From the NCBI RefSeq assembly GCF_023698535.1, contig NZ_JALJCL010000008.1, positions 1 to 64,000 of the forward strand: a stretch of 64,000 nucleotides of DNA. Direction: 5' to 3'. The notes under the pieces were generated by a model. The model made no database searches. It saw nothing but the letters and a program-made list of their open reading frames with translations, and had not been told where the DNA came from. Both the position numbers and the translations under genes were made by a program. Numbering within the stretch: position 1 is the stretch's first letter; each line of letters starts with the position of its first letter. Shown one piece after another: positions 1 through 64,000 of the stretch. Source of the DNA: Halorientalis regularis. GTDB taxonomy: Archaea > Halobacteriota > Halobacteria > Halobacteriales > Haloarculaceae.

Positions 1-91
1 AGGTAAAACGCCGTACCTCTTCGTTCTCAAATTGTTTCAGCAACGCCGAGCGAGAAACAGCCGACGACTGGCTCCAATCGTTCGCCTTCGC

Positions 92-827
92 ATGGAATCA
101 GCTAATCTGAACACTACCGATCGGCTCAACCGTCTGGTTTGGTATTGGCGCCAGCATATTCTTTCTCTCGGTCGTGCTTTTCATTTGGTTCGCAATACGA
201 CGGGGGACGCTTAGTTCGCCGTTCTATTACCTCCCACCGGTACACGCGACCGTCGCAGGAACAGCGTACATCGGGATGACCGCCGCCACCCTAGGGATGC
301 TTCCAAGCGTCATCGATGTCGAGTTGCTGCGGTTCGCGGACTGGATGATCTCGACGCCGATAATCACGTACTACCTCGGTCTGCTCGCAGATGCCGACTC
401 TTCGACTCGGGCTGTTGCCGTCGGGACGAACGTCCTGATGATCGCTCTCGGATACGTGTTTACTATTCTCTCTGGACCGCTACAGTGGGTCGCATTCGGG
501 GTATCGCTGCTCTTGTTCGTCGGTCTAGTCTACCTGTTCATTCGAACGTTCGGGCAGGCGTCGGTCGGCGCTTCACGGACTGCTCACAGCCTTTTCATTA
601 GCACCCGCGATCTGACTGTAACGGTGTGGGCGGTATACCCCGTCGTCTACCTGCTCGGTCCGCTCGGCGCCGGTGTGTTGCAAGCTGGGGATCTCGACTT
701 TACCGTTGTCGTCTTGGACCTGACCGCGAAGGTCGGGCTTATGTCTATCATATTGCTACGACAGTACGAACTGAACCGGTTCATCTCCCGAGACGCCACC
801 AGCGTTGGTAGCACCGCTGACGACTGA
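92..827 (+). CDS. Sensory rhodopsin, SRM-like, with apparent 5' frameshift
   Basis: Seven-helix retinal protein, best read as a sensory rhodopsin. The helix-C motif RFADWMISTP keeps the Asp85-type counterion. The proton-donor site of bacteriorhodopsin (Asp96) is Tyr, as expected for a slow sensory photocycle. The retinal Schiff-base lysine is in VLDLTAKVG near the C-terminus. Helix A is encoded in frame from about base 111 (reading TLPIGSTVWFGIG), but that frame has a TGA at 108-110 and no start codon before a GTG at 174, which would cut helix A in half. An ATG at 92 in the +2 frame reads MESANLN and would join helix A if one base were removed between about 95 and 111. Either the gene carries a 1-bp insertion or there is a sequence error. 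The adjacent tip-less transducer suggests the SRM/HtrM pair of Haloarcula. Confidence 0.8.
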
Positions 828-842
828 GCCCCGAATCAAGCA

Positions 843-850
843 TTATATAA
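843..850 (+). promoter_or_regulatory. TATA box for the tip-less transducer gene
   Basis: TTATATAA lies 27 bp (centre to start) before the ATG at 877, the usual archaeal TATA-to-start-site distance. It implies a leaderless transcript that begins at the ATG. It lies just after the rhodopsin stop codon, so the transducer can be transcribed apart from the rhodopsin. It also argues against the upstream in-frame ATG/GTG starts that overlap the rhodopsin gene. Confidence 0.55.
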
Positions 851-876
851 TTCGGAAAACCTTAGCGGATATAGAG

Positions 877-1440
877 ATGCCAGAGGCATCCCGTTCGCGG
901 ACGCGGTACACGACGAAATTCGGAATTGGGGCGATTTTAGTCGTTGGTGCAATTGTCGTGGCAGCGCTCAACGTGTACACAAATCTGGCACCGAGGCTAG
1001 ATGGGTCGTTACAGGCCGACCTTCTATCGGGTATCGTAACAATAGTCATTGTCCTTTTGATTGGGGTGCTCTTCCTTGCTGCTTCCGTGGGTCGTGAAGC
1101 AATGTCGGCACTACAGATTGTCGCCGCCAGAGCCCGGCAACTCGAAGAGGGTGACTTCGACACGCGTCTTGAGACGAACCGGGACGACGAGTTCGGCGAA
1201 ATATACCGAGCGCTGGCGGCCTTCCGTGACGGGACCGAGGGACGGACAGAGGTCATCGATGAGGCTGTCGAACGGGAGCGGGAGCTCGAAAACGCTGCAG
1301 GTGAGTGGTCCGCACAGATGGATGCCGTGGCGAGTGGTGACCTCTCTCAGCGACTAGACGAGAACGTCGACGACCCGAACCTCGCAGCTATTGCGGAAAG
1401 TTTCAACAAAATGATGGAAAAACTGCAGGACCGCCAGTGA
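877..1440 (+). CDS. Tip-less rhodopsin transducer (HtrM-like), two TM plus HAMP
   Basis: 187 residues. TM1 is at about 15-35 and TM2 at about 49-71, followed by a HAMP domain (AARARQLEEGDFDTRL) and a second HAMP-like unit (ASGDLSQRLDENVDDPNL) that ends at the stop. The methyl-accepting and CheW/CheA-binding hairpin of normal Htr proteins is absent, so it cannot signal to CheA by itself. HtrM of Haloarcula marismortui has the same architecture and partners SRM. The order rhodopsin-then-transducer is the reverse of htrII-sopII further along this window. The start at 877 is chosen from the TATA box at 843-850. The short protein is not obviously a truncation, since it ends cleanly after the second HAMP. 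A modulator or competitor of other transducers is possible (inference). Confidence 0.75.
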   Translation: MPEASRSRTRYTTKFGIGAILVVGAIVVAALNVYTNLAPRLDGSLQADLLSGIVTIVIVLLIGVLFLAASVGREAMSALQIVAARARQLEEGDFDTRLETNRDDEFGEIYRALAAFRDGTEGRTEVIDEAVERERELENAAGEWSAQMDAVASGDLSQRLDENVDDPNLAAIAESFNKMMEKLQDRQ

Positions 1441-1539
1441 CCGAGAGACGACATGGCGACCGACCGGTCTGGGGACGGCACAATCCCGGTACCGTGCAGC
1501 GTCCCCTCGTAGCGAACGGCTGCTACCGAACCCTCAGTA

Positions 1540-2181
1540 ATGTCTGACACCATTCCATACGCCGCCGAACCGAACCGAGTCGTGTCGACGGGAGCAGTGT
1601 CCCTCGACGCAGTCGGACTGTCCTTTGCGGTGCAAGAGAATCGCATCGTGATGGAGATCAGGACCGGACAGATTGACGAGCGGACAATCGAAGTCCCATA
1701 CGAAGAGGTCCAAAGTGTATCGATAACGAACGACGTCGCACCTGGTATCGAGATCGAAACATCAAATACGGAGTACGAAGCCACGGACCTCTCGCCGTCG
1801 GTTCGGGAGGTTAATCGTGTCGCAACAGCGATACGTCGAAGCTCCCCGAACATCACCACCGAACGCGCCCGGTCAGATGGTGCAAAACCGAACACCACGT
1901 CCACGGCCCCGTCCGAGGATGCCGAGTCCCAGTCCGACCAGGCTCGGTCGACACCGGAAAAGGCTGAGCAAGGCTCCACCGACGGGGGCAGCGACGATAG
2001 TACCGTGATTGCCGCCCCGGGTGAAGTGATGACCTGTCCAGAGTGTGGTGGCGAGACAGCGGTTCCGGAGGGGTTACCCGAGCAGCGTCAGGAGGCAAGC
2101 TGTCCGGACTGTGCCGAGACCGTTGGATACGTCGACGAAAGCGGCGACTACATTGTTGTCGAGACGGCTTCTCCGGATTGA
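1540..2181 (+). CDS. Three-part protein with C-terminal zinc ribbon
   Basis: 213 residues of unknown function. Residues 1-105 form a beta-rich, PH-like domain (AVGLSFAVQENRIVMEIRTG, then PYEEVQSVSI). Residues 106-160 are a low-complexity acidic Ser/Thr linker. The C-terminus has two CPxC pairs (CPECGGETAV and CPDCAETVGY) that would bind one zinc. It follows the tip-less transducer by about 100 bp on the same strand, so it may belong to the same photosensory locus. No membrane segment or signal peptide is seen. PH-like plus zinc-ribbon haloarchaeal proteins are common and mostly uncharacterised, so no function is given. Confidence 0.65.
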   Translation: MSDTIPYAAEPNRVVSTGAVSLDAVGLSFAVQENRIVMEIRTGQIDERTIEVPYEEVQSVSITNDVAPGIEIETSNTEYEATDLSPSVREVNRVATAIRRSSPNITTERARSDGAKPNTTSTAPSEDAESQSDQARSTPEKAEQGSTDGGSDDSTVIAAPGEVMTCPECGGETAVPEGLPEQRQEASCPDCAETVGYVDESGDYIVVETASPD

Positions 2182-2385
2182 TTCGTCCGAGTAATCGGAC
2201 TTCGGCAGACCCCCTCTCTTCCGCCGAGTCCGATATTTTCACGTGGGACAGAAATCGGACAAATATCAGGTATAGAAACTCTGCGGTATATATTCGATTA
2301 GAGTAAATCGTTTGATATTCGATGTCGAACACGGAGTGCCTCGCTGGAGACACCGACTTGACTCCCAAAGTCTCGTGCGAGATAC
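2182..2385. other. Non-coding, AT-richer stretch before repeat copy 1
   Basis: No convincing gene. The last 50 bases or so (from about 2330) resemble the flank just left of repeat copy 3 (about 5650-5701), with shared GCCTC...GACA...GACTCCCA blocks. The repeated unit may therefore extend left beyond the core in copies 1 and 3. Confidence 0.5.
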
Positions 2386-2520
2386 GCGCCCTGTATTCAG
2401 CAATCCCACCGTGATGAACGTAGAACAAACCACACCAGGGAACGCGGCCATTTTAAATCAACTGTGAATAATATCTAAAATGTACACCCGAAACACTACC
2501 GGGCAAGAATCTACTAGTAG
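2386..2520 (+). repeat. Dispersed ~130 bp direct repeat, copy 1
   Basis: Begins GCGCCCTGTATTCAGCAATC, contains CCACACCAGGGAA and AATAATATCTA, then AAATGTACACCCGAAACAC, and ends CAAGAATCTACTAGTAG. Copies 2 (3921-4063) and 3 (5702-5825) are in the same orientation and roughly 80% alike by eye. The right 20 bases are shared with copy 2 only. No transposase is encoded and I see no convincing terminal inverted repeats. Confidence 0.85.
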
Positions 2521-2569
2521 CTTCGCCTCTGTGCGATAGTAGAGCGAACCCCGGGAAGACTGCCACAGA

Positions 2570-2824
2570 CTAGCTATTTCGGTCGATCCACGCACAGAAT
2601 TCGTCGAAATCCTTCGCGCCAGCTTGCTCTGCGATGCTCCGCAAGGTCCCCGTATCGACCTCTTCGTGCAGCGGCACCGGGACAGTCCGGGCATCCGAAT
2701 CGTGGTCGTCGGGGGGTTCCCAGCGGAGAATTGCGTGGTCGCCGTTCGTCCGGTCCCATTCGTAGATTCCACTGTTGACCATCACCTTCACGACCTCCCT
2801 GCCGGAAAACGGTCCCCGAGCCAT
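2570..2824 (-). CDS. hicA: HicA-family mRNA interferase toxin
   Basis: 84 residues with the double-stranded-RNA-binding-like fold of HicA. Diagnostic stretches are FSGREVVKVMVNSGIYEWDR near the N-terminus, GDHAILRW (the catalytic-type His), VPVPLHEEVDTGTLRSIAEQ (the family hallmark) and a C-terminal DEFCAWIDRN. HicA cleaves mRNA when free and is neutralised by HicB. The start is placed at the ATG at 2824, because the upstream in-frame extension is only the shadow of hicB. It lies 4 bp after hicB, so the two are co-transcribed antitoxin-first, which is less common than toxin-first. The pair sits between repeat copies 1 and 2. Confidence 0.85.
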   Translation of the reverse strand: MARGPFSGREVVKVMVNSGIYEWDRTNGDHAILRWEPPDDHDSDARTVPVPLHEEVDTGTLRSIAEQAGAKDFDEFCAWIDRNS

Positions 2825-2828
2825 TCGG

Positions 2829-3110
2829 TTACTCGAAGATATCCGACTCGTCCAGCGATCCAGCGGTGTTCTGATCGGGGTCGATCCCCATCTCTCGGAG
2901 GTCGTCGTCACTCGGTGACTCTCCGGCACCGTGATAGCCGGCGACGGCCTCGTCGAGGTTTTCGAGTGCAGCCCGTCGAGTCTGACCCTGCGAGGTAACA
3001 CCGGTGTCCTCGTCGCGAGCGACCCACACGTCGCCGCTCTCGCCCAGCGATAGCGAGATGTTGATCGGCCCCGGCTCGTCGTCGCCGGCGTCGTCGGTGT
3101 CGGTGCTCAT
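2829..3110 (-). CDS. hicB: HicB-family antitoxin
   Basis: 93 residues. After an acidic N-terminus (MSTDTDDAGDDEPG) comes the HicB core ISLSLGESGDVWVARDEDTG, then a helical segment with RRAALENLDEAVAGYHG, a variant of the usual TREEALENAxEAL pattern. No DNA-binding domain is attached, so this is the short HicB form. The start is the ATG at 3110, since upstream in-frame residues do not resemble the family. It should bind and block the HicA toxin encoded 4 bp downstream. A toxin-antitoxin pair bracketed by repeats fits an accessory cassette. Confidence 0.8.
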   Translation of the reverse strand: MSTDTDDAGDDEPGPINISLSLGESGDVWVARDEDTGVTSQGQTRRAALENLDEAVAGYHGAGESPSDDDLREMGIDPDQNTAGSLDESDIFE

Positions 3111-3298
3111 ACATAGGAAGAAGTCTGGTGGTCGAATAAATCTGGCGTGTCCAGGAGCTGACCCGGACAACTCGTGGGTGAACCACAGCTGATCGAAGGT
3201 GTAAACGGACGTTCGGTGATTCGAGATGAATATGCTGCCGTGATGGATACAGACGAAAGATTTCTCATACCTGAGACATCCATCAGTCACCGCTCGAC

Positions 3299-3859
3299 CT
3301 ACAAAACAGAGCAGTTGAGGGTACGGTCGTCGATAATACCGGATCGGTCTATCCAGATCCCGTGCGCTTTGTCGTTACAGTCAGACGGTTCTATCGTGAT
3401 TGGTTTTCTCTCGGATTGATTCATATACTCGACTGTGAGCAGGTATTGACCCGACTGTTCAAATCTAAATCCACGAGTTTCGTACGGTGAGAGGCGGATC
3501 GTTTCGTGAAATATCGTCTCAGTTTGGCCGTACGACAGAAAAACCGTGAGCGTTCGATTTTCAGGGGTTGGATTCCAGACGTAAGCATCAACCATTCCGT
3601 CGAATTGAGGCGTTGAACATTCTCCGACTATATAACCGGGACCAGCCTCTGGCCGTTTATTGTATGGTGGAAACGGCCACCCGAGATTTCGTGGTTCTAT
3701 ACTGTAGTTCACAGCTGAGACCGACGGTGGTGATCTGGTTTCTGTGGGCCTTGTTAGTGTATCGGTAGCCGTATTCTCTGGTGTCATGGGGTTTGTCGTC
3801 ACCCCAGAACAACCGCTCAACAGAAGAATAGAGACAAATACGAGGGCTCGACGGTTCAT
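3299..3859 (-). CDS. Predicted lipoprotein of unknown function
   Basis: 186 residues. The N-terminus MNRRALVFVSILLLSGCSG has a basic start, a short hydrophobic stretch and a lipobox ending in Cys, so the protein should be lipid-anchored outside the membrane. A Thr/Pro-rich spacer follows, then a beta-rich domain containing YIVGECSTPQFDG, a likely Ig-like fold (ENRTLTVFLSYGQTETIFHE, YETRGFRFEQSGQYLLTVEY) and a C-terminal Cys pair region. The ATG at 3859 is chosen because it starts directly at the signal sequence. Codon use is clearly less GC-rich than in core genes of the window, which suggests transfer. It shares the repeat-bounded cassette with hicAB. Confidence 0.65.
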   Translation of the reverse strand: MNRRALVFVSILLLSGCSGVTTNPMTPENTATDTLTRPTETRSPPSVSAVNYSIEPRNLGWPFPPYNKRPEAGPGYIVGECSTPQFDGMVDAYVWNPTPENRTLTVFLSYGQTETIFHETIRLSPYETRGFRFEQSGQYLLTVEYMNQSERKPITIEPSDCNDKAHGIWIDRSGIIDDRTLNCSVL

Positions 3860-3920
3860 ACTGGCTCTCGTTTTGATTATTGGAAATATTTTGTGGGACA
3901 ATAGATGGAATGATCCATTC

Positions 3921-4063
3921 GCGCCCTGTATTCAGCATCCAACGTGATGAACTTTGGACACGCCACACCTGGGATAGCGGTCGCCACGAATTATTTGAGA
4001 ATAATTTTTATAACCATTAGAAATGTACACCCGGAACACTATCGGGCGAGAATCTACCAGTAG
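3921..4063 (+). repeat. Dispersed ~130 bp direct repeat, copy 2
   Basis: Longest copy. Starts GCGCCCTGTATTCAGCATCC and ends CGAGAATCTACCAGTAG. The middle holds AATTATT-tgag-AATAATT, a perfect 7-bp inverted repeat that is partly kept in copy 3 (ATTAT...ATAAT). On the minus strand GGTTATAAAAATT looks like a TATA box. With copy 1 it brackets the hicAB-lipoprotein cassette, and with copy 3 the phosphorylase-MFS cassette. Confidence 0.85.
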
Positions 4064-4219
4064 GCCCGGTGGAAGTGGAACCGGCATATGGCAAGCCCGA
4101 TCCGTTGGATATTATTAGTATATGATATGATTGGCTTGCTGGATACAGAGGTTATAGACAGCGCGAATCACTCCAGATACTTGGCTCTCGTCTCAGCAAC
4201 CAACTCGCAGGTCGATGAT
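4064..4219. other. Non-coding flank between repeat copy 2 and the phosphorylase gene
   Basis: Together with 3860-4063 this makes a 360-base gap without a gene. Apart from the repeat I see only AT-rich sequence around 4105-4135 and no supported open frame. Confidence 0.5.
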
Positions 4220-5035
4220 TTACTGTTCAAACCAAGACTGCCAGGCTGTAGCGGCCGCATCGATAACCTCGAGGGCGTCGCGAGTTCCATCCGCCTCCCC
4301 TTTCTCGAAATCCTCCTCTGTCTGTCCCATCTGGTTGGTCACGTGCGCGAAGCAGACGACAGGCTGCTCTCGAACCGCCGCGAACGTATACAGTGCAGCT
4401 GCTTCCATTTCGACTGCCAAGATGTCTTCAGACTCAGCACGTTGAATCGCAGTCTCTGTCTCCCGGAACGGAGCGTCCGTCGTCCACGTTGCCCCGGTAT
4501 AAACGGGCCGAGACACACTCTCGCACGCCGCTTCAACCGGAGCCAGGAGTTCGTCCCGGAGAGTTGCATACCGACTCGGTGTATCGTAGTGATGACTCGT
4601 CCCTTCGTCGCGGAGCGCCCGTTCGATGAGAACGAAGTAGGGCGGATCGTCCTTCGGCACGATCTGTCCCGACGAGGTCACGCTGACGAGAAATCGGCAG
4701 CCGGCGGCGAACAGTTGCTCCGCGACGAGAACGGCGAACGATGCCCCCACCGCACAGCCGACGATACCGAACTCCACACCGTTTCGTTTGAACCGGTAGA
4801 GATCCGTGTGGTAGCCGGGCCAAGCGTCGTCTTTCCGTGCCGCTCCAGCGGCCGTCAGATGGCGCACGATATCACCGTCCGGATCGAGGACACAGATATC
4901 CGGAACCGAGCGTTCCGGGAGGTCCTTCTGTCGGCGGGCATTCTCCAGCAACGCCTCAGGCGTAAAGACCGACGATTCGTCGAATTCCTTCGCTTCGAGA
5001 AGCGGCGAGGAATCCGACTCGGGCGAGTCAGTCAT
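4220..5035 (-). CDS. Nucleoside phosphorylase (uridine/purine phosphorylase family)
   Basis: 271 residues of the PNP/UDP phosphorylase superfamily, which splits nucleosides with phosphate into base and ribose-1-phosphate for salvage. Seen: the glycine-rich segment EFGIVGCAVGASFAVLVAEQ (phosphate/nucleoside pocket) and the family signature ILAVEMEAAALYTFAAVRE with the ribose-binding Met-Glu pair. N-terminal ESSVFTPEALLENAR resembles haloarchaeal Udp homologues. The substrate cannot be told from sequence. Its start codon overlaps, head to head, the truncated transporter at 5034, which suggests a rearrangement joined the two. It lies between repeat copies 2 and 3. Confidence 0.8.
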   Translation of the reverse strand: MTDSPESDSSPLLEAKEFDESSVFTPEALLENARRQKDLPERSVPDICVLDPDGDIVRHLTAAGAARKDDAWPGYHTDLYRFKRNGVEFGIVGCAVGASFAVLVAEQLFAAGCRFLVSVTSSGQIVPKDDPPYFVLIERALRDEGTSHHYDTPSRYATLRDELLAPVEAACESVSRPVYTGATWTTDAPFRETETAIQRAESEDILAVEMEAAALYTFAAVREQPVVCFAHVTNQMGQTEEDFEKGEADGTRDALEVIDAAATAWQSWFEQ

Positions 5036-5612
5036 GTGGACCGTATTGACGGAACACGGGCATGGACATTGTGGTCACTGGTTCGGAGTCCCGACGACCG
5101 CCGAGATCGCGGCAGTCGGCGTCGTCGTCGGCGTCCACAGCGCGATGTACTTCCTCCAGATCGCGACCGGGGGCCTCGCCGATCGGATCGGTCGTCGACC
5201 ACCCGTCGTCTTGGGCATGTTCCTCGCAGGTGCGGGAGTCCTCGGAATGGTGCTCGTCAAGGGATACCTCTCCTGGGCGGTGCTGGCCGCCGTCTCCGGC
5301 ATCGGAATGGCGTTACTGTATCCGCACCTGATGACGGTTCCGAGCGACGCAGCACATCCGACTTGGCGGTCCGCAGGCATGGGCGTCTACCGGATGTGGC
5401 GGGACTCCGGCTACGCCGTCGGCGCGATCCTGATCGGGCTCTCCATGAAGTTCGTGAACGCCGAAGCCGCGTTCTACATGACGGCCGGCCTGATGTTCGT
5501 ATCCGGTGCGGTTGTGTACATCTGGATGGAGGAGACGCACCCGGACTTGGGCACGCACGAACCGCCTGCACCCGCCACGGAGAAACCAGTCGAGACAGTT
5601 CCGCGAGACTAG
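5034..5612 (+). pseudogene. C-terminal half of an MFS transporter (5'-truncated)
   Basis: 192 residues beginning in what would be TM7 of a 12-helix major facilitator. It contains the second-half loop motif GGLADRIGRRPP, then further hydrophobic helices and SAGMGVYRMWRDSGYAVGAI. The first six helices are missing, whereas a full MFS protein is about 400 residues. The break point is exactly at the start of the divergent phosphorylase gene, so the 5' half was probably lost when the flanking DNA was rearranged. It is unlikely to transport anything alone. Repeat copy 3 begins 90 bp after its stop. Confidence 0.75.
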
Positions 5613-5701
5613 TTTAGCGTTCCTCTTTTCGACGGTCACAACTGTTTCCGATACACTCGTCGCCTCACTACAGACAGGGGAGACTCCCATCTGCTGAATA
5701 T

Positions 5702-5825
5702 GCGCCCTGTATTCAGCAATCGCAACGTGCTCAACTTTGCACACGCCACACCAGGGAAGGCGGTCGTTACAGATTATCTGAGAATAATATCTATAACTTT
5801 TAGAAATGTACACCCGGAACACTAA
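5702..5825 (+). repeat. Dispersed ~130 bp direct repeat, copy 3
   Basis: Starts GCGCCCTGTATTCAGCAATC and runs through CACACGCCACACCAGGGAAG and AGAAATGTACACCCGGAAC. It diverges from the other copies after CACTA at 5825, where the hairpin cluster begins. About 50 bases of extra similarity to copy 1 lie to its left. Confidence 0.85.
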
Positions 5826-6141
5826 CGACCGACATCATTCGGGGCGGTGTGCCCTGTCAGTCGGGAAACCCTCGTGCCGGGTGGGAGTCTCGACAGAGAC
5901 TCGGAACTGTGAGGCGGTGTCAACCGCCGAGTGGGGGACTCGTCAGAGTCCCCGAACACGCGAGCGGCGTCAGCCGCGAGCGCGGGAGATTACGTCTCCA
6001 ATCGTGGCGACTTGTGGCCGCCAGTCGACTGTCGCGTGCCCGGGTTCTCCGCGCGGTCATCGCGCCCTGACGGGTGTGCTCGGGCGGGGACTAGAGGCAC
6101 GCAGGCGGCGATAGACGACCGCCCGGTAAGAGGCTGTCGCG
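5826..6141. repeat. Cluster of perfect hairpins with GTCA-type loops
   Basis: About 315 bases without a gene. Four hairpins with different stems but near-identical tetraloops lie within 93 bp: GAGTCTC-gaca-GAGACTC (5885-5902), GGCGGT-gtca-ACCGCC (5913-5928), GGGGACTC-gtca-GAGTCCCC (5934-5953) and GCGGC-gtca-GCCGC (5964-5977). GGAGA-ttacg-TCTCC (5985-5999), a CGCG-gtcat-CGCG stem near 6054 and CCC-tgac-GGG (6065-6074) continue the series. It borders repeat copy 3 and lies 3' of the minus-strand flavoprotein gene, so it may also act as its terminator. Confidence 0.75.
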
Positions 6142-7506
6142 CTAGAACAGGTAGTCGTCCTGGCGCAACTGGACGTAGCGGCCGGAGCTGAGGCTGAGCT
6201 TCCGGAGTTTGTACTCCGCGACCAGCCGAATGCCGCTCAGACCCGACCCGAGGGCCTGTGTCGGCGAGTACTCGCCGCGGTTCATCATGTTGTCCACGAG
6301 CCGGAAGGTGTCGTCCCAGTCGCCGGGCTCCCAGCCCCGAACCATGTCCGCGAGCGAGACGTTCCGGCGGACCTCCTCGCCGATGGCGCGTTTCCACTCC
6401 CGGTTGTAGCGGTCGAGGCGGCCCTGGCCGGCGAGCTGGCCGGCAATCTTCCCGGTTCGGACGGCCACGTGGTCACCGCCCTCGTGGAACGCGGAGGTCG
6501 CGCCCATCGCGCCGCCGACGACGGCGACGCCGGCCTCGGTCGGGGACTCGATGGGCCGGGTCGAAGAGATCGGGTAGGCCTCCGTGCCTTTTCGTTTTCC
6601 CCGGTCTTCGACGAGGGGAAAGTCCTCCTCGATGTCGTACTCGGGGTACTCGCGTTCGATCAGCCGGCGGACGTACACCCGGCCCGGCGGGATCTGCTCG
6701 TCGTCGGGGTCAAGCAGGGCGTAGTCCTGTGGACTGTCGACATCCGCGAGGTCCATCCCGATGGGCATCGTCAACCCGATACGAGCGACGTTGTCGTCGT
6801 TCGGGAAGACCCACGGATAGGCCGTGTGACCGGGCATGACGCCCCACCAGAACTTCAGCAGGCCCTCGTCGAACAGTTCCTCCGGGACCTCGCGGTGTTC
6901 CTGGTAGGCGATGTGGTTGGCGATGTTCGAATCGAGGTAGTCGCGGACGCTGTGATCGTGGGGGAGGAATTGGTCGACGGCGTCGGTCGTGACGGTCCGC
7001 TGGGGCCCGTCCGCGAGGATCAGGTAGCGCGCCTCGACGTTCTCGCCCTCGGCGAGGTCGACCTCGTGGGTGTGTCCGCCAGTCATGTCGGTGGTCACGT
7101 CCGAGACGGAGGTGCCGATCCGGTAGGTCGCGCCGGCCGACTCGGCGCGCTCGCGGAGCCAGTCGTCGAACCGGGCGCGGTGGAAGGCGAACCCGAACTC
7201 GGGATAGGTCGCGTCGATGCCCGTGTCTCGGATCGTGACCGACTCGTTGGGGCCGATGAACGAGGCACCGTCGAGGTCGCTGAGGATGATGTCGTCGGGG
7301 ATCTCCTCGGGTCGGAAGTCCATGATGTCGACCCAGTAGTCGAGCATTCCCGCGGCGTCCGTCGAATCGGGCCCCAATCCCTCGCGATCCGCACGTGGAA
7401 CCCCCTTCTCGACGACGACCGTCTCGGCACCCTGCACCGCGGCCTCGTACGCAGCCGACGACCCGGCTGGGCCGCCGCCGACGATCGCCACGTCCACCTG
7501 TTGCAT
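6142..7506 (-). CDS. Geranylgeranyl-reductase family FAD-dependent oxidoreductase
   Basis: 454 residues. The N-terminal FAD-binding Rossmann motif is VDVAIVGGGPAGSSAAYEAA, and the C-terminal FAD motif is near EAGVAVVGGAMGATSAFHEG. This family saturates isoprenoid double bonds, as in archaeal membrane lipids and menaquinone side chains, with FADH2 as carrier, and also includes other flavin monooxygenase-like enzymes. Length and the C-terminal helical region (VRRNVSLADMVRGWEPGDWD) match haloarchaeal members. It is the first gene after the accessory zone and reads toward it. The precise substrate is not deducible. Confidence 0.8.
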   Translation of the reverse strand: MQQVDVAIVGGGPAGSSAAYEAAVQGAETVVVEKGVPRADREGLGPDSTDAAGMLDYWVDIMDFRPEEIPDDIILSDLDGASFIGPNESVTIRDTGIDATYPEFGFAFHRARFDDWLRERAESAGATYRIGTSVSDVTTDMTGGHTHEVDLAEGENVEARYLILADGPQRTVTTDAVDQFLPHDHSVRDYLDSNIANHIAYQEHREVPEELFDEGLLKFWWGVMPGHTAYPWVFPNDDNVARIGLTMPIGMDLADVDSPQDYALLDPDDEQIPPGRVYVRRLIEREYPEYDIEEDFPLVEDRGKRKGTEAYPISSTRPIESPTEAGVAVVGGAMGATSAFHEGGDHVAVRTGKIAGQLAGQGRLDRYNREWKRAIGEEVRRNVSLADMVRGWEPGDWDDTFRLVDNMMNRGEYSPTQALGSGLSGIRLVAEYKLRKLSLSSGRYVQLRQDDYLF

Positions 7507-7542
7507 ACCCGGTAGCCTGCGCTGAAGGGAGTTAAATACCGT

Positions 7543-8130
7543 TCATTCGACGGCGCGACTGGCCGTCAACTCGCCGGCCCCGTCGCCGGCCACGCGGCTG
7601 TCGAACAGCGCCGACCAGTCGAAGTCGGCCCGCTGGACGAGATCGTCGAGCCGCCGGCTGAGTTCCTGAAACCGCTCGCGAGCCACGCGATACTCCTCGA
7701 CGGCGTCTCGGGAGGGCGCGTCGAGTTCCCGCTCCAGCCGGGCTTTCCGTTCGGCCAGCGTCGCCGATTCCGCGAGCAAGCGTTCACAGGCGGTCTCGAC
7801 CAACAGGCGCTCTGTCGTGCTCGCGAGCCGCTCGGGGTCGGGATCGGGCATCGTCAGATCGGGGTCCAGTCCCGGGTCGCCGCCGTCGAGCAAGACCACC
7901 CGACACCCGCCGGTCGCGTCCCGGAACGTGCCTGCACTGAGGCCGTCACGGTCGAGGAGTCCCTCGTCCGCGAGGACGACGTCGACGGCGGTACCGACCT
8001 TCTCGTAGACGTCGAGCCTCCCCGCGGCAGTCCAGACGTCGTACTCCTCACCGAGCCACTCCCGATAGGTTTGCCGCCGCGACTCGTCTCCCACGGCGAC
8101 GAGTACGACGCGGTTATTCCACGTGTCCAT
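7543..8130 (-). CDS. Receiver-like/HalX domain regulator
   Basis: 195 residues. Residues 1-110 resemble a response-regulator receiver (NRVVLVAVGDESRRQTYREW, then VDVVLADEGLLDRDG with a possible phospho-acceptor Asp). Acidic pockets are weak, so phosphorylation is uncertain. Residues 120-185 are a HalX domain, a helical haloarchaeal module (ERKARLERELDAPSRDAVEE, RERFQELSRRLDDLVQRADF). The ATG at 8130 is preferred, because the extra ten upstream residues are not conserved-looking and an AT-rich TATA-like element (TATTTGATT on the minus strand, about 8150-8160) places the transcript start near 8130. Divergent from the dehydrogenase at 8340. Confidence 0.7.
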   Translation of the reverse strand: MDTWNNRVVLVAVGDESRRQTYREWLGEEYDVWTAAGRLDVYEKVGTAVDVVLADEGLLDRDGLSAGTFRDATGGCRVVLLDGGDPGLDPDLTMPDPDPERLASTTERLLVETACERLLAESATLAERKARLERELDAPSRDAVEEYRVARERFQELSRRLDDLVQRADFDWSALFDSRVAGDGAGELTASRAVE

Positions 8131-8339
8131 ACACCCGATACCACAGGGGAGTCCAATCAAATACGACGACCGTTCGTTCCGTTTCGTTCAGTTCATCGAC
8201 TTCGAATACTACAGGATATCGACCAGTTCGGGTTCTCGAAAGATTGGGCCGGTGATGCAGACCGATTTCCGGCGACCGTGGAACGCGCATCGGTGCAGCA
8301 GCCCCCAGACTTTTGCCCGCCGGTACCGCCACCCCGACC

Positions 8340-9314
8340 ATGACGCGACCGGACGAACCGAGCCGAGACCTGCTAATCCTCGGGGAGAAGTTCAACGGGC
8401 TGGCACCGGCAGACCTCGCGACCGCGATCCGTGAGCGCCTCCCGGAGTGGACGGTCAGGGAAGCGACGACACCGACCCCGCCCCAGGAGCAGGTGAGGAA
8501 CGCGACGGTGCTGGTCGGGCCGACCGTCGATCCCGACCTGCTGGTCGATGCCCCCGACCTCGAACTGTTCGCCTGTGCGTACGCCGGGTACGATCACCTG
8601 CCCCTCGACGAACTCGCCGCCAACGACGTCGCGGTGACGACCGCAGGCGGCGTCCACGTGCCAAACGTCGCCGAACAGGCCCTCGGGTTCGTTCTGACGT
8701 TCGCACGCGGGCTCCACGACGCCTGGCGACGACAGGAGCGCCGGGAGTGGCGCGTCACCGACCCCGGTGAACTGGCTGGCAGTACCGTCACCGTCGTCGG
8801 CCTGGGCGCTATCGGGACCGGGATCGCGGAGCGACTCGCCCCGTTCGGCGTCGAGACCGTCGGCGTCCGTCACGCACCCGAGACGGGCGGCCCCTGTGAC
8901 GAAATCGTCGGCTACGACGACCTGCACGACGCGCTCGCCCGCTCGGAGTACGTCGTCCTCGCCTGTCCCTTGACCGACGAGACCGAGGGCCTGATCGGGG
9001 ACGCCGAACTCCACACGCTCCCGACCGACGCGGTGCTGGTCAACGTCGCTCGCGGCGGCGTCGTCGACACCGACGCGCTGGTCGCGATGCTCCGGAGTGG
9101 CGGTATCCGCGGCGCAGCGGTGGACGTGACCGACCCCGAACCGCTCCCCGAGGACCACCCACTCTGGAACTTCGGGAACGTCCAGATCACGCCACACAGC
9201 GCCGGGCGCACGCCGGCTTACCACGAGCGACTGGCCGACATCGTGGCCGGGAACGCCGAGCGCGTCGTCGCCGGCGAACTGGCGGAACTGGAAAACCGCG
9301 TCGATCCTTCCTGA
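8340..9314 (+). CDS. D-2-hydroxyacid dehydrogenase (NAD-dependent)
   Basis: 324 residues of the D-isomer-specific 2-hydroxyacid dehydrogenase family, which interconverts 2-keto acids and D-2-hydroxy acids with NAD(P)H. The Rossmann motif VTVVGLGAIGTGIAERLAPF, the catalytic Arg in LVNVARGGVVDTDAL, the Glu in DVTDPEPLPEDHPLW and the His in QITPHSAGRTP are all present. The N-terminal substrate lobe is typical (ACAYAGYDHLP). The ATG at 8340 is chosen because it starts the family-like sequence (MTRPDEPSRDLLILGEKFNG). Substrate unknown; phosphoglycerate, glyoxylate and other keto acids are all possible. Confidence 0.85.
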   Translation: MTRPDEPSRDLLILGEKFNGLAPADLATAIRERLPEWTVREATTPTPPQEQVRNATVLVGPTVDPDLLVDAPDLELFACAYAGYDHLPLDELAANDVAVTTAGGVHVPNVAEQALGFVLTFARGLHDAWRRQERREWRVTDPGELAGSTVTVVGLGAIGTGIAERLAPFGVETVGVRHAPETGGPCDEIVGYDDLHDALARSEYVVLACPLTDETEGLIGDAELHTLPTDAVLVNVARGGVVDTDALVAMLRSGGIRGAAVDVTDPEPLPEDHPLWNFGNVQITPHSAGRTPAYHERLADIVAGNAERVVAGELAELENRVDPS

Positions 9315-9501
9315 GTAGCATACGCGGCGCTCCGCGCCGCGGTTCACCGTCAGCGCAAAGCTCTGACGAACCCTCGTTCGTTCCCTGCGGTCACTCACGA
9401 GGACACCGGACGCGAACGTAGCGAGCGTCCGGATGGTTTTTATACCAAATTCTTGCGAGGAGAGATACCGAGCGTAGCGAGGGACCCGACGAAGTACAAA
9501 T
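9315..9501. terminator. Bidirectional terminator block between convergent genes
   Basis: For the plus strand: hairpin CGCGGCGC-tcc-GCGCCGCG (about 9331-9350), then CCGGACGC-(11)-GCGTCCGG (9406-9432) followed by T5 at 9437-9441. The segment TTGCGAGGAG...GACCCGACGAAGTACAAA (about 9453-9500) recurs at 11867-11910 next to another minus-strand gene end, and read on the minus strand it supplies a T-rich stretch just after the VOC gene. Confidence 0.6.
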
Positions 9502-9870
9502 TTAGAGCGGTTCGATCAGCTCCACGACGTGGCCGTCGGGGTCCTCGACGAAAGCGGTGCGCGCGCCCGCGGCGGGCTGATCGCTCGGTTCCTGGACGAC
9601 GCCGTGGTGGTCGATCTCATCGAAGGCGGCGTCCACGTCGTCGACCGCGACGGCGAAGTGGTCCCAGCCGTCGCCGAAGTCGAACTCGTCCTCGCCCTCG
9701 GTGTCGGACAGCTGGAGTTCGACGCCGTTGCCGTCGGCGACGTAGACGTTCCGCGTCGTTCCGTCATCACTCGTGAACTCCCAGGACCGCTCGAAGTCGA
9801 GGTGCTCGACGTACCAGTCGGCCAGTTCGTCCGCGTCCGAGACGTTCATGCAGGTGTGCAGGATGTCCAT
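9502..9870 (-). CDS. VOC (glyoxalase/dioxygenase) superfamily protein
   Basis: 122 residues with two beta-alpha-beta-beta-beta modules. The N-terminal ILHTCMNVSDADELADWYVE has the first metal-ligand His, WDHFAVAVDDVDAAFDEIDH the second module, and FVEDPDGHVVELIE the C-terminal Glu ligand. This is the glyoxalase-I-like pattern (His...Glu...His...Glu), so lactoylglutathione-lyase-type chemistry is possible, but haloarchaea lack glutathione and the true substrate is unknown. Length is normal for a single-domain VOC protein. It is transcribed toward the dehydrogenase gene and ends in the shared terminator block. Confidence 0.8.
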   Translation of the reverse strand: MDILHTCMNVSDADELADWYVEHLDFERSWEFTSDDGTTRNVYVADGNGVELQLSDTEGEDEFDFGDGWDHFAVAVDDVDAAFDEIDHHGVVQEPSDQPAAGARTAFVEDPDGHVVELIEPL

Positions 9871-9972
9871 TGCGTGCGATCCTTCCCGTGATGGCGGCTT
9901 AAAAGGGGTGAATCCCGTCGGGAGCGACTGTCAATGCGAACCATTATCACGTAGGATTTCGCCTAATAGAAC

Positions 9973-10680
9973 ATGAGGTATGGGACGTTCGTGCTGACGC
10001 CGGACCGGGGGTGGTTCCATCCGAAGGAAACTGCATTCCGCGACCACGACGTGACGATGGTCGCGATCCGAAACATCACGCTCCTAGCCGACGGAACAGT
10101 CGTACTGCTCAACGAGTTGAACGGGCCGACGAGCAACATTCTGGACGCGCTCGCCGAGACCGAAGACGACATGATCGACTACCAGCTGACCGACACGGAC
10201 GACGGGAAGCTGCTCCGCTGTCACTTCCATCCGACGGAACTGGTGGATTCGCTGTTGACGTTGCTGGATGAGTTCGCCGTCCTGCCGGAGTATCCGCTGG
10301 AGTTCGTCGAGCCCGCACAGTCGAGTCTCAAGCTCACACTGATCGCAGAGGAGGCGGCTCTCCGGGAGATGATCGACGTGATTCCGGATGGTGTGTCGGT
10401 CGACCTGCTCCGAATCGGGACCTACGACCCCGAGAGCAAGACGCTGTTTTCGGGCCTCACCGAACGCAAGCGGGAGGTCGTCCGGAAGGCCGTCGAGAAG
10501 GGCTACTACGAGATCCCCCGCGAGGTGACCTGCGAGGAGATCGCCGCCGACCTCGACTGCTCGGCCGGGACCGTCGCGGAACACCTCCAGGCCATCGAGA
10601 GCCAGTTCGTGACCGAGATCGTCCCCGCGGGCTACGACACGACCGCGCGGGAGTCGATGCGGCCGCTGGGGAGGTCTTAA
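9973..10680 (+). CDS. HTH_10 (Bat-type) transcriptional regulator
   Basis: 235 residues. The N-terminal ~155 residues form a haloarchaeal sensor-like region without a recognised ligand domain. The C-terminus, from about residue 165 (LTERKREVVRKAVEKGYYEI), is an HTH_10 DNA-binding domain with the recognition region AADLDCSAGTVAEHLQAIE. HTH_10 is the domain of the bacterio-opsin activator. It lies 60 bp upstream of, and in the same direction as, the R2lox-type oxidase gene, which it may control (inference). The start follows a TATA-like AT-rich element near 9943-9950, so the transcript is probably leaderless. Confidence 0.75.
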   Translation: MRYGTFVLTPDRGWFHPKETAFRDHDVTMVAIRNITLLADGTVVLLNELNGPTSNILDALAETEDDMIDYQLTDTDDGKLLRCHFHPTELVDSLLTLLDEFAVLPEYPLEFVEPAQSSLKLTLIAEEAALREMIDVIPDGVSVDLLRIGTYDPESKTLFSGLTERKREVVRKAVEKGYYEIPREVTCEEIAADLDCSAGTVAEHLQAIESQFVTEIVPAGYDTTARESMRPLGRS

Positions 10681-10740
10681 AACACCTGCTGGTTGGGGCG
10701 AAGGACACTTTACCGGGTCCGGAGTATGAGTTGAGACACC

Positions 10741-11691
10741 ATGACACAGGTCGAGGACACCAGCCGCGACATGCGACTCGATCCGGACTCGTTCGCCCAG
10801 GGGTACTTCAAGAACGCCGTCTACCGACACTGGGACCCCTACGGCGACATTCCGCAGGAGGACATCGAAGCCGACCGCCGCAAGTTCATCGAGGACGAAC
10901 CGACCGAGGCGGAGTTCGAGGGACTCCGGACGACGCTCGCGCTGTTCGGCGCGGGCGAGGAGGCCGTCACGGAGGACCTGATGCCGCTGGGGATGGTCCT
11001 GGAGGACATCAACAAGCAGATGTTCGTCTCCAGCCAGATCTACGAGGAGGCCAAACACACCCAGTTTTTCGACCGCTACTGGCGCGAGGTTATCAATCCC
11101 GTCGAGGAGGAACTGGGCTTCGACGTGACGAGACCGACCGACCAGCGATTCTTCAACGACGACTACGTGGAACTGTTCGACCGAAACGAGGCGGCGATGG
11201 AGCGATTGCTGGAGGAAGACACGCCCGAAACCCGCGCGAAAGCGTACTGCCACTACCACCTCGTCGTCGAGAGCGTGCTGGCCCAGACCGGCTACTACGG
11301 CATCCAGTCGGCCTTCTCGGATCAGGGGTCCGACGAGGTGGCGGTCCGGGAGTTCCCCCACATGGAGGGACTGGTCGAGGGCATCACGCGCATCCGGAGC
11401 GACGAGGGCCGTCACGTCGGCTTCGGGATGCAGGAGGTTCGGACGCTGATCCACGAGGAGGGCGTCGACGCCGAAGTCGTCCAGAACACGCTCCAGGACC
11501 TGATGCCGCTGGTGGCTGGGGTCGTGCGCCACTCTTCCCAGGGTGAGGCGACGAATCCGATTCCCGTCATCGAGTACTCGCGGGACAAACTCAGCCGCCG
11601 GGTCGAGATTCTCACCGAGCAGGACGCGGAGATTCCGCCGGTCGACGACCTCGTGAAGATCGAGGGCGACGGCGAGGCTGCGGCGGACTGA
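10741..11691 (+). CDS. R2-like ligand-binding oxidase (R2lox)
   Basis: 316 residues of the ferritin-like R2 fold, often mislabelled as ribonucleotide reductase beta chain. All metal-site motifs of R2lox are visible: GAGEEAVTEDL (Glu ligand, with the Val three residues later that forms the ether cross-link), YEEAKHTQFF (Glu and His ligands), YHLVVESVLAQTGYYG (cross-link Tyr five residues before a Glu ligand) and SDEGRHVGFG (Glu and His). The AxxAxTGYYG block matches mycobacterial R2lox rather than catalytic R2, and no adjacent large subunit is present. R2lox carries a Mn/Fe centre, binds a fatty acid and performs two-electron oxidation; its physiological substrate is unknown. Upstream HTH_10 gene may regulate it. 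Confidence 0.8.
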   Translation: MTQVEDTSRDMRLDPDSFAQGYFKNAVYRHWDPYGDIPQEDIEADRRKFIEDEPTEAEFEGLRTTLALFGAGEEAVTEDLMPLGMVLEDINKQMFVSSQIYEEAKHTQFFDRYWREVINPVEEELGFDVTRPTDQRFFNDDYVELFDRNEAAMERLLEEDTPETRAKAYCHYHLVVESVLAQTGYYGIQSAFSDQGSDEVAVREFPHMEGLVEGITRIRSDEGRHVGFGMQEVRTLIHEEGVDAEVVQNTLQDLMPLVAGVVRHSSQGEATNPIPVIEYSRDKLSRRVEILTEQDAEIPPVDDLVKIEGDGEAAAD

Positions 11692-11914
11692 GCGCGGGGC
11701 TGGGCGGTTTGCGGTCGGCGGTCGCAGTGCGGTCCGCGGTCGGCGGCGGTAGCGGAGCGGGTTTGCGGTGGCGGTAGCGGTGGCGTTTTGTGGTGCGGTG
11801 TCACCAGCACAACAACCGCGAGCGCGCCGTCGGCGCGCTCGCGGCAGTTTGTCCCCAAGTTTTTACGAGGAGTGGTGCCGCGCACAGCGCGGCACCCGAC
11901 GAAGTAAAAAGTGG
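11692..11914. terminator. Bidirectional terminator block with 13-bp and 9-bp perfect hairpins
   Basis: A 13-bp perfect stem with loop gtc at 11816-11844 (CCGCGAGCGCGCC...) is followed by AAGTTTTTACG on the plus strand. A 9-bp stem GTGCCGCGC-aca-GCGCGGCAC at 11875-11895 is flanked by GAGGAGTG and CCCGACGAAGTAAAAAG, which on the minus strand gives a T tract just after asd. The flanking words also occur at 9453-9500. The first 100 bases are G/C-rich simple sequence. Confidence 0.6.
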
Positions 11915-12952
11915 CTAGAGGTAGCCTTCTTCCAGCAGCAGTTCGCCGTTGAGGACGCTGGCACCGGCCGCGCCGCGGATGGTGTTGTGGGCGAGACAGT
12001 TGAACTGGAGGCCGTCTGCGGTCTCCTGAATGCCACCGACGGCGATACCCATGCCGTTGCTCTGGTTGCGGTCGAGACGGGGCTGGGGGCGGTCGGGGTC
12101 CTCGAAGACTTCGATGAGCTGCTCTGGCGAGGACGGCAGGTCGATGCTGGGGTACTCGCGCAGGGCCTCGGCGGCTTCGTCGACGGTCACGTCCGCGGCG
12201 GTGTCGACCCAGACGTTCTCGAGGTGGCCGTCCAGGGTGGGGATGCGGTTGCAGGAGGCGGCGACCTCGGCGTCGTTCCAGTGGACCTCGGCACCGTCGA
12301 ACTCGCCGAGCAGTTTCCGGCTCTCGGTCTCCATCTTCTTCTCCTCGCCGCCGATGTGCGGGATGGCGTTGTCGATGATCTCCATGGAGGTGACGCCGGA
12401 GTAGCCCGCGCCGGAGACGGCCTGCAGGGTCGAGACGCGCACGTCGGTCAGGCCGAAGGCCTCGTCGAGGGCGGCCAGCGGCGGGACCATCGTGATCGTC
12501 GAGCAGTTGGGGTTCTTGACGAGGGCACCGTCCCAGCCGCGTTCGTCGCGCTGGACCTCGATGAGGCCGAGGTGGTCGGCGTTGACCTCGGGGATCGTGA
12601 GCGGGATGTCCTCGTCGGTCCGGAAGTTCGAGGAGTTCGAGGACATGACGTAGCCCGCCTCGACGAACGCGGGTTCGACGTCCTCGCCGACACTGGAGGG
12701 GAGCGAGGAGAACAGGAGGTCCACGTCGTCGGGGACCTCGTCGGGGTCGGTCGACACGACGGTCGTGTCGGCCACGTCCGCCGGAATGGGGCTGTCGACG
12801 CGCCACTTGGCTGCCTCGCGGTAGGACTTGCCCGCGCTCGCGCTGGAGGCAGTCAGGGCCGCCAGTTCGAAGTCCGGGTGGGGGTCGATCTGCTGGATGA
12901 GTCGCTGTCCGACGGCACCGGTCGCGCCGAGAACGCCTACACGTACTGTCAT
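11915..12952 (-). CDS. asd: Aspartate-semialdehyde dehydrogenase
   Basis: 345 residues. It reduces aspartyl phosphate to aspartate semialdehyde with NADPH, the branch point to lysine, threonine and methionine. Seen: N-terminal VRVGVLGATGAVGQRLIQ (NADP-binding), catalytic Cys in VKNPNCSTITM, and the substrate region SGAGYSGVTSMEIIDNAIPH. The His/Arg active-site region ASCNRIPTLDGHLENV also fits the archaeal/fungal subclass. Length is normal. It is convergent with the R2lox gene, and S17e lies immediately upstream on the same strand with a gap of about 120 bp. Confidence 0.93.
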   Translation of the reverse strand: MTVRVGVLGATGAVGQRLIQQIDPHPDFELAALTASSASAGKSYREAAKWRVDSPIPADVADTTVVSTDPDEVPDDVDLLFSSLPSSVGEDVEPAFVEAGYVMSSNSSNFRTDEDIPLTIPEVNADHLGLIEVQRDERGWDGALVKNPNCSTITMVPPLAALDEAFGLTDVRVSTLQAVSGAGYSGVTSMEIIDNAIPHIGGEEKKMETESRKLLGEFDGAEVHWNDAEVAASCNRIPTLDGHLENVWVDTAADVTVDEAAEALREYPSIDLPSSPEQLIEVFEDPDRPQPRLDRNQSNGMGIAVGGIQETADGLQFNCLAHNTIRGAAGASVLNGELLLEEGYL

Positions 12953-13073
12953 TGGTACCCACAGCTACGGCCGGGGCTCCTCAAAACGGTTTGGAAAGCC
13001 GTCGCCGACGGAGCACTGTCGGGACCGACGACGTCGAGACTGGCGGGCGGGCAAATCGAAGGAGAAATCGAGA

Positions 13074-13265
13074 TTACGCGGGGACTTCGGCGCCTTCCTT
13101 GCTGGTGATGTAGCCCGCGATGCGGTTGCGGACGCCCTTGGACTCGATGTTGGTGAGCTCCGTGACCAGTTCCTTGTTGTGCTCGAAGTCGTGTCCGAAG
13201 GCCTCGGGGTATCGCTCCATCAGGATCGTCCCCGTCTTCTTGACGTAGGCCGGTTTGATTGCCAT
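13074..13265 (-). CDS. rps17e: 30S ribosomal protein S17e
   Basis: 63 residues. Starts MAIKPAYVKKTGTILMERYP and carries the archaeal/eukaryotic S17e core FGHDFEHNKELVTELTNI followed by RNRIAGYITSK. This is a small-subunit ribosomal protein absent from bacteria, which supports an archaeal origin. The start is the ATG at 13265; the longer open frame upstream is an antisense shadow. It lies downstream of the cofD operon on the same strand with a 77-bp gap. Confidence 0.93.
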   Translation of the reverse strand: MAIKPAYVKKTGTILMERYPEAFGHDFEHNKELVTELTNIESKGVRNRIAGYITSKEGAEVPA

Positions 13266-13342
13266 GTTAGTCGTACGTGCTGGCCCAACTCTCAAAAAGG
13301 GTTCGAAAGGCGACCCGTGCCAGCGTGCCAGCGACCGCGCGC

Positions 13343-13936
13343 TTACCCGTCCCACGAGCAGTTGTCCCGAACCACGTCCATCGCCGCGCGCTCGCGTTCG
13401 CCGCCACAGCGTTCGACGACATCGGCGAAGTAGTCGAGCCGGGATTCCAGCTCCGCGCGGTCGTAGGCCGGTACGTCCAGCCGAGATGCCGCCACGGTCG
13501 CCTCGACCACGGCGTAGTACCCCCGGTTCGTCGTCGGGACGGTCTCGCGCTCGACGGCGGTCTCCTCGGGATCGAGCGCCCACTCGACCCACTGCGTGTC
13601 GCCGTCCGCGCCCGCGTCGATCCGGTCGACGGTGACGCGTGCCCAGGCGTCAGCGCTCGGTAGTACGGGGTCGGACTCCTCGCGGACGGTCATCGCGGCC
13701 TCGGCGAAATCGAGGGAGTCGGTCGTGAACTGGACGACTCCCTCGCCGCGCTCCCGGAAGTTCCGCCAGGTGCGGGTTCGGCCCCAGGTGCGTGCGGTGA
13801 CCGGGCTGTCGTCCCCGTCGTCACTCTCGGGTGCGTGCAGGCCGAGCGCGGCGACGTTCCAGCGGTCGTTCGGCCCCAGCGTCGTGACGACGGACTCGGT
13901 GACGCCCCGGAGTTCGACGGGCCAGCCCTCAGACAT
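13343..13936 (-). CDS. DUF447 family protein
   Basis: 197 residues of the archaeal DUF447 family, whose solved members adopt a flavin-reductase-like barrel. Visible family features: N-terminal VELRGVTESVVTTLGPNDRW, ARTWGRTRTWRNFRERGEGV, VVQFTTDSLDFAEAAM, and a Cys pair near the end. It is the last gene of a five-gene operon beginning with cofD and overlaps the upstream membrane-protein gene by 8 bp, so translation is probably coupled. Function unknown; context and fold suggest a role with flavin or deazaflavin cofactors (inference). Confidence 0.75.
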   Translation of the reverse strand: MSEGWPVELRGVTESVVTTLGPNDRWNVAALGLHAPESDDGDDSPVTARTWGRTRTWRNFRERGEGVVQFTTDSLDFAEAAMTVREESDPVLPSADAWARVTVDRIDAGADGDTQWVEWALDPEETAVERETVPTTNRGYYAVVEATVAASRLDVPAYDRAELESRLDYFADVVERCGGERERAAMDVVRDNCSWDG

Positions 13937-14411
13937 CGAGATCAGCCTCCGGATCGCGTCCGTACCAGCGGCGGAGCGCGCCGCCGAGGGCTCCGAACAG
14001 CGTCGCCGGCACGGCGTACGTGACGGCGATGCCCATGAGTCCCAGCAGGAGGAAGGTCGCGGGCGCGTCGGCCTGCAGAAAGAGCGCGCCCTGGGCCAGC
14101 GTCGTCCCGACGAAGACGGCCCTGAAGCCGGTGTCGGCGCTCCGGCGCAGTGACCCGCCGTCGATCCAGCCGGCGACCATCGCCCCGGGATAGAGGCCGA
14201 GCGCGCCCGGACGCAACACGGTCGAGAGCGTCGCCGACCGTTCGATCCCCGTCAGCAGTGCGATGGCCGCGTACCCGAGGACCGCCACCGTCACGCCCGC
14301 GCCGATGGCCAGCGCCCCGCTCTCGGCGCGGATCGGGAGGCGGCCGCCCTCGGCGTCGGTGGACTCGCCCGGCGTTCCGGGCGGATCGGGCCACTCCTCG
14401 TCGTCGCTCAT
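13929..14411 (-). CDS. Four-helix membrane protein of unknown function
   Basis: 160 residues. The acidic N-terminus (MSDDEEWPDPPGTPGE) is followed by about four hydrophobic helices, including ALAIGAGVTVAVLGYAAIAL, LRPGALGLYPGAMVAGWI and FLLLGLMGIAVTYAVPATLF. The start at 14411 overlaps the CitG-like stop in an ATGA arrangement, which fixes it over the longer upstream frame. It resembles small haloarchaeal DUF membrane proteins with a glycine-rich lumenal turn. It sits in the middle of the cofD operon, where a soluble cofactor enzyme would be expected, so either it is a passenger or it tethers the pathway to the membrane. Confidence 0.65.
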   Translation of the reverse strand: MSDDEEWPDPPGTPGESTDAEGGRLPIRAESGALAIGAGVTVAVLGYAAIALLTGIERSATLSTVLRPGALGLYPGAMVAGWIDGGSLRRSADTGFRAVFVGTTLAQGALFLQADAPATFLLLGLMGIAVTYAVPATLFGALGGALRRWYGRDPEADLDV

Positions 14412-15277
14412 ATCTCTAGCCCCCGTTCGAGCGCGACGAACAGCGCGGCGGCGGTCAGATCGGCGGTCGTCCCTGGGTTGACCTCCGCGGCGACGAACTC
14501 GTTGGCCAGCGCCCACGGGTCCGCGTCGCCGGCCAGCGCGGTGGCCGCTCGCTCGGTCGCCCGCTCCGCCGTCTCGCGGTCGTGCTGGGTCGCGACGAAC
14601 GTGTCGGGTTCCTCGGCCAGCAGTTCCAGGAAGATCCGTGCCGTCCGGTCTGGGACCGGTCCGTCGCGGTCGAGCAGCCGCTCGGCCGCGTCGAACGAAC
14701 GCGCGAACTCACCGCTCCACTCGCGGGCGATGCCGTCGACCTCGGCGGAATCGACCATCACGTCGTAGAGGGTCACGCTCTGCTGTTCGACGGCGGGAAC
14801 GGCGTCGGCACCGCGGCGCACGTCCAGCGCGTCCATGCCCTCCGGCGGGTCGTCGACGGCCACGTCCACGTGCTCGAAGGCCCGGTAGAAGTCCGCGGCG
14901 TCGGCGACGGTCGTCGCTTCGGCCAGGTCGCCGGCGTGGCTCCCCGAGAGGTCGCCATCCGCGGCGGCACGCACCATCGGCACGAGGACCAGCAGGGCAC
15001 CGAACTGCGTGTTGCCCGCCCGTTGCTGGCTCATGCCCGCGACCGCACGCTCGAAGGCCCGACCCAGGCGCTCGCCGTCGGCGGCCAGTTCCAGACCCCG
15101 CCGTGCGCCGACGCCGCCGGCCATGAAGTGTTCGAACCGCAGGTCGTCGTAGTCGTGGGCGCGGTCGACGTTGCCGGGTTTGGGCGTCCCCGTCACCTCC
15201 AGCAGGAGGGCGAGTTGTGCATTCTGGACGACAGTGCGCCCCGGCGGCGGTTCGACGGCCGAATCGGTGGGGCTCAC
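14408..15277 (-). CDS. CitG-like triphosphoribosyl-dephospho-CoA synthase family protein
   Basis: 289 residues. The family motif TPKPGNVDRAHDYDD and the downstream FMAGGVGARRGLE, QRAGNTQFGALLVLVPM and NPGTTADLTAAALFV blocks are clear. CitG/MdcB make the prosthetic-group precursor of citrate or malonate lyase from ATP and dephospho-CoA; no such lyase is present here, and archaeal relatives probably act on another substrate. I choose the GTG at 15277, which overlaps the upstream stop in a GTGA, over an ATG at 15301 that would overlap by 28 bp. It also overlaps the downstream gene by 4 bp. Third gene of the cofD operon. Confidence 0.75.
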   Translation of the reverse strand: MSPTDSAVEPPPGRTVVQNAQLALLLEVTGTPKPGNVDRAHDYDDLRFEHFMAGGVGARRGLELAADGERLGRAFERAVAGMSQQRAGNTQFGALLVLVPMVRAAADGDLSGSHAGDLAEATTVADAADFYRAFEHVDVAVDDPPEGMDALDVRRGADAVPAVEQQSVTLYDVMVDSAEVDGIAREWSGEFARSFDAAERLLDRDGPVPDRTARIFLELLAEEPDTFVATQHDRETAERATERAATALAGDADPWALANEFVAAEVNPGTTADLTAAALFVALERGLEI

Positions 15278-16059
15278 GACTCGACCCCCTCGGCGAACCA
15301 CGCCGTCGCGGCGTCCCGAACCCGTTCGAGAACCGCCGGCTCGTCGCTCGGGCGACCCACGCTCACCGCGTCCGCGCCGTACGCCAGGTACTCCCGGACA
15401 CTCGCTTCGTCCCGAACCTCGTTGTTGGCGATCACGAAGAGGTCGGTCGCCGCGGCCACGTCGCCGACGACGGCCTCCGAGTCCATGGCGTCGACGTGGA
15501 CGGCGTCGGCTCCCGCGGTTTCGAGACGCTCGGCCAGCGCCGGGAGATCGACTCCCGGCACCTCCGTCCGGACCTTGACGCTCACTGTCGCGCCAGTCTC
15601 GGCCGCGGTCTCGACCTGTTCACGGAGTCGGTCCGACTCCCGAAGAAGAATCTCGCCCGCTCCCGCCGCGCACATCTCGTCCTGTCGGCAGTGGGCGTTG
15701 ATCTCGACGAAGGCGTCCCGGTCCCGACAGACGGCGGCGACTTCTCGGAGCGGGTCGAGTGCGGTGGTTCTGACGTTGAACCCAGCCCGGAGCGGGGCAT
15801 CGGCCAGCGTGGCCAACTGTTCGTCGACGAACGCGACGGGATCGGCGGGCAGAAACTCCGTGCGGTCCCGGGCGACGAGTTCGCGGGCCGCCTCGCGGGT
15901 GGGTTCGTCCAGCGCGATTCCGCCGAGGACGGCCGCGCCGGCGTACTCGCTTGCGGCACGCGCCCAGGCGGCGTCGGCCTCGCCGCTGAGGCTGGCAAGC
16001 ACGACCCGCGGACGGAAGGCCAGCGGTTCGAGTGGCTCGGTCGGGGCGTCGCCCGTCAC
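15274..16059 (-). CDS. Dus-like TIM-barrel protein
   Basis: 261 residues of the archaeal branch of tRNA-dihydrouridine-synthase/dihydroorotate-dehydrogenase-like flavin barrels. Key blocks: [20 protein letters not shown] (contains the Cys seen in Dus proteins), [11 protein letters not shown] (FMN phosphate side), [30 protein letters not shown] and [11 protein letters not shown]. It is clearly divergent from catalytic bacterial Dus enzymes. It overlaps cofD by 4 bp (ATGA) and the CitG-like gene by 4 bp, so it is translationally coupled. A barrel of this kind next to CitG-like and DUF447 genes suggests a shared pathway, not yet defined. Confidence 0.7.
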
Positions 16060-17048
16060 GCCACCACCTCCAGCGCCTCCTGGCAGGCCTCGGCGACGCG
16101 CCGGGCGTCGACCTCGGTGTCCAGTCGCGTATCGGTCCGGACGACAGGCCGGTCGAGGTCGGTCCCGTCCTCGCCGTCGAGGACGAACGCGTCCGCAAAG
16201 TCGTAGGCCTCGGCGACACCGGCCGTCGAGGGCTCGTACCCCTCGGCGGCCAGCAGTTTCGCGGCCGGGCCGGAGAAGACCCGGTCCTCCACGAAAGGGG
16301 AGACGGCGACGACGGGTGTCTCCCGGAGTGCGTCCGCGATGCCGTCGACGGAAACCATCGGGCCGATACTCGTGATCGGGTTCGACGGACCGACGACGAC
16401 CGGTTCGTCGAGCGCGGTCAGTACGGCGTCGGTCGCGGTCGCGTCCGCACCGCCGCGGAACTCGACGGACTCGACGGTCGGCTCGCCCTCTCGGCCCACC
16501 CAGAACTCCTGGAAGTGCATCGGCCCGGCGGGGGTGTGGACGATGCTCGCCACCGGGTCGTCGCTCATCGGGAGCACGTCCCAGGGCGTCTCGAAGGCGT
16601 CGGCGAGCGTTCGCGTGACAGCGGTAAGTGATCGGCCCTCGTCCAGCAGGCTCGTCCGCGTGACGTGGACGGCGCGGTCACGGTCGCCGATCAGCATGAA
16701 CTCCGCGACGCCGGAGAAGCGACGCCAGCGGGCGATCTCTCGGCCCGCCGTCTGGCGCTCGTCGGGGAGGTAGCGTGGTCCGTCGTCCAGTCCGGCGGCC
16801 GCGGCGAGGCGGTGGAGTTCGTCGTCCGTCACCGTCGAGTCGTCGGCGATGCCCCACCAGGTATCGAGGTCGAGTTCGTCGCCGCCGAGAAAGAGGACGG
16901 TGTCCACGTCGGGACAGATCAGGTGGCCCCCGAGTTCCACGTCGTCGCCGGTGTTACAGACGACGGTGGTCTCGGCCGGCGGGAAGACGGCGTCCGCGCC
17001 CCGGAGGAGTTTCGGCGTGCCCGTGCCTCCGGAGAGAAACGTGACCAT
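16056..17048 (-). CDS. cofD: 2-phospho-L-lactate transferase (coenzyme F420 biosynthesis)
   Basis: 330 residues. CofD moves a (phospho)lactate-type unit from the guanylyl donor to Fo, forming F420-0. Diagnostic sequence: N-terminal [36 protein letters not shown], and [15 protein letters not shown]. Length matches the family. It leads a minus-strand operon of five genes that all overlap by 4-8 bp (16059, 15277, 14411 and 13936 as successive starts). Haloarchaea use F420 as a hydride carrier. The start codon lies 50 bp from the acyl-CoA ligase stop. Confidence 0.93.
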
Positions 17049-17098
17049 ACCGGTGGTCGGGAAGCGTCGCGGTAAATCCTTTCGCCAGGGGCAACCGG

Positions 17099-18751
17099 TC
17101 AGGCGTCGCGCTCGCGGAGCTTCCGGCGCTGGATCTTGCCAGTCGTCGTGGTCGGCAGGTCGTCGACAAACGCGATTTCACGGGGGTACTCGTACTCGGC
17201 CAGCCGGTTCCGCACGAGGTCGCGGATCTCCTCGCGCAGGGTGTCGTCCCCGGCATCGCCGTCGACGGGCTGGATCCAGGCCTTGATGATCTCTCCGCGG
17301 GTGTCGTCGGGAACGCCGACGACGCCCACCTGCTCGACGCGCGGGTGTTCGAGGATCGCGCTCTCGACCTCACCCGGTCCGACCCGGTAGCCCGACGTGA
17401 TTATCACGTCGTCGGTGCGGGATTTGAACCAGAAGTAGCCGTCATCGTCGCGGTAGCCCAGGTCGCCGGTGCAGTGCCAGACGGTGCCGTCGGGACCCTC
17501 AACCGTTGCGGCCTCGGTCTTCTCGGGTCGGTTCCAGTACTCCCGGAATATCACCGGGTCGTCGCCATACGCGACGGCGATCTCGCCGACTTCGCCGTCG
17601 TCGAGGCGCGCCCCCGTCTCCTGGTCGATCACCGCTACGTCGTGGCCGACGACCGGTTTGCCCATACTGCCGGCCTGTGCCGGGAACCACTCCCGGCAGT
17701 TGGATACCAGCAGGTTCGCCTCCGTCTGCCCGTAGAGTTCGTTGACGACGACGCCGTCGAGTTGCTCGCGGGCCCAGTCGAGAATCTCCGGCGTCAGCGG
17801 CTCGCCGCCCGACGAGATTGTCTTCAGTGCGAGGTCGTACTGTTCGGCCGGGTCGTCGACGCTCATCAGCATCCGAATCGCCGTCGGCGGGAGGAAGGCG
17901 GCGGTCACCCCGAACTCCGCGAGCAACTCGAAGGCGGTCCCGGCGTCGAACGATCCCATCGGGTAGCCGACGACCGGCTGACCGTAGTGCCAGGCCGGAA
18001 AGAGCACGTCGCCGAGCGCGCCGATCCAGGCCCAGTCGGCGGGCGTCCAGTAGGTGGCGTCGAACACGTCGGTCTCGAAGTACATGTAGAAGGCCGAGCA
18101 GTGGCCCGCCCAGACGCCATGGGTGTGGAGGACACCCTTTGGCGGCCCGGTCGAGCCGCTGGTGTAGATGATTATCGCGGGCGTCTCCGCGTCGCTGTCG
18201 ACGATCTCGAAGGCCTCGTCGCCGCTGCGCTCGACGGCGGCGAAGGCTTCGACGCCGGACGGATGATCCTCACCGTCGACCGCCACGACGTGTTCCAGAT
18301 CGGGGCAGTCCTCCCGGACCGCCACCACATCGTCGAGTACCGACGCGTCGGCGACGACGACGGACGCCCCGCTGTCGTCGAGGCGCGTCCGGAGTGCGTC
18401 TGGACCGAAGAGTACCGAGAGGGGCAGGGAGACGGCCCCGAGTTTCCAGCAGGCGAGGTGTGTCACCGGATTCGACGGCTTCTGGGGGACGGCGACGGCG
18501 ACGCGGTCGCCGCGCTCGACGCCCCGGTCACGGAGCGCGTTCGCGACCCGGTTGGAGCGCTCGTCGAGGTCCCGAAAGGTGTAGGTCTCGCGTCGGTCGT
18601 CCGGGTAGGCCTGGTACAGGGCCGGGCGTTCCCGATCTTCGTGTTTCCGAACGAGGTCGTGTGCGAGATTGTACCCGTCCGGGAGGTCCCACTCGAAGGC
18701 GTCCCGAGCCTGTTCGTAGGAGTCGAAGTCGGGCGTGATGTGATAGACCAT
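17099..18751 (-). CDS. Acyl-CoA synthetase (AMP-forming)
   Basis: 550 residues of the ANL superfamily, which activates a carboxylic acid to acyl-AMP and then acyl-CoA. Seen: P-loop [29 protein letters not shown] (A5), [20 protein letters not shown] (A7/A8) and the C-terminal catalytic Lys in [13 protein letters not shown]. It lacks the N-terminal extension of acetyl-CoA synthetase and is shorter than the two Acs proteins in this window; the [20 protein letters not shown] region resembles the medium-chain or acetyl-like subgroup. Acid substrate not deducible. It stands alone upstream of cofD. Confidence 0.85.
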
Positions 18752-18868
18752 GACTCGGGATCGTAGCGCGTCAGATATAAAAGTCGACCTCCGGAGACCG
18801 GCGAAATTCGGGAATTCCGTGGTTCGCGTGGGGAGGGGATCGATACCGGGACCGGTGGATCGGTGACG

Positions 18869-19663
18869 TTACTCGCTGGTGACGTTTTTGGCTTCGCCGA
18901 GCCACGAGGGTTCTCTCACCGTGGTCGACCCGACACCGGCATACTCGATGTCGACGACGTACCGGAGGCGGCCGTTCTGACGGGGCCCGCTCGTCACGTC
19001 GTAGCGGAACGACCGCAACGAGCCGTCCGCCGCGACGCGGAGTTCGGCTGAGAGCGCCGACAGCGAGGCGGGATCGAGGAATGTCAGGCCGTGTTCGTCG
19101 GGGTCGAGCCGGTCGGTCCCGTTGGCCGCGTAGACGTGGACGGTCGCACCGTTTGTCGTCTCGGTGCCCTCGTAACTGAAGTTCAGTCCGCGGATGTACC
19201 GGTTTATTTCCGGATAGAGGTAGGCGTCAGTGTTCCCGCCAGCCCCTGACTGGCGGTCGTAGGCGATCTGCCCCGCGCTCCGTTCCCGGAGATAGGCGGT
19301 GCCGTTCTCGTCGACGTACACCGCGGTAGGGGGCGTCGTCGTTCCGTTTTCCAGGAGCCGGTAGACACCGCTCGACCGGTCGACCTGTGCCGAGACGTTC
19401 GTGTACTGGAGCAAGGCACCCGACGCCGCCGCGCGGACGACGGTGTCCTGTCGGAAGCTGAACGAGCCCGCGTCCGTCAGCACGCCGCGGTGGCGCTCCC
19501 GGATGGCCGTCCCGTTCAGCGGGAGGTCGTACGGTCCGTCGACGGTCGTGTCCGATTGGTTCGCGGGCGACTGTGTCGGCGTGCCCGTCCCGCCGGGCGT
19601 CCCACAGCCCGCGAGGGCGACCACGGCGAACACCGACACCAGGGCGATGGCGTACCGGTTCAC
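18869..19663 (-). CDS. Predicted lipoprotein of unknown function
   Basis: 264 residues. The GTG at 19663 gives VNRYAIALVSVFAVVALAGC, a short signal with lipobox Cys, then a Thr/Ser/Pro-rich spacer (GGTGTPTQSPANQSDTTVDG). The remainder is a beta-rich domain of alternating polar strands (SFSFRQDTVVRAAASGALLQ, VYVDENGTAYLRERSAGQIA, SLRSFRYDVTSGPRQNGRLR) resembling the LppX/LprG-like or outer lipid-carrier type of haloarchaeal lipoproteins. I reject the ATG at 19879, because the extra 72 residues lack signal features and overlap the divergent gene. Exported and lipid-anchored (inference). Confidence 0.65.
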   Translation of the reverse strand: MNRYAIALVSVFAVVALAGCGTPGGTGTPTQSPANQSDTTVDGPYDLPLNGTAIRERHRGVLTDAGSFSFRQDTVVRAAASGALLQYTNVSAQVDRSSGVYRLLENGTTTPPTAVYVDENGTAYLRERSAGQIAYDRQSGAGGNTDAYLYPEINRYIRGLNFSYEGTETTNGATVHVYAANGTDRLDPDEHGLTFLDPASLSALSAELRVAADGSLRSFRYDVTSGPRQNGRLRYVVDIEYAGVGSTTVREPSWLGEAKNVTSE

Positions 19664-19737
19664 ATCCGTCCCCACGCCACCACCCGTCTTGAAAGGGGCG
19701 ACTTCGATGTCCGAGTACCGGCGGCGTGTGAAGTAAG

Positions 19738-19762
19738 GTGCCGGCGGGGCAAAGTCCGGCAC
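19738..19762 (+). promoter_or_regulatory. Perfect inverted repeat abutting the HD-hydrolase start codon
   Basis: GTGCCGG-(11)-CCGGCAC ends one base before the ATG at 19764. As RNA it would fold a 7-bp GC stem in the leader; as DNA it could be an operator. Confidence 0.4.
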
Positions 19763-19763
19763 A

Positions 19764-20996
19764 ATGGATATCAAGGACAGCGTCCACGACCACATCGAGG
19801 TGCGCGGGGTCGCGAAGGACCTGCTCGACACGCCGCCGGTCCAGCGGCTCCGGCACGTCCGCCAACTCGGCACCGTCACGCTGGTCTACCCCTCCGCGAA
19901 CCACACCCGCTTCGAGCACAGTCTCGGCGTCTACCATCTCGCGGACGAGGCGCTGGCCCACCTCAACGTCGAGGGACAGCAGGCCGAACGCGTGCGCGCC
20001 GCCGCCCTCCTCCACGACGTAGGTCACGCCCCCTTCAGCCACAACGTCGAGTCGGTCGTCCACCGCCACACCGGGAAGTGGCACGACGACGTACACGAAC
20101 TACTGGAGTCGGGTGCGGTCGCGCAGGTCCTCGCAGAGCACGGCCTCAACCCCGACGCGGTGGCCGACCTCGTTGCCGGCGACGGCAAGCTCGGCCAGCT
20201 CGTCTCGGGCGAACTCGACGTGGACCGGATGGACTACCTCGTCCGTGACGCCCACCACACCGGCGTCCCCTACGGCACCATCGACCACGAGCGCCTGGTC
20301 CGGGAACTCTCCTTCGTCGACGGGGAACTCGTCCTCGCGGCGGGGAACGTCCAGACCGCCGAGAGCCTGCTGGTCGCCCGGGCGCTGATGACGCCCACCG
20401 TATACAGCCACCACACCGCCCGCATCTCCAAATCGATGCTTCGACGGGGTGCCGAGCGCCTGTTGACGGAAACCGACACTACCGCCGAGGCGATGCGACG
20501 GATGGACGACCACGACCTGCTGGTCAGTCTACGCCAGTGCGAGGTGACCGACGAGACTGCCCGCCGGCTGACCGAGCGCGACCTCCTGAAACGCGCCGTC
20601 TGGGCGGAGATGGGCGACGTGCCCGAGGAACTGCTGGAGCGCGGTCACGACGGAATCGTCGAGGCCGAACGCGAGATCGCCGCCGAGGCGGAGGTCGACC
20701 CGGCCGACGTGATCCTCGACGTGCCCGGCCGGCCCGAGATCAAGGAGTCGACGAGTCGGGTGATCGTCAACGGGGAGGTCCGGCCGCTGGGCGACCAGTC
20801 GACGCTCGTCGGTGCACTCCGGGCGGTCCAGCGGGACCAGTGGCGACTCGGCGTGTACGCGCCCGAGGGTGTGACCGAGCGGGTGGGTCACGCCGCCAGC
20901 CGCGTCCTCGGCCTCGACATCGACGGGTCGCTGATCAGCGACGCCCGCCCCGGCGTCCACACCACGCTCGACGACTTCCAGGAGGCAGGAGAATGA
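19764..20996 (+). CDS. HD-domain phosphohydrolase
   Basis: 410 residues of the SAMHD1/dGTPase-like HD superfamily. Metal-binding residues are visible: RFEHSLGVYHLADEAL (first His), AALLHDVGHAPFSHN (the HD pair) and GELDVDRMDYLVRDAHHTG (the last Asp). The N-terminal KDSVHDHIEVRGVAKDLLDT is a standard start of archaeal members. Such enzymes remove triphosphate or phosphate from nucleotides; the natural substrate here is unknown. It overlaps the amidohydrolase gene downstream by 4 bp (ATGA). The start follows a strong inverted repeat. Confidence 0.85.
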   Translation: MDIKDSVHDHIEVRGVAKDLLDTPPVQRLRHVRQLGTVTLVYPSANHTRFEHSLGVYHLADEALAHLNVEGQQAERVRAAALLHDVGHAPFSHNVESVVHRHTGKWHDDVHELLESGAVAQVLAEHGLNPDAVADLVAGDGKLGQLVSGELDVDRMDYLVRDAHHTGVPYGTIDHERLVRELSFVDGELVLAAGNVQTAESLLVARALMTPTVYSHHTARISKSMLRRGAERLLTETDTTAEAMRRMDDHDLLVSLRQCEVTDETARRLTERDLLKRAVWAEMGDVPEELLERGHDGIVEAEREIAAEAEVDPADVILDVPGRPEIKESTSRVIVNGEVRPLGDQSTLVGALRAVQRDQWRLGVYAPEGVTERVGHAASRVLGLDIDGSLISDARPGVHTTLDDFQEAGE

Positions 20997-22030
20997 GCGA
21001 CCGCCGCGTGATCGAAGGCCGCATCCTTCGCGGAAAGGACTTCGAGGCCATCGACGGCCGGGTCGTGGTCGAAGACGGCCGGATCGTCGCCGTCGAGCGA
21101 GAACCCGTCGACACCGACGACATCGTCGTCCCGGCGTTCGTCAACGCCCACACGCACACCGGCGACTCCATCGCCAAAGACGCGGGCGAGAGACTGAACC
21201 TGGACGAACTCGTCGCGCCGCCCGACGGCCTGAAACATCGGCTCCTCCGGGAGGCCAGCCACGAAGAGACCGTCGCGGCGATGGAGCGCTCACTATCCTT
21301 CATGCAATCGGGCGGCACGGCCGCCTGCATCGAGTTCCGCGAGGGCGGCGTCGGGGGCGTCCGCGCGATGGCCGAAGCCGTCGAGGGCCTGGACATCGAG
21401 TCAGTCACGCTCGGCCGCGAGGAGGTCGAAGCGATGGAAGCCGCAGACGGGTTCGGAGCCAGTGGCGCGCGCGACGGCGAGTTCGGCCGCGAGCGGACCG
21501 CCACACGTGAGGCGGGGAAACTGTTCGGCATCCACGCCGGCGAACGCGACCCGGACGACATCAACGGCGCGCTCGACCTCGATCCGGACTTTCTGGTCCA
21601 CATGGTCCACACCGAACCGATCCATCTGGATCGCGTCGCCGACCGCGAGGTGCCCGTCGTCGCCTGCCCGCGCTCGAACCTCGTGACCGGCGTCGGGACG
21701 CCCGACATCGCCGAACTGGCAGACCACACGACCGTCGCGCTCGGGACGGACAACGTGATGCTCAACAGCCCCTCGATGTTCCGGGAGATGGAGTTCGCCG
21801 CGAAACTCTCCGACGTATCGGCCCGCTACGTCCTCAAGATGGCGACCCACCACGGGGCCGACATCGCGGGTCTGAACTGCGGCGTCATCGCGGAAGACTG
21901 GGACGCTCGCCTGTTCGTTCTCGACGGCGACTCGGACAACCTCACCGGCTACCAGAACCCCGTCCGCGCCGTCGTCCACCGAGCCGGCCTCGCCGACGTG
22001 TCCGAGGTCGTCCTCCAGACCGCGGACTGA
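20993..22030 (+). CDS. Amidohydrolase family protein (deaminase-like)
   Basis: 345 residues. Metal ligands typical of the superfamily: VNAHTHTGDSI (HxH after strand 1), FGIHAGERD, HMVHTEPIHLD and ALGTDNVMLN (final Asp). This set resembles cytosine/adenosine-type deaminases and chlorohydrolases more than dihydroorotases. The ATG overlaps the HD-hydrolase stop, so the two are probably one operon and could act on related nucleotide-derived substrates (inference). The long open frame upstream in this register is an antisense-type shadow of the HD gene and was left out. Confidence 0.8.
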   Translation: MSDRRVIEGRILRGKDFEAIDGRVVVEDGRIVAVEREPVDTDDIVVPAFVNAHTHTGDSIAKDAGERLNLDELVAPPDGLKHRLLREASHEETVAAMERSLSFMQSGGTAACIEFREGGVGGVRAMAEAVEGLDIESVTLGREEVEAMEAADGFGASGARDGEFGRERTATREAGKLFGIHAGERDPDDINGALDLDPDFLVHMVHTEPIHLDRVADREVPVVACPRSNLVTGVGTPDIAELADHTTVALGTDNVMLNSPSMFREMEFAAKLSDVSARYVLKMATHHGADIAGLNCGVIAEDWDARLFVLDGDSDNLTGYQNPVRAVVHRAGLADVSEVVLQTAD

Positions 22031-22098
22031 CGGGGGACCCCCGGCAGTTCCCAGTTACTGTTAAGCCGGCGGCCGTCGAAGTTTGGTACTAGATAACA

Positions 22099-22566
22099 AT
22101 GTACAACCGCATCCTCCTGCCGACGGACGGATCGGCCGAGATGGAGCCAGTGGTCGATCACGCGGCGGCGCTTGCCGAGAGAGACGACGCGCTGATCCAC
22201 GCGCTGTACGTCGTCGACGCGGCGAGTTTCTCCAGTCTCCCCATGGAGACCAGCTGGGAGGGTATCTCGGAGTTGCTGTACGAGGAGGGGACGGCCGCAC
22301 TGAACGAGGTCGAGCGGACCGTCGACGACCGCGCTCCGGTCGAACGGATCGTCGTCGAGGGCAAACCGAGCAGTACCATCGTGGAACACGCCGTCGACGA
22401 CGACTGCGACCTGATCGTGATGGGCACACACGGGCGGGGCGGGATCGACCGCCTGCTCCTGGGGAGCGTCGCCGAACGGGTGGTCCGGCGGTCTTCCGTC
22501 CCGGTGATGACGGTCCGTGTCGAGGAACCGGCCGTCGGCGACCACGAACCGGAGGTGAAAGCCTAG
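22099..22566 (+). CDS. Universal stress protein, UspA family
   Basis: 155 residues. N-terminal MYNRILLPTDGSAEMEPVVD and the ATP-binding loop MGTHGRGGIDRLLLGSV (G-2x-G-9x-G-S) mark the nucleotide-binding class. Role: cytoplasmic stress-related protein, targets unknown. It is convergent with the biotin ligase, and both genes use the same CTAG as stop: TAG at 22564-22566 for this gene and the complementary TAG at 22563-22565 for the other. A third stress-family gene lies near 36 kb. Confidence 0.85.
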   Translation: MYNRILLPTDGSAEMEPVVDHAAALAERDDALIHALYVVDAASFSSLPMETSWEGISELLYEEGTAALNEVERTVDDRAPVERIVVEGKPSSTIVEHAVDDDCDLIVMGTHGRGGIDRLLLGSVAERVVRRSSVPVMTVRVEEPAVGDHEPEVKA

Positions 22567-23495
22567 ACCGGTCGGAGGTGTTCGCAGTCACCGGCGCTCA
22601 CGCGAACAGGGCCGTCGTCGGTCTCGATCACGAGCGTCCCGGGAAACTCGATATCCACGGCCTCGCCGACGACTTCGCCGCCGGACGTGTCGACCCTGAC
22701 CCGCCGCCCCAGCGTGTCGGCCAGTTCCCGCCAGGCCGGCACCACCGCGTCCGGATCGGACCGTAACTCGTGGAACTCCTCCAGCACGCGCTGGGTGAAC
22801 ACCCGTCGGTTCACGTCGCCGGTCTCCTCACGGAGGCTGGTGGCTCCCGCCACGAGGTCGGCGGCCTCGACGTTGGCATTGATCCCGATGCCGACGACGA
22901 CCCAGGAGACCCGATCCGCCTCACCTTCCATCTCGGTGAGGATGCCGGTGAGTTTGCGGTCGGTGTCGCCGTGGGTCACCAGCACGTCGTTTGGCCACTT
23001 GATCGCGGCGTCGACGCCGGCCTCACGCGCTGCGCGGGTGGTCGCCACCGCGGCCGCCAGCGTGAACGCGGGCGCGCTGGCCGGCGGCACCGTCGGGCGC
23101 AGGATGATCGAGAGCCAGATGCCGCCCGAGGGAGCCGTCCACTCGCGGTCGAGGCGGCCGCGACCCCCCGTCTGCTCGTCGGCCAGCACGACCACGTCCT
23201 CGCGACCCTCGGCGGCGAGTTCTCGGGCCCGGTCGTTGGTACTCGAAATCGAATCGTGGTACTCCACCTCGAAGGGTGCGTCGAGCCCGAACTCGACGGC
23301 TTCGCCCCCGAACTCTGGCGTCGAGACGAGTTCGTAGCCGTCGTCGCCGCCCTCGATGGCGAAGCCCGCCTCCCGGAGCGCCTCGATGTGTTTCCAGACC
23401 GCGGCGCGTGACACGTCGAGTCGGTCGGCGATGGCCGGCCCTGGCATAGGCCCGTCGGCGATGGCGTCGAGAACGGCGTGGCGCGTGTCCTGCAT
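22563..23495 (-). CDS. birA: Biotin-[acetyl-CoA-carboxylase] ligase with N-terminal HTH
   Basis: 310 residues. The N-terminal winged helix (RHAVLDAIADGPMPGPAIAD, DVSRAAVWKHIEALREAGF) can act as a repressor, and the catalytic domain carries the biotinyl-AMP motif GGRGRLDREWTAPSGGIWLS and the Lys region AIKWPNDVLV. It attaches biotin to the carrier domain of biotin enzymes; the clear client in this window is PccA at 26.0-27.9 kb. The HTH suggests it may also sense biotin and regulate transport or carboxylase genes, as in E. coli BirA (inference). Length is normal for the bifunctional form. Confidence 0.9.
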   Translation of the reverse strand: MQDTRHAVLDAIADGPMPGPAIADRLDVSRAAVWKHIEALREAGFAIEGGDDGYELVSTPEFGGEAVEFGLDAPFEVEYHDSISSTNDRARELAAEGREDVVVLADEQTGGRGRLDREWTAPSGGIWLSIILRPTVPPASAPAFTLAAAVATTRAAREAGVDAAIKWPNDVLVTHGDTDRKLTGILTEMEGEADRVSWVVVGIGINANVEAADLVAGATSLREETGDVNRRVFTQRVLEEFHELRSDPDAVVPAWRELADTLGRRVRVDTSGGEVVGEAVDIEFPGTLVIETDDGPVRVSAGDCEHLRPV

Positions 23496-23536
23496 GCGGT
23501 CGCGTTCGCCCGCCGGCTATAAAATCGGCTCGCCGC

Positions 23537-24865
23537 TCACTCGGTGACGGCTCGCATCTGCTCGTCGACGCGGACGACCGATTCGTTCAGCGACTCGATC
23601 GTGTCGTTCTGTTCGCGGTTGGCAGCCGCGATGCCCTCGACGGCGTCCGCCACCTCGTCGGCCCGGGTCGCCACGTCGTCGACCATGCTGGCGATCTCCT
23701 CGGCGCTCGCGGCCTGGTCGTCCGTCGCGTTCGCGATCTCGGTGATCCCCTGATCGGTGTCCACGATGGAGTCGTGGATCGCCTCCAGGTTCTCGATCAC
23801 CTGCTCGATGTCCTCGGCCGTGGACTGTATCTCCGCGTTGGCGTCCGCGACGTTGTCGGCGGTGTCGGTCGCCATCTCCTGGACCTCCCCGATGAGCGCC
23901 TCGATCTCCGCGGCTCGCTCCTGGGACTCGTTGGCGAGGTCTTTGATCTCGTCGGCGACGACCGCGAACCCACTGCTGCCTTCGCCGCCCGCGCGGGCAG
24001 CCTCGATGTTGGCGTTCAGCGCCAGGATGTTCGTCTGCTCGGCGATGTCGTCGATCACGTCGACGATCTCGTCGATCTCGTCGACGCGGTCGCTGAGCGC
24101 CTGCGCGTTGTCGGCCACTTCGTCCGCGGACTCGGCGAGCGTGTCGACTCGGCCGACGGTCGCGCGGGCCGTCTCGACCGACTCCTCGGCGCGCTCGCGG
24201 GCCTCGGCGCTCCTGTCGGTCACCTGATCGGCGCTGGAGGCGATCTCCTCAACGGTCGCACTGAAGTCCGAGACCTCACTCTGGACCTCCGAGAGGTTCT
24301 CGGCCTGCCCGTCGGTGAGGTCGCTGATGTCTTCGGACTTCTCGGCGACCTCGCGGGACGAGTCCCGGAGTTCCGTGACCGACTCCCCGACAGCGGTCGA
24401 AATCTCGTCGTGGAGGTCCTCGACTGCCTGGCGCTGTTCGACGAGTGCGGTCACCTCGTTGAGGAACTCGACCGCACCCACGACGTCCCCGTCCGGTGTC
24501 GTGATCGGGACCGCCTGAACGCGCGAGGCGCTCATCTCCCCGTCTGCCCCCTCCGCCGAGCGTACCTGGTCTTCCTTGACCGCTTCTCCGGTCCGGACGA
24601 CTTCTTCGGCCAGAGTCTCGCTCTCGCCCTCCGTCCCGAACACGTCGTAGGCGTTCCGCCCGAGGGCGTCCTCCGGCGGAATACCCATCAGGTCGACCAG
24701 CGAGTCGTTCCAGTGGGTGATCGTCCCGGTGTCGTCGACCACGAACACCGGGTCGGCGAGCTCCGCGATCATCGACTCGAAGGCGTGTCGCCAGAACTCG
24801 TCGTCCGCGTCCCGATCCGGACCCTGTTCCGGTTCCAGCCGGGAGGAATCTGCGCCAGTTGCCAT
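23537..24865 (-). CDS. Soluble methyl-accepting transducer with PAS domain
   Basis: 442 residues without membrane segments. Residues about 25-145 are a PAS domain (DPVFVVDDTGTITHWNDSLV, GRNAYDVFG, VQAVPITTPDGDVVGAVEF) that may hold a cofactor for redox or other cytoplasmic sensing. The rest is a long coiled coil with the conserved hairpin tip DIAEQTNILALNANIEAARA and FAVVADEIKDLANES that docks CheW/CheA. Heptads with Glu/Gln provide methylation sites. The ATG at 24865 is used because upstream residues (from a further ATG at 24982) are unlike the family. Ligand unknown. Confidence 0.85.
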   Translation of the reverse strand: MATGADSSRLEPEQGPDRDADDEFWRHAFESMIAELADPVFVVDDTGTITHWNDSLVDLMGIPPEDALGRNAYDVFGTEGESETLAEEVVRTGEAVKEDQVRSAEGADGEMSASRVQAVPITTPDGDVVGAVEFLNEVTALVEQRQAVEDLHDEISTAVGESVTELRDSSREVAEKSEDISDLTDGQAENLSEVQSEVSDFSATVEEIASSADQVTDRSAEARERAEESVETARATVGRVDTLAESADEVADNAQALSDRVDEIDEIVDVIDDIAEQTNILALNANIEAARAGGEGSSGFAVVADEIKDLANESQERAAEIEALIGEVQEMATDTADNVADANAEIQSTAEDIEQVIENLEAIHDSIVDTDQGITEIANATDDQAASAEEIASMVDDVATRADEVADAVEGIAAANREQNDTIESLNESVVRVDEQMRAVTE

Positions 24866-24995
24866 ACCGTTCGACTCGTTACTGATGGAGCAAATAAGTA
24901 CCACCCCACGGCTATCGATAGTGATAACCGATTCGGTCGGTCCCGGCCAGCAGGTCGCTCGTGTCGGCTGTTCGGCCCGCACCGACAGCGGCCCT

Positions 24996-25030
24996 CGTCC
25001 CGTCCCGTCCCGTCCCGTCCCGTCCCGTCC
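24996..25030. repeat. Pentanucleotide tandem repeat (CGTCC)7
   Basis: Seven exact CGTCC units in the 223-bp gap between the divergent transducer and the MaoC pseudogene, 59 bp before the latter's ATG. Such arrays slip readily during replication. The unit length (5) would shift any frame crossing it. Confidence 0.9.
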
Positions 25031-25088
25031 CGGGCCGCAAGTTCGCCGCTACGCGCGGGTTTTTGTTCTCATCTCAAACAGCGAAGAT

Positions 25089-25532
25089 ATGCGATACTTC
25101 GAGGACATCGACGTCGGCGAATCGAAGACGCTGGGCACCGAGACGCTGAGCCAGGAGGCGATCATCGACTTCGCCAGCGAGTGGGACTCGCAGGATTACC
25201 ACACCGACCCCGAGGCCGCCAAGGAGTCGGTCCACGGCGGCAGCATCGCCAGCGGCCCTCACACCGTCGCCGTCGCTATCCGGGAGTGAGTCGAACAGGA
25301 CCTCGACGACGTGAAGAACGTGGGTGCCCGCGAGATCAGGAGTCTCACGTGGGAACGGGCCATCCGCCCCGGCGAGGAACTCGAATTCGAAGTGGAGGTA
25401 CTGGACAGGGAACCCGACGAGCACAGCCCGACTCACGGGTGCGTCGAGTGCGAACTCTCCGTCAACGTGGACGGCGAGGAAGTCATCTCGATGATCAGCG
25501 AACAGGTGGTCGGGACCCGAGAGGTGTGGGGG
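25089..25532 (+). pseudogene. MaoC-like hydratase broken by in-frame stop and lost C-terminal stop
   Basis: Begins MRYFEDIDVGESKTLGTETL and matches the intact gene at 25591 over its full length. After HTVAVAIRE the codon at 25287-25289 is TGA where the paralogue has Trp (RHWVDEW versus RE*VEQ), a one-base change from TGG. Reading continues in frame as VEQDLDDVKNVGAREIRSLT through MISEQVVGTREV with no stop at the expected place, running into the next gene. The rest of the hot-dog fold is still recognisable, so loss is recent. A start at the GTG at 25311 would give only the second half. Confidence 0.8.
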
Positions 25533-25590
25533 TACCGCGCGGCCGACGACCACGCGCGGGACTTTTGCCCACTGGCTCCGAACGGCGGGT

Positions 25591-26034
25591 ATGCGGTACT
25601 TCGAGGACCTCACAGTCGGAGAGACTGGCACGTTCGGCGAGGCGACACTGAGCGAAGCGGAGATTCTGGCCTTCGCCGAGAAGTGGGACCCACAGCGGTT
25701 CCACGTCGATCCGGACGCCGCAGCCGAGTCCGTCCACGGCGGCCTCATCGCCAGCGGCCTTCACACCATCGGGGTGGCCATGCGACACTGGGTCGACGAG
25801 TGGCTGTCCGAGGTGGCGAACCTGGGCGCACGCTACATCCAGCGCGTCGAGTTCCACGAGCCGGTGCGACCGGGTGACACGCTCCTCGTCCGGGGCGAAC
25901 TGCTGGCGAAGACGACCCCCGACCACACCGAGGCGCACGGGTACGCCGACTACGAACTCGCGGCCCACGTCGACGGCGACCCCGCGATGACGATGGTGAC
26001 CGATCTGGTCGTACGCCGTCGTGGCGAGAGCTGA
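25591..26034 (+). CDS. MaoC-like (R)-enoyl-CoA hydratase
   Basis: 147 residues of the single hot-dog MaoC family. The hydratase motif is intact: WDPQRFHVDPDAAAESVHGG with catalytic Asp and His, then LIASGLHTIGVAMRHWVDEW. These enzymes hydrate short enoyl-CoA, for example in fatty-acid, polyhydroxyalkanoate or 3-hydroxypropionyl metabolism. It is a tandem duplicate of the broken gene just upstream and convergent with pccA, with which it shares an 8-bp gap. A CoA-ester role beside the carboxylase fits but is not proven. Confidence 0.8.
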   Translation: MRYFEDLTVGETGTFGEATLSEAEILAFAEKWDPQRFHVDPDAAAESVHGGLIASGLHTIGVAMRHWVDEWLSEVANLGARYIQRVEFHEPVRPGDTLLVRGELLAKTTPDHTEAHGYADYELAAHVDGDPAMTMVTDLVVRRRGES

Positions 26035-26042
26035 TCCGCTCC

Positions 26043-27896
26043 TCAGTCGATCACGACCAGCAGGTCGCCCATGTCGACGCTCTCGCCCTCGGCGATGGCG
26101 ACCTGTTCGACGGTGCCGCCCGCGGGCGCGACGATGTCGTTTTCCATCTTCATCGCTTCCAGCACACAGATCACGTCGCCGGAGGCCACCTCGTCGCCCT
26201 CGGCGACGTCGACCTCCAGGATGGTGCCCTGCATCTCGGCGGTGACCTGTTGCCCCTCCGCCGCCGCGGCCTGGCCACCGCCGCCACCGCCGCCACCGCC
26301 ACCCGACCCGCCGGAGGGGCGCTGGGGCTGATTCCCGCCACCGCCGCCGTTGCCCGCGCTGGTCGGAATCGGCGGTGCGCCGCGCTCTTCGAGGTTGACG
26401 CTGAACCGCTTGCCGTTGACTTCGACGGTGAACTCGCGTTCGACGACCTCTTCGTCCTCGTCGCTGCTTCCGGTGTCGTCGGTGCCCCACTTCTCCTGGG
26501 CCTCGTCGATGCGCTCCGGGTCGAGTTCCTCGTCGAGGTACTTCGTGTGGTGTTTGCCGTCGACGAACGCGTCGTCGGTGAGCATCAGCCGGTGGAACGG
26601 GATGATAGTGGGGATACCCTCGATGTCGTACTCGCCCAGTGCTCGCTGTGAGCGAGTGATACACTCCTCGCGGTCCGACGCGTAGACGATCAGCTTCGCG
26701 ATCATCGAGTCGTAGTCGGTCACGAGGTCGTCACCCTGCCGGAGCGCGTCGTCCATCCGGACGCCGATACCACCCGGCGGGTCGTAGGTCTCCAGTTCGC
26801 CGCCGGTCGCGGGCGCGAAGTCCTCCGCGGCGTTCTCGGCGTTGATCCGGAACTCCATCGCGTGGCCGTCGATCTCCACGTCGTCCTGTGCGAAGCCGAT
26901 CTCCTCGTCGGCCGCGACCCGGAGCTGGCACTTCACGATGTCGATGCCCGTGATCTCCTCGGTGACGGTGTGTTCGACCTGGATCCGCGTGTTCACCTCC
27001 AGGAAGTAGAAGTTCGCGTCCGCGCCCAGCACCTCGTCGGGGTCCCGATCCGGGTCCTCCTCGACGAGGAACTCGACGGTGCCGGCGTTGTAGTAGTCGG
27101 CGGCGTCGACGCCCCGGCGGGCGGCCTCGCCGATCTCCTCCCGCAGTTCGTCGTCGAGGGCGGGACTCGGGCCCTCCTCGATGACCTTCTGGTGGCGGCG
27201 CTGGAGCGAACAGTCGCGTTCGCCCAGGTGTCGGACGTTACCGTGGTGGTCGGCGATGATCTGCACCTCGATGTGACGCGGATCTTCGAGATAGCGCTCC
27301 AGGAAGACCGAATCGTTGTCGAAGTAGGCCTCGCCCTCGCGTTTGGCGCTCTCCAGTTGCTCCTCGATCTCGCTCTCCTCGCGGACGATCTTCATCCCGC
27401 GGCCGCCACCGCCACCCTCTGCCTTGATCGCGATGGGGTAGCCGTGTTCCTCGGCGAACTCGCGGACCGCCTCGGGTTCCTCGATGGGGTCGGTACCCGG
27501 AATGATTGGCACGTCGGCGTCGCTCATCACGTTGCGAGCCTTGGTCTTCTCGCCCAGGCGCTCCATCGCGTCGCCGGTGGGGCCGACCCAGGTGACGCCC
27601 TCGGTGGCTTCGACCTTGCGGGCGAACTCGGCGTTCTCCGCGAGGAAGCCGTACCCAGGGTGGATCGCGTCGGCGTCGGCCTTCTGTGCGGCCTCGATGA
27701 TCGCGTCGTGATCGAGGTAGGAGTCGGCCGCGCGGGCCGGCCCGACGTTGTACGCCTCGTCCGCGTACCGGACGTGCCCCGAGTGTTTGTCCGCCTCGCT
27801 GTAGACGGCGACCGTGTCTATACCTAGTTCCTCACAGGCGCGCATCACCCGGACGGCGATCTCTCCCCGGTTCGCGACGAGCACCGTATCGAACAT
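26043..27896 (-). CDS. pccA: Acyl-CoA (propionyl/acetyl) carboxylase, biotin carboxylase + biotin carrier subunit
   Basis: 617 residues. Residues 1-450 are biotin carboxylase ([38 protein letters not shown]-grasp loop, [20 protein letters not shown]). Around residues 520-560 is a Gly/Pro-rich linker with a long run of Gly, and the C-terminus is a biotinyl carrier with the modified Lys in [12 protein letters not shown]. The fused BC-BCCP form is that of haloarchaeal propionyl-CoA carboxylase. The partners pccX and pccB are about 5 kb downstream, separated by the IS-disrupted region. BirA at 22.6 kb would biotinylate it. Confidence 0.88.
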
Positions 27897-28024
27897 GTCG
27901 CCCTGTACCGCGAGTTGGGCCTTAAAGGTATGCGACCACGGCAGTCCCGCCGCTATCCTCGCGTCGTGGTACCACTCGGAGTTTGCGCACGTTTAACATG
28001 GTGACTGTCCACCGCTCCTCTACG

Positions 28025-28501
28025 ATGAAACACGTGACAGTCGACGACCTCGACACCGTCCCGCACCCGCTGGACGCCACCGAGGGCGCGCGGGCACTGG
28101 CCGACGCGCTCGGAACGACCGACGTGGCGATGAACCACTACACGCTGGCCCCCGGCGAGGCCCCGGACGGCGGCTACCACACCCACCTCGATCAGGAGGA
28201 GATCTTCTACGTGCTTGAGGGCACCGTGACCTTCGACACCGAAGACGGGTCACAAGACGTCGCTGCCGGCGAAGTCGTTCGCTTCGCACCCGGCGACTAC
28301 CACCACGGCGAGAACAAGAGCGACGAGCAGGCCGTGGTGCTGGCCATCGGCGCGCCCGGCAAGCGCCACGACTGGGACCAGCTCCGTGTACCGGTCCCCT
28401 GCCCGAACTGTGAGGACGTGGACGCGATGGGTGTCGACATCGCGGCCAGCGACCAGGGCGGCCTGCGCTGTCCCGAGTGCGACGAGACGATGCGCGTCTG
28501 A
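28025..28501 (+). CDS. Cupin protein with C-terminal zinc ribbon
   Basis: 158 residues. Residues 30-110 form a cupin barrel with metal-ligand pattern YHTHLDQEEIFYVLEGTVTF and APGDYHHGENK (His, His, Glu, His). The C-terminus has CPNCEDVDAMG...CPECDETM, a zinc ribbon. The ATG at 28025 is taken because the preceding residues do not look coding. Cupins of this size bind small molecules or act as metal-dependent isomerases or dioxygenases; the zinc ribbon hints at protein or nucleic-acid contact. Divergent from pccA. Function unknown. Confidence 0.75.
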   Translation: MKHVTVDDLDTVPHPLDATEGARALADALGTTDVAMNHYTLAPGEAPDGGYHTHLDQEEIFYVLEGTVTFDTEDGSQDVAAGEVVRFAPGDYHHGENKSDEQAVVLAIGAPGKRHDWDQLRVPVPCPNCEDVDAMGVDIAASDQGGLRCPECDETMRV

Positions 28502-28533
28502 AAAAATGGAGGGGTGACAGGTCGGGGGGCGAC

Positions 28534-28917
28534 TTACTCGTCGGCCGTCGCGTTCCCAGTGTCGATCCGGAAGACCTCCGCGTCGGACATCGCGTTTTCG
28601 ACCTCGACGGAGAAGGTCCCGTCCGCGCCGCGTTCGAGCGAGTCCTCGTCCAACTCGATCCGGACGGACTGATCGGCCGTGTAGGTGCGGTTACGGTCCG
28701 TGCTCGCCTCGCTGTCGTTCACGTCGTACTCGTCACCGTCCGCGGAGACGGTGCCGTTCTCTCCGAGGTCGATCGAGACCGCGTTCGAGGCGTTGAGTCG
28801 GACCGGTTCCTCCACGGTGGTGACGGTCCCCGTCTCGGGGTCGACGGTGGCGACCACGCGCGTGTCGTCGGGCGCGTCGGCAGGGGCGACGTCAACGTTG
28901 ATCGTCCCGTCGTCTGA
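28534..28917 (-). pseudogene. 3' part of secreted-protein gene disrupted by the IS element
   Basis: About 127 codons from DDGTINVDVAPADAPDDTRV to the stop, with Thr/Asp-rich strands (VVATVDPETGTVTTVEEPVR; FRIDTGNATADE). The apparent ATG start near 28953 lies in the IS end and is not native. It joins in frame to the 5' part at 30614-30835: removing the element between TTAC and TCA/GAC restores a protein of about 201 residues with signal peptide. Confidence 0.75.
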
Positions 28918-28923
28918 CATCCT

Positions 28924-28943
28924 CCCACGGCTAAAGCCGTGGG
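28924..28943 (-). other. IS right-end hairpin (also 3' end of the omega/reRNA)
   Basis: 8-bp perfect stem with loop taaa. The tnpB stop codon (28931-28933) lies at the stem-loop border, so the guide RNA of TnpB would overlap the gene's 3' end and continue into host sequence beyond 28917. Confidence 0.6.
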
Positions 28944-30085
28944 GTTCCCCCACTGGGGGTTGAACCCACGGAAACGGAGAGGTTCGCAGGTTCGTCGTCG
29001 CGTTGGACGATGACCTGCGTTTCGGGCTGTGCCAGTACAGCCCCCGCCTCGGACAGCGGTTTCGAGAACTTGCCCAAGGCTCGTTTGCCGATGTTCAGCG
29101 CACCGTTCTTGTCGGCGTTGTCGTCCAGCCCACACTCAGGACACTCAAAGCGCCCCTGCGTCTCTCGGACGCCCTCGCAGGCACACCGGTTGCACGTTTT
29201 CGACGTGTCGTATTCTTTGACCAACTGTACGTCGATGCCTGCGTCGTGGGCTTTGTACTCGATGTAGTTGAGCAGGCGAGCGAACGGCATCTTGTGGGTC
29301 TTGTCGTTGACGTACTGTCCCTTGTCGTTGTCCTTGCGAATCCCGCCGAGGTCGCCCACGGCGATGAGTGCGTTCCGTTCTTCGGCGTCCTCCACGATTT
29401 GCCGAGCAATCTTGTGGAGGCGGTCGTCCACCTTCCGCGCTTCCGCGTCACCGATACGCTCGACCACCTGCTGTCCCTGTCGGGGTTTCGCTTTCCCAAT
29501 GGACTTCCGCAGTTGCTTGTAGTGTTCGCGGATACGGCGCACTTTCTCGCCGTAGAAGGTGGTTTTGCGGTCAGAGAGGAACGCGCAGGTAGCGACCCAC
29601 CGTGCGCCCATGTCGATAGCCAATACGTCGTCGTACTCGTCTTGGACGGTCACAGACCGTTTGACGACGAGATGGACGTACCAGTCACCGTCACGGCGCA
29701 CCAGTTCGCTGTCCCGAATGTCGCCCGTTCGGACGAGTTGTTTGTCCTTATGCGGAACGTGGGCGGGACACCAGATGGAGTTGCCCCGTCCACGCTCGGG
29801 GTCGTAGACAGGGATTTTGACCCACCACGACGAGAGAACGGTGTCCTCGTCGTAGGACACGTCGAACACGTCGTTGCGGAGGACGACAGGCTGTTCGGTG
29901 TCGGGGTTCGGGTCTTTCTGTCGCTGGACTTTCGATGCCTGCTGGTCGGTCGCGGAGTAGAGGGTGGCGTCTCCACCGTGTACCTCGGTCTGGAACGCCT
30001 CGTACTCACGGGCGAGCAGGTCGGCTTTCCTGTTGGTCAACGAGTGGAGTTTGACCCGCACCGTGGTTGAGACGGTCCGTTGCAT
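28931..30085 (-). CDS. tnpB: TnpB (IS605 RNA-guided nuclease-like protein)
   Basis: 384 residues. N-terminal half: VRVKLHSLTNRKADLLAREY and further beta strands. The RuvC-like half shows AIDMGARWVATCAFL (first Asp), a helical insertion (RKSIGKAKPRQGQQVVERIG), AVGDLGGIRKDNDKGQYVND (second motif, where Gly occupies the usual Glu site of xxEDL), the zinc finger CNRCACEGVRETQG and CPECG, and DDNADKNGALNIG (third Asp). TnpB normally cuts DNA matching the guide that flanks the element and aids its retention. The missing Glu may weaken cleavage or be supplied elsewhere. The start is the ATG at 30085, one base after the tnpA stop. Confidence 0.88.
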   Translation of the reverse strand: MQRTVSTTVRVKLHSLTNRKADLLAREYEAFQTEVHGGDATLYSATDQQASKVQRQKDPNPDTEQPVVLRNDVFDVSYDEDTVLSSWWVKIPVYDPERGRGNSIWCPAHVPHKDKQLVRTGDIRDSELVRRDGDWYVHLVVKRSVTVQDEYDDVLAIDMGARWVATCAFLSDRKTTFYGEKVRRIREHYKQLRKSIGKAKPRQGQQVVERIGDAEARKVDDRLHKIARQIVEDAEERNALIAVGDLGGIRKDNDKGQYVNDKTHKMPFARLLNYIEYKAHDAGIDVQLVKEYDTSKTCNRCACEGVRETQGRFECPECGLDDNADKNGALNIGKRALGKFSKPLSEAGAVLAQPETQVIVQRDDEPANLSVSVGSTPSGGTPRL

Positions 30086-30086
30086 A

Positions 30087-30476
30087 CTACTCACCTGCTT
30101 GGGCGTCGATGTACTCTTCGATGACTTCGCTGGATACGTCGCCCGCACTTGAGACGAAGTACGAGCGCGTCCACAGCGATGGGAGGCCGAAGTCGAACTC
30201 GTCGCGGAGGTGGCGCGAGGAGTAGCCTTTGACCTGTTGTATGATTTTGTTCGGGGCGAGCGTCGGGTCGCCCGTGATGAACAGGTGTACGTGGTCGGGG
30301 CGAATCGCCAACTTCAGTATCTCTAACCCGAGTTCGTTGGCTTTCTCCTCGATGAGTTCTTCGAGACAGTCACGTACTTCGCCCTCAAGCACCGATTTGC
30401 GGTACTTCGGACACCAGATGAAGTGGTACTGGAGTTTGTGGATGTTGGTACGTTCCCTGTCGAACCCACGAGGCAT
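30087..30476 (-). CDS. tnpA: TnpA (IS200/IS605 HUH transposase)
   Basis: 129 residues from the ATG at 30476. Motifs: IRPDHVHLFITGD with the HUH metal ligands and a single catalytic Tyr in VIEEYIDAQAG. N-terminal NIHKLQYHFIWCPKYRKSVL is the family signature. Catalyses single-strand, TTAC-directed excision and insertion of the element. The tnpA stop and the tnpB start are one base apart, so they are co-transcribed. Confidence 0.9.
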   Translation of the reverse strand: MPRGFDRERTNIHKLQYHFIWCPKYRKSVLEGEVRDCLEELIEEKANELGLEILKLAIRPDHVHLFITGDPTLAPNKIIQQVKGYSSRHLRDEFDFGLPSLWTRSYFVSSAGDVSSEVIEEYIDAQAGE

Positions 30477-30574
30477 CGTCAGTATATAGAAACCACTCAC
30501 CTGAAGATGTTACGCAGGCATCCAACCCCAACCGTGCCTACGAGCGTGGAAAGATTCCCAGTTGTCGGCTTCAT

Positions 30575-30594
30575 CCCACCCGTGAACGGGTGGG
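30575..30594 (-). other. IS left-end hairpin
   Basis: 8-bp stem CCCACCCG / CGGGTGGG with loop tgaa, about 20 bases inside the TTAC-bounded end. Recognised by TnpA in this family. Confidence 0.7.
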
Positions 30595-30613
30595 CTTTCG
30601 CCTCGCTACCGCT

Positions 30614-30835
30614 GTAACTCCGGACCTCGTCGTCGGCCCAGGCCGTCTCGACGGCTCGGTCGACGGCGTCGTCGCTCACGTCGCCGGGATTGATCACGTC
30701 GACGGTGTGGTTGGCTGGCAGTGCATCGGCCGACTGCGTGTCGGCGCTCGGCGCGTCCAGCGTCGCAGCCACGACACCGCTCGCCCCGACGGCGAGCAGT
30801 GTCACGGCCACGAGCGTGAATAGGTTGCGTCGCAT
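30614..30835 (-). pseudogene. 5' part of secreted-protein gene disrupted by the IS element
   Basis: 74 codons from the ATG at 30835: RRNLFTLVAVTLLAVGASGV is a signal peptide, then LPANHTVDVINPGDVSDDAV and RAVETAWADDEVRSY, where the IS begins after TTAC. A PepSY-like reading (small alpha/beta unit with VDRAVETAW) is possible but weak. The product would be exported. See the 3' part at 28534-28917. Confidence 0.75.
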
Positions 30836-31009
30836 TGTTGTATGCCGGCGAGCCGGGGCAGGCGTCGGGAGCCGCGTCAGCGGGGACCGCCCGTCGCCCC
30901 GGCTCGCCTCGGTCACACGTTGGCTGAAAGACTTCATAGTCGTTTATTGGGAAGTGCCGCGGAAAGCGTTCGGAAGCCGTTATACGGCCGTTTCAGGTGA
31001 TTCGCGACG

Positions 31010-31576
31010 CTACGTGAGACGCACCGTGTTCCCCAGTCCATCCCGCGTTCGCTCCACGAGCCCGCGGTGTTCGAGTTTGTCGAGGGTGCGGCTGACCGTC
31101 GCCTTCGAGAGGTCCGTCTCCTCGACGAGTGTCCGCTGGGGCAGTTCCCCGTCGGCCTCGATCAGCAACTCGTAGATCGTCGCCTGGTTGTTCGCGAGCC
31201 CACCGAGCGTCTCCTGCCACCGTTCCTCGGGTGTCGCCCCACCGTCGCCTCCCCGTGGCGGGTCGGGCTCGACGCCGCCGTTGGCGATGGGTTGCGGCCG
31301 TGCGTCCTCGACCGGCGAGCGTGGCGGGTCCGGGTCCGTCCGGGCACCGACGAGGAGGTACGTGCCGCTAGCGCCACAGACGACGGCCGCGACCGCGACG
31401 ACTGCCACTTCGCTGTAGGTGAAGTACTGCCCGACCGTGGTCGTCTCCGCTCCGGTCTCGCCGACGGAGACCATCACCGGCGACGGCGTGATCAGCTGGA
31501 CGGCCAGCACGAGGACGGCGGCGACGAAGACCACCGCCGCGAACAGGTGCGTCCGCTGGAGGGGCCGCAGATCCAT
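31010..31576 (-). CDS. Membrane-anchored MarR-like HTH regulator
   Basis: 188 residues from the ATG at 31576. Two membrane helices at the N-terminus (HLFAAVVFVAAVLVLAVQLI, EVAVVAVAAVVCGASGTYLL), a Pro/Asp-rich linker, then a winged helix (NNQATIYELLIEADGELPQR, ETDLSKATVSRTLDKLEHRG, LVERTRDGLGNTVRL). Such proteins couple a membrane signal to transcription. The ATG at 31708 would add a basic 44-residue extension that crosses the operator array; TTTATTCC at about 31601-31608 is a TATA-like element that supports a leaderless start at 31576. Divergent from the secreted-protein gene at 31723. Confidence 0.75.
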   Translation of the reverse strand: MDLRPLQRTHLFAAVVFVAAVLVLAVQLITPSPVMVSVGETGAETTTVGQYFTYSEVAVVAVAAVVCGASGTYLLVGARTDPDPPRSPVEDARPQPIANGGVEPDPPRGGDGGATPEERWQETLGGLANNQATIYELLIEADGELPQRTLVEETDLSKATVSRTLDKLEHRGLVERTRDGLGNTVRLT

Positions 31577-31637
31577 GCGTAGTCGTTCCGCCAGCGACAC
31601 TTTATTCCTACCGATCCATACAGCCGGTAGCAGGCCT

Positions 31638-31682
31638 GAAACAGGCTTGAAACGCGTTTCGAACCAGTTTCGGAGGGGTTTC
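31638..31682. promoter_or_regulatory. Five GAAAC/GTTTC half-sites phased at 11 bp
   Basis: GAAAC at 31638 and 31649; GTTTC at 31656, 31667 and 31678. Same-strand neighbours are exactly 11 bp apart and the centre is GAAACgcGTTTC, so there is dyad symmetry plus helical phasing. It lies in the 146-bp intergenic region between a membrane HTH regulator and its divergent neighbour, where an autoregulatory operator would sit. Confidence 0.65.
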
Positions 31683-31722
31683 ACCCCGGTCTTGATGTAG
31701 TCTTTCACCGAAGATTACACCG

Positions 31723-32439
31723 ATGCACGCGACCGTTCGCTCGCGTCTGTTCGCGCTCGGTGCTCTCGCCGTCCTCGGCCTCGGACTGGCCGGAGCCGGC
31801 ACCGCGTTCGGCCTGACCGAACCGCTCTCACAGATGGGGTCGCCGGCCGAATTCGTCGTGGCCGACGGTAACGTCACGCTCTCGGCCGACGGCGAATCGA
31901 CGACGCTCGTCGAAAACGTGTCCGACGTGCGAGCAGTGACGATCGAGGAGACCGGCGACGGCCAGTTCACGGTACGGACCCGGGAGGAGCGACCACTGAC
32001 GGTCGCGGAACGGGAGCGAGCCCGGTCGGTCGCACTGGCCAACGAGACGCTCCGGCAGAAACTCGACGCGATGCCGGCATACGAACTGTCAGTCGATCCC
32101 ATTCAGAAGCTGAACGCCACCGCTGTCGACCAGATATCGCTCGACAGCGCCGATTCCGGCGACGGCAGCGGCGAGTTCACCGTCGAATCGACAGGGAACA
32201 GCGGCGATGGGTCCGTCACCATCGTCCGTGACCCCACCTACGTCGAGGGGCGGGCGGTCGTCCGGGTCCGCCGGCCCGACATGACCCATCCGGCGGATCT
32301 GAAGTACACGGCCGACGTGAACCTGACGAGCGGGACCGTGACGGACATCACGGACTGGGACGCGATTCGACGCGAGCCGGAGTCGACGGGCGAGAGCCGC
32401 GAGCTGAACGGGACGACGATTACCGTCGACGGGTCATAG
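31723..32439 (+). CDS. Predicted secreted protein
   Basis: 238 residues. N-terminal signal region HATVRSRLFALGALAVLGLGLAGAG, then alternating strands (FVVADGNVTLSADGESTTLV, TVAERERARSVALANETLRQ) and a C-terminal part with repeated beta strands (VEGRAVVRVRRPDMTHPADL, ADVNLTSGTVTDITDWD). It has a loose resemblance to the IS-disrupted secreted protein (PepSY-like units). The start is just downstream of the GTTTC array, so it is likely controlled by the divergent regulator. Confidence 0.65.
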   Translation: MHATVRSRLFALGALAVLGLGLAGAGTAFGLTEPLSQMGSPAEFVVADGNVTLSADGESTTLVENVSDVRAVTIEETGDGQFTVRTREERPLTVAERERARSVALANETLRQKLDAMPAYELSVDPIQKLNATAVDQISLDSADSGDGSGEFTVESTGNSGDGSVTIVRDPTYVEGRAVVRVRRPDMTHPADLKYTADVNLTSGTVTDITDWDAIRREPESTGESRELNGTTITVDGS

Positions 32440-32514
32440 ACCCGCGTGACGGTGTCTACAATCTCTGTTTGACCTTTCAGAGAGCTTATACTGACGACCG
32501 ACGAACCGGCTGTC

Positions 32515-32763
32515 GTGTCCGATTCACCACCCATCCCACCGGCGCAGTCGGTATCGACCTACGTCGAAGAAGGTGCTCGTATCGCCGCGATATTGCTGGT
32601 CTGGGGGATCATCTCTCTCTTTTTCGCGTTCGGGTTGACCGAGGTCGGCGTCTTCGGCCGTGTCTTCTGGGTGCTGGGCGGCGTGTTCGCGCTCGCTGGC
32701 CTGCTCAACGCCGTCGCGTACGTCCTGTTCCGGACGGTCGATTACTGGCACGCACAGGCCTGA
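32515..32763 (+). CDS. Small two-helix membrane protein
   Basis: 82 residues from a GTG start. A Pro/Ser-rich start is followed by two clear membrane helices (ARIAAILLVWGIISLFFAF and WVLGGVFALAGLLNAVAYVL). Convergent with pccX, the two stops lying 2 bp apart. Many haloarchaea carry small unnamed proteins of this type. No function is inferred. Confidence 0.55.
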   Translation: MSDSPPIPPAQSVSTYVEEGARIAAILLVWGIISLFFAFGLTEVGVFGRVFWVLGGVFALAGLLNAVAYVLFRTVDYWHAQA

Positions 32764-32764
32764 C

Positions 32765-33070
32765 TCACATCCGATCCGTGCGACCCGCGGCCGTCCACGG
32801 GTCTTCGGGCGCGTCGGTCGGCACGCGCACCGAGCGCTGCCGTTTGCGCGCCACTTTGCTGGCGAACTCCCACTTGCCGTCGGCCCAGTTGGGGCCGTCG
32901 TCGCCGTCGGCCGCGGCCGCTGCGGCGAGTTCCTGGTCGCGCATGTGCGCGCCGATGGCGGCGGCGACGGCGGCCGCTTCGTCGGCGTTCGCGTCGTCCG
33001 CCAGCGCCGCTTCGACGGCGGCGAGTAGCGCTTCCTCGCCGACCTCGGCCGGTGCGTTCTCGTCGGCCAT
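32765..33070 (-). CDS. pccX: Carboxylase accessory subunit PccX
   Basis: 101 residues, Ala/Glu-rich: [20 protein letters not shown], then [20 protein letters not shown], and a C-terminal [20 protein letters not shown]. It follows pccB directly and matches the position and style of PccX, the small third subunit that Haloferax mediterranei propionyl-CoA carboxylase requires; identity is by context and character rather than close motif. Start at 33070, 2 bp before the pccB stop. Confidence 0.7.
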
Positions 33071-33071
33071 C

Positions 33072-34622
33072 TCAGAGCGGGATGTTGCCATGTTTGCGGT
33101 CGGGCGTGTTCTTGCGTTTCCCCCGGATCATCTCCAGGTCGGTGATGAGTCGGGCGCGCGTCTCTTTCGGTTCCAGCACGTCGTCGACGAAGCCGCGCTC
33201 GGCGGCCGTGTACGGGTTGGCGAAGGCGTCGCGGTACTCGTCGATAAGTTCCTGCCGGCGGGCCTCCACGTCCTCCGCACTCGCCAGTTCGTCGTCGTAG
33301 AGGACGTTCACCGCGCCCTTGGGCCCCATCACGGCGATCTCGGCCGTCGGCCAGGCGTAGTTCATGTCCGCCTCGACGTGCTTCGAGGCCATCACGTCGT
33401 AGGCACCGCCGTAGGCCTTCCGTGTGATCACCGTCAGCAGCGGCACCGTCGCCTCGGAGTAGGCGTAGAGCAGCTTCGCGCCGTGTTTGATGATCCCGTC
33501 GTGTTCCTGATCCGTGCCGGGCATGAACCCTGGCACGTCCACGAACGTGAGGATGGGGATGTTGAAGGCGTCACAGAAGCGGACGAAGCGTGCGCCCTTG
33601 ACCGAGGCGTCGATGTCCAGCGTCCCCGCGTTGACGTGGGGGTTGTTCCCGACGATGCCGACCGAGTGGCCGTCCATCCGGGCGAAGCCGATGGTGAGGT
33701 TGCGCGCGAACTGCTCGGCGACCTCGAAGAAGGACCCCTCGTCGACGATGCTATCGACGACGTTTCGCATGTCGTAGGGCTTCTGGGGCTGGTTGGGCAC
33801 GATGTCCATCAGGTCGTCGGGTTCACGTTCGGGGTCGTCCCACGGCTCCACGCGGGGCGGGTCCTCGACGTTGTTCTGCGGGAGGAAGGAGAGCAGGTAG
33901 GCGATGTCGTCCAGCGCCTCCTCCTCGGCCTGGGCCGTGAAGTGCGAGACGCCCGATTCCGTGGCGTGGGTCTGTGCGCCGCCGAGTTCCTCGAACCCGA
34001 CCTCCTCGCCCGTGACCGTCTCGATCACGTCCGGGCCGGTGATGAACATGTGACTGGTGTCCTGGACCATCATGATGAAGTCCGTGATGGCCGGGGAGTA
34101 GACCGCCCCGCCAGCGCAGGGGCCCATGATCGCCGAGATCTGCGGGACGACGCCGGAGGCGAGCTGGTTACGGTGGAAGATATCGGCGTAGCCTGCCAGC
34201 GAGTCGATGCCCTCCTGGATGCGCGCGCCGGCCGAGTCGTTGAGACCGATGATCGGACAGCCGGTCTCGATGGCCTTGTCCATGATCTTGCAGACCTTCT
34301 GGGCGAACGCTTCGCCCAGCGAGCCGCCCATGACGGTGAAGTCGTGGGCGAAAACGAAGAGCTTCCGGCCGTCGACCTCGCCGTAGCCGGTGACGACGCC
34401 GTCCCCGGGCATCTCCCGCTCGTCCATGTCGAAGTTCGTCGAGCGGTGTTCCCGGAGGGTGTCGATCTCGTTGAACGTGCCGTCATCGAGGAAGTACTCG
34501 ATGCGCTCGCGGGCGGTCATCTTCCCACGTTCGTGTTGAGCCTCGATGCGCTCCTCGCCGCCGCCGAGTTCGGCCTCGCGCTTGCGCTCGCGGAGTTCCT
34601 CGACGCGGTCCTCTATCGTCAT
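33072..34622 (-). CDS. pccB: Acyl-CoA (propionyl/acetyl) carboxylase, carboxyltransferase subunit
   Basis: 516 residues. Two crotonase-like halves: [20 protein letters not shown] and [20 protein letters not shown] in the first, and [40 protein letters not shown] and [16 protein letters not shown] in the second; the two oxyanion-hole Gly-rich segments are intact. Transfers carboxyl from carboxybiotin (on PccA) to propionyl- or acetyl-CoA. Co-transcribed with pccX; the start is at 34622. Divergent from the methylisocitrate-lyase-like gene. Confidence 0.9.
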
Positions 34623-34745
34623 CGCGTATCACGTCCCCGTACGTCCATACTGCGTGTGAACACGAAGGGGTGCGAAAAATGTTTTCCGACCTCGGCACGG
34701 TTCGGGACCGCCAACGATTAGGCGACGACACACCCCCGTCCGAGT

Positions 34746-35624
34746 ATGACAGCACGACCCCCGGCCGAGCGGATCCGGGACCTGATAGACGGCGACGGGA
34801 TCGTCGCCCTGCCGGGCGTTCACGACGCACTCTCGGCCCGACTGGCCGAACGGGCCGGCTTCGAGGCCGTCTTCACCTCCGGGTTCGGCATCGCCGCCTC
34901 GACGCTCGGGCTCCCCGACCTCGGGATGATGTCGATGGCCGAGAACGTCGAGCGGATCGACCGGATCGCCGGCAGCGTCGACGTGCCGCTCGTGGCGGAC
35001 GCGGACACTGGCTACGGATCGGCGGTGAACGTCCGGCGGACGGTCGGAGAGTGTCTCGACGCCGGCGTCGCGGGAGTCATCCTCGAGGACCAGGAGTGCC
35101 CCAAACGCTGTGGCCACATGGACGAGAAACGTGTCGTGCCGGCCGCCGAGGGGGTCCAGCGGATTCGGGCCGCCGCCGACCTGCGCGCGGAACGCGACGA
35201 GGAGCTGGTGATCGTCGGCCGCACTGACGCTCGCGCGGTCCACGGACTGGCCGACGCCATCGAGCGGGGCCGTGCCTACGCCGAGGCCGGCGCGGACGTG
35301 GTGTTCGTCGAAGCACCGGAATCGCGGGCGGAACTGGAGCGCATCGCCGGCGAAATCGACGCACCGACGTTCGCCAACGTGGTCGACGGCGGGAAGACAC
35401 CGGAACTCTCGGCGGGCGAGCTGGACGAGATCGGGTTCGACATCGCCGTCTATCCGCTGTCGGCGCTGTTCGCGGCCACCGAGGCGATGCAGGACGCCTA
35501 CGAAACCCTGGCCGAGACGGGGACGACCGACTCCGTCGACGGCGTCTCCTTCGAGGCCTTCGAGGACGTGGTCGACGCCGACGGCTACCGGGCGCTAGAG
35601 CGCCAGTACACGCCGGAGGAGTGA
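34746..35624 (+). CDS. Methylisocitrate lyase/PEP-mutase family protein
   Basis: 292 residues of the isocitrate lyase superfamily. Active-site elements: DADTGYGSAVNVRRTV (metal and substrate), EDQECPKRCGHMDEKRVVP (the KRCGH catalytic Cys loop), and VIVGRTDARAVHGL. Activities in this family include 2-methylisocitrate lyase, oxaloacetate decarboxylase and PEP phosphonomutase; the KRCGH loop favours a lyase. Divergent from pccB, so propionate metabolism is a reasonable context, but no methylcitrate synthase is seen in the window. Confidence 0.75.
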   Translation: MTARPPAERIRDLIDGDGIVALPGVHDALSARLAERAGFEAVFTSGFGIAASTLGLPDLGMMSMAENVERIDRIAGSVDVPLVADADTGYGSAVNVRRTVGECLDAGVAGVILEDQECPKRCGHMDEKRVVPAAEGVQRIRAAADLRAERDEELVIVGRTDARAVHGLADAIERGRAYAEAGADVVFVEAPESRAELERIAGEIDAPTFANVVDGGKTPELSAGELDEIGFDIAVYPLSALFAATEAMQDAYETLAETGTTDSVDGVSFEAFEDVVDADGYRALERQYTPEE

Positions 35625-35696
35625 CACTGCGGACAGATTCGGCCCGGAGACCGAACCCGTTCCCAGTGTTCCGGAACAGTGTTCTTGGATTGAGTC

Positions 35697-36548
35697 ATGT
35701 GGTCGCGTATTTTTTCGTGTACGTACGAGACCGTACTCCTGCCGACGGACGGAAGCGAGGTCGCCGCCGGGGCGGTCGAACACGCAATCGACGCCGCGAC
35801 GCGCCACGACGCGACCGTGCACGTCCTCTACGTGGTCGACGAGAACGTCGCCAACGCCGCACCCGGGCTGGCGATGGGTGAGATCAGCGAACAACTCGAA
35901 GACGAGGGCGAGCGAGCGGTCGCGGAGCTGACGGAGGAGATCAGTGCGGCCGGACTCGACACGGAGACAGCCATCCGGGTCGGCGCGCCGGACGAAGAGA
36001 TACTCCGGGACGTCGACGAAGTCGACGCCGATCCGGTGACGATGGGCTCGACCGGCAAACGGATCGTCGAACGCGAGCGCGTCGGGAGCGTCACGGACGC
36101 GCTCGTCAGAAAGGCGAACGTTCCCGTGCTGGCTGTGCCCCGGGCCGAAGACGACGCCAGCGGCCTTCGAACCGCCCTACTGTTGTGCGCGCGCCATCTT
36201 CAGCGACCAGAAGAAGCCGAAGTAGGCCACGATACCGGCGAGCATGAACATGTAGTAAGCCCACTGCGGGCCGTCGACGAAGTTGAAGAACACTTCGACG
36301 ACCGTCACCCACACGAGCGCGAACACGAGGTCGGTCACCATCCCGGAGCGGTGCTCGCGGACGTGGTCGCTGATCCGGTCGACGATGCTCATCGCCGGTC
36401 ACCTCGCGTCGGTCGCGTGTCGTGTGGACTCATGCTCGTGAATTGGGACGGGAGTGCTATTCCTCTTCCGCCGCTTCGGTTTCCGCCTCGCCGTGGGCGT
36501 CCACGACGAGGACGGGCAGTCGAGTCCGGCGCAGGACCTTTTCGGTGA
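35697..36548 (+). CDS. UspA-like stress protein with overlong C-terminal reading frame
   Basis: The first ~150 residues form a UspA domain (YETVLLPTDGSEVAAGAVEH, ATP loop GSTGKRIVERERVGSV, then VPVLAVPR). The family normally stops near base 36150, but this frame runs on to 36548 through sequence that is antisense to two minus-strand genes and looks unlike protein. The usual start MYETV... is ACG-Tyr-Glu-Thr here, so the start must be the ATG at 35697 (MWSRIFSC) or a lost ATG. I treat the last ~130 residues as run-on and the gene as possibly decayed. Confidence 0.55.
   Translation: MWSRIFSCTYETVLLPTDGSEVAAGAVEHAIDAATRHDATVHVLYVVDENVANAAPGLAMGEISEQLEDEGERAVAELTEEISAAGLDTETAIRVGAPDEEILRDVDEVDADPVTMGSTGKRIVERERVGSVTDALVRKANVPVLAVPRAEDDASGLRTALLLCARHLQRPEEAEVGHDTGEHEHVVSPLRAVDEVEEHFDDRHPHEREHEVGHHPGAVLADVVADPVDDAHRRSPRVGRVSCGLMLVNWDGSAIPLPPLRFPPRRGRPRRGRAVESGAGPFR
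36177..36392 (-). CDS. Small two-helix membrane protein
   Basis: 71 residues: a basic, His-containing start (MSIVDRISDHVREHRSGMVT) then two helices (LVFALVWVTVVEVFFNFVDG and AYYMFMLAGIVAYFGFFWSL). Conserved-looking and compact, unlike the antisense run-on reading opposite it. It is downstream of the UspA gene at 36457-36942 on the same strand. Confidence 0.6.
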   Translation of the reverse strand: MSIVDRISDHVREHRSGMVTDLVFALVWVTVVEVFFNFVDGPQWAYYMFMLAGIVAYFGFFWSLKMARAQQ

Positions 36549-36942
36549 CGCTCCCGAGGATGACCCGGGAGAGTCCGGATCGGCCGTGTGACCCCATGAC
36601 GACGAGGTCGATGTCGTTGTCCGCGACGAACTGCCGGATGGCCCGAGCGGGTTCGCCGACGCTGATGTGTTCCTCGACGGCCAGCCCGTGTTCTTCGGCG
36701 GCGTCGGCGACGTAGCCCGTCGCTTCGTCGGCCTCCGCCTTCACTTCGGGCATGTCGTCGAGGTGGCCCTGCCGGATCCGGTCGACCTGTTCGCTGCCCA
36801 GCGAGTAGCTGGTGGCGTCCACGTCCACGACGTACAGGACGTGAACGGTCGCGTCGTACTTCGCGGCGATGTCGACCGCCTGGTCGACCGCACGCCGTGA
36901 CGTTTCGCTGCCGTCGGTCGGGACGAGGATGTTGTCGTACAT
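36457..36942 (-). CDS. Universal stress protein, UspA family
   Basis: 161 residues. YDNILVPTDGSETSRRAVDQ at the N-terminus and MGSHGRSGLSRVILGSVTEK as the nucleotide loop; a Glu-rich tail ends the protein. It follows the SSS symporter gene by 4 bp on the same strand, so it is probably part of the acetate uptake transcript. Confidence 0.88.
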   Translation of the reverse strand: MYDNILVPTDGSETSRRAVDQAVDIAAKYDATVHVLYVVDVDATSYSLGSEQVDRIRQGHLDDMPEVKAEADEATGYVADAAEEHGLAVEEHISVGEPARAIRQFVADNDIDLVVMGSHGRSGLSRVILGSVTEKVLRRTRLPVLVVDAHGEAETEAAEEE

Positions 36943-36946
36943 TGCT

Positions 36947-38626
36947 CTAGTCGTCCGCGGGGGTCTGGCCCCCGTCGGTGCTCACGACGTCTTCCGCGGT
37001 CTGTTGCTGGCCCATCGGTTCCGGGCTGTGACACTGTCGAACCATCTTCTTCGTCTTTTCCGGTGGTTCTTCGGTCGCCAGCGAGACGACGATGGTGACG
37101 ACGAAGACGACCGGCGTGCCGACCAGCGCCGCGCCAATCGGCGGGACGAATTGTGCGTAGACCGGCACGATGGCGTTCGTCGAGCCGCCAGCGGCCTCGG
37201 CCAGGAAGCCGACGTACTTCGGCAGGACGCTGTTGATGATCGAGGTGATCCAGATGAACAGGCCGATGCTCATGCCGGCCAGTGCGCCCTGGCGGTTGGT
37301 GTTCTCCCACCACAGACCGAGGAAGAACATCGGGAACAGCACGATGCCGGCCAGCGAGAACGCGTAGGCGACCAGTTCGCCGATGAGCGCCGGTGGGTTG
37401 AACGCGGTGACGGTCACCAGCGCACCGATGGCGACGATGGTCGCTCGCCCGATGAGAACCTGCTGGCGCTGGGTCGCGTCGGGGTTGACGAGTTCGCTGT
37501 AGATGTCGTGTGCGACGGCCGACGAAGCCGTGATGAACAGCCCGGCGGTCGTCGCGATGGCCGCGGCCATCGCACCGGCCGCGACGAAGCCGACGAGCCA
37601 CTGCGGCAGGGCGGCGAACTGGGCCGCCAGCACGACGATCACGTCACCTTCCGCACCGGACATCGCGGCGGAGCCGCTGTAGACTGCGTCCGGAGTGATG
37701 TTGTTGACCGCGGCGAACAGGTCGACGCCGAGCGCGGCCATCGCGGGGGCCGACCAGTACAGGAGCATGATGAAAAACAGGCCCCAGACGGTCGACCAGC
37801 GGGCGGTCCGCTCGCTCTCGACGGTGTAGAACCGCACCAGGACGTGTGGGAGGCCACACGTGCCGAAGATCAGCGAGAACGCGGTCGCGATCCAGAGGTA
37901 GTAACTGCTCCCGCCCTCGGTGAACGGTTCGGAGAACTGCCGTGCGAGTTCGTCGATCATGGCCCCGTACTGGATCTGAGGCAGGACCATGCCTCGCGAA
38001 CTCCAGCCGACGGCGAAGACGCCGACGAGGAACGCGAGGATGAGGATGACGTACTGGACGGCCATGTTCTTGGTCGCGCCCATCATCCCGGAGATCGCCA
38101 AGTAACCGACCGTGATCGCCATCATCACGACGATCATCGGGATGATGTCGAGACCGAAGACGTACTGGCCGACCAGCCCCATCCCGCGGGCCTGGCCGAC
38201 GGAGTAGACGTACGCGATCAGCAGCGTCGTGAACGCCGCCAGCGCGCGTGCGGTCGGTGAGTTGAACCGGTCCCCGACGAAGTCGGGTGCGGTGTACTTC
38301 CCGAACCGGCGCATCTGCGCGGCCAGGAAGATCAGCAGGACGAAGTAGCCGGTCGTCCAGCCGATGATGAACGCCAGGCCGTAAAAGCCCGCGAGGGCGA
38401 CCAGCCCGGCGAGACCGAGATACGACGCGGCCGACATCCAGTTAGCACCGATTGCCATGCCGTTCTCGATGTTGCCGATGCCACGGCCGGCGACCCACAT
38501 GCCCTCCGTGTCGGCGACCTTGAACAGGTAGCCGATGACCAGGAACGACGCCATCATCAGGAAGACGATGGCCGCGCCGAGGGGCTTGAACGAGATGTTG
38601 AGCGCCTCTGCCTGGAGGGGTATCAT
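36947..38626 (-). CDS. SSS-family sodium:solute symporter (acetate permease type)
   Basis: 559 residues with about 13 hydrophobic helices. Features of the SSS family: TEGMWVAGRGIGNIENGMAI near the N-terminus, then FGKYTAPDFVGDRFNS, and a gate region with Gly-rich helices (MGLVGQYVFGLDIIPMIVVM). It overlaps the upstream DUF4212 subunit by 4 bp; the pair resembles the two-component acetate/monocarboxylate carriers. It sits directly before acs in the same direction (via DUF4212). Substrate acetate is inferred from context. Confidence 0.82.
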   Translation of the reverse strand: MIPLQAEALNISFKPLGAAIVFLMMASFLVIGYLFKVADTEGMWVAGRGIGNIENGMAIGANWMSAASYLGLAGLVALAGFYGLAFIIGWTTGYFVLLIFLAAQMRRFGKYTAPDFVGDRFNSPTARALAAFTTLLIAYVYSVGQARGMGLVGQYVFGLDIIPMIVVMMAITVGYLAISGMMGATKNMAVQYVILILAFLVGVFAVGWSSRGMVLPQIQYGAMIDELARQFSEPFTEGGSSYYLWIATAFSLIFGTCGLPHVLVRFYTVESERTARWSTVWGLFFIMLLYWSAPAMAALGVDLFAAVNNITPDAVYSGSAAMSGAEGDVIVVLAAQFAALPQWLVGFVAAGAMAAAIATTAGLFITASSAVAHDIYSELVNPDATQRQQVLIGRATIVAIGALVTVTAFNPPALIGELVAYAFSLAGIVLFPMFFLGLWWENTNRQGALAGMSIGLFIWITSIINSVLPKYVGFLAEAAGGSTNAIVPVYAQFVPPIGAALVGTPVVFVVTIVVSLATEEPPEKTKKMVRQCHSPEPMGQQQTAEDVVSTDGGQTPADD

Positions 38627-39084
38627 TCGTCGACACCTCCGTCAGTGGCCGCGGCGTCGGGCGCGCTGGTGCCCGTCGCCGTCTCGGTGTCGATGCCGTA
38701 CTTCTCGTCGAGTTTGTCACGCCGCCAGGAGTAGACCAGCGCCAGGAGCAGCGAGGCCGTCGGCGTGAAGAAGGCGACCATGAAGTAGTGGGCCGGGAAG
38801 CCCAGGATGGTCAGCGAGGTCATGGTCTCCGTCGCCAGGAAGGTCGCCGTGACCGGCGCCCAAGTCGTGAGGACCCAGACGATGAAACTGGCCCAGACCA
38901 ACTTCAGGTGGTCCCGCATGAACGGGGTGCTGGGCTTGAGCAGGTTTACCTCCCTGTCGAGGTAGTCGGTCTGCCGATGATCCTCCGCGGCCTGGGTCAC
39001 CGTGCCGCCGTCCGTTTCGGCTACCGGTGGCTCGTCCCCGGTCGCCGCACCGTCCGTCGAATCGTGCGTGTCTTTGTCTGTCAT
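38623..39084 (-). CDS. DUF4212 small subunit of the SSS symporter
   Basis: 153 residues. An acidic N-terminus is followed by the DUF4212 core REVNLLKPSTPFMRDHLKLV and two membrane helices (WASFIVWVLTTWAPVTATFL, FMVAFFTPTASLLLALVYSW), then an acidic tail. DUF4212 proteins accompany SSS symporters and are needed for their function or assembly. The ATGA overlap with the symporter at 38623-38626 indicates coupled translation. Confidence 0.82.
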   Translation of the reverse strand: MTDKDTHDSTDGAATGDEPPVAETDGGTVTQAAEDHRQTDYLDREVNLLKPSTPFMRDHLKLVWASFIVWVLTTWAPVTATFLATETMTSLTILGFPAHYFMVAFFTPTASLLLALVYSWRRDKLDEKYGIDTETATGTSAPDAAATDGGVDE

Positions 39085-39193
39085 ATTTCGGTCGTGTGAT
39101 GGTGTCGTCAGTGGTTCGTGTCTGTGCGAAGGCAGGTGGGGTGAATCGTGGTGTCGTGGTGTCGCGTACGTGAGGGTGGTTGGATCGGAGTCC

Positions 39194-41173
39194 TCAGTCC
39201 TCGCCGACCTTGCCGGCGATGTCGTCGACGATGTCTGGGTTGCGCAGCGTGCTGGTGTTACCCAGTTCGTCGCCGTTGGCGATATCTTCGAGCAGGCGAC
39301 GCATGATCTTGCCCGACCGGGTCTTCGGGAGTTCGGGCGAGAAGATGACTTCCTCGGGGCGAGCGATGGGGCCGATGGCGTCCTCGACGCCCTCGATTAT
39401 CCGCTCGCGGAGGTCGTCGTCACCCTCGTAGCCGTCCTCGGTGATGACGTAGGCGTAGACCGCCTCGCCCTTGAGGTCGTGATCGCCGCCGACGACCGCG
39501 GCCTCGGCGACGCCCTCGACGCCGACGATGGCGCTCTCGACTTCCATCGTCCCGAGCCGGTGGCCCGAAACGTTGATCACGTCGTCGACGCGGCCCAGCA
39601 CCGTGATGTAGCCGTCGTCGTCGATCTTCGCGCCGTCCTCGGGGAAGTAGACCCACTCGTCTGCGTCCTCGTCGGAGTACTCCTGCCAGTACTCCTCGAT
39701 GAACCGCTCGTCGTTCTGGTACAGCGTCCGCAGCATGCCTGGCCAGGGCTTGTCGACGGTGAGGTAGCCGGCCTCGCCGGGCTCGACCTCGTCGCCGTTC
39801 ATGTCGACGACGTTCGCGCTGATTCCGGGCAGCGGGGGCCCGGCCGACCCGGGTTTCATCTCGCCGACCCCCGGGAGCGTCGTGATCATCATGCCGCCCG
39901 TCTCGGTCTGCCACCAGGTGTCGACGACCGGGCAGGACTCGTCGCCGATGTGTTTGTAGTACCACTTCCACGCGCGGGGGTTGATCGGTTCCCCGACGGT
40001 ACCGAGCAGACGCAGGCTCGACAGATCGTGCTGGTCGGGGTACTCCTTGCCCCACTTCATGAACGCCCGGATGGCGGTGGGTGCGGTGTAGAGCTGGGTC
40101 ACGTCGTAGTCGTCGACGATCTCCCAGAGCCGGTCTTTGTCCGGGTAGTCCGGCGTTCCTTCGTACATCACCGTCGAGGTCCCCAGCGCGAGGGGGCCGT
40201 AAACGATGTAGCTGTGACCCGTGATCCAGCCGATGTCGGCCGAGCACCAGTAGGTGTCCTCGGGCTTGATGTCCAGCACCGCGTGGGAAGTCCACGAGAC
40301 GTAGGACAGGTAGCCGCCGGTCGTGTGTTTCACACCCTTCGGCTTGCCCGTGGTGCCCGACGTGTACATCAGGAACAGCATGTCCTCGGCGTCGCGGGTT
40401 ACCGGCTCGACTTCCGCGCCCGCGTGGTCTCCGATCAGGTCGTCGTAGTCGTGCTGATCGTCGTCGAGGTCGTGCTCGAGTTCGTCGCCCAGTCGGTCGA
40501 CGACGACCGTCTCGACGCCGTGATCGACGCCGCCGAGTCCCTCGTCGGCCTTGTCCTTGTGGTCGAGCGGATCACCCCGGCGGTAGTAGCCGTCGCAGGT
40601 GACGAGATACTCCGAGTCGGCGGAGTTCATCCGGGTGGCGAGCGCGTCCGCCGAGAAGCCGGCGAACACGACCGAGTGCGGTGCGCCGATCCGGGCACAC
40701 GCCAGCATCGCCACCGGCAGTTCCGGGATCATCGGCATGTACATCGTCACCACGTCGTCTTCCTCGACGCCGAGGTCGCGGAGCGCGGCAGCGAACTCCT
40801 GAACCTCGTCCAGCAGCTCGTCGTAGGTGTACGTGCGCGTCTCGTCGGTCGGTTCCCCGACCCACTCGATGGCGACCTCGTCGCCGCGGCCCGCCTCGAC
40901 GTGGCGGTCGAGACAGTTGTACGACGCGTTGAGCTTCCCGTCTACGAACCACTCGTAGAACGGCGCGTCGCCGTCGTCGAGTACCTGATCGTACGGTTCC
41001 TCCCAGTCCAGCATATCTGCGGCCCGCTCCCAGCAGTCGGGCCAGTTCTCCGCGAACTCCTCGTAAATGGATTCGTCGGTGACGTTCGCCTGTTCGACGA
41101 ACGACTCGGGCGGCTCGAAACTCTCTCCCTCCGGTAACCGGGCTTCGAGTTCACCCTCGGATTCCTCGGACAT
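39194..41173 (-). CDS. acs: Acetyl-CoA synthetase (Acs-1)
   Basis: 659 residues. The N-terminal Acs region (EEFAENWPDCWERAADMLDW; DGKLNASYNCLDRHV), P-loop MYTSGTTGKPKGVKHTTGGY, ADIGWITGHSYIVYGPLA, VDTWWQTETGGMMITTLPGV and the C-terminal Lys in KTRSGKIMRRLLE are all present. AMP-forming acetate activation. It is downstream of the Bat-type regulator and upstream of DUF4212 on the same strand, so regulator, synthetase and symporter lie in line. A second Acs is at 43365; the two are clear paralogues. Confidence 0.92.
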   Translation of the reverse strand: MSEESEGELEARLPEGESFEPPESFVEQANVTDESIYEEFAENWPDCWERAADMLDWEEPYDQVLDDGDAPFYEWFVDGKLNASYNCLDRHVEAGRGDEVAIEWVGEPTDETRTYTYDELLDEVQEFAAALRDLGVEEDDVVTMYMPMIPELPVAMLACARIGAPHSVVFAGFSADALATRMNSADSEYLVTCDGYYRRGDPLDHKDKADEGLGGVDHGVETVVVDRLGDELEHDLDDDQHDYDDLIGDHAGAEVEPVTRDAEDMLFLMYTSGTTGKPKGVKHTTGGYLSYVSWTSHAVLDIKPEDTYWCSADIGWITGHSYIVYGPLALGTSTVMYEGTPDYPDKDRLWEIVDDYDVTQLYTAPTAIRAFMKWGKEYPDQHDLSSLRLLGTVGEPINPRAWKWYYKHIGDESCPVVDTWWQTETGGMMITTLPGVGEMKPGSAGPPLPGISANVVDMNGDEVEPGEAGYLTVDKPWPGMLRTLYQNDERFIEEYWQEYSDEDADEWVYFPEDGAKIDDDGYITVLGRVDDVINVSGHRLGTMEVESAIVGVEGVAEAAVVGGDHDLKGEAVYAYVITEDGYEGDDDLRERIIEGVEDAIGPIARPEEVIFSPELPKTRSGKIMRRLLEDIANGDELGNTSTLRNPDIVDDIAGKVGED

Positions 41174-41416
41174 GGTCCATCATCATCATTCACGACATCA
41201 CCCTAAAGAAACGGCTCTAATTATGCTAACCCGTGACGGACGCTCGACTGTCGAACTGTCGACTGAAGAGACGAACGAACGAGGGTCGCGGTCACGGAGC
41301 GTGATGAACCACCACACCGTTTTCGTGTTTCTGACGTTTCAGACTCTCTTTGCAGTGTTTTCGACACCTCCAACCGATCACTAAACAGTTAGCGACACGG
41401 CTATACTCGGCGTCGA

Positions 41417-43240
41417 TCAGTCCTCGGCCCAGGGCGATTCGGGATCGCCGGGTCGCTGGTCGTCGGTGAAGAAGGCGGTCAGGAGCTTCTGCTGGGCGCG
41501 ACGCAGGTGATTGTGGAGTGTGGGGGAGGTGATCCCGATGGCGTCAGCCAGTTCCTCGGCGGTACTGCCGCGGGGCCACTCGAAGTAGCCGGCGTGGAAG
41601 GCGGCCTGCAACACCGAAGACTGTTTCTCCGTCAGGGAATCGCGCAACGACGCGCGGAAAGCGGTCGGCGTCTCGGCCGGGCGGTCGCGCTCGCGTTTGG
41701 TCAACAGGTCCGTGTCCGGGAAGGCGTCGGTCACCGCCGTAACCAGTCGCCGTACGTCGGTTTCGGCCGAGACCTGCCCGACGACGCGTTCGGTCCCGCT
41801 CGTCGCTTCCATCTCGCCGACCGTCGCGCCGTGTTCGACCAGCGCCGTCGCCACTTCGGACCCGGAGACGATCAGTTCCAGCAGCGACTCGTCCCCGTAG
41901 TCACGCACCAGTCGCGCGTCGTCGACGGCGGCGCGGTCGGTCGCCCACGAGAGGACCTGCTCGGCACCAGCGCCCGACAGCGTCACGAAGTAGACCAGCG
42001 CGCCCGCCTCACCCGGGACGACGCCGTCCAGCGTCACGGTGCAGTCGTGTTCGCCTGACAGCCCGGCGAAAAACGAGTCCGGATCGCCGCTTTCGAAGGT
42101 GAGTTCGACGACGGTGTCGGCCAGCAGGAGTCGCCGCTGTTCGACGACGGTGATCGCCTGTCCGAGTCGCCGCCCCAGGTACGACAGCAACGCCCGCTCG
42201 CGGTCGGTCACTGGTGCCGCCGTCCCGACCCCGAGGACAGTATCGACGGACTCGCCGTTGCCCACCGGAACGACCGCCGCCGCACGGTACCCGCCCGCAT
42301 CGGCGTGGTCGCGCCAGGCGGCGAAGGCCGAGTCCGACCGCACGTCCTCGGTCGTCCGCACGTCGTCCGCCGCCAGCGCCTCCCCGACAGCCCCGTCGTC
42401 GGGCGAGATGCCGTCGAGTTCGGCCCCGCCAGCCCCGGCTGCCGTCGTGACACTGATCGAATCCCCACGCTGTTGCCCGATCCACGCGACCACGTAGGGG
42501 TCGCCGTCCACGAGGTGTTCGCACGCCCGGTGTTCGATCCCATCTCGCGTCGACGCCGTCGACAGCGCGTCGGCGGCGGCCCGAATCCGCTCGAAGGCGG
42601 CGTCGAACCGGGTGCCGACGGCCGTCCCGTCGCCGACGTCCGTCCCGTCGGCACCCTCGACCAACGAGGTCCGCTCGAACGCCGCCGCCACGTCGCCCCG
42701 ATCCAGGTCCGGTAGGAACCGTTCGAGGCGCTCGATACTCCCCCACCCACCGACCGTCGCGACGACGTGGGGGTCGACGCCCTCCTCGGCGAGCAGTCGG
42801 CGGGCGAAAAACTGGCGCAGCGTCCGCGAGGAGACGGATCGGAACCGCTCGTCGCCGGTCCGGTCGGCCGCTCGCTCGCCCGTCTCCGCGACGAGCATCT
42901 GCACCCGTCGGGGTGACACCGGTACCAGCCGCTCCTCGTCTTCGATATCGTTCGCGCGAACGAACTGTCGGAGGTCGTGCTCCACGTCCGGTGGGAGGTA
43001 CGCCCGCCGGTCTATCCCGTCGTCCTCGTCGGGCACCGCGAGGAAGTGGTGGTCGGTGCCGTCGCGGTCGTACGTCCCCACGTCTCCGGGCCGCAAGCGG
43101 GCGATTTCCGCAGGTCGCAGACCGACCTCGCCGGCCAGCCTGACGACCAGTTCCGCGCGGAACGTCTCCGTGGCCCGCCGGAGCCGACGGTACGCCGACG
43201 GCGTCACCGTCATCCCAGTGTCGGTCTCCGCGGCACACAT
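41417..43240 (-). CDS. Bat-type HTH_10 regulator with degenerate tyrosine-recombinase domain
   Basis: 607 residues. Residues about 20-190 resemble a phage-integrase catalytic domain: GEVGLRPAEIARLRPGDV (first Arg), SSRTLRQFFARRLLAEEGVD (HxLRH block reduced to RTLRQ), VGGWGSIERLERFLPDL (LGH...Y with the catalytic Tyr as Phe). Residues ~205-345 are GAF-like, ~355-500 a Bat middle domain (ESGDPDSFFAGLSGEHDCTV), and ~545-595 an HTH_10 (TEKQSSVLQAAFHAGYFEWP, EELADAIGITSPTLHNHLRR). Catalysis is improbable, so the domain probably serves DNA binding. Set between two acs genes on the same strand; likely controls acetate activation (inference). An ATG at 43213 is an alternative start. Confidence 0.8.
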   Translation of the reverse strand: MCAAETDTGMTVTPSAYRRLRRATETFRAELVVRLAGEVGLRPAEIARLRPGDVGTYDRDGTDHHFLAVPDEDDGIDRRAYLPPDVEHDLRQFVRANDIEDEERLVPVSPRRVQMLVAETGERAADRTGDERFRSVSSRTLRQFFARRLLAEEGVDPHVVATVGGWGSIERLERFLPDLDRGDVAAAFERTSLVEGADGTDVGDGTAVGTRFDAAFERIRAAADALSTASTRDGIEHRACEHLVDGDPYVVAWIGQQRGDSISVTTAAGAGGAELDGISPDDGAVGEALAADDVRTTEDVRSDSAFAAWRDHADAGGYRAAAVVPVGNGESVDTVLGVGTAAPVTDRERALLSYLGRRLGQAITVVEQRRLLLADTVVELTFESGDPDSFFAGLSGEHDCTVTLDGVVPGEAGALVYFVTLSGAGAEQVLSWATDRAAVDDARLVRDYGDESLLELIVSGSEVATALVEHGATVGEMEATSGTERVVGQVSAETDVRRLVTAVTDAFPDTDLLTKRERDRPAETPTAFRASLRDSLTEKQSSVLQAAFHAGYFEWPRGSTAEELADAIGITSPTLHNHLRRAQQKLLTAFFTDDQRPGDPESPWAED

Positions 43241-43364
43241 GTTTCGTCAGTATTCGGAAACGCGAAGCATCAATCTTGCGCCAGCAGCGCTATCGATCGG
43301 ATCGAGTCGAAAACTTCCGAATCGAAACCGAATTCGTTTCGGCTATATCTACATTCCCGAAACG

Positions 43365-45329
<1,965 letters not shown>

Positions 45330-45436
45330 CTGTCGGTCGAAACTACGGTCTAGCGCGAATAAACGTTGGCACTCGTGGCCATTAGTGAGCCGCCGCCAGG
45401 CGATTCCTTATCTCCCTGGCGGTCCAGCGAACCCGT

Positions 45437-46057
45437 GTGGAGAACGTCACGGACCGCCTGTCGAACCCGTTCGGGATGACCTACCCCTGCGAGCGACCGG
45501 TCCCCGGCTACGGCGACGCCAACGCGCACTTCCACGTCGTCGGCGACCACCCCGGCCTCCACGGCGGGGCCGACGCCGGCGTCCCGTTCACCGACTGCCC
45601 CGCCGCCGACCGTCTCCAGCGCGCGCTCGCGGCCGCCGACCTGCTCGCGGCGACCGGGACGCCACCCGAAGTCGCGGACACCTACCTCTCGTATCTGTAC
45701 CCCTGTGCCGACGGCGACCCGGCCGACGGGGACTACGCCAGCGCCGAGCCACAGTTCGACGCGGAACTCCGGGCGATCACCGCCCACGTCCTCCTCCCGG
45801 TCGGCGAGCGCGCTATCGCCCACGTTCTGGAGACCTACACGGCTCGGCCCGCGCCCGACGACCTCGACGGCCTCCACGCGACGGAACTGCGCGGCGGTGG
45901 GTTTCTCGTCGTCCCCGTCGCGGAGCCGGCCACCTGGTCCGGCGACGACGCCGAGCGGTTGGTGGCGCGGCTCCGGGAGGTTCGGGGGAGCGATTACCGC
46001 CGCGAGGCCGATCTCGGCCGGTTCCTTCCCGGCGGCGACTCCTACTTCGTCCGGTGA
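45437..46057 (+). CDS. Uracil-DNA glycosylase family protein
   Basis: 206 residues from a GTG. The motif VVGDHPGLHGGADAGVPFTD resembles the UDG family 4/5 active-site strand (GExPGxxExxxGxPF) with some loss; a Cys-containing stretch (LYPCADGDP) and AITAHVLLPVGERAI follow. The Fe-S Cys quartet of classic family 4 is not obvious, so activity is uncertain. Stop abuts that of the convergent transporter at 46058. Confidence 0.65.
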   Translation: MENVTDRLSNPFGMTYPCERPVPGYGDANAHFHVVGDHPGLHGGADAGVPFTDCPAADRLQRALAAADLLAATGTPPEVADTYLSYLYPCADGDPADGDYASAEPQFDAELRAITAHVLLPVGERAIAHVLETYTARPAPDDLDGLHATELRGGGFLVVPVAEPATWSGDDAERLVARLREVRGSDYRREADLGRFLPGGDSYFVR

Positions 46058-47455
46058 TCAGAACACGGACTCTGGCCGCCGAAGGGCGGCGATAGCGACA
46101 CCGACGGCAAGCACGGCTCCGACCAGGAGCCCGACGGCAGGAACCGACACGCCCAGCGTGGTGGTGACGCTCGACAGCCCGGTGAACGCGAGGAACACGG
46201 GGAGTACGACGGCGATGGCGTAGAGCCACGGTCGACCGAGCGCGCGTGCCAGTCGCCCGGCACCGGACTCGTACTCCGCCAGTGCGACCCGGCCGAGGAC
46301 CCAGCCGTCGAACAGGAGGACCCCGAGCAGGCCGACGGTCAACGCCAGGTTCGCCACGGTGTCGGCGAGCAGGGTGAACAGGCTCTGCGAGAGCGCGGCG
46401 ATGCTCCCGGTGGCGAGGAACAGAGTCCCGACTCCGGCAGTCGCCCACGGGCGCGACACGCCCCACTCGTCGACGAGGTACGCGACCGGGACCTCAAACA
46501 GCGAGATGGCCGAGGACAGTGCCGCAAGCGTGACGACGCCGAAGAACGTCACCCCGATCACCCGGCTGTAGGGCAGGTCCGCGAAGGCACCGGCGAGGCT
46601 GATGAACAGCGCGCCGGGGCCGCCCTGTCCCGGCGGGACACCCAGCGAGAACAGAACGGGAAAGATCACCAGCCCGGCCAGCAACCCGACGAGGGTGTTG
46701 AGCCCGGCGATGATCGTCCCGTCGGCCGCCAGCGACCGATCCTCGTCGAGGTAGGAGGCGTAGGTCAGCATGACGCCAGCGCCGACCGAGAGGGTGAACA
46801 GGGCCTGTCCGGCGGCGGCCGCGGCCACGTCGACGAAGTTCGCCTGCAGGTAGCCCCAGTCCACCGAGAGGTAGAAACTGTACCCGCCGGCCGCGTTCGG
46901 GAGTGAACCCGCCCAGGCGGCGAGTCCGACCAGCAGGACGATGATACCCGGGACCATGACCGTGGTCGCCAGTTCGATGCCGCGGTCGACGCCGGCGTAG
47001 ACGACGGCCGCGGTCAACAGCAGGAAGACGATATGGAACCCGACCGCGCCGAGGCCGTAGTCGATGGCCGCGAAGAACTGCTGGGGCGCGTCGAAGTACG
47101 CGCCCGTCGCACTGCCCAGCAGGTACCGGAGGACCCAGCCGCCGACCACCGAATAGAACGAGAGGACGACGACCGACGCCAGCAGGGCGATGCCGCCCAT
47201 CGGCCGCCAGTTTCGCCCGCCCAGTTTCGCGAACGCGCCGATGGGGTCGCTCCGGGCCCGGCGGCCGATCACGAACTCGCCGAGCAGGCCGGGGACGCCG
47301 ACCAGCACGACGAAGAGGAGATACAACAGCAGGAAGGCCGCGCCACCGTTCTCGGCGGTCAGCCAGGGGAACCGCCAGACGTTCCCGATACCGACGGCAC
47401 TGCCCACGGCGGCGAGGATGAAGCCGATGCGCGTCCGCCACGATGCTCTCGTCAT
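46058..47455 (-). CDS. NSS-family sodium-dependent transporter
   Basis: 465 residues. LeuT-like start WRTRIGFILAAVGSAVGIGN, VWRFPWLTAENGGAAFLLLY, then LYSVVGG-like helices, and the sodium-site region ALFTLSVGAGVMLTYASYLD. About 11 hydrophobic helices. Members take up amino acids or small amines with Na+. The ATG at 47455 is preferred to 47668, because the extension is Arg-rich and unlike the family. A related gene lies directly upstream. Confidence 0.88.
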   Translation of the reverse strand: MTRASWRTRIGFILAAVGSAVGIGNVWRFPWLTAENGGAAFLLLYLLFVVLVGVPGLLGEFVIGRRARSDPIGAFAKLGGRNWRPMGGIALLASVVVLSFYSVVGGWVLRYLLGSATGAYFDAPQQFFAAIDYGLGAVGFHIVFLLLTAAVVYAGVDRGIELATTVMVPGIIVLLVGLAAWAGSLPNAAGGYSFYLSVDWGYLQANFVDVAAAAAGQALFTLSVGAGVMLTYASYLDEDRSLAADGTIIAGLNTLVGLLAGLVIFPVLFSLGVPPGQGGPGALFISLAGAFADLPYSRVIGVTFFGVVTLAALSSAISLFEVPVAYLVDEWGVSRPWATAGVGTLFLATGSIAALSQSLFTLLADTVANLALTVGLLGVLLFDGWVLGRVALAEYESGAGRLARALGRPWLYAIAVVLPVFLAFTGLSSVTTTLGVSVPAVGLLVGAVLAVGVAIAALRRPESVF

Positions 47456-47498
47456 CAGTCGCGCCTGTAACCGGACGGCGAAAAACGTGTCGAGACGG

Positions 47499-48839
47499 TC
47501 AGAACGGTGCGAAGAACGCGGGGCTCTCGCCGAGGAACAGCGTCTGGATGCCCAGCGCCAGCGTCGCGAACACCAGCGCCGGGACGGTGAGCCGAAGCGC
47601 CCACATCCAGATGGGGCCGAAGGTCCCGAGTTCACCCGCGCCCTGCCGGAGTTCCGCCACGGCATCACCCGCCAGTATCCAGCCGACGAACAGCACCAGC
47701 ATCAGGACCGACAGGGGCAAGAGCAGACTGTACGCGATGTTGTCGAACCACGTGAGCAGGGCCACGTCCCACGCCGAGGGGAGGCCGAGGACGAACAGCC
47801 CGACGCCGATCCCGATGGCCAGCTGGGGCCGCGGCACGTCGAAGTTGTCGTTGGCCCAGGCGACGGTGACCTCCATCAGGCTGATCGCCGAGGACAGCGC
47901 CGCCAGCGCGACGACGCCGAAAAAGACGACGCCGATCAGATTGCCCAGCGGGAGCGAGCCGAACCCGGAGGCCACCGCGATGAACAGCGCCGACGCGCCG
48001 CCACCGAGTCCGGGATCGATGTTGTTGGCGAACAGGATCGGGAAGACGACCAGTCCCGCGAGGATACCGATGAGCGTGTTGAACACGACGACGGTGCCGC
48101 CGTCGACGAGCAGATTGTCGTCGTCGCCGAGGTACGACGAGTAGGTGATCATGATCGCCATCCCCAGCGAGAGGGTGAAGAAGGCCTGCCCGACCGCGAA
48201 GGGAATGGCCGTCCCGGCATTCTCGACCATCGCGTCCAGACTCGGCGTCAGGAAGTACGCGTAGCCTGCGCCAGCGCCGTCGAGGGTGAACGCCCAGACG
48301 GCCAGGAACACGAGCAGGACCGCGATGCTGGGCACCATCACTTTCGTGGCCTTCTCGATGCCGTCCTCGATACCCAGCGCGACGATTCCGACGACGATGG
48401 CGAGGAAGACGAACTGTGCGGCGATGGCTTCGGGCCCGGCCGAGACGGCACCGAAGTACTCGGCCGGTGCGCCGAAGTACGCGCCCTGTGCGCTGCCGAC
48501 GATGTAGCGGAGGACCCACCCGCCGACGACGTTGTAGTACGAGAGGATCCAGAACCCGGTGACGACCGCGAACGCACCGAGAATCCGCCACTGTCGGTGC
48601 CCGATTTCGGAGAACGCGTCGACCGCGTTGCGATGTGTTCGCCGCCCCATCACGAACTCCGCCAGCATCGCCGGGAACCCGATCAACAGCACGGCGATGA
48701 GGTAGAACGCGACGAAGGCCGCGCCACCGTTGCCGGCGGTCTTGAACGGGAACTGCCAGAGGTTTCCCAGTCCGACGGCGCTACCGATCGCCGCTACCAG
48801 AAAGCCAACCCGTGTCGCCCAGGTCTCTCGTTTTGCCAT
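47499..48839 (-). CDS. NSS-family sodium-dependent transporter
   Basis: 446 residues. Same family marks: WATRVGFLVAAIGSAVGLGN, LWQFPFKTAGNGGAAFVAFY, and FTLSLGMAIMITYSSYLGDD. It is 43 bp upstream of the other NSS gene on the same strand, so they are likely co-transcribed; the pair could have arisen by duplication and may take different amino acids. Confidence 0.88.
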   Translation of the reverse strand: MAKRETWATRVGFLVAAIGSAVGLGNLWQFPFKTAGNGGAAFVAFYLIAVLLIGFPAMLAEFVMGRRTHRNAVDAFSEIGHRQWRILGAFAVVTGFWILSYYNVVGGWVLRYIVGSAQGAYFGAPAEYFGAVSAGPEAIAAQFVFLAIVVGIVALGIEDGIEKATKVMVPSIAVLLVFLAVWAFTLDGAGAGYAYFLTPSLDAMVENAGTAIPFAVGQAFFTLSLGMAIMITYSSYLGDDDNLLVDGGTVVVFNTLIGILAGLVVFPILFANNIDPGLGGGASALFIAVASGFGSLPLGNLIGVVFFGVVALAALSSAISLMEVTVAWANDNFDVPRPQLAIGIGVGLFVLGLPSAWDVALLTWFDNIAYSLLLPLSVLMLVLFVGWILAGDAVAELRQGAGELGTFGPIWMWALRLTVPALVFATLALGIQTLFLGESPAFFAPF

Positions 48840-48963
48840 GATTTCGCTCCGCGGAGAGCTATTCGATCAGCCCTGAAATATCCATTGACGAATGTGGTAG
48901 GTGATGAACGTAGCGCCCGCTTGCGGTGCGTTCTGTACGTGTATGAAAACAATCACGTGAGCG

Positions 48964-49627
48964 TCACGCGAGTTCGAACACGTCTCCCTCGACGAACCTG
49001 GTCAGTTTCTCGATGAGTTGCTCGCGGTCGGCGAAGTGGGAGATCGGCAAGTCGTCGGCCTCGTCCATCTCGTCGATGGACGCCGACGCGAACCGCGGTT
49101 CGAGGTAGGTTCGCCCGTCGCGCTCCGCTCGCTTTGCCTCGGCGAAGATCCGACACAGTTCGGGCGGCCGCGACGGATCGTCGGCACGGAGGCCGGAGGA
49201 CTCCGGGACCGCGCCGGCCTCCGCTCCGACCCCCGTCGTCAGACTGGCCTTCGTGAAGACGAACGCACTGGCGTCGCTCGCGGCCACGAACGCGACAGAC
49301 TGGTCGACCACCGGGATGGCCGGCCCGCGGCCACCTCGTCCTCGACCTCCCGCACCGTGGGGATCGCCACGTCGGAGAGTTCCGCACAGAGGTCCCGGAG
49401 TGTGGCCTCGATGTCGTCGGGGTCCACGTCGTCGCGCCGCGGTCGTGGGATGCCAGTGGGTCCGGCGGCAGGTCCGAGAACGTCCGATCCTCGTAGAGAT
49501 AGCCCGAATCGAGCAACCGGTACGGTCCCACGACGAAGAGAAGTTTCGTCCCGTCGGCTTCCCCCGGGACAGACTCACGGATGATCGGCTCCACCGACCG
49601 CCCGTCGTGTTTCGTGAGTCCGGTCAC
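48964..49627 (-). pseudogene. Frameshifted gene of unknown function
   Basis: Three overlapping frames make one protein: the first reads VTGLTKHDGRSVEPIIRESV to YLYEDRTFSDLPPDPLAS; the second MDPDDIEATLRDLCAELSDV to REVEDEVA; the third AIPVVDQSVAFVAASDASAF through the stop (EKLTRFVEGDVFELA). Two shifts (near 49430 and near 49330) break it. The start is a GTG at 49627 or 49648. The palindromic TATA at 49696-49703 lies at the right distance upstream. No family is recognised. Confidence 0.65.
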
Positions 49628-49695
49628 GTTCTCACCCGGAAGGGCCACCGAAATGAAGCCCCGTGGGCCCGGTCGCCGACGACCGACCCGATTGT

Positions 49696-49703
49696 TTAAA
49701 CGA
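49696..49703. promoter_or_regulatory. Palindromic TATA box between divergent genes
   Basis: GTTTAAAC is a perfect palindrome and lies 27-30 bp from the GTG of the regulator at 49730 on the right and from a predicted start near 49672 on the left. It could serve both directions. Confidence 0.45.
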
Positions 49704-49729
49704 ATTGGCTTGATTCGGTCGGCCGGCGA

Positions 49730-50113
49730 GTGACGGATACGAGCGAACGGACCCGGGAAACACAGGCGGACGGCCAGCGGTCGCTGGCCCGCGAACGCGT
49801 GGAGACGGAACTGCTCGGGGACGTGCTGGACTTCGACCGCGAACTCGGCCGGCTGGAGGCGGTCGCCGGCGAGGTCCGGTTCCCCATCCTCTACCTGCTG
49901 GCCGGGGAGGACGGGCTCAGATCCGGCGAACTGGCCGATCTGACCGGGCGGAAACAGCGTGACCTCTACCACCACCTCGACACGCTCGAAGAGACGGCGC
50001 TCGGGCGGAAACGGACCCGGGACGGCTCCCGATTCTACGAACTCTCGGCGCTTGGCGACCGACTGATCGAACCGCTGTTCGAGACGCTGCGCGAGCGGGC
50101 GGACGAGCGATAG
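49730..50113 (+). CDS. Winged-helix DNA-binding protein
   Basis: 127 residues from a GTG, leaderless after the TATA at 49696. A Glu/Arg-rich start is followed by an ArsR-like winged helix: GEVRFPILYLLAGEDGLRSG, DLTGRKQRDLYHHLDTLEET, KRTRDGSRFYELSALGDRLI. No metal-binding Cys pairs are seen. Divergent from the frameshifted gene; it might have regulated it. Confidence 0.72.
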   Translation: MTDTSERTRETQADGQRSLARERVETELLGDVLDFDRELGRLEAVAGEVRFPILYLLAGEDGLRSGELADLTGRKQRDLYHHLDTLEETALGRKRTRDGSRFYELSALGDRLIEPLFETLRERADER

Positions 50114-50176
50114 CGCCTGAACTTAGGCCTCACTCGGCCTCACTTCCACCCTCCGCAGGAGCGCCGCGTCAGGAAG

Positions 50177-50884
50177 TCAGGCCTCCCCGTACACCGGGAC
50201 CGCCGCGCCGCTCGTGACGCTGGTGGCCTCCGAACAGAGCGCCAGGACCGTCTGGGCGATGTCGGCCGGATCGACCCACTCGTCGTGGTCGGCGTCGGGC
50301 ATCATCTCCCGGTTCATCGGCGTGTCGATGACGCTGGGCATCACCGCGTTGGCCCGGACAGTCCCGCGATTCTCTTCGGCGATGGTCTCGGTCAGCAGGC
50401 GTACACCGGCCTTGCTGGCGCGATAGATGCCGTCGCCCTCACCGCCCTCAAGTGAGGACCGCGAGGAGACCGACACGATGGCCCCCTCGCTGTCCTGAAG
50501 GTGGGGGAGTGCGTGTTTCGACGCCAGAAACATCGTCTTCAGGTTCACGTCGAACAGGAAGTCGAAGTCGTCGACGTCGGTCTCCTCGATCGGTGTCCCG
50601 CCGCGCCAGGTGCCCGCGACGTTACAGAGGTGGTCGAGGCCGTCGTTCTCCTCGGCGACCGTCTCGATGGTCTCGACGACCTGGTCCTCGGCGCTGAAGT
50701 CGGCCTGATGGTGACAGACCGGGTCGGGATCGGCCAGGAAGTCGTCGCTGTCCGGGCCGACGATGTCGGCACCGCAGACGTCCGCCCCGGCCTCGTGGAA
50801 GGCCTCGATTACGGCACTGCCCAGCGCACCCCCCGCGCCCGTCACCAGCGCGGTCTCACCGCTGAAGTCGAAGTCGACTGGCAT
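50177..50884 (-). CDS. SDR-family oxidoreductase
   Basis: 235 residues. NAD(P)-binding TALVTGAGGALGSAVIEAFH, the active-site Ser in AIVSVSSRSS and the YxxxK in GIYRASKAGVRLLTETIAE are present; NVAGTW stands in for NAG. The start is the ATG at 50884, the long frame beyond it being shadow. Substrate unknown. Confidence 0.88.
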   Translation of the reverse strand: MPVDFDFSGETALVTGAGGALGSAVIEAFHEAGADVCGADIVGPDSDDFLADPDPVCHHQADFSAEDQVVETIETVAEENDGLDHLCNVAGTWRGGTPIEETDVDDFDFLFDVNLKTMFLASKHALPHLQDSEGAIVSVSSRSSLEGGEGDGIYRASKAGVRLLTETIAEENRGTVRANAVMPSVIDTPMNREMMPDADHDEWVDPADIAQTVLALCSEATSVTSGAAVPVYGEA

Positions 50885-51010
50885 GCCACGTTGTACCGTT
50901 CCGAGCGACAAAAAACCACGAGTGGCCGACGGGCCTGCCGGTTCAGGGCGCGACGAGGAGATTCCTGAAAGAAGGAAAACCCTTTCTCCGTGCCGCTCCC
51001 AACGGGGGGC

Positions 51011-51673
51011 GTGCGCTGTATTGCCCACAGGGGATTCGCCGAGACATATCCGGAGAACACGATCACGGCTGTCCGGTCGGCGGCGGAACACACGGACGTG
51101 GTCGAGGTCGACGTGCGCCGGTGTGGCTCGGGCGAACTCGTCGTGATCCACGACGAGACCGTCGAGCGCGTGACCGACGGGACCGGCCGGGTCGACGAGC
51201 TGTCCGCCGAGGAACTGGCCGCCCTCGACGTGCTCGATTCCGGCGAGGGCGTCCCGACACTCGCGTCGCTCCTCGACGCGACACCCCAGGGCGTGGAACT
51301 GGTCTTCGACCTCAAAGTACCCGACATCGCGGCCGACGCGCTGGACGCGGCCGACGACGCCGGGACCGACGTTCTCGTTTCTGCGTTCTCGGCCGAGGTA
51401 CTGGCGGAAGCCGGCGACGCGGGCGCGGACAGACTGGCCTTCCTCGCCGCCGAAGGCGACGAACAGGGGATGCTCAACGTGGCTCGCGACCTGGACTGTG
51501 AGGCGATCCACCCCCATTGGCAACTCTGTGTGGACGAGTTCGTCGAGCGCGCCCACGAGGCGGGACTCGACGTCAACGCCTGGACGGTCCCGTCGCGCCA
51601 CGACGCCGAGGCACTCTCTCAAGTCGGCGTCGACGGTGTCATCGTGGACCGTCCCGCCGTCTGCGGTGACTGA
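51011..51673 (+). CDS. Glycerophosphodiester phosphodiesterase
   Basis: 220 residues from the GTG at 51011 (VRCIAHRGFAETYPENTITA, the metal-binding His/Arg/Glu start); a GTG at 50990 is an alternative. Further: VEVDVRRCGSGELVVIHDET, VFDLKVPDIAADA and NAWTVPSRHDAEALSQVGVD. Hydrolyses glycerophosphodiesters to glycerol-3-phosphate and an alcohol. It shares a gap with the SDR gene. Confidence 0.85.
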   Translation: MRCIAHRGFAETYPENTITAVRSAAEHTDVVEVDVRRCGSGELVVIHDETVERVTDGTGRVDELSAEELAALDVLDSGEGVPTLASLLDATPQGVELVFDLKVPDIAADALDAADDAGTDVLVSAFSAEVLAEAGDAGADRLAFLAAEGDEQGMLNVARDLDCEAIHPHWQLCVDEFVERAHEAGLDVNAWTVPSRHDAEALSQVGVDGVIVDRPAVCGD

Positions 51674-51728
51674 GCCGCGGCAACCGTGAGCGCGACGACC
51701 GAAGCTACCGGCGTGGAAAGGAAGGAAG

Positions 51729-51766
51729 GGGTGGGGGATGGTGGGGGTGGCACAGAAATCTGTGCC
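51729..51766 (+). terminator. G-run plus perfect hairpin after the GDPD gene
   Basis: GGGGTGGGGGATGGTGGGGG then GGCACAGA-aa-TCTGTGCC (51749-51766). The G-runs could form a G-quadruplex. The same order (G-runs, then a hairpin starting GGCAC) occurs at 59224-59282 after another plus-strand gene. Convergent with the membrane-protein gene at 51829. Confidence 0.55.
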
Positions 51767-51828
51767 AGTGATTCTTCTTCGAAGCTTCATCAAAATAAAT
51801 CCATCGTCGGTCGCGGTCGAACAAACTC

Positions 51829-52584
51829 TCAGAGGCCCGCCACGTTCTGCCGGAGTTTGATCGTCGCGGTCATCAGCGTCGTCGCGGTCATGATGACGAA
51901 CACGACCTGGATGTGCCGGACGACGCCGACGGTGAGTCCGACCAGCAGGGTGAGGTCGACGACCAGCACGAGCAGGGCGAACGCGACGACGGGGAGCAGG
52001 TGACGCAAGAGCGAGTCCAGCAGGGTGCCCCGGACCGCGGACCGGGTCAGTTGTCGCCGCCCGTAGGTCAACCCGTAGCCGGCGACGGCCAGTGCGGCGG
52101 TGCCCTCGACAGCGGTCACCACGTCCGTCGGGCCGAACAGTCCCGACCAGAACAGGCTCGTGGTCACCAGCAACCCAAAAACGACTTCGACGGATCGCCG
52201 AGTTGCGGGCGGGGCGTCGGCGGTGCGGTCGGCGTTGGCGAGGGCCTCGTTGGTGTTGATCTCCCGCATCGTCAGCGCGAGCGTGAGCAGGAACGCGAGC
52301 ATCACGCCGTCGCGGTACGGGGTGGTCACGACCGCCGCGGGGGTGGTGACGGCCGTCGCGGCCTCGAGGACTCCGAGCGCGCCGTACAGCGCGGCAGTCA
52401 GCCCGACCAGCGACAGGTAGTCCCACAGCGTCGACTGGGCCTCGATCTCGGTGCGCTCGCCGTTGAGGTACGCGTAGAGTCCGAACCGAACGCCGAGTAC
52501 GAGCATCAGTGAGAACGCGATGAAGAAGACGAACGCGAGGCCGGCGTCCTCGGCGAACACCGAGGTCTGGAGCGGGACGGTCAC
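51829..52584 (-). CDS. Membrane protein coupled to the HEAT-pseudokinase
   Basis: 251 residues with about seven helices (AFVFFIAFSLMLVLGVRFGL, WDYLSLVGLTAALYGALGVL, GVMLAFLLTLALTMREINTN, and three near the end). The GTG at 52584 overlaps the upstream stop in a GTGA, which sets the start. No family is recognised. Its tight coupling to the pseudokinase gene suggests that the two act together (inference). Confidence 0.65.
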   Translation of the reverse strand: MTVPLQTSVFAEDAGLAFVFFIAFSLMLVLGVRFGLYAYLNGERTEIEAQSTLWDYLSLVGLTAALYGALGVLEAATAVTTPAAVVTTPYRDGVMLAFLLTLALTMREINTNEALANADRTADAPPATRRSVEVVFGLLVTTSLFWSGLFGPTDVVTAVEGTAALAVAGYGLTYGRRQLTRSAVRGTLLDSLLRHLLPVVAFALLVLVVDLTLLVGLTVGVVRHIQVVFVIMTATTLMTATIKLRQNVAGL

Positions 52585-54122
52585 TCCGCCGTCCTCCGTT
52601 CGAGTTCGCGGGCGACCCGGGTCGCCGTCTCGTAGCGCGTGAGCTTCTGTTTGGCCATCGCCGTCCGCAGTACGTCGTCCAGCCAGGCCGGAATCTCGGG
52701 GTTGATTTCGGAGGGCAGCGGCGGCGTCGATTCGAGGACGCCGGTCCGGACTTCGCCGTACGTGCCCTGGAACGGCGGCCGGCCGGTGACCAGGTAGTAG
52801 ACGACGGCCCCGAGCTGGTAGATGTCGGTGGCGTGGTCCACGTCGCCGTAGCCGCGGTCGAAGTACTCGGGGGCGGCAAAGCGGGGATCGAGTAGCGAGG
52901 CGGGATCGACGTACATCCGCATCGCGGTCAGCAGTCCGACGTTCGACACGAGCGGCCGCTGGCGGTCCGCGATGGTCGTGCCCGCGTAGACCACGTTGTA
53001 CGGGCCGATGCCGGCGTGAACGACACCGCGCTGGTGGATCGCGGCGACTGTCTCTGCGACTTTGTGGCCGTTCCAGACCGCCTCGTCGAAGGAGAGGTCG
53101 AGCCGGTCGTACAGCGATTCGGCGGTGAACGCAGTCGCCATCCACAGCGAGGGGTCGGTTCCCCAGTCGTAGAGGGACGCCACACCGTCGTGATCGGAGA
53201 CGGCCGCCCAGTTCTCGAGTTGGCTGGCCACGCTAGCCTCGAACCCGTCCCCGCCCTCGGGCGGATCGAACACACCGAGTGCGACACCTTCCTCGGACCC
53301 GTCGACGGTCACCCGGGTCCGGTAGACGGTCGCGAAGCGACCCTCTATCCCACGCGAGACGACCTGCAAGTCGTCGAACCGGCTGTTCGCGGCGATCCGG
53401 TCGACGCCGATGGCGTCGGCCACCGCCGCCAGTTCGGCCTCCTGTTCCCGTCGTCGGGCGGCCGGTGAGGGAGAGCTGCCGTCGGCAGCCCCGTCGTCCG
53501 GCCCGTCCGCTGTCCCGTCGTTACCCTCTGTTCTGTCGGTATCCGCCTCGTCGGCCGCGGACTCGTCCGAGTCGTCGTCCAGCCGGTCACGGGTGTCGTC
53601 ACCGCGGCTGTCCTCTGGTGGGCCGCCGACGGCCTCTCCCTCCTGGCGGTAGACGCGCTGGGGGCCGGGCGATCCGGCTTCGGCAGGCGTCTGTGTGCGG
53701 CCCACGTCGCGGTTCCGTTCGGACTGCCCGACGTAGTCACTGCGGGCGAACCCCTGCGAGAGCTCCAGATAGCGACGCCGACGGTCGCGTTCCTCGGCTT
53801 TCTCGGCCAGGTCTTCGAGAACGGCGTCGACGCGCTCGGGGTAGCGCCCGCCGAGATAGCCCAGCGCGTGTCGCGTCTCGAGTTGGAGGGTATCCGCGGC
53901 CACCCGATCCGCGAGCCGTCTGGTGATGGCCTCGACGAGGTCCGGATTCGCGGTCGCCACGAGCGTCAGCGCCCACGCGGCCGAGAGTCGCGACTCCCGG
54001 TCGTCATCGTCCAGCGCGGCCAGCAACGTCGGGACCCGAGATCGACCCCCAGCGGGATCGTCGAGTACCGCCCGAACGGCGGCACGGATCTCCGACGACG
54101 CGTCCGCCTCTGGCTCTGCCAT
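52581..54122 (-). CDS. HEAT-repeat/pseudokinase protein
   Basis: 513 residues. Residues ~10-120 are HEAT-like helices (VPTLLAALDDDDRESRLSAA, LETRHALGYLGGRYPERVDA), a long acidic, Pro/Ser-rich linker, then a kinase-fold domain from about 245: VTVDGSEEGVALGVFDPP (VAIK Lys is Gly), VVHAGIGPYNVVYAG (HRD Asp is Gly), SNVGLLTAMR (DFG lost), but FAAPEYFDRGYGDVDHATDI and GRPPFQGTYGE are intact. All three catalytic residues are gone, so it is a pseudokinase. The ATG at 54122 is chosen over 54155. Stop overlaps the membrane-protein start. Confidence 0.78.
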   Translation of the reverse strand: MAEPEADASSEIRAAVRAVLDDPAGGRSRVPTLLAALDDDDRESRLSAAWALTLVATANPDLVEAITRRLADRVAADTLQLETRHALGYLGGRYPERVDAVLEDLAEKAEERDRRRRYLELSQGFARSDYVGQSERNRDVGRTQTPAEAGSPGPQRVYRQEGEAVGGPPEDSRGDDTRDRLDDDSDESAADEADTDRTEGNDGTADGPDDGAADGSSPSPAARRREQEAELAAVADAIGVDRIAANSRFDDLQVVSRGIEGRFATVYRTRVTVDGSEEGVALGVFDPPEGGDGFEASVASQLENWAAVSDHDGVASLYDWGTDPSLWMATAFTAESLYDRLDLSFDEAVWNGHKVAETVAAIHQRGVVHAGIGPYNVVYAGTTIADRQRPLVSNVGLLTAMRMYVDPASLLDPRFAAPEYFDRGYGDVDHATDIYQLGAVVYYLVTGRPPFQGTYGEVRTGVLESTPPLPSEINPEIPAWLDDVLRTAMAKQKLTRYETATRVARELERRTAE

Positions 54123-54302
54123 TGAATTCGTGACCTGTTGTAGCTTTGGTACCATACAACATGACTGTTTTGCCGATCTCCGACGACGAGGGCTCTCTCG
54201 GCTCGTCAGTGGGGTCCGAATCCCCGGCGAGCGGCCAGAGGAGTTATCAGGTCTGAGAACCGCGGAGGAAGGCTTAGTAGCCGAACAGTATTTGTATCGG
54301 TA

Positions 54303-56606
54303 ATGGCAACGGATCGGGATTCACTTCTCCCGGCGTTCGTCAGCAAGCGATACACGAGACGGCTCGGGTTCGCACTGGCGCTCGCCATCCTCGTCGTCGT
54401 GGTGTCGGGTGGCATCATCAACGCCCAGGCACAGGCGACGCTCCGGGAGGACGTCCAAGACCAGCTCGTGACCGGCGCCGAGACGCGCGCACAGCAACTC
54501 GACACGTGGATGAGCGCGGTGAAAGGCGACGTGCGGACGACCGCCGAACTGTCGGTGTTCCAGTCCGGCGATCAGGCGGCGATCAACGGCGCGCTCGAGT
54601 CACGGGTCGCGAACGACCGGGTTCCACAAGACGTGGTCGCGGTCCACTACCTGAACACGTCGAGCATGACCTTCGAGGCGAGTTCGGACCAGCAGTTCGT
54701 CGGCGTTAGCCCCGCAGAGCAGGGCGCGCCGTTCGCGGACGACCCGCCGACCTTCGACGACCCCTCGGACGTGTACGTCTCCGAGCCGTTCCGTGTCCCC
54801 ATCGCCGACCATCCGATCCTGGCGGTCGTCACCCCGGTTCCAGGGACCGAGGACAAAGCGCTCGTCTACATGACGGATCTGACGAGTCGAGCGGAGGCGC
54901 TCTCGTCGGCACAGGGCAACTCCACGACCGTGGTCGTCAACGAACAGGGTCGGTACGTCGCCCACCCGAACACCTCGATGATCATGACCGAACACGAGGG
55001 CGGGAGTGGCGAGATGCAGTTCATGGAGCGGGAGATGCACGGCGAGACCATCGTGATGGGCATGGCCGGGATGTCCACCCAGGACTGGACCGTGATGATC
55101 CACAGTCCGGCCGAACAGGCCTACGCACTCGGGGATCAGATCAGCTCCGACCTGATCGGGCTGATCCTGCTCGCCGTCATCAACCTCGGACTCGTCGGCG
55201 TGACCATCGGGAGCGGAACGGCCATCTCGCTGCGCCGACTGGCCGGGCGGGCCGAGGCGATGGCCGAGGGAGACCTCGACGTAGACCTGAATACCGTCCG
55301 TGACGACGAGATCGGGACGCTCTACGACTCGTTCGACCGGATGCGCGAGTCACTGCGCTCGAAGATCCGCGAGACCGAGGAGGCCAAAGAGGAGGCCGAG
55401 ACGGCCAAACAGGAGGCCGAAGAAGCTCGCGAGGAGGCCGAACGCGAGCGCGAGGAAGCACAGGCGCTGAACAGTCAACTCCAGCGGAAAGCCGAGGAGT
55501 ACGGGGCCGTCCTCGGGGCGGTCGCGGAGGGCGACCTGACCGCGCGGGCCGACACCGACGCCGAGAACGAGGCGATGGCCGAGATCGGGACGGCGATCAA
55601 CGAGGCGATCACCGACCTCGAAGCGACCGTCGCCAACACGCAGGCGTTCGCGGAGAACGTCCTCCAGTCCAGTCGGGAGGTCGACGAGAGCGCGACGACC
55701 GTCGAGGAGGCCAGCCAGCAGGTCCGGGAGTCGATCCGCGAGATCTACGACGGCGCGAGCGAGCAGTCCGAGTCGCTCCAGGACGCCGCCGGCGAGATGG
55801 AGAACCTCTCGGCCACGGCCGAAGAGGTCGCCTCGTCGGCCCAGGAAGTCGCCGACACCTCGCAGAAAGCCGCCGAGGTCGGCGAGACCGGCCGGGAAGC
55901 CGCCCAGGAAGCTATCCAGGGCATGAGCGCCATCGAGGAGGAAACCGACCGGACGGTCGAGGAGATGAACGCACTCGACGAGGAGCTCTCCGAGATCGGC
56001 GACATCGTGAGCGTCATCACGAACATCGTCGAGCAGACGAACATGCTCGCGCTGAACGCCTCCATCGAGGCCGCGCGGGCCGGCGAGGCCGGCGAGGGCT
56101 TCGCCGTGGTCGCCGACGAGGTGAAGAACCTCGCGGAGGAGACCAAGGAGGCCGCCAACGACATCGAACAGCGGATCGAACGCGTCCAGAGCCAGGCCGG
56201 CGACACCGTCGAGACGATGGAGCAGACCCAGGAGCGGATCACCGACGGCGTCGCGACGGTCGAAGACGCCGTCGACGCGCTGGAGACCATCGTCGAGTAC
56301 ACCGAGGAACTCGACACGGGCATCCAGGAGATCGACGACGCGACGGCCGAACAGGCCCGGACCGCCCAGGAGGTGATGGGCACCATCGATCACCTGACGG
56401 CGATCAGCCAGCAGACCTCCTCTGAGGCCAACACGGTGGCCGAGGCGGCCGACGAACAGACCGACTCCATCGACGAAGTGACGAACAACGCAGAGGCACT
56501 CCAGGCACGCGCGCAGGAGCTGTCGAACCTCCTCGACCGGTTCGAGGCGGAAGCGCTCAACGCGGCTGCGGGGCCGTCCAGCAACCCCGCGACGACTGAC
56601 GACTGA
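54303..56606 (+). CDS. htrII: HtrII-type transducer for sensory rhodopsin II
   Basis: 767 residues. TM1 at about 21-41, a large extracellular domain at about 42-280 (dCache-like: [40 protein letters not shown]), TM2 at about 281-303, a HAMP, a coiled coil rich in Glu, a second HAMP, and the signalling hairpin from ~573 ([34 protein letters not shown]). Length and extracellular domain resemble Halobacterium salinarum HtrII (765 aa), which senses both light (via SRII) and serine. Two bp before the sopII start. A dual role here is inferred. Confidence 0.9.
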
Positions 56607-56608
56607 CC

Positions 56609-57328
56609 ATGACGGACATCACAACCTGGTTCACGCTCGGGACGCTCGGAATGATCGGCGGGACGCTCGCGATGGGCTACGCGATGTGGCGTGCGCCCGG
56701 CGAGCGCGCTCGCGAGGACTGGCTGTTGATCGGCGTCGGGGTGACGGCCGCAGTTGCCTACGCACTGCTGAGCGCCGAGATCGGGACGCTCCAGGCGATG
56801 GACGGGCACACGATCTACGCGATTCGGTATATCGACTGGCTGTTGACTACGCCGATGCACGTGGCCTACCTGGCCTTGCTCGTCGGCGTCACAGGCCGGT
56901 ACCTCTGGGAGGTCAGCATCGTGCAGGCCCTGACCATCGTCCTCGGCCTGGCCGGTTCGTACGTCGTGGGGCCGCTGAAGTGGATCCTGTTCGCGGCCGG
57001 TGGCCTCGCGTTCGTCCGCGTCCTCTACCTGCTGTACGGGCCGATCACCGACGTGGCTCGGGCAGGGGACGAGGACCTGGCCGGCGTCCACCGGACGCTG
57101 TTGAACTTCATCGCGGTCCTGTGGCTGATCTATCCGGTAATCTGGATCCTCGCCCAGAGCGGACTCAACTTCATGGACCTCGAAACCCAGGCGCTCGTCA
57201 TCACCTACATCGACGTGGTGGCGAAGATCGGATTCGGGCTGATCGCGCTCAACGGCCGCGCGGTCGCGTCGCTGATCACGAGCGAGGACGCCGATGCGGT
57301 CGCTGGAGAGCCGTCGACGACGGATTGA
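56609..57328 (+). CDS. sopII: Sensory rhodopsin II
   Basis: 239 residues, seven helices. Counterion Asp in IRYIDWLLTTPMHVAYLAL, with Tyr at the Asp96 site; LWLIYPVIWILA holds the helix-F aromatic (Tyr174-type), and the retinal Lys is in TYIDVVAKIGFGLIALNGR. The residue before the Lys (Thr204 in Natronomonas SRII, part of the signalling Tyr-Thr bond) is Ala here. It follows htrII by 2 bp, the usual htrII-sopII order. Gives repellent phototaxis to blue-green light. Confidence 0.9.
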   Translation: MTDITTWFTLGTLGMIGGTLAMGYAMWRAPGERAREDWLLIGVGVTAAVAYALLSAEIGTLQAMDGHTIYAIRYIDWLLTTPMHVAYLALLVGVTGRYLWEVSIVQALTIVLGLAGSYVVGPLKWILFAAGGLAFVRVLYLLYGPITDVARAGDEDLAGVHRTLLNFIAVLWLIYPVIWILAQSGLNFMDLETQALVITYIDVVAKIGFGLIALNGRAVASLITSEDADAVAGEPSTTD

Positions 57329-57343
57329 GGAGAACGGAGCGTC

Positions 57344-58312
57344 CTAGCGGACGCCGATGGCTTCGATCTGTTCCTGGTAGCGGTTCCGGATGGTGACCTC
57401 GGTGACCTGAGCCACGTCGGCGACCTCGCGCTGGGTCTTCTTCTCGTTACAGAGCAGGGAGGCGGCGTAGATGGCCGCGGCGGCGTAGCCGGTCGGAGAC
57501 TTGCCCGAGAGCAGGCCCTTCTCCGCGGTCTCGTCGATGATCTCGTTGGCCTTGGACTGGACCTCCTCGCTCAGGTTCAGGTCCGAGGCGAAGCGCGGGA
57601 CGTACTGTTTGGGGTCGACCGGCTCCATCTTCAGGGACAGTTCCTGTGCGACGTAGCGGTAGGTCCGGCCGATCTCCTTCTGGTCGACGCGGGACACGTC
57701 CGAGACTTCCTCCAGCGAGCGCGGGATACCCTCCTGGCGACAGGCGGCGTACAGACAGGACGTGGCGACGCCCTCGATGGAACGGCCACGGATCAGGTCC
57801 TCGTTGAGTGCCCGACGGTAGATGACCGAGGCGACCTCCCGGACCGACCGGGGTACGCCGAGCGCGGAGGCCATGCGGTCGATCTCCGAGAGCGCGAACT
57901 GGAGGTTGCGCTCGCCGGCGTCTTTGGTCCGGATGCGTTCCTGCCACTTTCGCAGGCGGTGCATCTGGCTCCGCTTCTCGGAGGACAGCGACTGGCCGTA
58001 GGCGTCTTTGTCCTTCCAGTCGATCTGCGTGGTCAGCCCCTTGTCGTGCATGGTCTGTGTCGTCGGCGCGCCCACGCGGGACTTGCTCTGTCGCTCGCTG
58101 TGATTGAACGCGCGCCACTCGGGGCCGCGGTCGATGTTCTCCTCTTCGATCACCAGCCCGCAGTCCTCACAGACGATTTCACCCCCGTCAGCGCTCGATA
58201 CCAGGTTTGCTGACTCGCACTCGGGACAACTCTGCATCTCCTCGTCGTCCCCAGTCTCTTCTTCGGTCGCTCGGTCCTGCTCACGCTCCCGCTGGCGACT
58301 CGGACGAACCAT
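57344..58312 (-). CDS. tfb: Transcription initiation factor IIB (TFB)
   Basis: 322 residues from the ATG at 58312. The N-terminal zinc ribbon [24 protein letters not shown], the B-reader region [20 protein letters not shown], and two cyclin repeats ([60 protein letters not shown]). Recruits RNA polymerase to TATA/TBP. Haloarchaea keep several TFBs; which this is cannot be said. Its promoter has TATATAA-like DNA near 58335-58350. Confidence 0.92.
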
Positions 58313-58489
58313 CGTTCTTATATAGAACAAGCAGGAGCATATAAAAACCCTTCGGTATGTCAGCCGGTGGAACGGAACCCGAAGCAGGCCGGTGGCTCCC
58401 CGAGCGACGATATCGGGGGTACGAGGCCACTGGCGGGTGATTTACCTCACGAAAAGCTTACGGTGAGGGACAGAAATGTGTCCGGACGA

Positions 58490-59143
58490 ATGGAGGACCA
58501 TCGGGTACTCGGGGTGGGGTTGCTGGTGATCGCCGTCCTGTTGCTGGCGAACCCGCTGTATCTCTACCCGAACCCGGACGAGGTCAACGAGGTGCGGGTG
58601 CTGGACTCGTTCGACGGGACGCCGGCGGCCAACTACACTTACGAGAACCTGTCCGACCGTGCGCAGACTGTCGTCGACCGGGCACGGAACGCCGAGTCCG
58701 GGCGGATCACCTTCCGCGGGAACGAGAACCGCCCACGGGAGTTCACGTTCGTCCAGACCGATCAGGCGGTACGGGTCGAAGGCGAGATCTATCGGATCGA
58801 ACACGGTGACGAACAGTTCTACGTCTGGACGCTCGGCCGACCGAACTTCAACACCGAGTCGAATCGCTCGCAGGGACTGCTCGGGCTCGGGTTCGTCCTC
58901 GCGCTCATGGGCACACTCTATCTCTGGCGACCCCAGCCGATAGATATCGGGGGCGCGATGGCCGGCGCGGGGACCCTGCTGCTCCTGTTCAACTTCGACT
59001 ACCGGTACACCGAACTGCTCGGCGGGTTCAGCGTCCTCGGCAGCTGGGTCGTCATTCTACTGACTCTATTGGCCGCCATCGTCAGTCTCGGCTACCTCTT
59101 CTACCGCACGATGCGCGAGCGACGGCTGGCCGGGGAGTTCTGA
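58490..59143 (+). CDS. Membrane protein with extracytoplasmic domain
   Basis: 217 residues from the ATG at 58490. TM1 (VLGVGLLVIAVLLLANPLYL), an outside domain of about 100 residues (VRVLDSFDGTPAANYTYENL, RGNENRPREFTFVQTDQAVR), then three helices (LLGLGFVLALMGTLYLW, AGAGTLLLLFNFDYRY, LGSWVVILLTLLAAIVSLGY). Divergent from tfb. Not recognised further. Confidence 0.65.
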   Translation: MEDHRVLGVGLLVIAVLLLANPLYLYPNPDEVNEVRVLDSFDGTPAANYTYENLSDRAQTVVDRARNAESGRITFRGNENRPREFTFVQTDQAVRVEGEIYRIEHGDEQFYVWTLGRPNFNTESNRSQGLLGLGFVLALMGTLYLWRPQPIDIGGAMAGAGTLLLLFNFDYRYTELLGGFSVLGSWVVILLTLLAAIVSLGYLFYRTMRERRLAGEF

Positions 59144-59470
59144 CACCGAGCCGTCTGACCAGCTACTCCAATCACTCGGGACTTCAGCGAGAAGGCCGTT
59201 CGGTCAGGGAGAGGCGACCGAACGGGGGAAAGAGGGTGGGAAACGGGGGTGGGGAAGTGGGGGTGTGGCACTGTTACGTGCCAACACGAGAGTGAACGAG
59301 TTTATTCGTATTTAATTTTGGGTTCAAATTATCAGAGTTGAATTTGGACATAACTTCGGATAATACGGGGAGGGTTCGACGGATCGGCAGGTGAGACATG
59401 TCGGATCGTGGGAATACTGGGGATAGACCGGGTGGATTTAAGCGGGTCGCGGGCGGGGTTGACGGTCGTA
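59144..59470. other. 327-bp intergenic region with G-runs, hairpin and sucC promoter
   Basis: No gene. G-runs at about 59224-59263 precede GGCAC-tgttac-GTGCC (59267-59282), a likely terminator of the plus-strand membrane-protein gene. AT-rich DNA follows (59290-59370). ATTTAAG at 59436-59442 is a TATA box about 30 bp before the sucC ATG at 59471. Confidence 0.55.
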
Positions 59471-60616
59471 ATGAAGCTCCACGAGTACCAGGCAAAACGG
59501 GTCTTCGCGGAGGCGGGCATCCCCACCCCCGACGCGGAACTCGCCGAGACCGTCGACGCGGCGGTCGACGCGGCCGAGGCCATCGGCTACCCGGTCGCGA
59601 TCAAGGCACAGGTACAGGTCGGCGGACGCGGCAAAGCCGGCGGCATCAAGCTCGTCGACGACGCCGAGGAGGCCCGCGAGGCCGCCGAGGACATCCTCGG
59701 GATGGACCTCAAGGGCTACCACGTCGACCGCGTGCTGGTCGAGGAGGCCGTCGACTTCACCAACGAGTTGTACGTCGGCGTGACGATGGACCGCGGCGAG
59801 GGCAAGCCCGTCGCCATGGTTTCGACGCGGGGCGGCGTCGACATCGAGGAAGTCGCGGCCGAGGACCCCGACGCCATCGCCCGCGAACACGTCGACCCGG
59901 CCTTCGGCATGCAACCCTACCAGGCCCGCAAGGCCGTCTACGACGCCGGTGTCGACCGTAAAGTGGCCAACGACGTGGCCGGCGTCCTGACGACGCTGTA
60001 CGACCTCTGGGCGGCCAAGGACGGCTCCGACGCGGAGATCAACCCCCTGATGGTCACCGCCGACGACGAGGTCATCGCCGCCGACGCGGTCATGAACATC
60101 GACGGCGACGCCCTGTTCCGTCAGCCCGAACTGGCCGAGATGCAGGAGGAGGCCGCCGAGGACGACCTCGAAGCCAAGGCCAACGACTACGGCTTCGACT
60201 ACGTCCGACTGGACGGCAACGTCGGCATCATCGGCAACGGCGCGGGCCTCGTGATGACGACGCTGGACCTCGTCGATCACTACGGCGGCGAACCAGCCAA
60301 CTTCCTCGACATCGGCGGCGGCGCGAAGGCCGAACGCGTCACGAACGCCCTGGACATGGTGTTCTCCGACGAGAACGTCGACGCCGTCGTGTTCAACATC
60401 TTCGGCGGCATCACCCGCGGTGACGAGGTAGCCCAGGGGATCAACGAGGCTCTTGACGCTTTCGACGAGATTCCCAAGCGGGTCGTCGTCCGACTCGCCG
60501 GGACCAAGGCCGAAGAGGGCATGGAGATTCTGAACACTGATCTCGTGACCGTCGAGAAGACGCTGGAAGACGCCGTCCAGCGTGCGGTCGAATACGCGGA
60601 GGAGGACTCACAATGA
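59471..60616 (+). CDS. sucC: Succinyl-CoA synthetase, beta subunit (ADP-forming)
   Basis: 381 residues from the ATG at 59471. ATP-grasp start [20 protein letters not shown], then [51 protein letters not shown] and [13 protein letters not shown] (the phosphate/CoA loop). TCA-cycle substrate-level phosphorylation. It overlaps sucD by 4 bp (ATGA). Confidence 0.95.
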
Positions 60617-61482
60617 GTGTACTAGTCGACGAAGACACCCGCGTCGTGGTGCAGGGCATCACGGGCGGGGAAGGCAAGTTCCACACCGAACAGATGCTCG
60701 AGTACGGCACGAACGTCGTCGCCGGTGCGGTGCCGGGCAAGGGCGGCCAGGAGGTCGCCGGCGTGCCCGTCTACGACACCGTCCACCGCGCGGCCCGCGA
60801 GGAGGACGCCAACGCGGCCGTCGTGTTCGTGCCGCCCGCGTTCGCGGCCGACGCCTGTTTCGAGGCGCTGGACGCCCCCGTCGATCTGGTGGTCGCCATC
60901 ACCGAGGGCATCCCGACTCAGGACATGAGCAAGGTCTACCGCAAACTGCAGGAGACCGACACCCACCTCGTCGGCCCGAATTGCCCCGGCGTCATCACGC
61001 CCGGCGTCGCCAAACTCGGCATCCTGCCGGGCAACATCTTCTCGTCGGGTAACGTCGGCCTGGTCTCGCGGTCGGGCACCCTGACCTACCAGGTCGTCGA
61101 CAACCTGACCAAGCGCGGCCTCGGCCAGACCACCGCCATCGGCATCGGCGGCGACCCGATCATCGGGACGGACTTCATCGACGCCCTCGAACTGTTCGAG
61201 GCCGACCCCGACACCCACGCGGTCGTCATGTGCGGTGAGATCGGCGGCGAAGACGAGGAGGAAGCCGCCCGGTACATCGGTGCGAACATGGACACGCCGG
61301 TCGTCGGCTTCATCGCCGGCCGGACCGCGCCGCCGGGCAAGCGGATGGGCCACGCCGGCGCGATCGTCTCCGGCAGTGGGACCGGGACCGCACAGTCGAA
61401 GATCGACGCCCTGGAGAACGCGGGGACGCCCGTCGGAAACACGCCCGAGGAAGTCGCCGACCACGTCGAGGACATCCTCTAA
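60613..61482 (+). CDS. sucD: Succinyl-CoA synthetase, alpha subunit
   Basis: 289 residues. CoA-binding start [56 protein letters not shown], then the phospho-His in [20 protein letters not shown]. Complete and of normal length; co-translated with sucC. Confidence 0.95.
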
Positions 61483-61577
61483 TCCGGTCCCGACACCCCG
61501 ACCTCCGGATCACCAGGCTGGCGGCGTTCCCGGCCGTTCGAGGATGGTTCCGGTAGTTTTACGGGATAGATTAAACA

Positions 61578-61591
61578 ATTGCGTTAGCAAT
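61578..61591. promoter_or_regulatory. Inverted repeat between TATA and start of the histidine kinase gene
   Basis: ATTGC-gtta-GCAAT sits between GATTAAACA (TATA, about 61568-61575) and the ATG at 61601, where a repressor would block the start site. Confidence 0.4.
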
Positions 61592-61600
61592 CCAAGCACA

Positions 61601-63787
61601 ATGACAGCCTCGTCTGGGAAGTCGCTCTCGGTCGTCGGCGTCGGGACCACCGACCGGTTGTTGAACCGGTCTGCGTCCCTCGTTTCTGCGTCGGGAGCCG
61701 CCACCGTCGAGACCGTCGCGACCGGTGACGAGGCCCTCTCGCGCGTGTCCGAAGCCGACTGTCTCGTGACGACCTATCGGCTACCCGACACCGACGGCGT
61801 GACGTTGATCGAAGAGATCCGGGCCGAGTACTCACAGGTCCCGGTGGTCCTGCTCACCGACCAATCCGACGACCGGGTCGCCAGCGAGGCCATCAGTGCG
61901 GGCGTAACGGACTACGTCAGGCGCGACGGTGACGACCCCGCGGCCGCACTGGCAACCGCCATCGAGGACGGCGTCGACGCCTACGAGAGCGAGCAGGCCC
62001 TGCGCGAGAGCGAACAGCGCTACCGGACGCTGGTCGAGCGCAGTCACGACGGCATCTACATCTACCACGACGACAGCTTCCTGTTCGTCAACGAGCGGAT
62101 CAGCGAGATTACCGGCTACGACTCCGACGAACTGTACGAGATGGAGATCTGGGACCTGGTCCACCCCGACGACCGTGAGTGGGTGAAAGAAGTCGGCGCG
62201 CGCCGTCGCAACCCCGACGAGGAGGCCCCCAACACCTACGAGGCCAAAGTCATTCGCAAGGACGGCGAGACCCGCCACCTGGAGTTTTCCGTCCAGACGA
62301 CGACCTACGACGGCGAGGCGGCGGTTCTGGGGTCTGTCCGGGACGTGACCGAGCGCCGTCGACAGGAGCGGGAACTCGCCGACACCAAGGAGTTCATGGA
62401 GACCATCTTCGACACGCTCGAGGACGTAATCTTCGTGTTCTCGCTGGAGGGGGAGCTGGTACGCTGGAACGACCAGCTCAATTCGGTGACCGGCTACACC
62501 GACGCAGAACTCGACGAGATGCGTGCGTTCGACCTGCTCCCCGAGGAGTACTACGACGAGGCCGTCCGGAAGGTTCGGGACGCCGTCGCGACCGGGAGCG
62601 CGGCAATCGAGGCCGAAGTCCGCACCAAGGACGGCCAGCGACTCCCCTTCGAGTTCCGGGGTGCGCCGCTGACCGACGAGGACGGCGGCATCGAAGCCAT
62701 CGCGGGCGTCGCCCGCGACATCAGCGAGCGTCTGGCCCGCGAGGAGGAACTGATCCAGTACCAGACCATCGTCGAGGCCGTCGGCGACGCCGTCTACACC
62801 CTCGACGAACAGGGCGAGATCACGTTCGTCAACGACGCATTGCTGTCGGTGACGGGCTATCAGGAGGCGGAACTGCTCGGGGAGTTCGTCGGGAAGGTGA
62901 TGCGCCAGCAGGACGTGGAGACGGCCCGGGACCTCATCGGCGAACTGCTGGAGAGCGACGAACGGACCCGGGCGACCTTCGAGATGGAAGCCATCGACAA
63001 GGACGGCCGGCACATCCGCTGTGAGGACCACGTCGCCTTGCTCATGTCCGACGGGGAGTTCCGCGGCACCGCGGGTGTGGTCCGTGACATCTCCCAGCGG
63101 AAGGCCCGCGAGCAGCAGTTGCGCCGGCAGAACGAACGTCTCGACCGGTTCGCCAGCGTCGTCTCTCACGACCTGCGGAACCCGCTGAACGTCATCCTCG
63201 GCCGGGTCGACCTCGCACGCGACCGGCCGGGCGAGGAACACCTGGACGCAATCGAGCGGTCGGCGCTCCGGATGGAGCGGATGATCGACGACCTCCTGAC
63301 CCTGGCCCGGGACGGCCAGACCGTCGGCGAGACCGAACCCATCGACCTGGAGTCGGCGGTGCGGCGCGCCTGGAAGAACGTCGAGACCCACGAGGCGTCG
63401 CTGCACCTCGAAGGCGACCTCGGGACGCTCCCGGCCGACGACGCCAGACTGGCGTCGCTGCTGGAGAACCTCTTCCGGAACGCGGTCGAACACGGCGGTG
63501 AGACGGTTACCGTCTCGGTCGGCCCGATCAGTGACGCCGAAAGCGTCGCCGACGGCGGCCACGCGGCGTCGGGTTTCTACGTCGAGGACGACGGACCGGG
63601 GATTCCCGATTCGGAGCGCGACAACGTGTTCAACTCGGGCTACTCCACCTCCGACGAGGGAACCGGCCTCGGACTGGTGATCGTCGAAGACATCGCCGAA
63701 GCCCACGACTGGACGCTCCGGGCGACCGACGGGTCGCTCGGCGGGGCCCGGTTCGAGATCGGCGGGATCGACTGGACCGACCACTGA
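61601..63787 (+). CDS. Hybrid PAS histidine kinase with degenerate receiver
   Basis: 728 residues. Residues ~8-120 are a receiver-like domain whose phospho-acceptor position is Thr (CLVTTYRLPDTDGV), so it probably does not take phosphate. Three PAS domains follow: ~130-245 (HDGIYIYHDDSFLFVNERIS), ~250-370 (LEDVIFVFSLEGELVRWNDQ) and ~375-495 (GDAVYTLDEQGEITFVNDAL). The HisKA has FASVVSHDLRNPLNVI, and the ATPase domain ends with SLLENLFRNAVEHGG, DDGPGIPDSERDNVF and GTGLGLVIVEDIAE. No membrane helix, so it is cytoplasmic. The start follows a TATA box at 61568 (leaderless). No partner regulator is adjacent. Confidence 0.9.
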   Translation: MTASSGKSLSVVGVGTTDRLLNRSASLVSASGAATVETVATGDEALSRVSEADCLVTTYRLPDTDGVTLIEEIRAEYSQVPVVLLTDQSDDRVASEAISAGVTDYVRRDGDDPAAALATAIEDGVDAYESEQALRESEQRYRTLVERSHDGIYIYHDDSFLFVNERISEITGYDSDELYEMEIWDLVHPDDREWVKEVGARRRNPDEEAPNTYEAKVIRKDGETRHLEFSVQTTTYDGEAAVLGSVRDVTERRRQERELADTKEFMETIFDTLEDVIFVFSLEGELVRWNDQLNSVTGYTDAELDEMRAFDLLPEEYYDEAVRKVRDAVATGSAAIEAEVRTKDGQRLPFEFRGAPLTDEDGGIEAIAGVARDISERLAREEELIQYQTIVEAVGDAVYTLDEQGEITFVNDALLSVTGYQEAELLGEFVGKVMRQQDVETARDLIGELLESDERTRATFEMEAIDKDGRHIRCEDHVALLMSDGEFRGTAGVVRDISQRKAREQQLRRQNERLDRFASVVSHDLRNPLNVILGRVDLARDRPGEEHLDAIERSALRMERMIDDLLTLARDGQTVGETEPIDLESAVRRAWKNVETHEASLHLEGDLGTLPADDARLASLLENLFRNAVEHGGETVTVSVGPISDAESVADGGHAASGFYVEDDGPGIPDSERDNVFNSGYSTSDEGTGLGLVIVEDIAEAHDWTLRATDGSLGGARFEIGGIDWTDH

Positions 63788-63980
63788 GTGACGGAAAGCA
63801 GTCCATACCGCGCCGTAGTGTCCCGTTGAACCCCCACGTCGAGCCCGAGGTCGGCTCCGATCGAGCCTTCGGTCGGACCGTCCCCACGCCGTCCGTGGAC
63901 TGTAACGGGGCCAACCGCGCTAATCCGGGGGCGTGAACGTTCCGGTGCAGATATAAGGTTTGATTTGAATTGTGTCTAGT
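63788..63980. other. Intergenic region with a promoter for the next gene
   Basis: 193 bases. GATATAAGG at about 63949-63957 is a TATA box about 27 bp before the ATG at 63981. Nothing else clear apart from GC-rich DNA with short inverted words (GAGCC...GGCTC near 63845-63870). Confidence 0.5.
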
Positions 63981-64000
63981 ATGGCTCACACCTGCAGGAA
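63981..64000 (+). CDS. Start of a partial gene at the window end
   Basis: ATG at 63981 reads MAHTCR before the window ends. It is placed 27 bp after a TATA box, as in leaderless haloarchaeal transcripts, and a Cys so early suggests a zinc site, but identity cannot be given. Confidence 0.4.

Follow-up and report, generated by a model that had tools for sequence, protein, structure and literature searches.

Capturing gene cassettes is one of the principal ways in which bacteria adapt; in archaea, to our knowledge, the process has been recognised only in the form of bacterial-type integrons from metagenomic assemblies. Integrons and CALINs, including the integrons of archaea, carry small cassettes in tandem and in a single orientation, each with one site; they are rich in toxin-antitoxin genes and exchanged between distant hosts, and CALINs also occur without an adjoining integrase (PMC9668308). 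In Acinetobacter, Xer-dependent dif modules are gene modules bounded by inverted-arm sites, equally rich in toxin-antitoxin genes and served by a host recombinase in trans; they reside chiefly on plasmids, and their XerC/XerD sites measure 28 bp (PMC6449649). Integrative elements such as the archaeal pNOB8 type target a stable RNA gene, a tRNA, at its 3' end, which the element restores (PMC8371274). Halobacteria are unmentioned in the main text of the archaeal integron paper (PMC9668308), as are haloarchaea in that of an Integron Finder study of 47 halophilic archaeal genomes (PMC7923331), and no earlier description of the system presented here was found in the open-access literature.

The window, a stretch of 64,000 nucleotides from Halorientalis regularis, contains three direct repeats that are docking sites of an integron-like system, through which haloarchaea stack small mobile cassettes, mostly of toxin-antitoxin type, where one conserved RNA gene ends. 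Tandem same-orientation cassettes with one site each, toxin-antitoxin cargo and exchange between distant hosts are shared with integrons and CALINs. The sites, however, appear to be sequence-conserved inverted repeats with a 7-bp overlap and not folded attC sites, and the arrays are anchored where an HgcG-like RNA has its 3' end instead of on an attI; no IntI beside an array and no attI adjacent to intI were found (among the hits listed for 19 genomes, and in 88 loci). In contrast to dif modules, the sites share one orientation and are chromosomal, at an RNA gene, and a role for Xer is only putative. Unlike the tRNA-targeting elements, the units carry no integrase, measure mostly 0.25–5 kb, stack in tandem and target an H/ACA-like RNA. 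Since the integron tests for a nearby IntI and an attI failed and the spacer differs from that of dif, we count the system in neither group; it appears to function like integrons or Xer dif modules, with membership in neither shown, and may be regarded as a variant of the cassette-array kind.

The system occurs in about a quarter of the sampled Halobacteria, cultured genera among them, and Halobacteria are a class with laboratory genetics, so that the recombinase, cassette exchange and toxin-antitoxin traffic are directly testable. It also exposes a single-copy structured RNA, present in nearly every sampled haloarchaeon and undetected by Rfam; because the 3' end of this RNA is tied to a mobile system, its function becomes testable too.

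Direct repeats and cassettes in the window

The three copies of the repeat lie on the plus strand at 2382–2525, 3917–4081 and 5698–5834. Their ungapped pairwise identity of 80–84% across 99–110 bp, long invariant blocks common to all and copy-versus-copy BLAST E-values of 1e-19 to 1e-34, far beyond chance, bear out the first-pass annotation, which had reported same-orientation direct repeats; as it had also stated, neither a transposase nor a clear terminal inverted repeat was found at these repeats. The repeat joins two parts, a leader of ~100 bp restricted to the genus and a core of 50–60 bp found class-wide. In copy 1, the leader (2382–2477, plus strand), a genus-specific cassette end that begins ATACGCGCCCTGTATTCAGCA, precedes recombination site 1 (2478–2525, plus strand), composed of a left arm, the overlap AACACTA (2492–2498), a right arm CCGGGCAAG and an accessory part AATCTACTAGTAG that has diverged at its 3' side. 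Copy 2 comprises a leader at 3917–4020 and a complete site at 4021–4080 (both plus strand; overlap AACACTA at 4035–4041). Copy 3, whose leader (5698–5803, plus strand) is defined by comparison of the copies, retains only the left half of the core (HMM positions 1–31); in this terminal half site (5804–5834, plus strand), the cassette arm AAATGTACACCCGG and the overlap AACACTA (5818–5824) are fused to a different conserved sequence, ACGACCGAC, which is that of an RNA gene. The earlier suggestion that the repeat is functional holds for the core, which follows ATGTAC, and not for the palindrome AATTATT-tgag-AATAATT of copy 2, which is located in the genus-specific leader.

The leader opens with the motif ATTCGCGCCCTGTATTCAGCA in all three copies (2382–2402, 3917–3937 and 5698–5718). 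The same motif stands singly in intergenic DNA near unrelated genes, elsewhere in this genome (G000:C11:276607) and in other genera (L062, L063, L064), and is either a regulatory site or a mobile-element remnant.

Measured from overlap to overlap, cassette A (2492–4034) spans 1543 bp and carries hicA, a HicB-like gene and a lipoprotein-like ORF, and cassette B (4035–5817) spans 1783 bp and carries a nucleoside phosphorylase and a partial MFS transporter. Pfam matches back this cargo as first named for the HicA toxin (2570–2824, minus strand; PF07927, E=1.6e-12), the phosphorylase superfamily protein (4220–5035, minus strand; PF01048, E=1e-24) and the half transporter (5034–5612, plus strand; PF07690, E=3.8e-20, profile positions 32–184 of 347). 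A DUF7387 protein (2829–3110, minus strand; PF24113, E=2.1e-20) is, by its position, the putative HicB-like antitoxin partner, and the lipoprotein-like ORF (3299–3859, minus strand), with the lipobox LLLSGCSG, has no Pfam match. The hicAB portion of cassette A is 94% identical to genome G080 and 91% to G078.

Elsewhere in the same genome, contig C42 has a full copy of the repeat, C43 has two partial copies and C11 has a 29-base match. The partial copies on C43 flank a histidine kinase gene, and a hicA fragment adjoins the second of them. The head of the array is out of view in the window, whose contig begins inside the array (1–2382); contig C43 (G000:C43:228162–230717) also ends within an array, head included, and the two contigs probably join across an insertion sequence.

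The core site and its anchoring RNA gene

The core reads TGTAC-RCCCGG-AACACTA-CCGGGCGAG followed by a conserved accessory block, with the site consensus AAATGTACGCCCGGAACACTACCGGGCGAGAATCTACTAGTAGGCTCGGTGGAAGTGAAA. Its inverted arms, RCCCGG and CCGGGC, enclose AACACTA, the most conserved stretch, and inverted arms around a short spacer are the layout of tyrosine-recombinase core sites. The arms pair in 91% of cells with covariation no greater than in shuffles, and the site is conserved in sequence over ~55 bp. R2, a sequence-only model built from 36 sites, finds sites in at least 104 of 391 Halobacteria genomes and at least 35 of 86 genera, including Natronomonas, Halomicroarcula, Halorubrum, Halopenitus, Halorientalis, Halapricum and Salinibaculum; these counts, like those of the RNA model R1 below, come from filtered searches, among the matches listed, with one genome per species and some contigs broken inside arrays. 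The sites lie on the same strand at spacings of mostly 0.7–4 kb, and 107 tandem, single-orientation cassettes with one site each were delimited in 35 loci. Among the matches listed, 125 sites could be assessed, and 115 of them are no more than 25 kb from the RNA gene, against ~2 expected by chance. A minority of sites lie elsewhere in the genomes, and the complete sites that stand alone or in pairs well away from the RNA gene at L160, L162, L163, L164 and L167 are regarded as secondary integration sites.

No transposase common to the arrays was found in the 107 cassettes of the 35 loci, and the sites cluster at one locus instead of forming the dispersed, transposase-linked copies of IS200/IS605 elements or MITEs; an IS605-type right end was rejected for want of any transposase link. 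The exact site pattern is absent from IMG/VR and the site from phage and plasmid collections, and carriage by a virus or plasmid was rejected because these three collections returned nothing.

What anchors the array is a conserved RNA gene directly to the right of copy 3, beyond the stretch (2386–5825) covered by the first-pass annotation. Among 60 site matches in 17 loci and the window set, the match to the RNA-proximal site extends only over HMM positions ~1–31 in nearly all loci where the RNA can be seen, a tally that leaves out the C43 locus L060, L055 and L066, where the stretches ended before the RNA. The half site continues into the end of a structured RNA gene of ~300 nt (5804–6103, minus strand, ends approximate), with a folding z-score of -4.2 and a helix in which the site arm takes part and an A-U pair is exchanged for G-C. 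The model R1, which was built assuming the plus strand, matches at least 385 of 391 Halobacteria genomes, nearly always in single copy. None of the haloarchaeal copies has a direct Rfam match, the gathering score of HgcG (RF00064) included, and this near-universal RNA is thus missed by Rfam models.

The relationship to HgcG/Pab40 (RF00064) runs through intermediates. R1 finds weak matches outside Halobacteria, and two homologs so matched, G519 and G597, match HgcG over its full length, below the gathering score (E=1.4e-7 and 0.006), with the same end point as the haloarchaeal RNA. Through such homologs in other Halobacteriota, the 3' domain with GGGUUAG, GAUGA, GUUA and the terminal ACA box can be aligned to HgcG, although the haloarchaeal copies themselves score under Rfam detection. 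In its native form the haloarchaeal RNA ends in CCGGGYG-ACA, which can be aligned to HgcG and the homologs and has the stem followed by ACA that is typical of H/ACA RNAs; the cassette version reads CCGGGYG-TACA and keeps the ACA, so that in the window the cassette arm supplies the 3' arm CCGGGTG and the ACA box. The RNA therefore probably belongs to the H/ACA family HgcG, for which a search of the open-access literature returned unrelated papers only. A promoter-like motif, in the window the TATA-like element CTCTTAC (6126–6132, minus strand), keeps its position in 54 aligned loci, ~27 nt before the RNA starts and on the strand predicted by the HgcG match. Promoter position and HgcG strand together indicate that the RNA runs towards the array from the side of a geranylgeranyl-reductase-like gene (6142–7506, minus strand; PF22578 match below the curated cut-off), its usual neighbour outside the array, and that the site is the 3' end of the RNA. 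They argue against the plus strand assumed initially, on which base-pair counts alone were indecisive. Other identities were rejected as well: RNase P RNA is located elsewhere in the genome, SRP RNA has no Rfam match in the window, and an apparent coding start MYTRNT after the repeat is the RNA 3' end.

The R of the arm pairs with a base inside the RNA, and the two match at all 50 typed sites, 42 with G opposite C and 8 with A opposite U. As every A-allele arm is confined to one genus, the match is suggestive and not phylogenetically independent.

Exact integration and candidate recombinases

Two types of arm precede RCCCGG, a native TC and a cassette TAC. The arm joined to the RNA is of the cassette type in 25 of 28 occupied arrays and native-type or mutated in three. 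Loci without a detected site divide evenly, nine of 18 having the native TC arm, which is also found in the outermost sites, and nine the cassette type, which points to array remnants that were missed or have decayed. At L111 and L058, cassettes lie upstream yet the RNA keeps a native-type arm, perhaps through rearrangement or reversion.

Two pairs of related species provide empty and filled versions of the locus, L185 (G170) against L180 (G179) with an 813-bp cassette, and L125 (G026) against L170 (G014) with a 3462-bp cassette. In both pairs, flank and RNA agree up to AACACTA (GACACTA in the genus of the first pair) and swap there, and at L175 and L177 (G235, G270) near-identical flanks surround different cassettes of 765 bp and ~2.3 kb. 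As read base by base from the junctions of all three pairs, insertion is exact, with the crossover inside the 7-bp AACACTA. The proposal that recombination at the repeats built a cassette array is supported by this exact gain and loss in relatives, at a repeat that is not an IS end; recombination itself stands, but it is site-specific within AACACTA and not homologous across the whole repeat.

Very probably, to judge from these comparisons, the window covers the end, next to the RNA, of a mobile array in which a recombinase acting in trans inserts cassettes within AACACTA, either where the HgcG-like RNA ends on its 3' side or at sites already present. Each cassette would be a unit with one recombination site, presumably circular, and the chemistry would be that of a tyrosine recombinase. 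After insertion, the outermost site would hold the old chromosomal arm and the innermost the cassette arm joined to the RNA. The cassette arm would thereby replace the 3' strand and ACA box of the RNA, and hence must match the RNA of its host, as it does; the RNA may well stay functional.

Among the hits listed for 19 array genomes, no PF00589 protein lies near an array, and 88 loci searched with motifs and for XerA yielded only the XerA gene of L169, a locus fetched for that gene and thus a positive control, and two chance motif matches. With no recombinase in or beside any array, the enzyme must act in trans. The chromosomal XerA is a leading candidate and could serve, as could accessory integrases. 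If XerA is the enzyme, the cassettes would correspond in archaea to Xer dif modules, and the 3' end of the RNA would be, or resemble, a chromosomal dif, of which we know no haloarchaeal example. The inverted arms flanking a short spacer, the lack of a recombinase in cis, the single-copy chromosomal target and a XerA-like protein in 145 of 145 genomes fit this tentative identification, to which we give distinctly less than an even chance; such universality, however, does not discriminate, and XerA presence was set aside as uninformative. Moreover, the RNA arm is not symmetric, and the conserved overlap of 7 bp differs from the 6-bp dif spacer of bacteria and Thermococcales, reported in a paper whose main text does not describe a haloarchaeal dif (PMC2958812). 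An integrase supplied by a virus, plasmid or integrative element of some strains, with the cassettes as its satellites, is a serious possibility that falls only somewhat below even. Satellite parasitism of integrases is common, and array genomes encode 5–21 PF00589 proteins each among the hits listed, but no autonomous element was seen at the RNA target and the site is missing from IMG/VR and from the phage and plasmid collections.

The array architecture, the toxin-antitoxin cargo and the single shared type of site would also suit a divergent true integron with IntI and folded attC sites. This reading was already disfavoured and is improbable, given arrays with no IntI gene nearby, a target that is an RNA gene and not an attI beside intI, and a site conserved over its sequence with arms that show no more compensatory change than shuffles. 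That the repeats are transposon or MITE scars whose copies recombined homologously and so shaped the cassettes is hardly credible: the leader repeat (about 100–145 bp) recurs within the genus and could recombine, but it is absent outside the genus, and the exact AACACTA junctions, the empty sites, the arm types at head and tail and the anchoring on the RNA contradict such an origin. We tentatively propose, at odds that are less than even, that Halobacteria have independently evolved a cassette platform, not an integron, in which a host chromosomal recombinase acts in trans and each insertion rebuilds the H/ACA-like RNA docking site.

Cassette cargo and transfer

Genes of toxin-antitoxin clusters are present in 58 of the 107 cassettes and in 46 of the 50 that measure 400–1250 bp. 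The pairs comprise a Doc-like protein with a 46-aa partner, DUF5615 with DUF433, HicA with a HicB-like protein, UPF0175 with DUF3368 and an HTH pair to which no type is assigned; the unnamed pairs are putative toxin-antitoxin systems. Longer cassettes carry transporters, kinases and ATPases. Cassette proteins are up to 96.5% identical between archaeal families. A 450-aa permease is 92% identical between the genus of the window and another family, and two genera share 94% identity in a 648-aa transporter but 64% in the neighbouring reductase. Such identity across families indicates horizontal transfer of the cassettes.

A recurrent cassette without an ORF occurs in four families (L049, L100, L103, L105, L106, L108, L109, L110, L112 and L115), often beside the HgcG-like RNA. 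It consists of 220–305 bp between two sites, with a conserved structured sequence beginning CCGGCGACCGAGCGG and no Rfam match, and looks like a non-coding RNA cassette.
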